Source: Nipponacmea schrenckii
Taxonomy: Eukaryota; Mollusca; Gastropoda; Lottiidae
DNA length: 64,000 nt
Assembly (NCBI GenBank): GCA_030562195.1
Contig: CM060199.1
Location: 20,170,338 to 20,234,337 of the forward strand
Reading direction: 5' to 3'
Below the pieces are notes generated by a model, which worked only from the letters and a program-made list of their open reading frames with translations, did not search any database and was not told the origin of the DNA. This document shows, one piece after another, positions 1 through 64,000 of this stretch; position 1 is the stretch's first letter, and every line of letters begins with the position of its first letter. The translations under genes were made by a program, and so were the position numbers.

Positions 1-428
1 ACAAATTGTAAAATAATTCCCTTACACATTTAAGACCTCCTTTTTTATATATTATTCTAATGTTTAACTCATTCTTCTTAAACACGTATAAATTGTGCTG
101 AAACGTTCTTTGTTAATCAAGAAATGAGTTAAACATTGCCTTTATGTTTCTTGTTATATCCAGGGTATTCATTATTTTGATTATTGGACTAAAAACTCAA
201 AATCGGATATTTCCAGGACAAAAAGCGTCTTCTTAAAAAAACAAAATCCCATGGATGTTTCTGCTATGCTTCTGGTTTAGTTTTGGCCCTGGATAATATA
301 ACAATCGCCCGTTCAGTTCTCACCCAGAAAACTTTGTTAGATTACAACTGTACGCGATAACGTCACGCGTGACTGGATTGTTACTGATAGCTTTTGTAGA
401 AAATGTTAAATTCATTTATATTTCATCA

Positions 429-2985
429 ATGTTTTTTCAGATCAATACAGTTAGTATGTGGAAGGTTTTTACAGCGTTCGGCCTTTGGACTTTGACGTCA
501 TTCCTGTGTCATTATATTGGAAAACTTGTTTTAAAGTCTGAAACTGAGAATGAATTAACAAATAATTTAATCAGAGCCTTCCTTCTGACTATTTACCAAA
601 CCTTTATGTGTTTTTGCCTCACAGAAGTAAAATTTTACAACTGTACAGTGTATATATGTATTGCTGTATGCCACTTTTTGGCTACTTTATCCACGAACTG
701 CAGTATGGCCCTGATATTCGCATCTTCTACATTTGCTATCAAATTGATGGAGCCCATTACAAGTGCCTGCGTACAGCGACTCTTATTGGCAACTCCGTTA
801 CATCCGTCGATATATGTTAGCCTTCCATTGATAGTAGGTGGAGCATGTATGTTTACTGGAAATCCATTGACAGATACATATCTTTCTAAAGGTACCCTCA
901 TGGCCTTTCTGTCCAACGTCATTCTGGCATTCAGAAACGTCGGAATCAAAATTGATCACAACAATTCTTCAAGTTTGAATTTACGGCCTATCTCAACTCT
1001 AGCAATTGTGATGATTTGTCACCTGGTTTTCACAGTGGTTCTCCATGTTATTGAGACTCATAATGGTGCTGGAAACATTTTGACACGCGCCGTCGTTTTG
1101 ACTGAGTTATCAAGTGTTTTTCATGTGGTGTATTCTTACATTTCGACAAATATAGTATTGAGGTACATGTCGGTGTTAAGTCATTCCGTGTGCAACATTA
1201 TGAAAAGAGTATTAGTGGTTATATTACTGTACATAGTGGGCAGTAGACATGCCTCGTTTTCTAATTTTCTGGGCCTGGTGATCAGTACTGCTGGATTGTT
1301 TATATATGTTGGTTCCAAACATACCTGGAAGAATTCTAACAAAAGAGATGGCATATCGAAGGAAGCAGGTAAGTATTTCGCATTGCCATAGCTTTTTTTC
1401 AGGGAATTTTGTTCGTTGTGCATTCATGAGTAACACATTGTAAAATAATTCACTTACGCCTTTAGCCGTCAATAATAGACACCGATATTAATTTTAAAGC
1501 ATTGGGTTTTATGAAGATGTAAGTTTCGTGGACTATCTCTTCTGATAATTCATTTGCTTCACAAATACTCGTGAACAGAGACACGTAATATACTTATGTT
1601 AGGATGCATCTGGTCAAAATATCAAAATATGTTTTATATGTATCTATATTACAGGTAAAGGAGACAGAATGAGTATCAAGATAGCTGTTTTCCTCATGTC
1701 CTTTGTTTCTTTGAATATTGTTGGAATGTATAGCTACACCAATATAATAGTGGGACATAGAGATGCTTATTGGGAAAAAATTTCATTGCAAGATTTCGAA
1801 TCACGTTCATTTGGTAGGAAATCATTACAAATGATAGAAACAACAGATCTGGAACCATCCATCGATGACGGACATTTTGAAAATGGACCAATTCTAAAGA
1901 GATTTCTCAGAACAAAGCTTATAAACACACCTTACGATACTGATATTCTCTCCCCGCATCTTAAAACTAGCACAGAAGTCATCCGAGAGGCTCAGAGAGT
2001 ACATTTCAACCTCTTCAAAGATTTGCTACATGGTTTCCGGTACGCCATGTTGCTTGATGTTGCTGCGTTTGAAAACAAAGGCGACCCTGCCATTTCTGCT
2101 GGTGAAATATATCTGTTACGAAGGCTGGGTATTGATCTCATTTACTACTGTAGTTATTACTATTGCAAAGATAAAAATCTTCAATATGCCAGGAACATGA
2201 GTTCAAACTTGTCTAATAAGGAACTTGTTATTCTCGTTCACGGCGGTGGCAACATCATTGGCTATCCTAGTAATGATGTCCTAAGGTTTAAATTTTTAGA
2301 TTTATTTAAAGGTTTTAAAATAATAGTTATGCCACAAAGTATATTCCTGAGAAATAAAGACGCACATTTCGAACGTTGCAAAAAGCTTTATTGTTGCAAT
2401 AAGAATTTAACATTTATTTTAAGAGACAAGCAATCACTTTCCATGGCTCAAACGTACTTTAACAATGGCACAAATTTATTTATGGCACCGGATATGGCAT
2501 TTCAGATTGGAAGAGTTAAAAGATTCATTAGTCCCATGTATGATATATTATGGCTAAAACGAAAGGATGATGAAACACCTAATTATGTTATACCCAAGAT
2601 ACCTGAAGGAATGTCTGTTTTAGTTAAAGACTGGTGGGGTTTTCTTACGCCAAAGGGGGAGAATTCTTTGGAAAATGCCTTTCTAATGGCAACGACTGGC
2701 ATGATGTTTTTACAGAGAGGTAGAGTTGTGATAACAGATAGACTGCATGGCCATATTTTATGTACTCTGTTAGATATACCTCATGTATTAATAGATAATA
2801 AATACAAGAAATTGTCTAGCTTCCACAGGACTTGGACTCAAGGAGTAGAGAACACTTTAATCACAACAAATGCCACCGAGGCAGTGTATTTGGCCTTACA
2901 TCTATTGAATAAATATAATAACGTCATTCCACCTGTTGCGCCATTCATGAATGTTGTTGAAAATCCATCCAACCGTAAAGGATAA
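429..2985 (+). CDS. TPT/SLC35-type transporter fused to a polysaccharide pyruvyltransferase (two exons)
   Basis: Join 429-1368 and 1655-2985. The first exon ends in phase 1 at a GTAAGT donor; the second starts after TTACAG and continues the frame. From ATG 429 the product is 756 residues. Residues about 10-305 hold ten hydrophobic segments laid out like a triose-phosphate translocator, with Arg169 and Lys174 in helix 6 and the family's Lys-Arg pair (259-260) in helix 9. A further hydrophobic segment follows at about 322-347. The C-terminal domain shows pyruvyltransferase motifs: FENKGDPA (452-459), HGGGN (509-513) and TDRLHG (674-679). Known families: TPT proteins exchange phosphorylated C3 compounds including PEP, and pyruvyltransferases put pyruvate from PEP onto glycans. 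Inferred role: Golgi PEP import coupled to glycan pyruvylation, with the eleventh segment placing the enzyme in the lumen. The start is uncertain: ATG 429, ATG 456, or an upstream exon joined at the acceptor ending at 440. Confidence 0.8.
1369..1654 (+). other. Intron joining the transporter and pyruvyltransferase exons
   Basis: This 286-bp GT-AG intron has donor GTAAGT at 1369 and acceptor TTACAG ending at 1654. Without splicing the transporter frame stops at 1391. With splicing the codon GGT is rebuilt and Lys-Gly-Asp-Arg leads into Met1669. The joined length from ATG 429 (940 + 1331 nt) is an exact multiple of three. ATG 1669 could also start a separate pyruvyltransferase transcript anchored by its own hydrophobic N-terminus, so RNA is needed to choose. 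Confidence 0.75.
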
Positions 2986-3025
2986 ATCCTTGTTTTTTAT
3001 TTGTAAAGATGTTTTGAGACTGGAC

Positions 3026-3031
3026 AATAAA
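3026..3031 (+). promoter_or_regulatory. Poly(A) signal of the fusion gene
   Basis: A canonical AATAAA lies 41 bp after the stop codon that ends at 2985, in a T-rich 3' region. Spacing and strand fit a short 3' UTR. Confidence 0.6.
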
Positions 3032-4289
3032 TGGGCTAGAATCAAAAATGATATCTAACATTTCGGTTACCCGTAAGTGACTTATTGCATAATGTCGATA
3101 AAATTTGTTTGGAAGCTGTAGAGATCATTTCTGGACCCGTTTACCTTGGATCTTTTTTTTTTTAATTTTCTTTGTAACAAGAGTTATCGGATGGAATTGA
3201 AATAACTTTATAGCGACAAAGTTTTCATAACTCGGGCGCTAATAATCGGATCGATCTAAAAAATTACAGGATTTCGGGTTTGTGCGTAGGAACTTCCGGT
3301 TTGTCAAACTAAGGGCACCCGTGCTTCCGGTGTCATTCACAAATGAAGATAAAAAACGGTACAGATCCATATTCATTTTTTTTTTAAATTTTGGCTTTAT
3401 CTTTTCCTACCTTAATTAGAACTATGCTAGTGTTTCTATAGCAGTAACTATTCAGACGATACAAATTAGTATCCTGTCTATAGCAGTTTCATACTTCTTT
3501 TAATACAAATCTTGTGTATGCATATTATGTATGTATTGATTTATAGATGTGAATTTACACATAATAATTCTGTTTGAATTTCTTCCCTAATGTAATTAGA
3601 AATCGTACTAATATCTATAATCACCTATTGTTAATAATACATATCTCGGAAAGTTTAATGTAGACAACCCAAATAAAGGCATAGTTGGAAATGTGATTTG
3701 AAGAAAATTACAATGCAATCAAACTAGATGCTGTATGTAATATAATATTTAAAACTACAACCAAAAGACAAAAGATTGAAATATTTTACGGTTTACCCTT
3801 TTTATTTAAAGCGGCTGAATGAACACCGGGCGAAAGGTAATAAAGAACAAATATCCTTAAAGCTATGGGACAAAATGTCGATTGCCAAGCAAAGTGTTGT
3901 ACTCAGCTCTAGTTACTTTACTTTTCTAATTCTGTTCATTGTCTACGGCGAAAACTGAAATGTTAGAGCGCTTTTGGCTAAATCAGTGAAGTTTGTTTGA
4001 GTGTATAACCGGAAGTACTACCTAATGAGCAAAATATATTTATTGAAGGCATAATATAGTACAAAATTGAAAAATTGTGAGACGAAAATTCCAACCATAT
4101 TTTTGGAAAATTGGGTCTTTGCCGATAAATATGAACTTGATAGAATATTGACAGACTGCCAATATTACAAAGGAAACTGTATCGTCAACATTTTTGAATC
4201 AATTCCGTCTTAAAAAAATATTCCGGTTTCTTATATATCTTTTTGTGAACTTTTATCTCAAATTATTCGGACTTTACCGTCACCCATGT

Positions 4290-4972
4290 TCGTCCGTCCG
4301 TCTGCCCACAATAAAATTGTGCGTAAGCACTCTTGAAGGCACAATTCCACGGAATTTTAGTGAATATTCGTTATCACTAATGGATGAACCCTACTGAAAA
4401 TCAGTAAATATTACTCAAGTTTGAATCTCGTTGAAAATAAAAAAATATCGAAATATATGTAATATAAATTATTGCCCCTGTTCTTTGAAACGCGTTCAAT
4501 TTTTTCGGGTCGTATCATCACACAAGGATGAACTCTATTGAAAATCAAAAATATTGAAATATATTTTATATGAATTAATATCTGTGTTCTAATACAAGTG
4601 TGATTTTTGACACGCGAACACTCAACATGACACCAGTTTCATAGATTTTGGCGAAACTTGCTGAAATTGTTATTGAAAATAAAAAATATCGCAAAATATT
4701 TCACGTGCCCTTGTTCTTTAAAACTCGTAAACTCTTTCAAGAGGCACAATTCTTTACGGATTTTGACGAAACTCACTGAAATTCGTTTTTATTACCCAAG
4801 GATGAACCCTATCTAAAAAACCGAAAAATATTAATTTAGTTAGTGCCTTGTTATGAGATTGAAGATTGAATAATATTTCATTCCGGTGATTGTTACTGTT
4901 TTGCAGGTTTTTATTCAAATTCAATTCTGCCAGTAGGCGTATATTATTTTGCCTGGCTAGCTGTCTTTCTAT
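4290..4972 (+). repeat. Degenerate dispersed element (GCCAGTGGGCG / TTGCCTGGCAA family)
   Basis: It shares wording with copies at 12.2, 33.3-35.6, 44.7-45.7, 54.9-55.6, 57.4-57.9 and 58.9-59.9 kb: tracts about seeing a codon-free, AT-rich body followed by a 3' end with CTGCCAGTAGGCGTATATTA and then TTTTGCCTGGCTAGCTGTCT. It is on the plus strand by comparison with the copy at 12.2-12.7 kb. Class unknown. Confidence 0.55.
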
Positions 4973-7259
4973 TTGTGTTCTAATTAACTAGACAAATGAT
5001 TCAGCAAAAAACTTTTTCTGAATTTTGACGTTTGCAAATCATTTTTTTTAAACTTATTTTAAACCTTATTGTTAGAGGATTATAATGTTGTTGTTACAGA
5101 TTTGCTTTAGTTTTATAGATTATAATAAAAATTATGAAAATCTTAAAATGTTTAGTCAGTCACTAGGCGGCGATCTGCGGGCTCCTTCCGAGATCCTTCC
5201 AAAATCTCCCATGGATGAGGCGATCACGATCCAATTATGCTTCAGTGAGGTTCGAGTGACGATCTATAGGATCCGATAGCGATTTCATGGTCCTTGTTTA
5301 CCACTCAATTTCCATGAAATATTGCAAACTTGGATAATCAGTTTTGCTCCGATCCTAGGCGAGCAAGATGCGACCCAATTTGTTCTTTTCTATTGTGCTC
5401 AAGTCCGATCTGATAGCTATCTACAGATAATACAATTTTAATAAAAAAAATCTTAATTCATGTATTTGCTATTGTTTTATGTCTTTTATCGCGGAATAAC
5501 AACTATATTTTACAAGGATAACAACTTATAGCTTCTGTTAATCTTCTAACAGTCCAATTTTTAGGTTCGTTCTCCTAATTTAAAGTTGTTTTTAAAGTTA
5601 TTTCGTTATTGGCGAATAACGAATAACTTCACTCGGCTTGATTAATCTTTTCTGCGTAAGTCCTCCCCTCCCTTCTTTATTTTGATACCATGGGACAAAG
5701 CGACGTCGTAGAATTTCCGGTAATCAGGATCAATTATTTTGATCTAAATGTGCCTTTTCATCTATAACGTTCAATGACTTACAATTGTAATCAAAGAAAT
5801 ATGTCAGAATTATAATTCTAACCAATAAAAGGGTAGGTCTATACCTTTTTTTTTACAATGGAAAAAAATTTAGAGCAATGGAACATTCTTTTTGAAGCCG
5901 TTATCTCACAATTTGCCAGGATTTCAAGCTAACTATGGTTCAAGGGAAATAATCCTATATAAAATTGCACAAGTTATGTCATCGGACTGCATTTGTCATC
6001 TGTGTCCATGTTAAATCACGAAATGCAACCTTCTATAACTATCTCCAGAAACCTGCAGAGGAAACCACGTAGACGAATTGACGTGATTCAAATGTTCCAA
6101 GTGCAACATCACTAAATTAATTTTTCTATATCCATAATGAGACAAATTATATACATCACATAATGACAGTATCGGCAGATAGTCAAAAGTTTAGCCGCAA
6201 AGGATAGGATGAAGACCAAATCTCTGACACTATCGTTTGTTAACTTGGTGCTTGGTGGAATGTGTAGGTAATACTATATTAACCAAAACTTGTTTTCGAG
6301 TTGACATGTCTCCCACTGTAGGATAGGAAGACGAAAGTAGTGGGTCTCGGACTAATAGCTCTACGAATTTGATACTGAAATGGCTCGATATTCCTCGATT
6401 TCGTGGCATCATACGGATCTACTAGGACTGCTTAATCTTGGTACCGATCTAATCTAATTCATGAAAAAACACTGTTTTTTTTTTTCATTTTTCAATATTC
6501 TAACCCAACTCTTATTCTATATTTCATCCGTACTATATAGTCAACTATCATGTGACTGTCACGTGATGGCTTTAGTTCGTTATTGATAATGATAACACAA
6601 AATTATGTTTGATAATTAAATGTCATTTATGAATGGTGTAGCTTGATATTTCTAAATTGTTCATGCATTAATTTCGAGAAGTAATGCCAGGAGATTAGTA
6701 TTAAAGTGATGCCCTCGGTACTGGTTTCCGATTTGTAAGTTATCCAAGTTTTTGATGACATTGGCCATTTAATTGGAATGGAACAGGACATGGAAAATAG
6801 CAATAATCGCCTACAACATTATCATGATATCGCAATTGGATCGTATGATCAAATTACATTACATTTAGATATGGAAAATTTGAATTTATTGATTGATATT
6901 GCCTATCAATCTTCTACTTTTATTTCACCTGGGCTATGGCATGGATGGGTCAATATTGTATTACCCGGTACTCTTGTCTCTTGCTTCTTTTGTAGAAGTT
7001 TGAAATGTAACTAAATTGAAGATTTTTATTCTTTAAAACAAATACCCTAACACATTTTATTCAGACTTCCTTTAACAGTGTCAAATAGCAAATACTGGTA
7101 CCTTAATAGGCCTTTCAACTAAAATATGATAGTGTTTAGTTTGAAGTTTAGCAGATTATGTAGTCATATGGCAGACATAACAAGGCAATTTAAATTCATT
7201 AAGGGAAGAAAAGTTAAAGTGAAACTGTGTCTTAGCATGAACGTTAAATTTTAATTCTC

Positions 7260-7500
7260 AAGAATAGTCAATATGAGTAAATATTCATCAGTGAACTTAC
7301 CTAGTGTCCTTTAAGTAAAAGGATCCTTTTAAATCTGGAAAACTCATAAAACTAAGTCAAATCCATCTTTATGGATAATTAGCCTACTTAGTCTTTTGGA
7401 TGTTTATTTAATTTTTTTATATTATTTATGGCAGCAGGTATATTTACTGATGAATAGAGCTTGAAATGTTCATTCTAAGACCTTTAATGTAGCTACAATT
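7260..7500 (+). mobile_element. MITE-like dispersed element, copy a
   Basis: It opens with GAGTAAATATTCATCAGTGA and closes near TATTTACTGATGAATAGAGC, so the two ends are inverted copies of each other. The interior carries ATCTTTATGGATAATTA and TTTATGGCAGCAGG, which recur in the copies at 16.0, 28.0, 31.6, 46.1 and 50.5 kb. No coding capacity. A non-autonomous DNA transposon is the simplest reading. Confidence 0.65.
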
Positions 7501-7887
7501 TTGGCAAAGTCATTTCCAATTTAAATCATTAATAGAACATACACATATAACAAGTTTAATAATGAGTTTTTCCCAAAGACAAAGTCAGTAAAAATACTGT
7601 CAAGAAATTGTTCTTACTTTCATTTGTGAGTTTGGGTCAGGACCGTTTGTTATCAAGGCATATCGTTATAAGGTTAATGTATTAGCCTACAAATATAATT
7701 TGAGCAAGCTTTAACAGGTAATATGTTTCATTCTAAATGTCCTTATGTTATTGTAACCTTCAGCCCTAGACCAGTAATGTTATTAATTAATTATATGTAT
7801 AAGAACTGCAAGCCTACTATGCCTGATAAGTTTTAGATTACATTATTAGGGCCTATTCACTTGAATATGGAGGTATCTGTGGGTTAA

Positions 7888-7997
7888 ATATAATGGTAGA
7901 ACCGCACTTAAGTGTCTATAGGTTTTCAATATTGCATGAGGGGCTTGGCGTAGTGCAATATTGAAAACCTATAGACAGGTGTGCGGTTCTACTTTTA
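7888..7997. repeat. Foldback hairpin element
   Basis: GTAGAACCGCAC on the left is answered by GTGCGGTTCTAC on the right, and the inner arm CTATAGGTTTTCAATATTGC by its exact reverse complement, around a loop of about 20 bp. The arms are nearly perfect, so the element is young or conserved. No gene overlaps it. Confidence 0.8.
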
Positions 7998-8643
7998 TTA
8001 CATACTATATGAAAATGTATTTTTAAATTTGACCTAATTTGACAATTTCTATTTATAAGTCCTATGTGTACGGCCTACTTCGCTGTTGGATTCCCCTTGG
8101 AATGTTATATTAAAAACATAAGATGACATCATAGGGAGTTCCCTCTAACCTACTCGGCTCAACTTGTACATGTGACTTGATTTGGTTGCATTGTTGTCAA
8201 AAAGGGATTAAAGACATTGTCAGTGGAAATTATAGCCCATGAGTGGTTGGACCGGCTTCAAAATATGGTTTAATGGTTATTTGTTGTCATTTGAGTTATT
8301 TTAAGTTGACATTGCAGCTGGGAAATTGCTAAGCGACATGGCTTTTGAAAACAAAAATGGCGACTCAATCATTCAAGTCCGTAGAAAAAGTAGTTCGACC
8401 ATATTCAACGTATGTGTAATATGGATTCAACTGTTACATGGGCCCGATTTCCCTTGTATCGGTATAGTAGGATTATACATGTATTTAATAAATATATATA
8501 CTGGGTACCTTAAGGTAAAAAAAAGTCTTGTCTAACAACAATGAATCTTAAGTTTTTTTTTAATGAAACTGGCATTCAATTATATTGATTCTCATTAATT
8601 CATATGAAGTGAGTCAAGCCTCATTTGGTTTAATTTGTTCCAG

Positions 8644-11600
8644 ACCATTTGAGAGTGAATAATTAACCAAAACTTTGTAGTCAGTAAAAATGGAAATGGA
8701 CTTTCCTAATCATTCAGATATAGATAACAACATGTCTCGAAGCTCGTCATCCAGTATGAATTCTTTAGATCAACCATTTCCACCAGCAGATGGATTTGTG
8801 GATCAACCTGAGTCAGATGATGAAGATAATCAATCTTTTACCAGTAGTGGCACCAAATCCCCACCCCCACCTTCCTCAAGACACAAAAAATTCCTGTTTC
8901 CTAAAAATGAATTTGTGGATCATCTACGACCGGAGGAGATCAACTGGTTCTTCAAACAAGAAGGTGATAAAAAGTGGACACCTTTCATCGGTTATGATTC
9001 CCTGCGAATCGAGTGTCGTTATAGAGCCCTGGCATTCGGTCCCCAGGCTGTTGAACAAGATATTGATGTTAAAGAGAGAATATTAGTTAGAGGTGGTCTT
9101 TATGAAGTAGATGTTGACAGTAAACAGTGTTTTCCTATCTACTGGTCTGGTAAGTTTCTGTTTCCTCTTTTTGTCGCAATCTTGTTTTAATCTTTAGATA
9201 TTGGAAGTGCCTATGATCACCAGTTGAGTGGTTACAGCCAAATAATCTTTACAATCTTTACATTGATAACCAGACCTTCCTTACATTTGTATCAAAAGGT
9301 ACAAAAGGTCTGGTCATGTCCAGCATATAGGGCCAAATCAACAGCCCTTATTCAAAACCATCTTTATATTGGTAACCAGACCTTCTGTACAGTACCTTCT
9401 TTACATTTGATGATTGGAAAATTTGTTTAAAGATGCTTACAAAATGAAATGTAGTGCACTTAGTATACATACTTTCTTTACATTTGTAACAAAAACTTTT
9501 TTACATTGGTAAACAGACCTTCTGTACAATACCTTCTTTACATTTGTAACAAAAACATCTTAACATTGGTAACCAGACATTCTGTACATTACCTTCTTTA
9601 CATTTGTATCAAAAACATCTTTACATTGGTAACCAGATCTTCTCTACAATTGTAACCAAACCTTTACATACCAGAATAACATAACCTTCTTTTATATTGG
9701 CAACCTTCTTTACATTAGTAACCAAATCTTCACATTGTTACCTACAATATCACTTACTGTGTGACTACCTGTACATACTAAATTTTAAGAATCGTTTATT
9801 ATGACTATGACAATGACTTGGTCCAAAACTCTAAAGAAGGTCACAGAAATGAAGAGTTTAAAGATTGAAGAAATGAACTAAGTAATCATCATAAACTGAA
9901 ATATGAATTTGTGGATCATCTTCTGGTGATTCAATCTTTGGTTGGTCACAGCCTGTGATGCAAGTCCTAAGGTACAGCTGTGACTTACTTCAGTGCATTC
10001 ACCTCCTCGTCAGAATATAATTAATAATAAAGTACTTAACAACATAAACTGCTTTGTCACATTAATTATTTACTGCATGGTTGAGAAGCCATGTTGTTCC
10101 ACATAAGTTGCTGTAAACAGAATGTTTAATGAGACCAACAATTGCACAAAGATTGACAATAATTAGCAAATTATATATGATAGAATTTTGGATTCTGTTG
10201 TCTGCACAACTCTATATGTGACTTTTTTTAAATTGTGTTGACTTGATGATTTTTTATATTATAAAATCAATATTGCAATTACCAGTATATAGAATATAAT
10301 ATGTGTTATCAACTTATCACTATAGAACTATATACATGGAACTAATTGTAATTTGATATGAAACAGTAATACTGATCCTACATTGATATTGAAGTATAAT
10401 AATAAATACATTACTGTATAAATTTGACTTGCTGTCTCTAAATCTTAAAATAGATCATATTATATCTTTATGCCAGTATATACAAATTATTGTGAAAGAA
10501 GAAATATACAAGACTATAATTTCTTTATATAAAGCAATAAAAGAGCTCAAAATTGTGAGTGCTGGATTATCATGAGTATCCCTTTTTAGACATTTCACTC
10601 AAAACTAAGTGTTAGATGACGTCACTAACTGTACAAAATATGTTTGTATCACATTATGCCTTTGCAATTAGTGATGCCATCTTAATTTTGGTGGAATTGC
10701 AGAAATTACAAGTCAAGGAAACCATTAGCACATTAAGAAGCAGAAACGTAAGAATTCAATAATAGGTTATACCAGTTTCTTTTTGACACAATTTCTATAA
10801 TAGAACATTATATTTTCTAGGTGATGTATCTACTATATTAAGAGGTACCTGGTTTCATGATGGTACTTGGCAGCCATTGGAAGAGGATTATTCAAATCAG
10901 CTTGAAACCGAACATTTAGCTAATTTTATGGGTCAGAGAATAGAGAATGCCCCGCCTACTATTGTTAAAGGTCCAAAACCTGGTGAGTTGACAAATTTTT
11001 CACCGTAATTGTACTTTGCTGATGTACTTAATTTAAATATACTGTCTTTACTTATATGATACTTTATATTTTACGTCCTTGGTCTTTGAAACCTGTGTGA
11101 TTTTAGTTTGTGATTACTCGGAAACGAATTTCCAGTCATCAAAGATTGCTCAAAAGATGAGGGACTAAACATGGTGTCATCATACTTCTTAGAGGCCATG
11201 GTAATACATGTGGGGAAAATTGTTTATAGCTACATATCTAGGAAATGTCTATCAATTAAAATTAAATCACTAGTTATATATAGATGCTTTGTTCTGATTT
11301 CCTTGCTTTCAAATGAAATGTAGAGTACTTAGTTTCATGCAGGTTAATAGACCATGCCAAAACCTGTATTCAAGAAACATTACAATGCTGACTTACCTGG
11401 TGACATAATTATTCAACAGAACCTCTTAGCAATCAATAATCTAAAACCAAGCAAGTAATAATTGATAAATGCTTAAAAGGTTTCATGGTTATGCATGTTT
11501 GAGTAAGAACTCATTAGCACTATAATGATTGTGTATAGATCAGGATTTGAAAAATTTTCTTTGTATATTGTTTAGATGATAAATGAAACATGAATATGTG

Positions 11601-14600
11601 GATGTATATTGTCGTAGCCCCTGTCCATGGGTCTTGCTCCATCGGTCTGTCGGTCTGCCAACATTTGTTGTAGATACAGTCTAATTAAAATATAGACCTA
11701 ACTTTTTTTCTTATTTTATTATTTTCGTTTCGTATGTTTTTATTAGCTATTGGTTTTGTACCTAACCACTACAGATAGGTCTAACACTGCCCTTCAATGC
11801 GAACTGTTTGAACAACCTTTGACCTAACTCAGTTTTAACCAATCACGTGGCTTCCATTCCCCGTGACATGGTAATGTGACGCGAACAATTGGTGAATTCT
11901 GAGACGTTTTAGATTAGCATGTCCGCTTGTTTCGTCAACCGCTGATAAATTATTTCTTTATTATGGATTCAATATAGACACCGAAGAAGATTTATACTAA
12001 AAGAAATGTGTGTTTGATATGTGGAATGACCTTGTACCAGGGTTTTTCATTGGCTGTTCTGTAGCAGTTCAAATTAAGTGGATCGGTTGAAACAGAGGTC
12101 ATTAGGTTAAAACTGAGTTAGGTCAAAGGTCGTTCGAACAGTCCGTATTGAAGGGCTGTGTTAGACCTAACTGAAGTGGTTACAATAGCTAAAGTTCTTT
12201 ATTTTAATAAGACTGTTGAAGACACTATAGAAGCTACAATTTTATATGAATTTTAATGAAACCTGGTATGAGCATTGGAATTGATAAGATGGCAGTAAAG
12301 TTATATTTTGACAATTTTTCATGGAACGGTTTTTGAGTTATTGCCCCCACCTTTACATTTGTTGTTGACACAATAGAAGCTACAATTTTCAATGAATTTA
12401 AATGTAACTTGTTGTCAGCATTGGAATTTATAAGACAGCTGTTAAGTTCAAATTTGACAATTTTTCGATTAACAGTTTTTGAGTTATTGCCCACAAGTAA
12501 AATTGTGTAAAAAAAATTTGTGGGTACAAAAGAAGCTACAATTTGAGTTATTGCATTTGACTTAGTAAAAATGGTATTGTGGGTGAATAGAAGCTGCAGG
12601 TTTTAAAGGATTTTGATGACATTTGGTGCGAGCAATGGCTTTGCAAAAATATTCAATTAATGTTTTTTGAGTTATTGCCCAATTTATTATTCAAATTTAA
12701 TGCTGCCAGTGGGCGTATATTACCTTGCCTGGCAAGCTATCTTTGTAATTTTTTAGTGATACATAATATAAGGTTCCACGATTTTCACATCGATTGGAAT
12801 TCTGCCAGTGAAGTCTACCTCTTTAGTGAATCTGCTTCCTCCAAACTTATGAGAAAAGTCAGTCATTCGTTAGGCTGGCAGAAATGTGAGTATGAATCCG
12901 TTCTAATGATTATTTTATATGATCAGGAAATAAATCAATGATTTTGGATTCCTAAGGCTTTGAAGAATTTATTTTGAGAAGATATAGTGGGTCTGCTATG
13001 TGAAGTGAAATGAATGGACTTGACCTATTATTGGCCAGTGTTGATACTCCCACATTTCTCTTTGTAGTAAAATGGTGTTTCCACCCACATATGTCTGTCT
13101 GTACACATTTCATCATAAACTCAATAGAATTTACATATATGCAGTCTTTGTTATTCAAACTCTGTTACAAACTCATTTCTTGTCTAGATCTTTTAGTTTC
13201 ATTCATAACATTCATATTCTAATCAAATTGGAGTGCTGAATCGTGTCTTACTGTATAGATATTAGCAAACCACCTAAGAACGAGTCTTGATGAAATAGTA
13301 TTCTGTACAAACATTTTTCAATATGGCAGCTCAATGGTTAGGTACCGGTATTTTGCAAACATAGCAAAAAAGACATAATAATGATATTGATGGAAAAATT
13401 TACAAGGTTTGCAAAACACATTCTGAGAACTTATTTTTGTTATTCTTGGCTGTTTCCTTAAATATTCAAAAAATATTTATGCAGAATCTTGATTGATAAA
13501 TTGGCCTCTACCAAGTTTCATGAAAATCAATAAAAAATTTGAAACCCCTGACAAAATTGAGTAAGCCACACAAAGTTATAGACGACATTTCTTCGAACTG
13601 GGAACTTTGGGTAGTTCTTTCTGGATTACAAAAATAGAAACTGACGAAAAGAAAACTTTTGTGTGATCATAGATGGCAAGAGTAATAACTTAAGAAAAAG
13701 AAAAGCAAAAAAAAAATAAGGATTTAATGAAATGTACCTATGTTTTCAGCTGGTAACAGATTACATCGTGGTTACTGTTTTGAAGCTGTTATGGATGATA
13801 AACCACCAGATATTACTCATCTAGTATTTGTTATACATGGTATTGGACAGAAGATGGAAACTGGTAGTATTGTTAAATGTTGTAAGGCGTAAGTGTTGGC
13901 TGGATATAAAACTAATTTACTAAGAACCACGCTCTTCAAAATTTGTATTCTATATTCTCCAAAAACTCAAAAATATATTCAAATTTGCTGAAGCTTGTTT
14001 AAGTTAATATGACATTTTATAGAATCTATTATCTCATTTCAGCTTAAGAACAAGAGTAAATCATCTAAAATGTAAATTATTTCCTAAGTTTGACTCTTCA
14101 AATCAGAGAGCTGAATTTTTACCTGTAGAATGGAGATCTTCTCTTAAATTAGATGGAGGTTTGTACATTTGATTTTTCAGATGGTAATTGTTGTTTAAAA
14201 GTTTATACTGTATGTGCCTTTTATAAATTTCCAAGATGATTTATTTTATTTTTTCTGTTATAGTATTGCCTAATAATGAGAGCGATCTGTGAAGCTTTAG
14301 ATGAAAAAAAATGTGATCATTGAAATTTTTTAACGTAGCTGACCCTTACTAGTTTAACTATACATGTATATGCAACATTTTGTTAGATCAAATGTCTTCT
14401 AAAGTTAAAGCACAGTTTTCATTGCTGATATGTTAGATTCTTCTAAAGTTTCCTAACCTCAGCTATTGAATTAGTTATATTCTAATAAACATACACTGTT
14501 GATTAAATAACACCTAATAAAATGTTATGTTTGATGTGATACCTAATATAATGTAATATTTATTTACAGACACAGTTGATAATATAACACCTAATGAAAT

Positions 14601-17600
14601 TTTATGTTTTATCTGATACCTAATATAATATTTATTTACAGACACTGTTGATAATATAACACCTAATAAAATGTTATGTTTTATCTGATACCTAATATAA
14701 TATTTATTTACAGACACTGTTGATAATATAACACCTAATAAAATGTTATGTTTTATCTGATACCTAATGTAATATTTATTTACAGACACTGTTGATAATA
14801 TAACACCTAATAAAATGTTATGTTTTATGTGATACCTAATGTTATATTATATATTACAGACACTGTTGATAATATAACATCTAATAAAATGTTATGTTTT
14901 ATGTGATACCTAATATAATATATTATTTATTTACAGACACTGTTGATAATATAACACCTAATAAAATGTTATGTTTTATGTGATACCTAATATAATATAA
15001 TATATATATTACAGACACTGTTGATAATATAACACCTAATAAAATGAAAGGAGTTAGAAATATTTTAAATTCTAGTGCCATGGATATATTATATTATACA
15101 AGTCCAGCCTATAGAACAGAGGTAAATTGTACCATTCATTTTTTGACAGTTTAGTCACTGCTTATGCCATTGCTCATAGCCAATTTAGCACCATCTTTCT
15201 ATATTTGAATAGGAAAACCCTGTTCTGAAATCTTATAAGTGAACAATGCAGACATATAATTATTGTTGCTACTTTTTAGTCTTTCTAATTCGTATGTGCT
15301 TTGAAAAAAGGCAAATCTTCAGATTTTTTTTCAAGACTTGTACACATTTACAGTACATGTATTTTGTCCTGACTGATGGTGATTTTATTTCTTTTCAGAT
15401 CACCCATAGCCTTGAACATCAATTGAACCGCCTATATAGTCTATTTTGTCAGAGGCATCCTTATTTTGAAGCAAATAATGGCAAAGTTTCTGTTCTTGCA
15501 CATTCATTAGGTAAATGTGATTTTCAGTAGATTTCCTCTTTAAGGCCTTTTACCTGTCATTGATGCAGTAAGGGACTGGCAACTGGCAATAAAAAGCAAC
15601 GAGCCCTTTGGATGGACAATGAACTAAGTCATGTGTACTGCAGGCTATATCCTGAGAGTTGGAATTCAAAAAATTCCCTTATGGCACATGGCATGGTGTT
15701 CCTAACTACACAGAGTCTGGTGCAAAATAAATGTCATTTATAAATCCATTTCATTTGATATTTATTGTAAAAATGAATAAAATAGGCTTATGTCTCTGTC
15801 TGGACAAAATTTCCCAATTGCCCACTGTGAAACACTGTAGTGTGTTTAAATGTTGTTATCAATATCTTTTCATGACAAATTGTTACAGGTAGTGTAATAA
15901 CATATGATATAATAACCGGATGGAAACCAATGAAGATGTATGATGAGTTAGTTAATTCTGTTATTGTAAGTTATTGATACTGCATCTTAGTATGGACATT
16001 AAAGTTCTTAAGAATGGTTAATATGAGTAAATATTCATCAGCAAACTAGTAAATAAAGTAACAAAATCCTTTACAATCTGGAAAACTCAGAAAACTAAGT
16101 CATTTTTGAAAAATGCTAATCAATTTATTTATTAATTTTTTTTTTCAATAATCAAATGCTTCTTTATGGATAATTACTTAGTGTTTTGGATACTTATTTA
16201 ATTTTTTTTTCTGTTATTTATGGCAACAGGTATATTTACTGATGAATAGAGCTCTTATTTACCAAGTTTAAAATTTCCAAATTTTATGTTTATTCTTAAA
16301 CCTATTATCCCTTTAAAGGACAGATCACATTAGATAACGGAATTCAGTTTTGTGGGTTTTTTGGTTTATTTTAGTGTACAATATTATTCAAAGGTAGTAT
16401 ACTATTATACTGTGTTATGTTATTTAAAACAAAGTTTCGCTTATATCTTAGACGGGTTTAAATTAATGGACATTCTCTTCTATTGCCCCTGATTTGGCTT
16501 ATGAAGATCAACAATACAATCAGTTCGTCTGAGAAAGCCCACCCAAACTGCATCATATCTATTAAAAATGAAATGATGTAGCTAATCCTTGAACTAATGG
16601 AAACTAATAATGTCCTGCAGTGTACAATAAAGGAAATTTTCAATGACTAGTTGTTTTACTGCACCTGACCTGCATCACAGCAGCTGAAAATGATATGGAT
16701 TGTCATTGTTTACCAAGGGGAGAAAAGCAATGTCATGTAGTGTTCAATCATGGAAATCTTTCTGGCCTGCTCATTTTATTTGCACAAAGAAGGGCAGGTA
16801 GTGATTGAAATACTGTTCAAGAACTTGATTTGGACAGGAACTGATTAAAATAAAAATAAAGTTCAATAACTTTATTTGGACAGGAACTGATTGAAATACA
16901 GAACATAACTTAATTCGGACAGGAACTGATTAAAATATGGTTCAAGAACATAATTCGGACAGGAACTGATTGAAATACAGTTCAAGAACTTAATTCAGAC
17001 ATGAACTGGTTGAAATACATTTCAAGAACTTAATTCAGACAGGAACTGATCGAAATACATTTCAAGAACTTAATTTCGGACAGGACATCATATACGACAA
17101 TTAATTCAAGTATTATTTGTAGAATGATGAAAGATTACAAGCTAGTGGATCAAAAGAACTATTAGGTGAGCTTGATAAAGCAAGAAAACGGTAAGTTAAC
17201 ATATGTTTTATATTAAAATATAAGAAGACATTTGGATGTTTTTCTTGAAAGATACGATATTTCCATTAAAATTACAATATGTCCATGAAATTTGTGATAT
17301 TTCCCGTTTTTCTTAAGATTGTGATATTTTCTAAAGACTGTGATATGCTAAAAATTGGAAAGATAATTAGGCACTCACAATTGTGAATCTGAGTTCAATT
17401 CACACAGCTCTCTGAAATTATAATTCCAACATCTGTGGTTCCTGCAACTCCACTAAACCTAAGTGTTAAATGAAGTCACTAATAATAAAGGCCTTATTTG
17501 ATACAAGCATATTTGGTGATTAATGTCACCAAACACATAGCTTTTTAGTGGAATTGCAGGAACAGACCTGAATGGAAATTTGAATGGCGCAAATTGATAC

Positions 17601-20600
17601 TATCAGTGTTCCCCAATACAGATACAAAGTTAAGAAAACCTCTTTACAAACCCTCAAATTAATATCTTTACATGTATTTATAATGTTATATCATTTGACA
17701 ATTCTGAACTTTTTCAAGGGTAAATGAATTGGAGGAGTTACTTGCATCTGTACAGGAGAGACAAAACTCAACATTTAAACTCAACTTTGTGGTAAGTAGG
17801 AGAAATTCCAGTAGCTTTTTCATAGTGTGCTGCAATTTGGTTTTCTTTCTTGTTTTAAATATGAAATTATGTATGTTTGGTCCCCTCTGAAGTTTGCTTT
17901 ATGCAAGTTAAAATTTGTTAGTTTCACTTTGGGAGAAATCTATTATCACCACTTTTAGTATAGGTTTATGGTCGAAAGTTCATTAATGCGTCTAATTATG
18001 ACCATAGTACTAGGACCTTTGCTCCTCGTTCAACGGTCATTATTAGACACATTGACAAACTTAAGACCCATTAACCAACTAAAAACACATATTTACAAAT
18101 ACAGCTCACTGTAAACTCAATTGATTCTTGTATACAAATGAACATGTAATCAAAAATTTTGCATCTCTCACTATTTGATTGTACTTTGTCAAAAGTGAAA
18201 TTGGAAAAAAGAAGTGCTATATTGTTTCTTGGGTTTACATATTGTATCCAATTCTTGTTAACTTAAAATGGATTGTGGAAACTTTAAGATACAATGGCCT
18301 TCTGAAAATGTTACTCCTTCCGACGACAGTTATTGAAGGCCTCTCAAGAGGTTGAAACGCATGAAACACTTTTGGACAAAGTTTACAGTGTCGATATTTT
18401 GGCAAATAGCCTAGTTTTAATTGAACAAGAAAATTAAGAGATTTTGAAGCCATGGATTAAGTTTTGTGAATAAAGTATAAGTGTATTTAATATGAGTATC
18501 TCTCAGACTGTGATTGATAACATGCCAACGGTTTCACCTTGATATGATGCTAATTTGATTTATTTTGCTTTTGAACTTTCAGATAGAGAATCTGTTTTGT
18601 ATTGGATCACCATTAGCAGTATTTTTAGCACTACGTGGTTTGAGGCCTCAAGGTACTGGAACATTAGAACATATTTTACCTACTGATGCCTGTAAACGTT
18701 TATTTAATATTTATCATCCATCTGATCCTGTGGTGAGTGTCTGGGTTTGGTTAATTAAGAATATATCATACACACAAATTATTTGGAGGTCAGTTCATAA
18801 GGATGTCTTAGATTAAAATAAAGAGCACACTACAGATAATTCTAAACTGCATCTTTCCTCTCAACTACTTTCTAAAGGGAGATAACTCTAAATTTATTTT
18901 TTTCATTGCCACAGTATCACAATAAGAAATTGGGTATTGAACCTTCCCATCAGCTAGTCTATGGTCAGACCTTTTGACATCGACTCTGTCCATTTTAGAT
19001 CTAATTAAGAATGATTTTGCAAGTTGACAATACTAAACATGCCGAACCAAGAACCCAGAACCTTCATTTGTAAAGAATAAGAAGCAAATGAGGTCAGGAT
19101 ACCAACACCTTCATTGACAACCCTATACAGCTCATCTTTAATAAGCCTTGAATACTCCTTATAATTTAAGCTTTTGTGTCCATTAATAAATATTTATTTA
19201 TTTTGAAGGCTTACAGACTAGAGCCTTTAGTGTTAAAACACTATGCTACCATAATGCCTTTACCAATACATCACTATGATTCACGACATAAAACACCTTA
19301 TATCAAAATGCAGAGAAAAGCCTACGCTGCTTTAAAAACCACATCTGAAGAACATTTAAATATAAAAACAAGTAAAGTAGACAATGGAGATAAAGATGAT
19401 TCGGATTCAGCTTCAGAAGTAAATCACAGTGCGCCGAAAAAATTCTCATTCAGTAAGTTACCTTATTTTCCTATACAAGATATTTGTACATTAAAATCAG
19501 TTTGAAGTCTTGCATCTATTAGTGTGGAATAGTTCACAATATTTGTTGTCTGAATCTTTACTAGAAATAGACCATACAGATCAAAATGAAATGAATAGAT
19601 ATTTGCTCTTCTGCACCTATAGGCTTATGAAGACAAGGCATGAAATAAGTATTTGGACACAGACATTGACCTGCATGTTTTCTGCAGATGTACGTTACAA
19701 TCTGGTTTGTGCCAGACATTTTGTTTGTACACAATTTTGGGATAAAATTGTTGAATGATCGTGAAAATAATAACAATAACATAGCCTAGTTCATCCAAGT
19801 TAATATGATAACTATCTTATGAGAAGATAGATTTATTGTATTTGAGTATCCAGACATATCCTATGAGCAGTCTTGACAAAGTATTAGCACCATTACTGTA
19901 TAAATTGTGTTGTCAAGTCTCTCAGAACTCTACATCTCGTCCGAATGACTAGAGGTTTTTCCAACAAGTTTTTACAATTTCGTTTCATTTTTTTACTTAT
20001 TCTAAATAGTGCATTTCCATAAAAAAATTTAGAGAGAAATCCCAATAGCTGAATTTTCATATGACAAATTTTTACCTTCATAGCAAAATGGCTGAGCAAA
20101 AAGTCAAGAGATGAAGAAGCATTAAGTGCTGAATTAAAAATGCTGCAAAGATTTGATAATGAAGCCCAGAAACTACAAGCTTGTGTTTATCTGGATCCTA
20201 AAGATATAGATAAAACTGGTAGGTGTTGTTATTACAGTAACATGATTCTGTATTTAAGTTAGTATAAATACTTTTGTTGGTAAATCTATTTTACCAATGT
20301 ATGGAATATATCCTTCAAAAGAAGACTTAGTCTTAGAATGAGTTATTCATTGATAGAAATACAACTTGACAATTCTATTGACATCAATGATCTTAGGAAA
20401 TTATTCTAGGTCGTTGGTATGCTCAACGAAACATACACTTTGATTAAAATCATGGTCAGCCTGAAAAAGTTCACTAACCGGGTAACTGTGTTAATCATTA
20501 ATGATCTTAGGAAATCTTCATGAAGCAGAGTTCTAGTTCCAAGATATATGCAACCAATCAAAGTCTTTGATTAAAACAAGGACAAGTGACATGAAATGCT

Positions 20601-23509
20601 TAAGAAATATTACTGTTTGATATAACTGTTATACTACTTCTTAGGACTCCCTATTGTAAAGCGTCAATCAATACACTGGACAACTGCAAAGGAGAGAATT
20701 CTGTTTAATAAAAGGGATTCAATTGATCTGTGGCCTGGTAAGAACATACAGATCCAGGTGTTGGAAGTAGGCTATGGACTCTTCCTGTTAGAATCTCTTT
20801 GGTTTTTCCATTTTTCTACGGTGCATCAACATCAACCTTACATGCTTCTCTTTACTTTGCTTGAATTTTGTTTTGGAGAATATATTGACACAGCTTTATA
20901 GAACTTACTACAATGTCAGAGGAAGCCATTAAACACACAACAAAATGTTGCATGAAACTTACCGTTGGGGTAAAATTTGGAGGCTTTTTATCAAGTGAAA
21001 AATCTTGTCATATTCTGGCAGATTGGCACTTTTGCTTTTATTTATTATCTTTTTTTAATTAGTTGTTGAGGGAGATTTCTGCAACAATTTTTATCATATT
21101 CAAAAGGGATTCATACTACATTTTTTTTGGCTCTGTATGTGTATTTGGGTAGAGTTACAGTTACTTTTTCACTATTTCTCACCTTCTTTGGGTTTTGTTA
21201 TTCAAAAAATAGTTGGATTTCATGTCACCTTAACAAATTATCATTAAGCATGAATATTAATTTAAAGCCCTTATCAGAATATATATACAGTGAAACCCCT
21301 CAAAACGCATCCTCTATAAACTGGCTTCCCTAGTAGTCCGGCATATTTTAAAAATCCTAGCATCATCACTATATAATACATAATAGATAAACCCAGGTAA
21401 ATCAGCATCCTTTTCAAACTGCAATCTGGCATGGAAGTCAAGTCCCAAAGTAGTTAATCTATAGTTAATTGCTCTCTCTCTAAACTGGCATCTGAATTTG
21501 TTTACAGATTAATTGGCACTAATCCATTGAATATATTAAAGATGAATACGACAATTTAATCCAATTTAAATATCAATTGTTTCACTGATAGATTATTACT
21601 CTATTTTTTATTAATATTAATTATAGCATTTGAACATTCAGTCATTCGTCCATCTCAAATTTACTGAATTTCTTTAATGTTTTCAAATCATATTCATGGA
21701 ACTTCGCTAACAAACGTCAATGTGTCAAATTGAATCATATGGAGAAGATAAATCCCATCAAAGATTCTGAGAAATGCCCACTCCTATGGGTAAATCGGAA
21801 ACCCTTCAAACTGACATTTATCACAGGTCAGACAAGGGTTAGAGGGATTTCACTGTATACTCAATACATCTTTGAAGTTTCATTCAGGTTTATAACATCA
21901 GCAGCTATGCAAAACATTTTCAAAATATTTCATGTTTATTGATAATCAAATACTTTTGGAAATATTTATCTGATAGATTAAGCACTATATATATTTGACT
22001 CCATCTGGGTTTGATTAAAAACAATTACACAAAGCAGAATTACCAGATTGAAGGATTCGAGTTAGACCTATATGGTGTTGATCAATATCAAGTCAGACCT
22101 ATATTGTTGATCAATATCAAGTCAGACCTATATTGTGTTGATCAATATCAAGGCTCTATATTGTGTTGATCAATATCAAGTCAGACCTATATTGTGTTGA
22201 TCAATATCAAGTCAGACCTTTATTGTGTTGATCAATATCAAGTCAGACCTATATTGTGTTGATCAATATCAAGTCAGACCTATATTTTGTTGATCAATAT
22301 CAAGTCAGACCTTTATTGTGTTGATCAATATCAAGTCAGACCTTTATTGTGTTGATCAATATCAAGTTAGACCTATATTGTATTGATCAATATCAAGGCT
22401 CTATATTGTGTTGATCAATATCAAGTCTCTATATTGTGTTGATCAATATCAAGTCAGACCTTTATTGGGTTGATCAGTATCAAGTCAGACCTTTATTGTG
22501 TTGATCAATATCAAGTTAGACCTATATTGTGTTGATCAATATCAAGTCAGACCTATATTGTGCTGATCAATATCAAGGCTCTATATTGTGTTGATCAATA
22601 TCAAGTCAGACCTTTATTGTGTTGATCAATATCAAGTCAGACCTATATTGGGTTGATCAGTATCAAGTCAGACCTTTATTGTGTTGATCAATATCAAGTT
22701 AGACCTATATTGTGTTGATCAATATCAAGTCAGACCTATATTGTGCTGATCAATATCAAGTCAGACCCATATTGTGTTGATCAGTATCAAGTTAGACCTA
22801 TATTGTGCTGATCAATATCAAGTCAGACCTATATTGTGTTGATCAATATCAAGTTAGACCTATATTGTGCTGATCAATATCAAGTCAGACCTATATTGTG
22901 TTTATCAATACTAATGCTGTTCGGTATCCTGGTATATTGTGAACTGCTTTTGCTTATGTTTTTAAATATTTCTCTTTCTTTTCTATTACCCCTAGGATGA
23001 CAAAAAAATTAATCATCAGTGGACTTATCTGGTGTTAAAACTATATCTCAATAATCTATCTAGAATATATAAAACTAAGTAATAATTCTTATACCTAGTA
23101 ATTTTGAATGATAAAACCTATTTCAATCATTACTTAGTTTACAGATATTTCGTGCTATATAAACATTTTCTTCTTAATTCATAGCACCTGTTAAGTCCAA
23201 CTGATAGATATATACTTAAATTTTATGTTCATTCTTAATGATAGTATTCCTCTATATATTAATTGGAAGGTGCTCAAATATACTATAACTTTCTACATTT
23301 ATTGCTATAATAATATAATAAAATGTCCTGTTTGATTTTCAGAAATGGAATATAGACTTGATTATCAACTAAAAGAAAGAAGTTTAGAAAATAGCTATAT
23401 GTCTCTATTGACATCTCATACATCATATTGGTCTAATAAAGATATAGCCTTATTTTTATTAACCCATCTACATCCACACTTACAGGAACAAGAATCATTG
23501 CCCCAATAG
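8644..23509 (+). CDS. DDHD1: DDHD1-like intracellular phospholipase A1 (phosphatidic-acid-preferring), 15 coding exons
   Basis: Coding exons: 8690-9149, 10821-10982, 12757-12885, 13750-13888, 14043-14158, 15015-15121, 15399-15510, 15889-15965, 17123-17190, 17719-17791, 18583-18732, 19209-19452, 20084-20218, 20645-20737, 23343-23509. All phases agree; the sum is 2232 nt (743 residues plus stop). A 5' UTR part starts after the acceptor at 8643. Residues 1-80 are Ser/acidic and low complexity. Then come the N-terminal PFIGYDSLRIE and RGGLYEVDV blocks, HGIGQKM, the lipase motif AHSLG (catalytic Ser near 407) and NSSAMDI. The DDHD domain runs from ENLFCIGSPLAVFLALRG (about 483) to SHTSYW and KDIALFLL near the end. 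There is no SAM domain, as in DDHD1 rather than DDHD2. Family role: cytosolic, membrane-associated hydrolysis of phosphatidic acid and phosphatidylinositol to lysolipids. Human DDHD1 is about 900 residues; the difference is mainly the shorter N-terminus. Confidence 0.95.
9235..9745 (+). repeat. Intronic tandem repeat (ACCAGACCTTCT / CTTTACATT family)
   Basis: About 60-65-bp imperfect units combining TTTACATTGGTAACCAGA, CTTCTGTACA and CTTCTTTACATTTGTA recur some seven or eight times in intron 1 of the DDHD1-like gene. Units drift in length. No coding function. Confidence 0.75.
9746..10820 (+). other. Remainder of DDHD1 intron 1, no feature recognised
   Basis: AT-rich sequence with no coding similarity, no strong repeat and no RNA gene that I can see. 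It ends in the acceptor TATTTTCTAG. Confidence 0.5.
11743..12200. mobile_element. Foldback/MITE with ~100-bp inverted arms
   Basis: The left arm contains AGGTCTAACACTGCCCTTCA and TTTGACCTAACTCAGTTTTA. The right arm contains their reverse complements with about 10% mismatch, ending near GTGGTTACAATAGCTA. The arms cover about 11745-11850 and 12092-12198; the roughly 240-bp centre has no open frame. It lies in DDHD1 intron 2. Confidence 0.75.
12201..12745 (+). repeat. Dispersed element copy abutting DDHD1 exon 3
   Basis: The copy holds three or so internal units (GAAGCTACAATTTT... GAGTTATTGCCC) and ends with CTGCCAGTGGGCGTATATTA then CCTTGCCTGGCAAGCTATCT. The last base lies about 15 nt before the splice acceptor at 12756, so the element end and the T-run after it form the polypyrimidine tract. 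It is in the same orientation as the gene. Confidence 0.75.
12886..13749 (+). other. DDHD1 intron 3, no feature recognised
   Basis: AT-rich intron with short frames on both strands that match nothing. Donor GTGAGT at 12886, acceptor TTTTCAG ending at 13749. Confidence 0.5.
14494..15047 (+). repeat. Tandem duplication of a 3' splice site plus exon start (DDHD1 coding exon 6)
   Basis: Eight copies of ACACTGTTGATAATATAACA and the bases after it, spaced mostly 72-78 bp. Seven are preceded by a usable acceptor (TTTACAG or ATTACAG): their exon-like starts are at 14570, 14642, 14714, 14786, 14860, 14937 and 15015. Only the last is followed by the rest of the coding exon. From the others the frame runs through ATAAAATG into a stop within about 20 codons. 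The duplicated unit therefore includes branch region, acceptor and the first 33 coding bases. Confidence 0.9.
16008..16322 (+). mobile_element. MITE-like dispersed element, copy b
   Basis: It has the same inverted ends (AGTAAATATTCATCAGCAAA and TATTTACTGATGAATAGAGC) and interior (CTTTATGGATAATTACTTAG, TTTATGGCAACAGG) as the copy at 7.3 kb. It lies in DDHD1 intron 8. Confidence 0.65.
16806..17085 (+). repeat. ~40-bp minisatellite before DDHD1 coding exon 9
   Basis: About seven units of the form TTCAAGAACTTAATTCGGAC, AGGAACTGATTGAAATACA. It ends roughly 38 bp before the exon at 17123, close to the branch region of the intron. Confidence 0.8.
17792..18582 (+). other. DDHD1 intron 10, no feature recognised
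   Basis: Unique-looking AT-rich intron; the minus-strand frame at 18235-18453 has no family resemblance and no splice support. Confidence 0.45.
19585..19965 (-). mobile_element. Degenerate SINE copy in DDHD1 intron 12
   Basis: TTCTGCACCTATAGGCTTAT near 19610 and CATCTCGTCCGAATGACTAG near 19935 match the two ends of the intact SINE body at 49.9-50.2 kb in the same order. The middle has diverged and the tRNA-like head is not recognisable. An old copy is likely. Confidence 0.45.
22058..22915 (+). repeat. ~31-bp minisatellite in the last DDHD1 intron
   Basis: About 25-28 tandem units built on GTTGATCAATATCAAGTCAG followed by ACCTATATTGT. Several units are shortened to a TATCAAGGCTCTATATTG form. 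Each unit carries the small inverted repeat TTGAT-CAAT-ATCAA. The spacing is fixed with no unique spacers. Confidence 0.9.
22990..23240 (+). mobile_element. Degenerate MITE-like copy
   Basis: CATCAGTGGACTTATCTGGT near 23010 and AAATTTTATGTTCATTCTTA near 23220 match the two ends of the MITE-like family seen at 7.3 and 16.0 kb. The interior is diverged. Confidence 0.35.
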
Positions 23510-23639
23510 ATTAATTTATCACTCCTGTTCAGGTAAAAGAAATCCACTTAAACTTTATATATATATGTAACTTTTTCTATTTGACCAAAGATAAAACACA
23601 TTCCGTTATCAAAAAAACTTATTGTGATATAATACTTTG

Positions 23640-24262
23640 TTTCTGTCCCAGATAAAGTATGTTTGCTAACACTATCATTGAGTATGTTTATGACATTATG
23701 ATTAAGTTATCTGACACTATAATAAAGTACATTTGCTGACACTAATAATGTTTCTGACACTTTAATAAAGTTAGTTATCTGACATTACAATAAAGTACTT
23801 TTGCTGACACTAGTTATGTTTTTGACACTTTAATAAAGAAAGTTAACTGACACTATAATAAAATGTATTTGCTGACACTAATTACATGTATGTTTTAGAC
23901 ACTTTAATAAAGTAATATATCTGACACTAATTATGTTTTTGACACTCTATTATGTCAGATAGCTTACTTTATTAAAGAAGTAAATTTTGTAACACTAATT
24001 ATGTTTTTGACACTGTAATATAGTAATTATCTGACACTATAAAAAAGTACATTTGCTAACACTAATTATGTTTATGACACTTTAATAAAGTACGTTATCT
24101 GATATTATAATAAAGTATATTTGCTGACACTAATTATGTTTATGACACTATAATTAAGCAAGTTATCTGACATAATAATAAAGCACATTTGCGGACACTA
24201 ATTATGTTTTTGACAATTTAATAAAGTAAGTTATCTGACACTATAATAAAGTATGTTTACTT
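23640..24262 (+). repeat. Tandem repeat rich in AATAAA just after the DDHD1 stop
   Basis: Roughly 66-bp units alternate CTGACACTATAATAAAGTAC with TTTTGACACTTTAATAAAGT. More than ten AATAAA hexamers fall within 620 bp, beginning about 130 bp after the stop codon at 23509. On the plus strand these are canonical poly(A) signals. Confidence 0.85.
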
Positions 24263-27200
24263 AAATACTTTAAATACTTGACTCATATTACCGTTTGTCC
24301 ATCATTTGATATTATTTTCCTTTAATTCACTTGGAAATATGAATTTAAAAATGCAAATAAAAATCAATGCGATCACAGATAGGTCGCATTTAACGCATTA
24401 ATTTATATCTCGAAATAATTTGTAGCGTTACAGTAATTCTCATTAGTGAATGTATTCAATTTATGCAAGCAAAATTGAATTTTTGGACCAATAGAGACAG
24501 AATTGAATTTTAAACTATAAACATACTTGCAGAAAACAATAATTTGTTTTTCAAATTCCACATTTCAAGGACCACTTTATTTTTAGTTGTTCTATTATTG
24601 TTTATTTATGATTTTTGTTATTTATATTATATTTATGGTTCTTGTTTTCTTATGCCTTGTTATATTTTTTGTCATGTTGATGATTTCTAGTTTAATTAGA
24701 TTCATTCATTCTCAATAAACTGTATTAGTTTTTATATTAAGTGCAATAATCATAATGTTTCTTTGTTGATATCGACAAAAGAAAGTCAAAGATATTATGT
24801 GTATATCATTTTCTTGTTTACAAGATTCCAACCTAATCTGGAAAGTTTCCTGTGGTCCTTTGATTGTGTCAACAGTTTGGATGAGAATTTATCAGTAATG
24901 AAAATGATATTAGTGGATTACTTTATATCTTGGAAAGATTCTATTCTCCCATCTGCAGCTAAAAGTCATCTTCAACATTGTTCAACCGTTTTCATTTTCA
25001 GAAAACAGATATTTTTAGTCATTTAGATGTTCAGAGATTAAAAACAGAAAAATATTGTCAAGCATTGATATCTTTGATCACTTGATTCAAAGTCTTATTC
25101 AAAACATAAACTTATTATTTGTGAGGACATTAAAACATCACCTAATAATTAAGCACATACTAAAATTTATTCCTTAACAGAAGATAATTGTTCATGCTGT
25201 CATTTCCAATTAATCTAGTTAATTTATTGAGACAGGTTTACCATTTTCAGGTGTAGGTTTGGTTTTTGAATATATGGCATTAGTCTTCAGAAGTTAAGTA
25301 CAAGAAATGCACAAAACTTGCAAACTTGGTTAAAAATACCTCATATAGAAAGTTTAAGTCTTTTATTTATGTCATAGAGCCTCAGGAAATAATGAGTTGT
25401 ATTTAATATGCAAACATAGATAATACTTAACAAACTTGGCTTGAATGATCAAATTTTGAGGATGAACCGTGATTACTAATACTGATTAGTTTAACTAAAT
25501 ATTAACGGTTTCTGAGACAAAAGTATGATGATCCTTAATATTAGTTAGATATTATATGTTTATTATACTGTATATACAATATATATATATCATAATATAC
25601 AGAAAATATACAGTCAAATATTTTGTGTCTTTACCATAATAATATATTGATTTAATACATAAATATATATTGTCTAAGTATATTTCTTTTTACTTATGAA
25701 ATATATACTTGTAGTTTGGCTCTATTATTAAATAAGAGATATTCAACTTTGTTCTTTTTAGATGTAAATATTTTATCTTTTTTGCTTGGTTTTCAAACTT
25801 TAGAATAATGAATGTGTGATTTTGAGCAATTTCACCATAGCTCAATATGTCAAAAATGACAGCCTGTACAAACAAAACCTAAAAGCTGTTTACTACTTAC
25901 AGTCTTTACACTCTCATATATTCATTGAATCCAAGGCATGGTCTGTCTTGAAATGTTGAAGTAATGCAAAATTTCATATCAAAGTATATTAAAAGTAAGA
26001 TCATACAGAATGCAAGTTAACTTATCCAAGGAGAATTGAAATAAATGACTTTTTATTATCTTAATCAATATTTTGTAATTGTAATTTGTAATTGTTCATT
26101 GTTTTTTTTTATATTTATCTGTTATTTTCAACAACCATGTAGCCTACTTTCTTTTCTCTTTTTCAATAATATTTTTTAACCCTGTTTCCATATACAATAC
26201 TTGTTAATTTACACCTTTAATATGTTAACTCTCTTTAAAGAATGTTGTTGTTAAAGTATTTTCTCTATGAGCCAATGGACTGCCATTATTACTAATGAAA
26301 TATCCTGGACATTATGAATGGTATTACCTGTATTTGAGAATTCCAATAACTGCTTGGCAATATGATGTAATTGTAGATCAACTATAAGGCTGATATTCAT
26401 TTTTAAACTTATTATAGTTAAATTAAATTAACAACTCTACTTTAAATGTTGATTTTTTTCTTTTCTTTTTTTACATAATTCATAATAATTGTATAAATTG
26501 CAAATCTCTTGTTAGAGAGTTCTGAAATAAATGGTTGTGAAATTGAAAAAAAAAAATCCCAAAACAATTTAAACAGAATTATAATGAATGAGAACAAACA
26601 GTTGTGATGATTATTTGCTAAATTTGTGATAATGTATATACTCTTGCTCAAGTTGTAATAAATTGCCTTAATTTTATTAAGCTTTCCTTCTAAGTGCTGA
26701 ATGAACAGCTTCTTTAAGTAAAAATCTGTTTATTGTTAACTCAGATTTTCTTATTTTCCTATTGAGATTTAGAAGCTGTAGACTTGAAGAGTATACAAAG
26801 ATACAAATGAGGCAATACTTTGTAATTGCATTCAACAGAAGCAATGCTTTTTAGTTTGTATGCAACACTATGCAAATTAAAAGTGTTGCTTTTGCTGCAT
26901 ACAAATTATAGAGTATTGGAAATAGTTTGTTTATTTTTGGTGTATACAACAGAAGCTATAACAGATGTTATATTCTGGATGTGAACACAACAGAAGTTGG
27001 ACTTTTATTGTATACAAGCAATGCCTGTATATGTGTACAATATTGTGTACATATGATTTTCTTCAGCTTAATCTAGTCTGGACTCAATCTAGCTTTCTTT
27101 TATTAATTAAATTGTTTAATTTTGTCTTCTTGTATATGTTTGTATATTGTATAAACTATTTTACTTTTGTCTTTCATCTTTAAATCCTGGCCAATCTTGT

Positions 27201-27980
27201 TAAAATACCCTTGTTTATTGCTTGCATTATTTAATATCTGCTGTAATATTAACTTATTGAATTTTTTTCTATTTAAAATATTTTATAATTTTTCCATCTG
27301 ATTGAAGCTTGTTGGCTCTCATTAACTTTCTTGTGGCCTAATTACTATGATATATATCTAGGCCATGATGTTTCAAAGTATAATGTGACATATGAAAATA
27401 ATGAAACTGGATCGAAATTACTAATAGGGCACTGGATAAGATGAGTTTAACACTGCCTTTGGTATTTATTGTATGTTTTGATGTTTCCATATTCTGCTGA
27501 TTGTTCTGATGGCCCTTAACAATTTCGGAAAAGTAAAAAAGCTCTTTGGGTTTATAAACCAACTTCTTTACAAGAGAAAATAAAAATTGGTGGATGTCAG
27601 TCAACTCTTTAAAAGTTCCGTATTTTCCTATTTCTTGTTGTGCCAAATCTGTGGGTTATATTTTGAAAGTATATAATAAATTATTTCCTTCACAATGCTA
27701 GTTTTTCATCTCATAAGTATGGAATGAGCTTATATGGCTGACATATTGAAGACCTAGTTGATACCAGAAAATGATCTCTTTGGAATATATGCATGATCTT
27801 CCAAATCGCATCATTATTCCTTTCGCCCGTATGAAAAATTTAGGTCGGTTCTGGAGTGAACACGGATTCACTGTGCTTAGACTGTTATGGGTTGTGGCTA
27901 TAGATGCCCTTATTCATCATACATCATCATTCTGAATCTTATAGAATTGAATTCATATAATGTTATAAGAAGCACCGAGA
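24263..27980. other. AT-rich intergenic region between convergent genes
   Basis: It lies between the DDHD1 stop and the 3' end of the minus-strand mucin. I see only short AT-rich frames and no recognisable protein, tRNA or other RNA. Part may be DDHD1 3' UTR. Confidence 0.5.
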
Positions 27981-27984
27981 TTAT

Positions 27985-28240
27985 CTTTGAAACACAATAA
28001 TCATATTTACCAGCGAACTTATCTGGTGTCATAAAGTAACAGAATCCTTTAAAATCTTTTCATGTTTGAAAAATGCTTAATTAATGTTTTTCAATAATCA
28101 AATACATCTTTATGGATAATTACTTAGTTTTTTGGATATTTATTTTAAGGTTATTTATGGCAGCAGATATATTTACTGATGAATAAAGCTCTTATTGCCA
28201 GAGTTTACAATTTTCATTCTAAGACCTATTATCCCTTTAA
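27985..28240 (+). mobile_element. MITE-like dispersed element, copy c
   Basis: ACCAGCGAACTTATCTGGTG starts it and TATTTACTGATGAATAAAGC closes it, with TCTTTATGGATAATTACTTA between. The left end is slightly truncated or diverged compared with the copies at 7.3 and 16.0 kb. Confidence 0.55.
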
Positions 28241-28539
28241 ATACCTTAACGCCGCACTTTGTGCTCCTAGTAATGCTAATGAAAACGGACAAGGTCATCA
28301 AATGTACAACGAAGGAAATTTTGCTAGCACAACGACTTTGGCCTATATATTATATCGCGAGCTCTCAAAAATACTTTTAGTGATAAAAAAGATACGTCTG
28401 GAAATAAAGTTTTGGACTTTTTTTTTATTCATGTCACAATTTACAAAAGATTTTGACATATAGTTTTTATAGACAATAGTAGGAGATAGCGTCTTTGCGT
28501 AATATATAAATATATCAAAGTAAAAGCATGGATCGAACA

Positions 28540-29060
28540 ATGAACATTTGAGCAGGCGTGAATAACAAAGTGAAAGATGCTATACAAGTAATGACAGAAC
28601 ATTGGATAACAAAATGAAAATTTGGTAATGTTGCATAAAGACGTTATACATACATCGATCAATAACAAAATAAAGATTTAGTAATAACTTGATACAGTTA
28701 TACAAGCACTGCCAGACCATGAATAACAAACATAGGATTTAGTAATAACTTGATAAAGCTATACAAGCACTGCCAGACCACGAATAACAAATATAAGACT
28801 TAGTAATAACTTGATAAAGCTATACAAACACTGCCCGACCATGAATAACAAACATAAGATTTAGTAATAACTTGATAAAGCTATACAAACACTGACATAA
28901 CATTGCATAACAAAATGAAAAGATGGTCATAAGACACTACACAGGCATTCACAGAACATTGGATTACAAAATGAAGATGTGAAGATTTCGTTTTAAGACA
29001 CTATACAAGCATAGACAGAACATTGCACAACAAAATGAAGATTTGACAGATGTTATACAA
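28540..29060. repeat. ~60-bp tandem repeat downstream of the mucin gene
   Basis: Three to four close units from about 28675 to 28900 (TAATAACTTGATAAAGCTAT, ACAAGCACTGCCAGACCA, TGAATAACAAA), flanked by more diverged units that keep ATAACAAAATGAA and CTATACAAGCA. Confidence 0.75.
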
Positions 29061-29733
29061 TTAAAATGGATAAAAATATCAATATTAGGTTAATATGAAA
29101 CAATGAAAGATTTATGGATAACACAATGGCATGTGTAATGTTCAGCTGAGGATGTAGGCTATTTGAGTTTACACGTAAATACATAGATAACAAAACTAAA
29201 CATTAAGCATCAATAGAACAGAGAATATGGCGGTACACATTATATATCGACAGAAACAATATGCAATGGAGATGCTAAGTTGTGTGACAAACACTAATAA
29301 CAAAATGAAACGTGAATAACAAACAACTGTGTCACATACAAAAAATTCAACTGAATAAATAAGTGTTACCAACGCTGGACAAAATGTGATTCATGGTACA
29401 AAATACACAAGAAACAATATCACAAAGATCGTGAATTTGCTCTCTAATGTTTAGACAAGTGAAAATCCATATGCATATAATACCCAGCGTTAGTGATAAC
29501 AATAATATGTGAAAGAAATACTTCCAAACAATTGTTCAGGGATAGAAATAATGATAACAATGACAAGATGGGTGACATCTCTTGAATTTAAAATCGTATT
29601 AAGGGAACGGAGGGGTCTGAAATGAAAAAGAATAAAACACTTTTGTAAGGCCCAGACTCTTTTTGTAGTTATGCAAGCGTAGTACGCATCCGTAAGCGTG
29701 GATCTTTTTTTTAGTTCAAACAACTCCGTATAG

Positions 29734-30664
29734 CTACACGTAAAACTCTTCGCGAACCACGGACTTATAAACAAAGGCAGCCTGGGCCACATACAGGGTT
29801 TTACTTGCACCAAAGAAAAGGTGCTCAGGAAAGTTAGTACATTCGATTTTATCAAAGGAATTATTAATAGAAAAATATTTACCATGAATGTATCAGAAGG
29901 TTTTCTGTCCACAGCAGGTCTTCTTATTCTAAACTGAAATAGGATTGACCACATGTTATGTTTGAAACGTTAAAAAACTTTACAAAGATGATATAACAGA
30001 ATTAACCAACAAAATGTTCCCAGTATACAAAAGATATCTCACCTCTTTATTCGGATCTAGAACCCGGAATAGAAAATCCCAGGAAAATGGCTCTTGTGAA
30101 AAACTTTGGTCCGTTTCTCTGACAGCTGAAACACAAATCAGAAATGTCTCTAGAACGTTTAATGTAATACGGAATTTTATGTCATGAGTTGCATAATGCT
30201 TTTATGTTATCTGTCAAATTCCCGTTATGGCAGGCTTTTTATGTTGTTAACAAGCATTTTCCGCATATAAAACACAAATTATACCTTTTGGTGATGGCGG
30301 TATATTAAATCTTGGAATGATATCGGACGAATTTCGTCTATGTTGTCCCCTTGTTTTTAAGATTCCAGTTAAACCACTGGTGTTTCTATCTGGATCTCTA
30401 GTTGTTTTTGGCGTTTGTCCCATATCACGTATGTATCGACTGTTCATTAGTTCAGAATATAGATCAGTCATTCGTCCGCTTACAGCCTGGTCATCTGTCC
30501 ACATACTCCTGGCAATTCTGTCAGGGTGGGTATTATTCATGGATGCTCTGTTAGATATTCTCGAGATATTGGTTGATCTTGAAGACACTGAAGATCTCGG
30601 TAAAGATGAAGATCTGGCAGAGTATTGAAAACTAAGCTTCCCAAATGCTGGCTCAAGGTAATAA
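29734..30664 (-). CDS. Cytoplasmic tail exons of the mucin
   Basis: Exons 30285-30664 (380 bp), 30043-30125 (83 bp), 29883-29933 (51 bp) and the terminal coding part 29734-29781 (48 bp, stop TAG) splice in frame through GT-AG sites. The encoded tail, about 190 residues with the end of the preceding exon, is basic and Ser/Arg-rich early (RSSSLPRSSVSSRSTN), then has WDFLFRVLDP and RRPAVDRKPSD. It ends VVREEFYV. A hydrophobic C-terminus of the form Phe-Tyr-Val fits a class II PDZ ligand; that is inference. The last exon rests on one acceptor (GTGGCCCAG) and is the least certain. No clear minus-strand AATAAA was found nearby. Confidence 0.65.
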
Positions 30665-33600
30665 CTAGAAAATTAAATTACTGGTTAAACAATAAATTTA
30701 ATATTTTATGCAGCTATGTTGTTAACGTCTAGGTTCTGTTGACATATCACAAGATAGGTCCTCATGGTTAATGACTTCTTAATCGAGAGCTTGTTCATTT
30801 GTTTTTCCAATGTTAATTGTAGTTCTTCAATTCTGATCTTTGTAGGTAAGATTCAATTTATAACCAATTGGCCTAGGGAATCAAGAAACCCTCCCGGAAA
30901 TCAAAACTTACGGATCTCTTTCCAGCTCTTCATCTGCACTAGGTCTTTTACGCCTGACAATCTTTGACCTGTAAAGGGACACACCTAAAATAACAACAAC
31001 CAGAAACAAGACGACCACGAGAGTAATCCCTACTGCCATTCCCACCACCATCTCTACAGTTTGACCTGAAATAAATAGATGACGACTTCAAATATCTATG
31101 ATTTAAAGGCATCATTGCACTGGATTCTTGGAGCCTCATCGTTTGAGGAATGCAGACTCATACTACTGCAGTAACTATTGTAACTAATGAAATACATAAC
31201 AGATTTTTTTTCTAGGGAAGTGGCAACATCCACAAAAATAATCAGTGTAATAAAGCTCAAAGAAGATTAAAGTTCAAGCATTTGGACAAGGTAACATTTT
31301 TTGAAGCTAATGAGTGATCTGAAGATGTGACAAACTGAAGATCACCTAACAGCCTAAGAAAAGAAAACTCACTTGAAAAGAACATGGACTTGTCCCTGAA
31401 ATAAAAAAATATAAAATTGCATCCATACTCAATTTCCATTATTCCATAGTCCAAATTATTCTATAGGGATTGTAAGGAGGTTTCCTGGAAATTGCATGGC
31501 ATGAGTATAGGGAAGCTTGCAAGGATTTTCAAATATTTAAATCAGACGCCTGTGATTCTTGCCATTCAACTTACACCTTAAATTGTATGACATCACTATC
31601 ACAAGGTCCTTATTAGTTTATGATAATTACTAGGTTTATTGGATTTATCGGATTATATAAGTATTCTCTTATGTCATTTATTACAGCATATATATCTACT
31701 GATGAATACATGCTCTTACAGTTTTTAAATTTTTAAATTTCATGTTCATTCTAAGACGGAATATTCCTTTAAACTTACCGACACGTAAACGTTTTGTTGT
31801 TTTTATCAGGTATACATTCACCATCACAGATAATACATTCAGCTGCATATTGAAGATCAGCTACAATATCAATAAAATTAGACTAAACCGCTTGGATTAT
31901 TCCATCAGCAAAATTTGGACATCGTGTATTACAAATATTACAAATATGACTAATAATGTCCAATAATATTCAATATTGATATCATGAACATTTTTTTTTA
32001 TCCAAGACTACTAATTAATAATGTCTTATGGTGTATAATTTGCTACTTAAGGCTGCTTGTAACTGTAAGATTTTCCATTAAAAAACATGCTGATATATTT
32101 CTATGGCTACTTCATATAATTGTGAACTTATTAAGTAAGTCATTGACAACTTACGTGATTCTATCTTTATGTCTTTTAAATTGTAAGTCAGGTAAGTTGG
32201 AGCATAGAAATTAACACAGTTTAACCCAATATAAATACAGGATTTTATTGTCTCCAGGTACTTAATTTCGCTAGCAATATCCTGACATATATCGTCATAT
32301 CTACAGTCAGTAGCATTTGGTGATATAACCGATATGTTGAGAAATATAACTACACTTCCAGATCTACAAATATAAAAACAAGCCTTAAATAAGTTATATG
32401 TTTTGAGAACCAAATCAGTTTACGTATAGAAACGAACAGTAAGTGAATTGCTCTTGCAAAGAATCTGGTATTTGGATAATTACTAAAATACAAGTCTATA
32501 TTACTGGCGCTTTTTTTCACTTCCAAAGCACACCATGAATCCCCATATATTACGGTGGTTCACAAAAAATAAAAGTCTCCTTTTTTATTTTGAATTAATC
32601 ACTTTAATTTTCACTAAGAACACGATAATTGTTGTAATTAAAATATGGCCTAACTTTCACTTAGTTGATAATAAAAATAAGGGCTTTTAATTCATAATAA
32701 AAGTGATATATGTCGTCTGTGAGCTACCGTACACTAGAATTTTGTTCATTTGGTATAATTATTTACCCTATACTTACTCTATTTTCCACACTTTGATGTC
32801 CTTCACGTTTGTCATATCAATTTCTTTCATGATCTAGAATTTAAGTGATAGATTATAGAACTATATTATTTCTTGAAATGGACATACAATTTAAAGTCCC
32901 ACAATTGGTCAATAAGAGTATATAATTATTTTCAGTTGGTCTTAACAAGGTGTTGTGACTAAAAATAGAATCACTATTTAACGTATCCATTAAAGTAAGT
33001 TAGTCACTAGTATTGAAACAAACTGCTAAACGTGGTCATGCTTAAAGGACACCATTCCTTAAAGTTTTTTAAACTCTAGCATTTTCATCTCTGGCTTCCT
33101 GGTAGTATAGATTACATAAAATCACGGAACTATCACCTTCAGTATATTTCGTAAAATCTTGTTTTTTTATTTAAAGAACGTGTAATACTTACAGACTCTT
33201 TGCTTTCATTAGCTAATTTGATGAATTCTGGAGATGAACTGTCATTATATTCAGGTATATAAATCTTATCAATTGACATCTTCATATATAATACAACATC
33301 TGGTTCTGTAGATAAAGATAGCTTGCCAGGCAAGGTAACATACGCCCACTGGCAGCATTGAATTTGAAAAATAAATAGAGCAATAACTCAAATACACTCA
33401 CTGAATTAATATTGAAGTTAAGGGCAAAAACTAAAAAACTGTTCATGGAAAATTGTCAAATTAGAACTTGACCACCATCTTATCTATTTCAATACTCATA
33501 CCAAGTTTCATCAAATGTATTAAATATAGTTTGTACAGTGTCCACAAGAAATGGTTGAAAGACAGAACAAATTTTGAAATCCAAAGTTCCAGAATTGAAG

Positions 33601-36600
33601 GAATTTCTTTCATAATCAAACAAAAATCAATAGGGGTCTGCCTTAGATGATAATGAACAAGTATGAGAAAATTCTATAAAAACTGTAAAGTCTCTACAGT
33701 GTCCACAAACAAACGGGCTGACAGACGAACAGACGGATGGACAGGGGCAACAACATTATACTTCCGAATTTCCATTTGGGTATATAAAAAACTGTACTTC
33801 CTGCATTGTCTACAAGCAATTGACGACACACAGAAAACTTTAAATTCCAAGTCCCAGAATTCCAGGAATTTTTCCAAGTCACAGAATTCCAGGAATTCTT
33901 TTCGTAATCAGACCAAAATGTATATTGGTTTTTCCTTGAGTGATAATAAACATATTGTATACAAAGTTTCAAAGAGATCCCAGGAATTTTTCCAAGTCAC
34001 AGAATTCCAGACAGGGGCGACAACAATATACGTCCATATTTCTATGTGGGCATATAAAAACAAAGTTTCAAAGAGATCTATCAAAAACTGTAGTCTCTAG
34101 AGTGCCAACAAGCAATTGTAGACAGACAGAACAACTTCGAATTCCAAGTCCCAGAATTCCAGGAATTTTTTTTGGAATTATACCAAAATCGATAGGGGTC
34201 TTCATTGAATGATAATAAACATATATACCAAGTTTCAAGAAAATCCAATAAAAACTGTAGTCTCCACAGTGTCCACAAACAATTGTTGACAGACGGATGA
34301 CAAACAGTACAATTTGAAATTCCAAGTTCCAGAATTCCAGGAATTTTTTTCAGAATCATATCAAAATCAATAGGGGTCTTCCTTGGATGGTAATAAACAA
34401 ATATACCAAGTTACAAAAAGATTCATAAAGAAATGGAGTCTCTACAGTGTCCACAAGCTTTTGTTTACAAACAGAACAATTTGAAATTCAAATCCAAGAA
34501 TTCCAGGAATTTTTTTCAGAATCATATCAAAATCAATAGGGGTCTTCCTTGGATGGTAATAAACAAATATACCAAGTTACAAAAAGATTCATAAAGAAAT
34601 GGAGTCTCTACAGTGTCCACAAGCTTTTGTTTACAAACAGAACAATTTGAAATTCAAATCCAAGAATTCCAGGAATTTTTTTCGGAATCATACCAAAATC
34701 AATAGGGGTCTTCATTGAATGATAATAAACATGTATACCAAGTTTCAAGAAAATCCAATGAAACCTGTAGTCTCCACAGTGTCCACAAACAATTATTGAC
34801 AGACGGATGACAAACAGTACAATTCGAAATTCCAAGTCCCAGAATTCCAGGAATTTTTTTCAGAATCATATCAAAATCAATAGGGTTCTTCCTTGGATGG
34901 TTATAAACAAATATACCAAGTTACAAAAAGATTCATAAAAAAATGGAGTCTCTACAGTGTCCACAAGCTTTTGTTATCAAACAGAACAATTTGAAATTCA
35001 AAGTTCAAGAATTCCAGGAATTTTTTTCGGAATCATACCAAAATCGATAGGGGTCTTCGTTGAATGGTAATAAACATGTATACCAAGTTTCAAGAAGATC
35101 CAATAAAAACTGTAGTCTCTACAGTGTCCACAAACAATTGTTGACAGACGGATGAGAAACAGTACATTCGAAATTCCAAGTTCCAGAATTCCAGGAATTT
35201 TTTTCAGAATCATATCAAAATCAATAGGGGTCTTCCTTGGATGGTAATAAACAAATATACCAAGTTACAAAAAGATTCATAAAGAAATGGAGTCTCTACA
35301 GTGTCCACAAGCTTTTGTTTACAAACAGAACAATTTGAAATTCAAAGTCCAAGAATTCCAGGAATTTTTTTCGGAATCATACCAAAATCGATAGGGTTCT
35401 TCCTTGAGTGATTATAAACAAGTATACCAAGTTTCAAGAAATTCCAATAAAAACTGTAGTCTCTACAGTGTCCACAAACAATTGTTGACAGACGGACCGA
35501 CGGACCGACGGACCGACGGACCGACGGACCGACGGACAGGGGCGACAACAATATACGTCCACATTTCTATGTGGGCGTGTAGATAAAAACTGTTAAGACT
35601 CAACTCACAGGAATGGAATTGTCCACTGGCTTTATAAGCTTTTAAAACCTAAACATCCTACAACCAATTCTGATATAAAGTGTAAATGCGAGACTCAGAT
35701 GCCATGCAGAATCGATATTATTGTATGGTTAGTGTTATAATATCGACAAATTTTGTAATTGTGTCCAAACCACACAGCCAGTCTCCATTCTTCCTCGAGA
35801 CAACGGTAGGCCCTAATGCAATTTTTGAATTGAAATTTATATATATATAAATTCTGGGAAAATATGTATTCATAGCTTAATATCGTGCAATCAAATTTTC
35901 CCTGGAAACTTTCTAGTAATTTCTGTCAATCAAATCATAAACTCAATATAGACGTTTTTTTCTCATGTTTATCCCTACAAAATATTTGCCAATTTTAGTA
36001 CGTGTTAATAAGATTAGGTCAAAACCCATATTCGGATACGGACAATTCGTCATTTTTATCAAACAGGCTACTTTATATTTATCAATATATTCAGCTTTAG
36101 ATAATGGAAAATTACAAAAAGCTCCATTTACTTACTTATGGTTGTGGGAACATCTGTAGTCGAACTTGTACTGAAAGTTTCTGTAGATGGCTTTGTTGGG
36201 GGTTCAGTAGATGTTGTACGAGTTGTCGTGGTTGTAGTAAGTGTGGTTACCAAAGTTGAAGTTGGAGGTTCAGTAGTAGTTGTACTGGTTGGCGTAGTTG
36301 TCTTTGTAGTAGTAGTAGGTGTGGTTACCAAAGTTGAGGTTGGGGGTTCAGTAGATGTTGTACGAGCTGTCGTAGTTGTAGAAGGTGTGGTTACAGAAGT
36401 TGATGATAGGGGTTCAGTAGATGTATGAGTTGTCGTGGTTGTAGTAGGTGTGGTTACAGTAGTTGGGGTTGGGGGTTCAGTAGATGTTGTACGAGCTGTC
36501 GTAGTTGTAGAAGGTGTGGTTACAGTAGTTGATAATAGGGGTTCAGTAGTAGTTGTACTGGTTGGATTAGTTTTCTCTGTAGTAGGTGTGGTTACCAAAG

Positions 36601-39600
36601 TTGAGGTTGGGGGCTCAGTAGATGTTGTGCGAGTTGTTGTGGTTGTAATAGGTGTGGATACAGAAGTTGATGATAGGGGTTCAGTAGATGTTGTATGAGT
36701 TGTCGTGGTTGTAGTAGGTGTGGTTACAGTAGTTGAGGTTGGGGGTTCAGTAGATGTTGTACGTGTTGTTGTGGTTGTAGTAAGTGTTGTACTTGTTATC
36801 ATAGTTGTCTTTGAAATTGGTGAGGAAACAAATGTTGAGGATGAGGGTTCAGTAGATGGTGTCCGTGCTATCTCCGTTGTTGGAGTGGTTTTCATGCTTG
36901 AAGTAGATAGTTCAGTAAATGTTGTATTAGGTTCTGTAGATAAAATTTCAGGTGTTGATGTTCCAGCTGATATTGAAGAAGGCAAACCCGTTGTGGAATA
37001 TGTAGTGATGTTTTCAGTAAGATCTGAAGATGGTAAACCTGTTGTAGATTGAGTAGTATCACTTACAGTCGATGCTTCTGAAGACGTCGATTGAGTGGTG
37101 GTGTCATTTGGTGATTCTGTAGATAATAAACCAGTTGTAGAATAAGTTGGAGTAGCTGACGGTTCAGATGAAGGCAATCCATTAGTAGTTGAATTAACAG
37201 TCGATGGCTCTGAGGATGGAATGCCAGTTGTAGAAAAGGTAGTGCCATTTACAGTTGTTGCTTCTGAAGAAAGCAATTCAGTAAAGGTGGTATTTTCAGT
37301 CAACGCTTCTGTAGAAGTTAATCCAGTTGTAGAATATGTGGGAATAGTTTCAGTTGTTGATTTTGATGAAGGCAATTCAGTAGTGGTGGCATTTTCAGTT
37401 GACGCTTCTGAAGAAGTTAAACCAGTTGTAGAATAGGTGGGAATAGGTTCAGTTGTTGATTTTGATGAAGGCAATTCGGTAGTGGTGCCATTTTCAGTCG
37501 ACGCTTCTGAAGAAGGTAAACCAGTTGTAGAATATGTCGGAATAGTTTCAGTTGTTGATTTGGATGAAGGCAATTCAGTAGTGGTGTCATTTTCAGTCGA
37601 CGCTTCTGAAGAAGGTAAACCAGTTGTAGAATACGTCGGAATAGTTTCAGTTGTTGATTTGGATGGAGGCAATTCAGTAATGGTGCCATTTTCAGTCGAC
37701 GCTTCTGAAGAAGGTAAACCAGTTGTAGAATATGTCGGAATAGTTTCAGTTGTTGATTTGGATGAAGGCAATTCAGTAGTGGTGTCATTTTCAGTCGACG
37801 CTTCTGAAGAAGGTAAACCAGTTGTAGAATACGTCGGAATAGTTTCAGTTGTTGATTTGGATGGAGGCAATTCAGTAATGGTGCCATTTTCAGTCGACGC
37901 TTCTGAAGAAGGTAAACCAGTTGTAGAATATGTCGGAATAGTTTCAGTTGTTGATTTGGATGAAGGCAATTCAGTAGTGGTCCCATTTTCAGTCGACGCT
38001 TCTGAAGAAGGTAAACCAGTTGTAGAATATGTCGGAATAGTTTCAGTTGTTGATCTGGATGAAGGCAATTCAGTAGTGGTGCCGTTTTCAGTCGATGCTT
38101 CTGAAGCAGGTAAACCTGTTGTAGAATATGTCGGATTAGTTTCAGTTGTTGATTTGTATGAAGGCAATTCAGCAGTGGTGCCATTTTCAGTGGATGGTTC
38201 TGAGGATGAAAAACCTGTAGTCGAGAAACTGAAAATAAAGGCTTTAGCTAGTAAAATTGAACGGAAAATAGCAGATTAACCAAATATAGTTTTAAATGAT
38301 TTTTTTTAGATTAGCTAAAGATTCAGGCGCAAACGCTACTGTTTAGTGCCTGATTAGGCTCATAATAACTTACACTGCCATTCATGAGAATATTGCGAGG
38401 TTAGTTTTTTCTATTGTCTAAGAATTTTTAACATGCACAACCTGTGCCTTGATCAATTACCCTGTCAGAAAGACAAGACGTGTTTCATCTAGTTAGTCCC
38501 AATGAAGGGAATCAGAATCGATCCTGATTTGCATTTTAGACAACAATTTTTCAGATACCCATGAAATAGGATAAACATCCTAGAGCATGTAGAAATAATA
38601 ATTACCCGCAATTATAGACAGTACCAACTGAAATACAAACGTCATCACACAATATGCACCTGGCAGCATTTTCTTTGTCAACTGAAATAGAAGTGGCGAT
38701 ACTTATATTAATGAGGAGTGTTTCACCATCGACAAAAATTGTGCGGTGTATAGAAATTCGTCATTAATTCGTCATTATTGGTGAGACTAAACACTTGGAC
38801 AAATGACCACATAATGTCACAGGAAATGATTCGTTACAATTCAAAACACTAAAAGAAAATTAACTAACGAATGGCCATTAAATGGCCATTGCTTCTTGGT
38901 AATATGAAATTAAATGTCAGATATGATTCTCCAATGTCAAATTAAATCTAAAGCTTCAGAACTCTTGTTCAAAAAATGAAAAAAAAAATCAATTTAAACA
39001 TACCAGAAGTAGCATTAATATCTGTATATAAATGAGATATATAGGTTGCACCAGTAAGAGCAATACAGCTTCCATTTAGTCGGAAGCAATTACTATCTTC
39101 TAACGCTAGCAGATTATTGGCAATATTTTTGCATTCCAAATCCTCTTGGCAACTTTTATTATGGGAATCTAATCTCAACCAGAGTGAAAAAAACGCTTCT
39201 ATACTCCCATTTCTGAAAGAAAAATATTGATATAGTCTTTGAATGGCGTTCAACAATTGTTAGCACAGATAATAAGCACTGGTTAGAGTTAATGCAAATT
39301 TTCAATTTTTGATGTAACTGTATCATGTTAGTTTAATATAAATAATTACCTTAATTCAACCACTGTAACGTCAACAATGTTCGTATTATTCAGAACGTCT
39401 TCCATCTGAAAACAGAAATCAATAAGATTTACCTTTCGCAATTTGCTTTTAAAGCACAGCAACTTATGCTTTATATCAAACTTATACAGTGAAATTAAAA
39501 AAGCTTTGACGTTGAACAATGCAATGGGCTCTGATTATGTGTGTAACACGGGCAAAGAATTTGTCATTTTTATATTAGTATACCTATTTCAAATACTTAC

Positions 39601-42600
39601 ACCTTCTTGTAATGCTGAGACAAACTCCTCAGTGGAAGCTATATTTTCATATTCTTCGGTAAAGTCTAAATCGAGAGGTACTTTAACGTACAGTATCATT
39701 TCTGGAAAAAACATTATTTACTTATTACACGACTTTTTGTACCTTGTACGATACACAATTGTTTTGTTCGTTTATAGGTTATGCCTTTTTCCGATTTGTG
39801 TGAACTTGTCACATATATGAAAATTTAAATTGCATACTTGCTTCAACACGTCTTGTAAATGTTGTGTATTCTATTTCAGTGGTTGATGTTGGAATCTCTG
39901 TGGTGCTGATGGATTTTCGTTCTATTGTACTAGATATATATGTTTTACTAGTTAGTGATGTTGGTAACTCTGTGGTACTATCTACTGATGTAGGAAGTTC
40001 CGTGGTACTGGATGTAGATGTTGGCAATTCTGTCGTACTAGCTGTCGATGTTGGTAATCTTGATGCACTAGTCAAAGATGTTGGCAATTTTGTTGTACTA
40101 GCTACTGATGTGGAAAACTCTGTTGTATTAGTTAGTGATGTTGGTAATTCAGGTGACGTTGGAAGTGCCGTGGTATTGACTATAGATTTTGCAAGAGATG
40201 TCGGTAATTGTGACGTACTAGCTGATAGTGTTTGTACTGCCGTCGTGTTAATTGGTATTTCTGTAGCTACAGATGATGATGATGATGTTGCTGTAGTACT
40301 AGTTGGTGATGTTAGTATTTCTGTAGTGTTAGTTTGTATTTCTGTAATCACAGAAGATGATGATGGTGTTGCAGAAGTACCATCTTGTGATGTTGGTATA
40401 TCTGCAGTACTGACAGGTATTTCTGAAGTACTAGTTGATGATGTAGGTATTTGAGTAGTAACAGTTGGTGATGTATATAAGGTGCCTCTTGTCGTTGTTC
40501 TAGAAATATCAAAAGACAAAGAAATAGTACTTCAACTATTTAATTTTTCGAATTTAGGGAGACCACGACGAAGAGAACTATATTACCATACCAAGAATAC
40601 CTAATAGTAAATAGTTCCAACGTCAGGGAATTCAAAAAGGCTATTATTTATAATAATAATAATAATAATTTATTTTAGAGTGCCTAAAATCCAACAAAGT
40701 TGCTCTGTGGCACTATAATACATTTAGTCAAGATAAAATGTAAAATCAACTATCACAGATAAATGGACATAAAAAAAGACCTAATAAATGAAATAAAATT
40801 ACATAAAAAATAAATAAATAATATTTATTTCGATAAAGTATCTAACTATCTGCTGATAACAATGAAAGTCCAGAAAGATAAACTTACCCACAATAATACA
40901 TAGTACCAGAAGGATAACAATTACCACCACATACAATACATTGCGCTGCTGATTCTTTAGTCACTGGAATACATCAAGGTCATATTTAGATTAAAGCCAC
41001 ATGAATTATCTTGCTCGCTCGACTACTGGTTGAAGTGAAAGTGACAAAAAGGTAGTATCCCTGCCTCATGGTGAATATTGAATTGTTTATGTGTCGTAAA
41101 AATCGTTAAAGGTATCCACGCTCTTTCAGTTTTGAGAAAACAAAACCTGGTCGAAATAAATAGATCTTCCATGGAATTATAAATCTTGCTAATTAATTAT
41201 ACCAGAAAATATACGTCTTTTGGTAAAATAGGCTCTTGTGCAAAAGTTGACGAGTATATTTTTTTTTTTAAATACACATTAATATCTAGTTTATTATTCT
41301 CTGACATGAAAAGCTTTGTGTATGGGGCAAATCGTTAGCCAGTAGGCAGTACTTGAAGTGTATAGATATGTTTTACAATGAAATGTAAAATCGTTGCGGC
41401 TAAGACAAATCGATTAAAGCTGTAGAATTGTGTCATCGGATGTCATCATTCCAGCAGCATTATCAATATAAGTATAAGTGGAAGTTAGTCAATAGAAATC
41501 AAAATAGCATTGAAGGAACTCCTTTATTGACATAATCCTTAAGGTAGACTCGATATTGATATGCTAGTGGTTGTAAAATATGATCAATGTATTCTGACAC
41601 TGCAATCAACTTAAGGGATTACCATGGTAGCATTCTCAAGGATCTTTGGCAAAATGTACAAAAATGTCTCTTGCGACAAACGGGTTTCGAGGGCAGAAAT
41701 TCATAGTTTAAGACAGTAAGCATTAAAAAACAATATACTACTTCTATTTTTACTTGATAACGTTACCTATAAGTAGTATGTAATGAACCTAAAAGTTGTT
41801 TATCCATATATCTTGTATTTTTTTAAGAAATTCATATGGTTTCTGTGTGAGATAACTTGTTTGACTAATTTGCCAAGGCTATTAGACTTAAAAATAAGCT
41901 CACTTGAGGTCATATTGCCTGGTAGAAATGAAACATGAGTAGCAGCTGAAATTTCAATACAGGTTTCGTTCAACTTAAAACAGTTCGTATTATCAACAGT
42001 ATTCAAAATAGCTGCTATATCTCTACATGCTGATTCTTGTTTACAGTCTGTTGTTGCAGCTGGTGTAGATAATTCTACTTCATAGAATACTATAATACTA
42101 CCAGGTCTGAAAGAAATATCTCAATTGGACAAATTTTATAGTAAATATTGATAACCAGAATTCGGTGTTGAATGTACACCATTGTCCCTTAGATAATAAA
42201 AGTGAGTATACGTAGAGCTATGAAGCTAATATTGTTGCTTTTGGTGTATGTTTTACAAATATAAAAGTTAGCTTCTTTAGTCAAGACGGGAACTTTCATT
42301 TGAACAGAATATTGAAAGAAAAGCAATTGTGGTAATAATGTGCTTGTTTCATATGAAATAACTTCTTTTAAGAATCAAATGTTACTTACTGGATATCTGT
42401 TACTGTTACTCGAATAACATTTGTATCATTTATCGTTTCCATTAACTATAAAATAATATACAATCAAAGACAATGAGCTCGAAAGAATAAAGATTGGGTC
42501 AAGGATTAATTCCTATTGGTAATTGTTCGTCGAACAGCAACGTTGACTAAATGTGTGAACGACTTTTGGGAAAACTGTGATCATTTACGATATGATAAGC

Positions 42601-45600
42601 TATTTAGATTTTTTTAAATATACTTACCGCAGTTTCTAGATCGCCTTTTAAAGCAACATATTCCTCTGATGTTTTATCATTATAATTCTCGGAATAATTC
42701 TTTTGTAAACACAATATCACGTACAGAACTAAAAGCATAAGTTTGAAAATGAAATCTGAACAGGGCATATGGATACATACCTTGATAACAATTTATGATA
42801 CGATTGGACGTTAAGAAATCAATGCAAATGAAGCAATTTTTAAGATCGATAACCTTAACCCCGAAGGCTATTGGATTGCAACTCTCACAGATGAGCTGTA
42901 TAGTAGGTTTGTATATTAAGTACATTTAATTCAACCTATTTTACTCATCTGTGTAAACTTACTTGCTCCATCAACAGGATCACTTGTTGTGGTGTCAATG
43001 GTGTCTGTTGTTGATTCTATAGAAGGCAAAGATTGTGACATTGATGTCCTGGTTGACAATTCCGTTGTTGTAACGAGAGATGTTGGTAGTTCCGTTGTAC
43101 TAGCAAGAGATCTTGGCAGTTCTGTTGTACTGACAGGAGATGTTGGCAGTTTTGTTGTACTGACAGGAGATGTTGGCAGTTCTGTTGTACTGACAGGAGA
43201 TGTTGGCAGTCCTGTTGTATTAGTAAGAGATGTTAGCAGTTCTGTTGTACTGACAAGTGAAGTTGGCAGTTCCGTTGTACTGACAGGGGATGTTGGAAGT
43301 TCTGTTGTACTAGTAAGATATGTTGGTAGTTCTGTTTTACTAGTAAGAGATGTTGGAAGTTCTGTTGTACTAGTAAGAGATGTTGGCAGGTCTGTTTTAC
43401 TGGTAAGAGATGTTGGCAGTTCTGTTGTACTGACAGGAGATGTTGGCAGTTCTGTTAAACTAGTAAGGGATGTTGGTAGTTTAGTTGTACTGACAGGAGA
43501 TGTTGGTAGTTCAGTTGTACTGACAGGAGATGATGGTAGTTCTGTTGTACTGACAGGAGATGTTGGTAGTTCTGTTGTACTGATAGGAGATGTTGGCAGT
43601 TCTGTTAAACTAGTAAGAAATGTTGGTAGTTCCGTTGTACTGACAGGAGATGTTGGCAGTTCTGTTGTACTAGTAAGAGATGTTGGCAGTTCTGTTGTAC
43701 TAGTAAGAGATGTTGGCAGTTCTGTTGTATTAGTTTGGGTGTTTGTCAGTAATGGTTGTATTAAAAAATTTTGTAGTAGTTGTTGGTATCTGTAGTACTG
43801 GTTGGTTCCTCTGTTGAAACTGGTTGGTGGTACTTTTGGGTTTTTTTTCTCTGTTATACTTTTTGGTCTCTGTATTTATTCTTGGTTTCTGTGGGAAAAA
43901 CTATTGCTTGGTATTTTGTTTTGCTTACTGTTGATGTAAGTTTTCTGTAGATCAAATCTGTTTGATGTTGGTATTTCTGTAGAGCAAAAACTGTCGATGT
44001 TGGTATTTCTGTAGAGCTAACTGTTGATGTTGGTATTTCTGTAGAGCTAACTGTTGATGTTTGTATTTCTGTAGAGCTAACTGTTGATGGTTTGGTATTT
44101 CTGTAGAGCTATGTTGATGTTGGTGTTTCTGTAGAACTAACTGAGTAAATGTTTGTATTTCTGTGGAGCTTTTTGGGTATAGCTGTTGTAAGTTGAAACT
44201 TCTTTTAGTTTCTGATTAGGTGTTTCTGTAGAATCTGGGGTTTGAAGTCGGCATTTCTGTGGAGCTTGTTGGTACATCTGTTGTACTATTGAACACATCT
44301 GTAGTACTAATTAGAATATCTGTAGTTCTAGTTTGTACATCTGTAGTGCTAGTTGGTACATCTGTAGTGCTAGTTGGTACATTTGTAGTGCTAGTTGGTA
44401 CATCTGTAGTACTAATAAGAACATCTGTAGTACTAGTTGGCACATCTGTAGTACTTGTTGGTGATGTTGGTAATTCTGTTGGTGTAGGTATTTCTGTAGA
44501 GCTCACTGTTGATGTTGAAATCGCTATATTGCTAACTGATGGTGTAAGTAATTTTGTAGTGCTAGTTAGTACATCGGTAGTACTGGCTGGTGACGTGGGT
44601 ATTTCAGTAGTAACAGTTTGTGATTGGGATGTTTTAGTCGGTATTCTAGAAATATTTAAAAGATAGCTTGCCAGGCAAGGTAACATACCCCCATTAGTAT
44701 TGAATTTTAATAATAAATTGAGCAATAACTTGAATATTTTTTCAATGCCAATGCTAGAACAAAATTGCATCAAATATTTTGAAAAATTGTAGCTTCTTGT
44801 GTACACACAAAATATTAATGACGCAACTTTAAAATCGTCAAATTCAAACTCGACTACTGTCTAATCAATTCTAATCCTTACACCAAGTTTCATCAAAATC
44901 CTTTGGAAATTGAAGCCACAATAAAATTTTGACGTGCTATTACTAAGTCAAGGGCAATAACTCAAAATCATTCGTAGAAAATTTGTCTAATTCAAACTTG
45001 ACTGAGGTCTAATCAATTCCAATGCTCACACCAAGTTTCATCAAAATCCTTTAGACAATTGTAGGTTTTATTGCATCAACAATTTTTACTTCGTCAAGGG
45101 CAATAACTCAAAAACTTGACCTCCGTCTTATCAATTCCAATGCTCAAACCAAGTTTCATCAAAATGCATTGAAAAATCTAGCTTTTATTACACCCACAAT
45201 AAAATTTTGACGCAAATTTACTAAGTCAAGGGCAATAAGTAAAAAACCGTTCATCAAAAAAATCATCAAATTCTAACTTGACCGCCGTCTTATCAATTCA
45301 AATGCTCAAACCAGTTTCATCAAAATGCATTGAAGATTGTAGCTTCTATTGAACCCACAATAAAATTTTGACGCAAGTTTACTAAGTCAAGGGCAATTAC
45401 TCAAAAACCGTTCATCGAAAAATCGTCAAATTCGAACTTGACCACCGCCTTATCTGTTCCAATGCTCATACCAAGTTTTATTCAAATGCATTGACATTGT
45501 AGCTTCTATTGCATCAGCAATAAATGTTCATGTGATGTAACTAAGTCAAGGGCAATAACTCAAAAACCATTCATCAAAAAATCTTCACATTCGAACTTGA

Positions 45601-48600
45601 CCGCCGTCTTATCAATTCCAATGTTAACACTAAGTTTCATTAAAATCCATTGGAAATTGAAGCTTCTATAGTGTCTATAACAAATGTTGACCGACAGGCC
45701 GACAGACCGACAGGGTCGACGACAATATAAATGAATATGTGGACGTATAAAAAGAATAATGGGACATTTATACTGGACTGAGCCGGGTACAAATTAACCA
45801 TGAAAAAATGTGTAGCACACGTTGCCATGACCAATAAGCTGTTAATAGAATTTTTGTTAATGGTTGGTAAAAGGAAGTAATTTCTGGGCTTATAAACAAA
45901 CAGATTTGGGACCTATATGGTTACGAGGCTGTTTAATATCAATATACGATAGTACCTGCATTTATACATAGTTCCAGTAGGATAACAATTACCATCACAT
46001 ACAATACATTGTGCTGCTGAGTCTTCAGTCACTGGAATACAACAGGTTCATGATTATTTAAAGGTATAACAGGTTTAAGAATGAACATAAAATTTGAAAC
46101 TTTTAAACTTGGCAATTAGAGCACGATTCATCAGTAAATATACCTGCTGCCATAAATAACATAAAAAAAAAGAAAATAAAAAGTAATTATCCATAAAGTT
46201 GCATTTTATGACTTTTGTGAGTTCTCCAGATTTAAAGGTTTCTGTTACTTTATGACACCAGGTAAGTTCACTGATGAATATATAGAGGTTATCCTATGGC
46301 TACGAGTGGACATTGTTTTTATGCAATGAGGCTTTTGATATTTTCACGAGTGGTGAAGCCACTCGTGAAAATATCACAAACACGAGTGGCATAAAAACCA
46401 TATCCACGAGTTAGCCATTGGATAACCTATTTATCCTATACCTAATGTTCAAAATATAAATCTCAAATTTGATTTTGTTTTAGATGAATTTTGGTCTTGT
46501 GTACCCTTTGGCCCCGCCCATCAAATACCAAAATAGTTATTCAATGGCCTGTTTTCAACGGGAAACAAGAATATAATTTTTATCCAACTGAAAAATTTTG
46601 ATTTTTTTTTATCTAGTATGCATCACAGACATAGTACATGAGAAAAAAACTCATCTAAAACAAATGGTTCTAATGGAAATAAGCAAATGCGTTAAACGAT
46701 GACAGCCTTTGGCCCCGCCCATCGAATACCAATACATGTATGTTTATTCAATGGGCTGTATTCAATGGTCTACAAGAATATCATTTTTATCCAACTAAAC
46801 ATTTGAAATTTTTTTTTATCTAGAATGCATCACAGTCATAGTACATGAGAAAAAAAACTCATTTAAAACAAATTTGAAATTTTTATTTTTCATGTCAAGT
46901 ATGGGATAAATACTCATATTGACCATTCTTGAGTACTAAAATTTCATGTACATACTAAGACGGTGTATCCCTATTGATTAAAGCGAATTTTGCGGCAATT
47001 TTTCAGACGAAAAACGGAATCTAAAAAAACTACAGGATTCTGTAAGGAGAGTATCTGATCCTACAGATCAAGACAAGATTACACCAAAGTAACAACGACA
47101 TTAAAATAATTTGACATTAGACTTCAAAAAATAAACTAACTTGAGGTCATATTGCCTGGAAGAAATGAAACATGAGTAGCAGCTGAAATTTCAGTACAGG
47201 TTTCGTTCAACTTAAAACAGTTTGTATCATCAACAGTACTCAAAATAGCTGCTATATCTCTACATGCTGATTCTTGTTTACAATCTGTTGTTGCAGCTGG
47301 TGTAGATAATTCTACTTCATAGAATACTATAATACTACCAGGTCTGAAACAAATTTCTCATTCAAAGAGTTCTCATAGTTAATATTTTTACCAGTGTTCG
47401 GTGCTTAATATACACAAATATCCCTTTGCAATTTTAGTTCACTGAATCAAAATAGCTACTGTGATGGGTTGAAAATGGTCGCATTTGAATTGTAGAGTTT
47501 ATGAAGGCCTATATTATAGTTTATATTGGTGTATAATTTACAGGTAGGCCTATAATAGTTTGTTTCTCCAATCATGATTTTCATTTTGAAAAAAATCAAT
47601 TTTGTGGTAATTACCACAATTTCATATTATTGAGTACATTTATCTACAAGAATCAAATGAACTTACTGAATATCTGTTACTGTTACTCGAATAACATTTG
47701 TATCATTTATCGTTTCCATTAACTATAACATAATGTACAATTAGAACGAAAGTATAAGAGGGGGTTAAGGATCAGTTCTTATTGATAATTGTTCGCCAAC
47801 AATCAGAATTGATTAAATGCGTCTGTAAACGATTTTGGTAAAATTGTGATGGTATAAGCAATAAAGACATAGCAAGATTTATTATAGGATACTTACCGCT
47901 GTTTCTAGATCTCTTTTAAAAGCAACATATTCCTCTGATGTTTTATCATTATAATTCTCGGAATAATTCTTTTGTAAACACAATATGACGTACAGAGCTG
48001 AAAGAACAATTTTGAAAATGAAATCTAACCGGGGTATATAGATACATACCTTGATAACAATTTATTATATGTTTGGACGTTACCATTTCAATGCAAATAG
48101 TGCAATTTTTAAGATTGAAAAATTTACCCTGTAAGCTATTGGATTGCACCTCTCACAGATGAGCTTTATAGTAGGTTTGTATATTAAGTATTTCAGCATA
48201 TTTTACTCATCTGTGTAAACTTACTTGCTCCATCAACTGAATCACTTGTTGTGGTGTCAATGGTGTCTGTTGTTGATTCAATGGAAGGCAAAGATTTTGA
48301 AATTGGTGTCCTTGTTAACAATTCCGTTGTACTAGCAAGAGATGTTGGTAGTTCAGTTGTACTGACAGTATATGTTGGCAGTTCTGTTGTACCGAGAGGA
48401 GATGTTGGTAGTTCAGTTGTACTAGCAAGAGGTCTTGTCAGTTCTGTTGTACTAGTAAGAGATGTTGGAAGTTCTGTTGAACTATTAAGAGATGTTGGAA
48501 GTTCTGTTGTACTTGTACTAGTAAGAGATGTTGGAAGTTCTGTTGTACTTGTACTAGTAAGAGATGTTGAAAGTTCTGTTGTACTAGTAAGAGTTGTTGG

Positions 48601-51600
48601 CAATTCTGTTGTACTGACCTGTGATGTTGGCAGTTCTGTTGTACTGACAGTCGATGTTGGCAGTTCTGTTGTACTAGTAAGAGTTGTTGGCAATTCTGAT
48701 GTACTGACAGGAGATGTTGGCAGTTCTGTTAAACTAGTAAGAGAAGTCGGTAGTTCTGTTGTACTGACAGGATATGTTGGTAGTTCTGTTGTACTAGTAA
48801 GAGATGTTGGCAGTTCTGTTGTATTAGCTTGTGATGTCAGTAAGTCTGTTGTAGTAGCAAAAGGTGTTGTAGTAGTGGTTTTGTCATCTGTAGTAATTGT
48901 TGGTACGTTTCTAGTACTTCTTGGTTCATCTGTAGTACTTCTAGGTTCATCTGTAGTACTTCTTGGTTCATCTGTAGTACTTCTTGGTTTACCTGTAGTA
49001 CTAGTTGCTGGTAATTTTGTTGTGTTTGCTGCTGATGTATACATTTCTGTAGAACGAACTATAGTTGATGTTGGTATTGCTGTAGAGCTAATAACTGTTG
49101 ATGTCGGTATTTCTGTAGAGCTAATTGCTGTTGATGTTGGTGTTTTTGTAGAGCTAACTGTCGATGTTGGTATTTCTGCAGAGCTAACTGTCGATGTTGG
49201 TTTTTCCGTAGAGCTAACTGTCGATGTTGGTATTTCTGTAGAGCTAACTGTTGATGTTGGTATTTCTGTAGAGCTTATTGTTGACGTTGGTATTTCAATA
49301 GAGCTAGAAGCTGTTGACGTTGGTATTTTTGTAGAGCTTACTGTTGATGTTGGTATTTCTGTAGAGCTAACTGTCGATGTTGGTATTTCTGTAGAACGAG
49401 TTGATGCTGGTATTTCTGTAGAGCTTACTGTTGATGTTGGTTTTTCTGTAGAGCTAGCTGTAGTATAGGCTGTAGATGTTGGTACTTCTGTTATGTTTGC
49501 TGATGTAGGGGTTTCTGTAGAATTAACTGAAGTCGAAGAAGTTATTGCTGTGGAGCTAGTTGGTACATCTGTTGTACTGTTTGATACATCCGTAGTACTA
49601 ATTAAAACATCTGGAGTACTGGTTAATGATGTTGGTATTTCTGTTGTACTAGTTTGAATATCTGTAGTACTTGTTGGTAATTCTGTTGGTGTAGGTATTT
49701 CTGTAGAGCTCACTGTTGATATTTCTATAGTTCCAACTTTGGATGTTGGTATTTCAATAGTGCTAACTGATGGTGTAAGTAATTTTGTAGTGCTAGTTAG
49801 TACATCGGTAGTACTGTCTGGTGACGTGGGTATTTCAGTAGTAACAGTTTGTGATTGGGAGGTTTCAGTCGGTATTCTAGAAATATTTAATGATATATGA
49901 TGATAGAAAATTTACACTTCACTGGGCCGGGTACAAAATGAAATGAAATGAATGGAGTTTTACGTCCTACTCTTCTGCACCTTATGGGCTAATGAAGACG
50001 GGCAACGCCATGCAGGTTGCAATGAGGGAAATTTTGCCAGGACAGCGGCATTAGCCTACTCTTTTTGCGATTTCCAACTGTCGAGGGATCTTTAACGTGC
50101 ACAGTCTGTAGCACACGGGGCCTCGGTTTATTGTCCCATCCGAACGACTAGACGCTTTTTCATCTCGAACTTTGCCGGGATTGAACCCTGGACCTTCAGG
50201 TTAGCGAGCAAGCGTCTAACCCACTGAGCCACCGCGGCTCCCTGGGCCGGGTACAAATTAACTATGAAAAAAATGTGTAGCACACGTGGTCATGACCAAT
50301 AAGCTGTTAATAAACTATTGCTAATGGTTCGTAAAATTAAGTATTTTCAGGTCTTATGAAGAAACAGATTTGGGACCTGTATGGTTACGTGGAAGGGCGT
50401 CTGTTAAATATCAATATACTATAGTTACCTGCATTTATACATAGTTCCAGTAGGATAACAATTACCATCACAAACAATACATTGTGCTGCTGAGTCTTCA
50501 GTTACTGGAATACGCCAGGTTCATATTTAAAGGAATAATAGGTTTTAGAATAAACATAAAATTTGAAACTTTTAAACTTGGCAAATAAGAGCACGATTCA
50601 TCACTAAATATACCTGCTGCCGTAAATAACATAAAAAAATAAATAAATATAAAAAAAAAACTAAGTAATTATCCGTCAAGTTGCATTTGATGACTTTTGT
50701 GAGTTCCCCAGATTTTGAGGGTTTCTGTTACTTTATGACACCAGGTAATTTCACTGATGAATATATACTCATATTGACCATTCTAGAGAACTAAAATTTC
50801 ATGTTCATACTAAAACGCAGTATCCCTATTAATTAAAGCGAATTTCACGGCAATTTTTCCGACGAAAAACGGAATTTAAAAAAAAGAGGATTCCGTAAGG
50901 AATAACACCCAAGGAACAACGACATTAAAATAATTTGACATAAGACTTCAAAAAATAAACTCACTTGAGGTCATATTGCCTGGTAGAAATGAAACATGAG
51001 TAGCAGCTGAAATTTCAGTACAGGTTTCGTTCAACTTAAAACAGTTTGTATTATCAACAGTACTCAAAACAGCTGCTATATCTGTACATGCTGATTCTTG
51101 TTTACAATCTGTTGTTGCAGCTGGTGTAGATAATTCTACTTCATAGAATACTATAATACTACCAGGTCTGAAACAAATATCTCATTCAATGAGTTCTCAT
51201 AGTTAATATTTTTACCAGTGTTTGGTTCTTAATATATTGCTATTTTAGTGCACTGAATCATACAAACTACTGTGATGGACTGAACAATTGCAGGGTCGTA
51301 TTTGTTTTTTAGAGTTTATGAAGGCCTATGAGGCCATTATTGTTTATATTGGTGAACGTTTTACAGGTATAATAGTTTGTTTCTCCAGTCATGATTTTCA
51401 TTTTGAACAGAATATTGAGAAAAATCAATTTTGTGGTAATTACAAGCTTCTTTCATATTATTGAATACATGTATCTATAAGAATCAAATGAACTTACTGA
51501 ATATCTGTTACTGTTACTCGAATAACATTTGTATCATTTATCGTTTCCATTAACTATAACATAATGTACAATTAGAACGAAAGTATAAGAGGGGGTTAAG

Positions 51601-54600
51601 GATCAGTTCTTATTGTTAATTGATCGCCAAACAATCAGCATTGATTAAATGCGTCTGTAAACGATTTTGGTAAAATTGTGATGGTATAAGCAATAAAGAC
51701 ATAGCAAGACTTATTATAGGATACTTACCGCTGTTTCTAGATCTCTTTTAAAAGCAACATATTCCTCTGATGTTTTATCATTATAATTCTCGGAATAATT
51801 CTTTTGTAAACACAACATCACGTACAGAGCTAAAGAACAAGTTTGAAAATGATATCTAACCAGGGCATATGGATACAAAATTTGATTACAATATGTGATA
51901 TGTTTTGACGTTCAAAAATCCATCCAAATGGTTCTATTTTGAAGATCAAAATTTTCAACCGCAGCACTACTAACTGTTAAGCTGTGTAGTACGTTTGTGG
52001 CTTTGGTAAATCATTATATTTGTCTAGTATTTCTATTGTATACACTTACTTGCTCCATCAACAGAATCCCTTGTAGTGGTGTCAATGGTGTCTGTTGTTG
52101 ATGCTATGGAAGAACTCAATGTAGATTTTTCCAAAGGCATACTTGGTGAAGCTGATGTACTTGCTAGAGATATCGGTAATTGTGTAGTACCAGTTGATGC
52201 TGGTGATGTGTGTGTACTCACTGTATGTTGCAGTTCTGTTATACTACTTTCCGAGGCTGAAAATTTTGTTGTACCTTCTAGAGGTAATTCTGTAGTACTA
52301 GCAGATCGTGTATCTGTTTCTGTAGCGTAAGCACGTGATGTTGGTACATCATTAGTATTGGTTGGTGCATCAGTAGTACTAATTGACACACCTGGAGTGC
52401 TAAGTGGTTTATTTGTAGAGGTAGTTGGCACACCTGTAGAGCTAGTTTGTATATTTGAAGTACTGGTTGGTACGTCACTAGTGCTAGTTGGTACATGTGC
52501 AGTATGAGTTGTTACATCTGTACTGCTAGTTGGAACATCTGTAGAGCTAGTTGGAACATCTGTAGAGCTAGTTGGTACATCAGTAGTGCTAGTTGGTACG
52601 TCTGTAGTTCTAGTTGGTACGTATGTAGTGCTAGTTGGCACATCTGTAGAGCTAGTTGGCACATCTGTAGAGCTAGTTGGCACATTTGTAGAGCTAATTG
52701 GCGCATCTGAAGTGCTAGTTGGGACATCTGTAGCACTGGTTGCCATATCTGAAGTGCTAGTTGGCACAACTGTAGTGCTAGTTGGTATATATGTAGTGCT
52801 AGTTGGTACATCTGTAGTGCTAGTTGGTACATCTGTAGTGCTGGTTGGTACATCTGTAGTGCTGGTTGGTACATCTGTAGTGCTAGTTGGTACATCTGTA
52901 GTGCTAGTTGGTACATCTGTAGTGCTAGTTGGTACATCTGTAGTGCTAGTTGGTACATCTGTAGTGCTAGTTGGTATATCTGTAGAGCTAGTTGGTATAT
53001 CAGTAGTGCTAGTTGGTACATCTGTAGTGCTAGTTGGTACATCTGTAGTACTAGTTGGTACATCTGTAGTACTAGTTGGTACATCTGTAGTACTAGTTGA
53101 TGCATCAGTAGTGCTAGTTCGAGCGTCAGTAGTGCTAGTTGGTACGTCTGTTGTGCTAGTTAGTACATCTGTAGAGGTAGTTGGTACATCTGTAAAGCTA
53201 GTTAGCACATGTGTAGAGCTAATTGGCACATCAGAAGTGCGAGTTGGCACATATGTAATACTGGTTGTCGCATCTGAAGTGCTAGTTGGCACAACTGTAG
53301 TGCTAATTGGTATATCTGTAGAACTAGTTGACAATTCTGTAGTGCTAGATGGTACTTCTGTAGTGCTTGATGGCACTTCTGTAGTGCTAGTTGGTACATT
53401 TGTAGTGCTAGTTGGTACATATGTAGTTCTACTGCTAGTTGGTGCATGTGCAGTGCTAGTTAGTACATCTCTAGTACTAGTTGGAACATCTGTAGTACTA
53501 GTCTGTACATATCTAGTACTAGTCGGTACATCTCTAGTACTAGTTGGTACATCTCTAGTACTAGTTGGTACATCTCTAGTACTAGTTGGTACATCTGTAG
53601 TACTAGTTGGTACATGTGTACTATTAGTTGATACATCTGTACTAGTAGTTAGTATATCTGTAGTACTTGTTTGTAAATCTGTAGTACTAGTAGTTGGTAC
53701 ATTTGTAGAAGAAGGAGTTGGTACATCTGTAGTACTAGTACTAGATAATATATCTGTAGCCTTAGTTGGTATATCCGTAGCACTAGTTGGTAATTCCTTA
53801 GTACTCGTTGTTATATCTGTAGTACTGACTGGTAAAGTTTGTACTTTTGTTGTATTAGCTGTTGGTGTATGTATTTCTGTAAAGCTCAATGATGATGATG
53901 GTATTTCTATAGTACTACCTGGTACATCTGTTGTACTACTTGGTACATCTGTTGTACTGGTTGGTACATCCATAGTGCTAGTTTGTACATCTGTAGTACT
54001 GGCGGGCGATGTTGACACTTCTGTTTCATTAGCTGCTGACGTAGGTATTTCTGTTGAAGTTGATATCTCTCTATCGCTAGTTGATGATGCGGATATTCCC
54101 GTAGTAACAGTTTGTGATGTATAAATGGAGGTTTCAGTCCTTATTCTAGAAATATTTAAAATGGTATAATTGAATACTTGGCGCAGTACCAAAAAAACAA
54201 GAGTTGTGATGCGTGAAAATTTTTAATACATGTGGCATTTAATAGACTATTGATTGTTAATAGGTTGTCAAAGTAAGCACTTCCTGTTCTTATGCAGAAA
54301 CTGATTTGGGATCTCCGTGGCCACGAGCAACAATCGGGATAGTCCGAAACTTACTTGGTCATGAAAATTGAAGATGACGGTTCGTTTGTTTCTTTCACGT
54401 GACCCTGTAACTGCGGAATTATTTAATGCGCACGCAATATGAGATGTCGACTGAGTGATTAAAATTATTGCAAAAAACGTTAACGCAACCACAGTCGTGA
54501 CATGAATAGTCTAAGGGGTACGATGAACTACAAAAGCATCCATTTTTCCAAATATATCGAGGTTTAGTGGATTCGAGGTATGTAGCCTAAATACGTTTAA

Positions 54601-57600
54601 AACCCCGCACCCACTGAAAAAACTTTTTGGTCCTTAGTATTTCTGACTCTCCCCAGCCATATTTGTCCCAATGGCTATCAGGGATATGAAACAGAGTGAG
54701 CAAGATTCGGACTACGATCGAGAATGCTCAATATAATATCAATATACGATAATTTACCTGCAATTATACATAGTACCAGAAGGATAACAATTACCATCAC
54801 ATACAATACATTGTGCTGCTGAGTCTTCAGGCACTGGAATACATCAGGACTATAATAAGATTAAAGCGATTGGGCAACAATTGTTCGGAGGGAATGCGTA
54901 ATTTAAGAGAGCTTGCCAGGAAAGATAATATACGCAGCATTGAATTTGAACAAAAACTTGACAGTACAGTAACAATCACCAGGAAAAAATATTCAACTTT
55001 TAGGCATACACTTCTATTCATTGTGCTTTCTAGAGTGTTTACAAGTCTAAAATGGAATGCGTTTTAAAAGAACAGGAGCAATAATTCATATTAATTATAT
55101 ACCGATATTTTCTATTTTCAATAGGGTTCATCCTGAAGTGATAATAAATAATTTCAGCAAGTTTCGTCAAAATAAGTAAAGAATTGTGCCTTGTTGAGTG
55201 TTAACAAACACAAAAACAAGGACAAAATAACTCATATTGAATATTTTTCGATTTCGCTGATTTTCAAAATGGGTTCATCCTTTACGTTGAAATCCGTCAA
55301 GAATTTGCGTTCTAGAGTGTCTAAATTTAATTGTGGACTGGCGGACCGACCTTGGTGACGACAATTCATGCTCCACATTTCATCGTAATACGGCCATAAT
55401 TGTTACGGTATCCAAATTGTCTGGGAAATAAGTTTTTTCTGATTTTCGATATTACGAAGACGGAGTTTAATCAAAATTCTATTTGTGTACACAATTAAAC
55501 GAACGCTTATTCATACAGACACTGACACCAACACTGACATTTTGTAGGCGTATAAAAACAAGAGAATCCATCTATTCGATTCTATTTATATGATCTGATC
55601 TACAACAGCAACACCCACGGAACAACAACATTAAACTTCAAACACATAGACTTACTTGAGGTCATATTGCCTGGTAGAAATGAAACATGAGTAGCAGCTG
55701 AAATTTCAATACAGGTTTCGTTCAACTTAAAACAGTTTGTATTATCAACTGCACCCAAAACAGCTGCTATATCTCTACATGCTGATTCTTGTTTACAATT
55801 TGTCGTTGCAGCTGGTGTAGATAACTCTACTTCATAGAATACTATAATACTGCCAGGTCTGAAACAAATTTCTCGAAGTTAATACCTTTACCAGTATTTG
55901 GTTCTTAATGTACAATATCCCTTTGCTATTTAGGAGGACTGAAAATACTATGGTTTTGTAGAACTTAGGTATAATTATGAAGCGAATATCGTTTATTTTG
56001 GGGTATGTTTAACATTAATAAAAGTATCAAACCAAGACGTGATTTTTATATGGGAAATAATCTTTTAAAGTGCCTCCAGTGAACTCTGGTTTTTATTTGA
56101 ATTTTAGACCTGTTTTAGACACAAAATTGTCATGACAAATGAAAAATTGTACTCAATCGGCACTGTCTCAAATCATTTGTGTCCTCTATATTCCTCTATA
56201 TTTTTTATTGCCACGCACATTCTGTTAACATTTCTCCCGAAAATGCCGCGAGACTTAATCTGATGAATGTATTTTGACGCCATTGACCTACAGGAAATGA
56301 CGTAGAGCCGTCTACAGTTTTTGTTTGTTTTTCAATTTCCGGCTTTATTTTTGATCAGAATTTGATCGTTTCTTTTTTGGTAACTACATTGAACTTAGTT
56401 CTAAAAGATAGCTATTTAAGAATTATAAATTTCCCAATTTTGTCGCTGACATTTGGAATTTTAAACTTTTTGCATTTTCTAACTTCTACAGTTTTCGATC
56501 GATATGAAAACTTACAGATATATAGTCATTTGGATTGCAAAGTATAATTAATTTTCAAAATTTCGATATCACTTCCGGTTTTGATGAATTTGAATATTGC
56601 ACTTGCGGAATAATGAAGATATTTAAAAAATTTATTTTGCAATTAGCTACAATTGTCTATTGAATGATGCTAAATTAAAAAAATTCGAACCGGAAGTAGC
56701 GGATCTTCCGCCATCTTGATTCGACAAAATTTCTAAAAACTGAAATAAGTTCTCAGGGATAAGTCTAATTTGCATAATTTTAGATTTTCTAAAAACATTA
56801 AATATGACTTTTGGCAATCCGGATATCATTTTAGATTAAACGACGCTCTTTCGATTTATATTATGATTTTAACTTATTATCTATCTTAATTGATGATGAG
56901 GGCTAAGGATGGGGAGGGGCAAAGAGGGGGAAATGAGGGGGGGGGGGATATGGGAGCGTTTGTTATGAAATCCAAATCCATTTATTTTAATATACCCTTT
57001 CTGTCTTTTGCTTAACGAACGAATTCCTGGATGCAACGTACTGCTTCAGTGCCGTTAGGCGTACGGCTCTACTTTTCATTTTCATTGCAATTATACGATT
57101 TAATTTTTAAAAGATTTTATTGAAGTTTTTTTTTAAAACCCTAGGTTCAATGAATGGACTTTGCTGGGTTATCAGGCTGACATACATACTGAGGGGTTGA
57201 TTCTGATCCTTTTATTTTGTCTTCGAATTAACAAAAGCCAAACGCAGGTCGTCATTCCTTCGAAATTCTTCAAAGATTGAAAGAGTATTTCTCTTAAAGT
57301 CAATTTTTAGATTTTATAACTATTCTTTTTTAATTGTTATTTATCGATTGATAATGATACAGTTCATTTTATGGTGGAATATTTAATAATCTTTTGTTTA
57401 TTAAACAAGATAAAGATGTCTTGCTAGTCAAGGTAATATACGCCCACTGAGTGCATTGAATTGGAATAAAGACTTGACAGTCATACACCTCTTTCCTGCG
57501 ATGATAAATGTACAACATTACTCAGTTTCATTAAAATCTGTAAAGAATTTTACCTTAAAACACGTTATTTTTTATTGCAATAGTGTTCATACCTAGGCGT

Positions 57601-60600
57601 AAGAAAACATTTCAGAACGTTTCGTTAATATCCATAAAGAATTTGACCTTGTAGAGTGTATAAGAGCAAAAAAATCGAACGCGTTTAAAAGATCATAAAG
57701 AACAAGGGAAATATATTTCGATATTTCTTATTTTCAATAAGGTTCATCCTTGAGTGATTTTAAACGATTTCAGCAATTTTCTCAAGAATGGTGCATTCTC
57801 GAATGTTCAAGAAGTTTTCAAGAACAAGTGCAATAACTCTTATTAAATATTTTCAATAGGGTTCAGCCTTGGTTATTAAACAAACCAAATTCAAATAAAT
57901 TGAATATTGTAGCTTCTATTGCACCCACAATAAATTTTTGATTTAACCTGAACAACGGCACAACTGACTTCGTCAATTGAAAAAAAAATCTTTAAGTTCC
58001 TTTAAATGCTATTTTAATTTCTATTGTTGTAACTTATATGTACACCAATATCGATAACACTATTGGCCTCGTGGTAGTTCGCAAAGCTTTTAATAGAATC
58101 CCTGATCCGAACAGACAATGCAATTCTACAGTTTTTCAGATTAGTCTAAGCAGCAACGATTTCACATTTAATGAATTTAAACTTCGGGTACAGTCATGGG
58201 CGTACGCAAACAAATTCATGGCAGAGTGGGAACTTGAGGTATTACCTCTTTGTCCATTTGACCCACTTTTTTACGGACGCTTTTTAGATGACTTTTCGTG
58301 GTTTGGACCACAAAACAGTTTTGGCAATTAATTGAAATACTCAACAACCATAATCCGCCCATTAAACTAACGGCCAATCTCATGTACCTTATGTACGTAT
58401 TTATGTATTTACGTGAAATTTTTGAATAAATTATTACAAGTTTAAAAAAAAACGGCCAACCTCAGTTGGTTGTCTTCAAAGAGATTCCATAGCAGAGACT
58501 AATAAAGTACATATTAATGTGTATCAACTTTTACATAAGATCTCATTTCATCCAAAAAATACCTTTACTGGTATATTTAAGTCACAAGTTTTTCGATTAC
58601 ACCGTATTTGCACAAGATCTTTTGATTCGACCAAGCCTTTACGATTGTTTTCTGAAACTTAAAGAGCGTTTGTACTCTAAACGATTTTTAAGGAAACATA
58701 AACAAAATTCCACTTTTTCACAGATAGCAGTTAAAACTAAGACTTTATGACGAAGTACCTCCAGGCTTAAGGAGTGTTCCAACAGATCCAGACCTTTCAT
58801 CCCAATTTATTAATGAAATATTTTTTCCACCTTCAAATTCGAATATGACTACCGTCTTATCAATTCCAATCCTTACATCAAGTTTTATCAAAATCCATAA
58901 AAGATAGCTTGCCAGGCAAGGTAACATACGCCCACTGGCAGCATTGAATTTGAAAAATAAATAGAGCAATGACTCAAAAACATCCACTGGATATTGAAGT
59001 CAAGGGCAACAACTCAAAAACACCAAGTTTTATCAAAATCCTTTGAAAATTGTAGCTTCTATTGAACCCACAATAAAATTTTGACGCAATCTTAGTAAGT
59101 CAAGGGCAATAACTAAAAAACTGTTCATCGAAAAATCTTCAAATTCGAACTTGACCGTCTTATCCATTCCAATGCTCACACAAACTTCCATTTAAATCCA
59201 TTGAAAATTGTAGCTTCTATTTTGTCTACAACAAATATAGAGGCAGGGGCAATAACTCCAAAACTATTTATCGCAAAATCGTCCAAATAGAACTTGACTG
59301 CCCTCTTATCAATTCCATTGCTCATACCACGTTTCATTAAAATCCATAGATAATTGTAGCTTCTATAGTGTCTACAGAAAATGAATTTTCACGCAATTTT
59401 ACTTAGTCAAGGGCAATTACTCATAAACTATTCATCAAAAAATCGTCAAATTTGAATTTCTGATAAAAACTGTAGCCTATATCGTGGATACAACCCAAAT
59501 TTGACGCGTTTTTACTAAATCAAGGGCAATAACTCAAAATCCGTTTATTCGATAATTTCCATTTTGGAACTTGACCGAGTTATCATCTATATACATGTAT
59601 ACCAAGTTTCATTAAGATCGGATAAAAACTGTAGCCTCTATTGTGGATACAACCCAAATTTGCCGCGTTTTTACTAAGTCAAGTGCAATAACTCAAAAAC
59701 CGTTCATGCGATAATTTCCATTTTCGAACTTGACCGAGATATCAATATATACATGTATACCAAGTTTCATTAAGGTCGGATTAAAACTGTAGCTATGTTG
59801 ACGGACAGGGTGACAATATACGTCCACATATTCAGGTGGGCGAAGAAAAAAGAATAGTCTAAATCAACTTTAACTTACTGGATATCTGTTACTGTTACTC
59901 GAATAACATTTGTATCATTTATCGTTTCCATTAACTATAAAATAATATACAATCAAAGACAATGAGCTCGAAAGTATAGGTGCTGGTCAAAGAACACTTC
60001 CCATTTGTAATTGTTCGACAAACCGCAACCTTGACTAAATGCTTAAACGACGTGTGGCAAATCTATGGTGGTAAAGAATATGATAAGCCATTGAAAGACT
60101 AATTAAATTACTTACCGCCGTTTCTAGATCGCTTTTTAAAGCAACATATTCCTCTGATGTTTTATCATTATAATTCTCGGAATAATTCTTCTGTAAACAC
60201 AATATCACGTACAGAACTAAAAGCACAAGTTTGAAAATGAAATGGATACATACCTTGCTAAGAATTTATGATACTTTTGGACGTTCCAAAATCCATCCCA
60301 ATGGAGCAATTTTTAGGATTGAGTTATAACACGTCGCTAAGAATTGCGTTTATTATTTTTTATGAATTTAGTAAGTTTTTTAAATTATAAACTTACCTGT
60401 TCCATCAACAGAAGCACTTGTAGTGATTCCAGTGGTGTCTGTTGTTAATTTTATGGTAGAACTCAATGTAGACATTTTCAAAGACAAAGATGGTGCATCT
60501 GATGTTCTTGTTAGAGAGGTTGGTAATTCTGAGGTACTAGAAAGAGATGTCAGCAGATCCGCTGTTGTACCATCAGGGGATGTTAGAATATCTGTGGTTT

Positions 60601-63600
60601 TAGATGGTGATGTCTGTAACTCTGTTGTATAAGCTCCGGATGTTTGTAATTCTGTTGTACCAACTGTTGATGTTGACGTTTCTATTCTGGTACCTTTTGT
60701 TTCTGGGAATTCTGTCGTACTTTCTAGAGAAACAGGTGGTGGTGTAGTACTAACAGATCGTTCATATATTCCGGTAGAAATAGCAGGTGATGTTGGTACA
60801 CCTGTAGTACTGGTTGGTAAATTTGTAGTACTTGATGATACATCTGTAGTACTGGTTGATACATCTGTAGTACTAGTTGATACATCAGTTATACTAGTAC
60901 TAGTTACAACATCTGTACTACTGGTACTGGTTGATACAAATGTAGTACTGGTTGGTATGTCTGTAGTACTAGTTGGAACATCTGTTCTAGCAGTTGGTAC
61001 ATCTGTTATACTAGTACTAGTTGGTAAACCTGAAGTACTCGTTGATACAGCAGTTATATTAGTATTAGCTAGAACATCTGTAGTACTAGTTGGTATATCT
61101 TTAGTATTAGTTAGAACATCTGCAGTACTAGTTAGAACATCTGCAGTACTAGATGGTACATCTATGGTACTAGTTGGTATATCTGTAGTACTAGTTAGTA
61201 AATCCGTAGTACTAAGTAGAATATCTGTAGTGCTAGCCGGTACATCTGTAGTACTAGCTCGTATATCTGTAGTCACAGTTGACTCATCTGTTGTACTAGA
61301 AGGTATAACTGTAGTGCTAGTTGGTATATATGTAGTACTAGTTGGTACACCAGTAGTACTACTTAGAACATCTGCAGTACTAGTTGGTATATCTGTAGTA
61401 CTAATTGGAATATCTGTAGTACTAGTTGGTATATCTGTAGTACTAATTGGAATATCTGTAGTACTAGTTAGAACATCCGTAGTACTAGTAATAACATCTG
61501 TAGTACTTGTTATAACATCTGTAGTACTAGTAATAACATCTGTAGTACTAGTTAGAACATCTGTAGTACTAGTTATAACATCTGTAGTACTAGTAATAAC
61601 ATCTGTAGTGCTAGTTAGAACATCTGAAGTGCTAGTTGATACATCTGTACTGCTAGTCTCACCTGAAGTTCTAGAAGATATATCTGTAGTGCTAGTTGGT
61701 ACATCTGTAGTACTAGTTGGTACATCTGTAGTACTAGGTGGTACATCTGTAGTACTAGTAAGTATATCTGTAGTTATAGTGGACTCATCTGTGGTACTAG
61801 AAGATAAATCTGTAGTACTAGTTAGAATATCTGAAGTGCTAGTTGATACATCTGTACTGCTAGTTGGTATATCTGCAGTGCTAGTTGATACATCTGTACT
61901 GCTAGTTGGTATATCTGTAGTGCTAGTTGGTTCACCTGTAATACTGGTTGGTATATCTGTAATTATAGTTGTCTCATCTGTGGCACTAGTAGGTATATCT
62001 GTAGTGATAGTTGGTATATCTGAAGTACTAGTTGGTACATCTGTAATAGCAGTTGGTATATATGTAGTTATAGATGTCTCACCTGAAGTACTAGAAGATA
62101 TATCTGTTGTGCTAGTTGGTAAATCTGTAGTACTAGTTGGTACATCTGTAGTACTAGTTAGTATATCTGTAGTTATAGTGGACTCATCTGTAGTACTAGA
62201 AGATAAATCTGTAGTACTAGTTGGTACATCTGTAGTACTAGTTGGTATATCTGTAGTTATAGTTGACTCTTCTAAAGTTCTAGAAGCTACATCTGTATTA
62301 CTAGTTGCTACATCTGTAGTATTAGTTGGTATGTCTGTAGTACTGGTTGACTCATATGAAGAACTAATTGGTACACCTGAAGTACTTGTTGGCAAACCTG
62401 TAGTACTGGTTGATACATCTGTAATACTGGTTGGTACATCTGTAGTAGTGGTTTGTACATCGGTAGTACTGGTTAGTACATATGAAGTACTGGTTGACAT
62501 ATCTATAGAAATGGTTGATACATTTGTAGTGCCTTTTGGTATATCCGTAGTACTGGTCGATGCATTTGCAGTACTAGTTGGTACATTTGCAGTACTAGTT
62601 GGAACATCGGTAGTACTAGTTGGTACATCTGTAGTACTAGTTGGAAGGTATGTAGTACTAGTTGGAACATCGGTAGTACTAGTTGGTGACATCTGTGGTA
62701 CTAATTGGTACATCTGTAGTGCTAGTTGGTACATCTGTATTACTAGTTGGTACATCTGTAGTTCTAGTTGGTATATCCGTCGTACTACTTGGAATACGTG
62801 TCCTTCTAGAAGGTACATCTGTAATGATAGTTGGTATATCTGAGGTACTGGTTGATACATCTGTAGCACTAGTTGGTTCGCCTGTTGTAGTAGTTGGTAA
62901 ATCTGTTGTACTAGTTGGTACATCTCTTTTAATAGTACTTATTGGAAGATATGTAGTACTAGATCGAAAATCTGTAGTATAAGATGGAATATCTAAAGTA
63001 CTAGTTGCTTCATCTATAGTACTAGGAGTGCTAGTTGGTACATCTGTAATACTAGTTGGTATATCTGTTGTACTAGTTGGTGGATCTGTTGGACTAGTTT
63101 GTATATCTGTAGTACTAATTAGAATATTCGTAGTACTAGTTGCTACATTTGTAGTACTTGGTATATCTGTAGTACTATTTGGTATATCTGTAATACCAGA
63201 AGGGATATTTGAAGTACTAGGTTTTATATCTGTAGTCATAGTTGAATCATCTGCAGTTCTCGAAGATATATCTGTAGTGCTAGTTGGTACATCTGTAGTG
63301 CTAGTTGGTACATCTGTAGTACTAGTTGGTACATCTGTAGTACTAGTTGGTACATCTGTTGTACTGGTTGATATTTTTCTAGGAATATTTAATACAACTT
63401 TAGTGGGCGAAAAGAATCAAATAGACACATGTTTAGCCATGACCATAGTGAATTGGTTGAAAATGCATGTCCTTCCTGGTCTAATGCAGAATTAGATTTT
63501 GGACCTCTATGGTTGCAAACCAGTATTGGAATAAAAATATCAATATACAATAGTTACCTGCATTTATACATAGTACCAGTAAGATAACAATTACCATCAC

Positions 63601-63993
63601 AAACAATACATTGAACTGCTGTGTTTTCAGTTACTAGAATACAATTAAGGTAAAATTCAGTTTAAAACGTTTTATGGTTTTCGTTTTGTTCTTGAATACA
63701 GCTGAAAACATTCTAAACGGTTCTTTCTTTCACCAGTTTGAACTTAAAAAGCTTACTAATAAAATTAAGAATCCTAGAATATAAACTAACTTGAGGTCAT
63801 ATTGCCTGGTAGAAATGAAACATGACTAGCAGCTGAAATTTCAGTACAGGTTTCGTTCAACATAAAACAGTTTGTTTTATCAACAGTACTCAAAACAGCT
63901 GCTATATCTCTACATGCTGATTCTTGTTTACAATCTGTTGTTGCAGCTGGTGTTGATACTTCTACTTCATATAATACTATTATACTACCAGGT
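29734..63993 (-). CDS. Giant modular SEA-domain transmembrane mucin (3' part; 5' end outside the window)
   Basis: Minus-strand gene read from 63993 down to the stop at 29734. Order: SEA third exon and Cys exon of module A; mucin exon 1; modules B to F, each followed by a mucin exon; module G; linker exon 31373-31395; transmembrane exon 30912-31065; tail exons 30285-30664, 30043-30125, 29883-29933 and 29734-29781. Phases agree at every junction except inside two mucin exons that carry frameshifts. Family knowledge: SEA domains with a G-S-(V/I)-(V/I)-V strand self-cleave in membrane mucins such as MUC1, and Thr/Ser/Pro-rich segments carry dense O-glycans. Inferred: an apical epithelial or secretory-surface glycoprotein with a very long extracellular rod. 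I do not recognise a named orthologue. That the exons form one transcript is inferred from their phase, order and orientation. Confidence 0.8.
30912..31395 (-). CDS. Linker and transmembrane exons of the mucin
   Basis: A 23-bp micro-exon (31373-31395, RDKSMFFS) joins a 154-bp exon (30912-31065). The latter encodes QTVEM, the hydrophobic run VVGMAVGITLVVVLFLVVVI, then LGVSLYRSK and a basic stop-transfer cluster (IVRRKRP). The positive-inside rule puts this C-terminal side in the cytosol and the SEA/mucin modules outside. Intron donors are GTGAGT and GTAAGT. Confidence 0.85.
31580..31775 (+). mobile_element. MITE-like dispersed element, copy d (partial)
   Basis: GATAATTACTAGGTTTATTGG, TATATATCTACTGATGAATA and AAATTTCATGTTCATTCTAA match the right half of the family. 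The left inverted end is poorly preserved. It ends right beside the donor of the Cys exon of module G. Confidence 0.45.
31779..33305 (-). CDS. Membrane-proximal SEA module G of the mucin
   Basis: Exons 33193-33305 (113 bp, VVLYMKMSIDKIYIPEYND...), 32778-32833 (56 bp, IMKEIDMTNVKDIKVWKIE), 32155-32363 (209 bp, SGSVVIFLNISVISPNATDC...) and 31779-31860 (82 bp, ECIICDGECIPDK...C). GSVVI is a classic SEA self-cleavage strand. The module keeps the family architecture, but its sequence is far from modules A-E. Its Cys exon keeps the C-x2-C-x3-C spacing. Lying next to the membrane, it is in the position where cleaved SEA domains of vertebrate membrane mucins sit. Confidence 0.85.
33306..35590 (-). 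repeat. Dispersed element with expanded ~170-bp tandem body
   Basis: The 3' end (minus strand: CTGCCAGTGGGCGTATGTTA, CCTTGCCTGGCAAGCTATCT) lies about 10 nt before the acceptor of the SEA exon at 33305. Upstream on the minus strand are some ten units of 165-180 bp with CAGGAATTTTTTTCAGAATC and CTACAGTGTCCACAA, in two alternating types that differ after TACCAAGTT. An 8-bp microsatellite, GACGGACC, covers 35486-35540. The far end has the hairpin CGTCCACATTTCTATGTGGGCG. Confidence 0.8.
35591..36135 (-). other. Intron remainder before module G, no feature recognised
   Basis: AT-rich DNA between the repeat array and the donor of mucin exon 6. A short plus-strand frame at 35965-36159 has no support. 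Confidence 0.45.
36136..38228 (-). CDS. Mucin exon 6 (33-residue and ~22-residue repeats)
   Basis: One 2093-bp exon, open throughout (697 codons plus split codons). The N-terminal half has about nine copies of a 33-residue unit starting STTETIPTYSTTGLPSSEAS and continuing TENGTTTELPSSK; neighbouring 99-bp units are almost identical. The C-terminal part is threonine runs alternating with TSTEPPTST-type blocks. Nearly every residue is T, S, P, E, G or N, as expected for a heavily O-glycosylated rod. Acceptor TTTTCAG at 38229-38235; donor GTAAGT. Confidence 0.9.
38340..38520 (-). mobile_element. Probable degenerate SINE fragment
   Basis: GAATTTTTAACATGCACAAC near 38425 parallels GGATCTTTAACGTGCACAGT in the intact SINE at 50.1 kb, and the sequence after it keeps a similar layout. 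Head and tail are not recognisable. Confidence 0.35.
38606..39701 (-). CDS. SEA module F of the mucin
   Basis: Exons 39601-39701 (101 bp, MILYVKVPLDLDFTEEYENI...), 39350-39405 (56 bp, MEDVLNNTNIVDVTVVELR), 39004-39212 (209 bp, NGSIEAFFSLWLRLDSHN...) and 38606-38681 (76 bp, RCILCDDVCISVGTVYNC). The strand that normally reads GSVVV is GSIEA here, so the self-cleavage motif is weakened. The four cysteines of the third exon and the four of the Cys exon are kept. Confidence 0.85.
39838..40499 (-). CDS. Mucin exon 5 (~10-residue repeats, shortest)
   Basis: A 662-bp exon, open throughout (220 full codons). It encodes TTELPTS/STT blocks of about ten residues, and earlier TSSSSVITEI-type blocks. It ends TTFTRRVEA rather than the SVDGA of the distal exons, matching the divergence of module F after it. 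Acceptor TTTCTAG, donor GTATGC. Confidence 0.85.
40888..42728 (-). CDS. SEA module E of the mucin
   Basis: Exons 42628-42728 (101 bp, LYVILCLQKNYSENYNDKTS...), 42390-42445 (56 bp, LMETINDTNVIRVTVTDIQ), 41904-42106 (203 bp, PGSIIVFYEVELSTPAATTD...) and 40888-40963 (76 bp, QCIVCGGNCYPSGTMYYC). It carries the SEA cleavage strand GSIIV, several N-glycosylation sequons (NYS, NDT, NET, NMT) and four cysteines in the third exon. Almost identical to modules A-D. Confidence 0.88.
42963..44645 (-). pseudogene. Mucin exon 4, frame broken by indels at ~43.74-44.24 kb
   Basis: The exon is bounded by the usual TTTCTAG acceptor and GTAAGT donor, but its length (1683 bp) is not 3n+2. The 5' part (44240-44645) reads TSTTDVP-type repeats; the 3' part (42963-43740) reads ten-residue STTELPTS repeats (30-bp units). 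Between them, about 43740-44240, the repeat is littered with length changes and homopolymer runs, and no frame crosses it. It could be a sequencing or assembly fault in a collapsed repeat, or real decay of one module of an otherwise intact gene. Confidence 0.65.
44655..45745 (-). repeat. Dispersed element copy just upstream of mucin exon 4
   Basis: Minus-strand 3' end CCTTGCCTGGCAAGCTATCT sits about 15 nt before the acceptor of mucin exon 4. The body is some five or six units of about 180 bp with GTCAAGGGCAATAACTCAAA and ACCAAGTTTCATCAAAAT. The paralogous intron at 49.9 kb lacks it, so it was inserted after the module duplication or lost from the other copy. Confidence 0.8.
45956..47997 (-). 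CDS. SEA module D of the mucin
   Basis: Exons 47897-47997 (101 bp), 47667-47722 (56 bp), 47141-47343 (203 bp) and 45956-46031 (76 bp). They encode LYVILCLQKNYSENYND, LMETINDTNVIRVTVTDI, PGSIIVFYEVEL and QCIVCDGNCYPTGTMYKC, keeping the cleavage strand, sequons and cysteines. The Cys exon uses a weaker donor (GTACTA) than its sisters. Confidence 0.88.
46055..46285 (-). mobile_element. MITE-like dispersed element, copy e (interrupted)
   Basis: CATTCATCAGTAAATATACC-like and AGTAATTATCCATAAAGTTG wording matches the family in reverse. Its left end is separated by a later insertion at about 46.28-46.91 kb; the remainder (CTCATATTGACCATTCTTGA) resumes at 46910. Confidence 0.6.
46284..46908. mobile_element. 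Composite foldback insertion nested in the MITE-like copy
   Basis: 46286-46430 is a hairpin: AGGTTATCCTATGGCTACGA faces TCGTGGATATGGTTTTTATG-type sequence in inverted order, with CACGAGTGGTGAAGCCACTC-like palindrome at the tip. 46430-46908 has a second inverted pair (TTTATCCTATACCTAATGTT against AAGTATGGGATAAA) and a direct duplication of TTTGGCCCCGCCCATC plus GTACATGAGAAAAAAACTCA. The paralogous intron at 50.76 kb runs straight across this site without it. Confidence 0.65.
48225..49876 (-). CDS. Mucin exon 3 (10-residue repeats)
   Basis: A 1652-bp exon, open throughout (550 full codons). It opens with RIPTETSQSQTVTTEIPTSP-like sequence. One block of TSTVSSTEIP decapeptides follows, then a short TTDEPRS run, then STTELPTSLT decapeptides, ending in SVDGA. 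Acceptor TTTCTAG, donor GTAAGT. Confidence 0.9.
49938..50241 (-). mobile_element. Intact tRNA-derived SINE with 16-bp target-site duplication
   Basis: Read on the minus strand, the head contains a tRNA-like A box (TGGCTCAGTGGGTT) and B box (GGGTTCAATCCC). The body has TGCACGTTAAAGATCCCTCG and the tail ends in ATTTC-type repeats. The 16-bp direct repeat CTGGGCCGGGTACAAA flanks it at 49922-49937 and 50242-50257. The paralogous intron at about 45.78 kb has a single copy of that site and no SINE. Class is clear; family name not assigned. Confidence 0.92.
50429..51829 (-). CDS. SEA module C of the mucin
   Basis: Exons 51729-51829 (101 bp), 51498-51553 (56 bp), 50965-51167 (203 bp) and 50429-50504 (76 bp). 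They encode LYVMLCLQKNYSENYND, LMETINDTNVIRVTVTDI, PGSIIVFYEVEL and QCIVCDGNCYPTGTMYKC. The exon lengths equal those of modules B, D and E exactly; the few substitutions include Ile-to-Met in the first exon. Confidence 0.88.
50527..50850 (-). mobile_element. MITE-like dispersed element, copy f
   Basis: TAAGTAATTATCCGTCAAGT, TGACACCAGGTAATTTCACT and GATGAATATATACTCATATT match the family in reverse. It sits at the same place in the intron as copy e at 46.1 kb, so it predates the module duplication. Confidence 0.6.
52050..54145 (-). CDS. Mucin exon 2 (7-residue TSTTDVP repeats)
   Basis: A 2096-bp exon, open throughout (698 full codons). About 60 tandem or near-tandem heptapeptides of the TSTTDVP type form the centre, with the longest perfect run at about 52.79-53.09 kb. 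The ends are more diverse, with SVDGA at the 3' junction. Because the DNA unit is 21 bp, frames on the opposite strand also stay open. Composition is almost purely T, S, P, D and V. Confidence 0.92.
54146..54757 (-). other. Intron between mucin exon 2 and the Cys exon of module B
   Basis: No recognisable gene or strong repeat. A minus-strand frame at 54268-54492 has no splice signals around it. Confidence 0.45.
54758..60216 (-). CDS. SEA module B of the mucin
   Basis: Exons 60116-60216 (101 bp), 59879-59934 (56 bp), 55656-55858 (203 bp) and 54758-54833 (76 bp), reading LYVILCLQKNYSENYND, LMETINDTNVIRVTVTDI, PGSIIVFYEVEL and QCIVCDGNCYPSGTMYNC. A 4-kb intron, the largest of this gene in the window, splits the SEA fold just before the GSIIV strand; other modules have 0.3-0.6 kb there. 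The extra length is repeats. Confidence 0.87.
54905..55562 (-). repeat. Dispersed element copy 70 bp upstream of a module B acceptor
   Basis: The minus-strand 3' end (TATCTTTCCTGGCAAGCTCT) lies about 70 nt before the acceptor at 54834. The body contains GGGTTCATCCT units like those at 4.3 and 57.5 kb. Confidence 0.6.
56280..57420. other. Intronic region with CCGGAAGT motifs and a G-rich tract, no gene
   Basis: ATCACTTCCGGTTTTGATGA at about 56565 and GAACCGGAAGTAGCGGATCT at about 56685 face each other, suggesting the remains of a foldback element. 56915-56960 is a purine tract with runs of four to twelve G. No coding similarity. Confidence 0.4.
57421..57905 (-). repeat. Dispersed element copy in the large module B intron
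   Basis: TTGACTAGCAAGACATC and CACTCAGTGGGCGTATATTA on the minus strand match the family 3' end, with units containing AATAGGGTTCATCCTTGAGT on the plus strand. It is not near an exon. Confidence 0.55.
58905..59850 (-). repeat. Dispersed element copy with ~180-bp units near SEA exon of module B
   Basis: The minus-strand 3' end is CCTTGCCTGGCAAGCTATCT at about 58910, and the 5' hairpin region (CCTGAATATGTGGACG) is near 59830, about 30 bp from the SEA exon donor at 59878. Four or five units carry GTCAAGGGCAATAACTCAAA. Confidence 0.7.
60397..63378 (-). CDS. Mucin exon 1 (longest, 7-residue repeats, one frameshift)
   Basis: A 2982-bp exon with TTCCTAG acceptor and GTAAGT donor; a coding length should be 3n+2, and this is one base over. 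The frame from the acceptor reads TSTTDVP repeats to about 62690 and then stops at 62679. The frame that fits the 3' end, SVDGTG, begins there and is open to the donor. The disagreement maps to an extra G in GTTGGTGACATCTGTGG (about 62685), where sister units read GTTGGTACATCTGTAG. Otherwise the exon is about 990 codons of T/S/P/D/V with scattered SSTTDESTITTDI variants. Confidence 0.75.
63558..63993 (-). CDS. SEA module A of the mucin (partial; first two exons outside the window)
   Basis: The third SEA exon (63791-63993, 203 bp) reads PGSIIVLYEVEVSTPAATTD and later VDKTNCFMLNETC. The Cys exon (63558-63633, 76 bp) reads QCIVCDGNCYLTGTMYKC. The acceptor TTTTCAG falls within the last bases of the window. 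The presence of this third exon shows that the gene continues upstream with at least the first two exons of this module. Confidence 0.87.
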
Positions 63994-64000
63994 CTGAAAA

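What the first reader, a model, noticed from the sequence alone, without database searches (positions are those of the whole stretch)
429..2985. Transporter and pyruvyltransferase encoded as one protein: a possible PEP-import/pyruvylation machine
Seen: a ten-helix TPT-type domain and a pyruvyltransferase domain (HGGGN, TDRLHG) on two exons with matching phase 1 edges and a joined length divisible by three. Established: pyruvyltransferases use PEP; plant TPT relatives carry PEP; fission yeast makes pyruvylated galactose in the Golgi with a separate pyruvyltransferase (Pvg1) and separate Golgi PEP transporters (Pet1/Pet2); pyruvylated galactose glycolipids are known from sea-hare (Aplysia) nerve. 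Inferred: the fusion imports PEP and hands it to its own lumenal enzyme. I know of no described animal protein of this design.
Basis: partly seen in the sequence, partly recalled or inferred. Interest (0 to 1): 0.88.

Follow-up and report, generated by a model that had tools for sequence, protein, structure and literature searches.

The report
Transporter fused to its own pyruvyltransferase
A limpet gene appears to encode one protein that joins a membrane transporter, probably for phosphoenolpyruvate, to the enzyme that would use that cargo to decorate sugars with pyruvate; the same design recurs in many snails, a clam, a copepod and some single-celled parasites and algae, so one molecule may import and spend its own substrate.

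The parts
430..440 (+).
   Evidence: In paralog L026 the same place reads TTGTTGTTTCAG|ATCAAC, without the ATG
441..1368 (+). exon 1: TPT transporter, ten membrane helices; likely start ATG at 459
   Evidence: Pfam TPT 73.5 bits at 465-1307; AF2 of relative P0003 shows ten helices; Ka/Ks 0.28 against the paralog
1369..1654 (+). phase-1 intron, GTAAGT...ACAG
   Evidence: same position and phase in L026 and L027
1655..2985 (+). exon 2: end of linker, TM11, stem, pyruvyltransferase, stop codon 2983-2985
1669..1725 (+). TM11 (MSIKIAVFLMSFVSLNIVG), the odd helix that would turn the enzyme to the lumen
   Evidence: hydropathy 1.83 over 19 residues; AF2 helix 323-344 of P0003; best hydropathy 1.6 or more in 50 of 56 full-length rows
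2074..2802 (+). PS_pyruv_trans domain with NKGD (D457), RD (R570), TDRLHG (R676, H678); residue numbers count ATG 429 as 1
   Evidence: Pfam 80.3 bits; aligned to Pvg1 5ax7, E 3.3e-35
3026..3031 (+). AATAAA polyadenylation-like signal after the stop codon
   Evidence: AATAAA occurs about 1.8 times per kb here, so weak evidence alone

Best explanation
One gene makes a single membrane protein: a TPT/SLC35-fold transporter (ten helices, both ends in the cytosol), an eleventh helix, a flexible stem, and a Pvg1-like pyruvyltransferase in the lumen of the Golgi (or ER). The transporter exchanges cytosolic PEP for phosphate; the enzyme moves pyruvate from PEP to galactose-type glycans as a ketal and frees phosphate, which leaves through the same transporter in exchange for the next PEP. 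Shown here by computation: the joined gene structure, its conservation, selection on both halves, the folds (of a relative) and the kept site residues. Inferred: splicing in the cell, topology, PEP as cargo, Golgi location, phosphate antiport, acceptor sugar, any direct hand-over.
Against: No transport or enzyme assay, no localisation, no reads mapped. The TPT half scores 84 bits against a cut-off of 317.9 for the curated phosphate/PEP translocator subfamily TIGR00817, so PEP specificity does not follow from family. SLC35B1, a nucleotide exchanger, uses equivalent basic residues, so they mark phosphate binding, not PEP. The third locus here (L027) and relatives P0096, P0123, P0125 keep the enzyme motifs but have a hydrophobic N-half that scores below zero against the mollusc TPT profile, so the enzyme may not need its own transporter. 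Unfused TPT copies also exist in this genome. TM11 plus stem evolves with little constraint (Ka/Ks 0.87), and in 6 of 56 rows no strong eleventh helix was found.
Confidence: 0.72

Rival explanations
1. Two neighbouring genes: a TPT gene ending at 1391 and a separate type II pyruvyltransferase starting at ATG 1669.
For: Both frames would close or open plausibly: read-through stop at 1391, ATG 1669 just before a signal-anchor-like helix. L. gigantea P0001 and P0002 keep that Met. Unfused TPT copies exist on C13 and many enzyme-only entries exist in databases.
Against: The three pyruvyltransferase loci found in this genome share the same phase-1 joint; ATG 1669 reads ACC (Thr) in the paralog L026 and the read-through tail is not conserved; database annotations join the two in 22 named mollusc species (tally); transcript-sized contigs hold the whole fusion.
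Confidence: 0.03
2. The TPT half is now only a membrane anchor or assembly domain; PEP comes from another carrier.
For: Locus L027, P0096 and the proteins P0123 and P0125 (Tigriopus) keep catalytic motifs beside an N-half with no TPT score. Unfused TPT copies could supply PEP.
Against: In this gene and the 68 aligned fusions the phosphate-site residues are almost invariant, and the TPT exon is under purifying selection (Ka/Ks 0.28).
Confidence: 0.12
3. The transporter moves another phosphorylated cargo (triose phosphate, a nucleotide or other anion) and the fusion couples two steps of a different pathway.
For: The residues conserved bind phosphate in general; SLC35B1 uses equivalents for nucleotides. 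The residue at the place of Gs H185 is T in 55 of 68 rows (M in 2, gap in 11), unlike the red-algal protein.
Against: PEP is the donor of the ketal-pyruvyltransferases described in the texts I saw (PMC6801904 passages; PMC8615578 title and start of abstract), and fission yeast relies on Golgi PEP transporters for the same reaction (passage).
Confidence: 0.13

Closest known systems
Schizosaccharomyces pombe Pvg1 with Pet1 and Pet2
   Different: Three separate proteins there, one polypeptide here; Pet1/Pet2 sequences were not compared
Plastid-type triose-phosphate/phosphate translocators (Galdieria sulphuraria TPT, 5y78/5y79)
   Different: About 22-24% identity, far below the TIGR00817 cut-off, no plastid context; a further helix and an enzyme follow
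Cryptosporidium and Vitrella proteins (P0138-P0145; database names such as 'AMSJ/WSAK like polysaccharide polymerase', 'Polysaccharide pyruvyl transferase', 'integral membrane with 10 transmembrane domains') and unnamed transcript P0146
   Same: Same order: transporter, extra hydrophobic helix, pyruvyltransferase; K204, R266, Y339, K362, R363 equivalents kept in the 4 of 9 that were aligned
   Different: Transporter half only distantly related (28-56 bits against a mollusc profile, 78 for the red-algal TPT); one or two fusion events unresolved
Pyruvylated glycosphingolipids of Aplysia kurodai nerve
   Same: A gastropod product that needs such an activity (passages)
   Different: Enzyme not identified in what I read; link to this gene is inference

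Membership tests
PS_pyruv_trans / Pvg1-like ketal-pyruvyltransferases | Pfam PF04230 gathering score 25.3 bits | tested here: met
   80.3 bits; E 3.3e-35 to Pvg1 5ax7
PS_pyruv_trans / Pvg1-like ketal-pyruvyltransferases | Catalytic/PEP residues D106, R217, R337, H339 of Pvg1 | tested here: met
   Conserved in 68, 67, 68, 68 of 68 fusion rows; window D457, R570, R676, H678
PS_pyruv_trans / Pvg1-like ketal-pyruvyltransferases | GT-B-like fold | tested here: met
PS_pyruv_trans / Pvg1-like ketal-pyruvyltransferases | Transfers pyruvate from PEP to a sugar | not testable with these tools
   needs an assay
TPT family of the drug/metabolite transporter superfamily | Pfam PF03151 gathering score 30 bits, ten helices | tested here: met
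Curated plastid phosphate/PEP translocators (TIGR00817) | Score cut-off 317.9 bits | tested here: not met
   84.4 bits, E 9.7e-24: a relative, not a member
Phosphate-exchanging TPT-type transporters | Phosphate-binding K204, K362, R363 | tested here: met
   K in 62 of 68 (R 2, gap 4), K in 68, R in 68 of 68; role of the three from PMC9010763 passage
PEP transporters | Transport of PEP against phosphate | not testable with these tools
   needs reconstitution
Golgi lumenal (type II-like) glycan-modifying enzymes | Membrane helix with cytosolic positive flank, stem, lumenal catalytic domain | tested here: inconclusive
   Charge bias and sequon excess fit, but 6 of 56 rows lack a strong helix and location was not tested

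The most novel reading that the evidence does not exclude
A self-feeding transferase: one protein runs a closed PEP-in/phosphate-out cycle across the Golgi membrane and passes PEP to its own lumenal active site, the first donor importer and glycan-modifying enzyme known to me in one chain. The design arose at least twice, in animals and in alveolates (Cryptosporidium, Vitrella), and in molluscs it makes the long-known but enzyme-less pyruvylated glycans.
Probability: 0.25. Interest if true: 0.88.

Novelty: new variant of a known kind. Interest (0 to 1): 0.77.

Why it matters
Glycan pyruvylation is well known in bacteria and fission yeast but scarcely in animals, and the review passages I read name no animal enzyme. 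This family gives a concrete candidate across gastropods, including the genus Aplysia, where pyruvylated lipids were reported in 1992 (reference seen). It also puts donor supply and donor use into one chain, which makes substrate coupling at the Golgi testable. The same layout in Cryptosporidium is notable because two polysaccharide pyruvyl transferases are among C. parvum female-stage transcripts discussed with the oocyst wall (PMC6877471, passage); I did not check whether those two are the fusion.

Tried and rejected
Considered and rejected: (1) two separate genes (see rivals); (2) ATG 429 as start: not conserved in the paralog and inside an acceptor; (3) an annotation artefact: same joint in the three loci found in this genome and in annotations of many species; (4) other acceptors in the intron: 6 of the 7 listed give no open join; (5) the animal enzyme as an offshoot of the bacterial clade that holds the top-scoring bacterial row (L001, with L002 and L011): rejected, p-AU 0.00015; other bacterial groupings were not tested, so an older transfer stays possible; (6) a viral source: 12 viral stretches matched a pattern, none encoded a relative.

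Left open: one or two fusion events. For one event: the enzyme tree weakly joins animals and alveolates (62/87), and the alveolate enzyme profile scores its best animal rows (up to 227 bits, median 181) above L001 (167) and Pvg1 (155); the alveolate transporter profile scores its best mollusc rows (28 bits) above the red-algal TPT (13), with a mollusc median of 14.5. For two events: the mollusc transporter profile scores the red-algal TPT (78) above the alveolate fusions (28-56), and the transporter tree joins the red-algal TPT to animals at 88/75 with long branches. Not rejected: animals plus Pvg1 (p-AU 0.093), animal plus alveolate transporters (p 0.22).

Led nowhere: literature for K204/K362 beyond PMC9010763; Elysia with phosphate translocator (no papers); tRNA scan (none). 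The alveolate model is of modest confidence (pLDDT 70.8, pTM 0.49) and was not fold-searched. Rows dropped before counts: hits with one domain only were left out of A2 (68 of the 120 listed were used; the 13 further hits of that call were not listed); 12 of 68 rows were left out of the topology count as incomplete; of 21 bacterial loci, L009, L014, L019 and L021 were not translated, and L015, L017 and L018 were left out of the tree, which has 14. The enzyme tree holds 19 of the fusion proteins and 10 other animal rows, the transporter tree 12 animal and 5 alveolate rows, my choice.

Literature: ten searches, open-licence PMC papers only; no listing named a TPT-pyruvyltransferase fusion. I saw passages, not whole papers, of PMC6801904, PMC6994554, PMC4872226, PMC9010763 and PMC6877471; PMC8615578 only as title and start of abstract. 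Recalled, from no call: T188, H185, R266, Y339 as binding-site residues of the red-algal TPT; strict phosphate counter-exchange by plastid translocators; the reading of 'lgn' contigs as assembled read sets; T. kingsejongensis behind the label 'Tk' (the listing names no organism for P0101 or P0123; P0123 is sister to T. californicus P0125 at 100/100).

Full report
What is there. The window is contig C8:20170338-20234337 of an unnamed 399 Mb genome, by protein identity (82% to Lottia gigantea) a limpet. At its left end lie two long open frames on the + strand. The first holds a TPT transporter domain (Pfam 73.5 bits), the second a polysaccharide pyruvyl transferase domain (80.3 bits). Donor CAG|GTAAGT at 1368/1369 and acceptor TTACAG|G at 1654/1655 are both phase 1, and the join is open throughout. 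Of the seven acceptor-like AGs listed between 1391 and 1680, two have a richer pyrimidine tract, but only this one gives an open join.

Is the joint real? Very probably, on several grounds. (a) Two L. gigantea models run collinearly across it. (b) The genome has three matches to the enzyme family. The second, L026, has a transporter exon at 85% and an enzyme exon at 78% amino-acid identity to ours, with the same splice sites and phase. Over 939 and 1330 aligned bases the exons are 89% and 84% identical with frames intact, while the introns align at only 60% (169 of 280) with 296 gap columns. (c) The third locus, L027, close to L. gigantea P0096 (84% over 427 residues, 66% over the N-terminal 200), has the same phase-1 joint although its N-half scores -3.9 bits against the mollusc TPT profile, where ours scores 373 (a profile made of its relatives). 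(d) ATG 1669, the start that a separate enzyme gene would need, is ACC in L026, and the tail that a separate transporter would read into the intron is not conserved; against this, both L. gigantea models keep that Met. (e) No AATAAA lies between 1391 and 1669; one lies at 3026, and three lie inside exon 2. No RNA reads were available, so splicing itself is inferred.

Correction of the start. ATG 429 lies inside TGTTTTTTCAG|ATC, and the paralog has TTGTTGTTTCAG|ATC there. Exon 1 therefore most likely begins at 441 and translation at ATG 459 (746 aa), unless a coding exon lies upstream. Residue numbers in this report still count ATG 429 as 1.

How widespread. A search with the joined protein gave 133 hits, 120 listed; 68 of those carry both domains. 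Together, my typed tally has 82 fusion entries: 30 organism names (22 molluscs, of which 21 gastropods and the clam Ruditapes philippinarum; seven Cryptosporidium species or genotypes; the alga Vitrella brassicaformis), one entry labelled Tk10180 that I take for the copepod Tigriopus, and 4 unnamed entries. Some lineages have many copies, e.g. 12 entries in Pomacea canaliculata. Three unnamed contigs of 2653-2862 bp encode complete fusions of 723-791 aa, most simply transcripts. Only relatives sharing exact words with the queries can be found this way, so absence elsewhere is not shown.

Topology. In 56 full-length rows the loops predicted cytosolic carry net charges of +0.16, +0.52, +0.32, +1.09, +0.46 and +1.64, the others -0.37, -0.22, -0.64, +0.34 and +1.19, the stem -1.52; loops 7-8 and 9-10 are the exceptions. 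The 15 residues before TM11 carry +1.9 on average, those after it +0.25. Stem plus enzyme hold 5.3 sequons on average against 2.76 after shuffling. In 6 of 56 rows the eleventh helix is weak. This fits a lumenal enzyme, as for Golgi Pvg1, but is prediction only.

How it would work. The ketal-pyruvyltransferases described in what I read use PEP; in fission yeast Pvg1 sits in the Golgi and two transporters bring PEP (passages of PMC6801904 and PMC4872226). Pyruvyl transfer frees phosphate (title of PMC8615578), and TPT-type proteins hold phosphate with the residues conserved here (PMC9010763 passage; structure 5y78 is with inorganic phosphate). The simplest model is an exchange cycle, PEP in and phosphate out, with the donor delivered next to its enzyme. 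Direct channelling is speculation: the stem is predicted disordered (segment 342-369 under pLDDT 50).

What speaks against it. The transporter half is far below the cut-off of the curated phosphate/PEP translocators (84 of 317.9 bits). A nucleotide exchanger uses equivalent basic residues. Some relatives (P0096, P0123, P0125, and L027 here) keep the enzyme motifs while the N-half no longer scores as TPT. This genome also has unfused TPT relatives: a tandem pair on C13 (66% identical to ours, own stop codons) and two lone exon copies on C8 about 25-30 kb from L026; the enzyme search listed nothing near them. So transporter and enzyme can part company within the family.

Origin. In a 49-row enzyme tree all 29 animal rows form one clade (100/99) in which fusions are spread throughout, including near the base (Tk10180 with an abalone protein, 99/83), so fusion looks ancestral for this animal family and the enzyme-only rows derived or fragmentary; this is inference. 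The five alveolate-type rows form their own clade (97/98). Whether animals and alveolates share one fusion is open. The enzyme half leans to one event: the tree weakly joins them (62/87) and the alveolate profile prefers animals to Pvg1 and bacteria. The transporter half is mixed: the mollusc profile scores the red-algal TPT (78 bits) above the alveolate fusions (28-56), the alveolate profile scores its best molluscs (28) above the red-algal TPT (13), and the transporter tree is weak and full of long branches.

Novelty. Ten searches of the open-licence library listed no paper that names this fusion; papers outside that library were not searchable. The parts and the reaction are known; their union in one chain is, as far as I could find, undescribed: a new variant of a known kind.

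Noticed in passing
window 36128-63416, minus strand: A run of long Ser/Thr-Pro repeat frames ('PTSTTDV' type), several sharing the same non-repeat end, looks like tandemly duplicated mucin-like genes in the same window as the pyruvyltransferase; the one scanned had no Pfam match.
   Followed up: partly
window 8681-9190, plus strand: An exon with a WWE-type domain (Pfam WWE_2, 32.9 bits), resembling a DDHD-type phospholipase (recalled).
   Followed up: partly
L027 (C14:5168500-5178400, minus strand); P0096, P0123, P0125: Relatives with enzyme motifs intact but a hydrophobic N-half that no longer scores as TPT; in L027 the frame is still open and 66% identical to P0096, so it may have a new role.
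   Followed up: partly
L042 (C13) and L041 (C8:31297000-31306500): Unfused copies of the same TPT exon: a tandem pair with its own stop codon on C13, and two lone copies on C8 that still carry the donor site, with no enzyme listed nearby.
   Followed up: partly
P0014, P0015, P0017, P0019, P0020, P0023, P0111: Sea-slug (Elysia, Plakobranchus) members are named 'triose phosphate/phosphate translocator, chloroplastic' or 'phosphoenolpyruvate/phosphate translocator 1, chloroplastic' in public databases and could be mistaken for genes taken from algal food in kleptoplasty studies.
   Followed up: partly
P0092: A pyruvyl transferase filed under a Candidatus Thiodiazotropha MAG falls inside the animal clade, probably contamination from an animal host.
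   Followed up: partly
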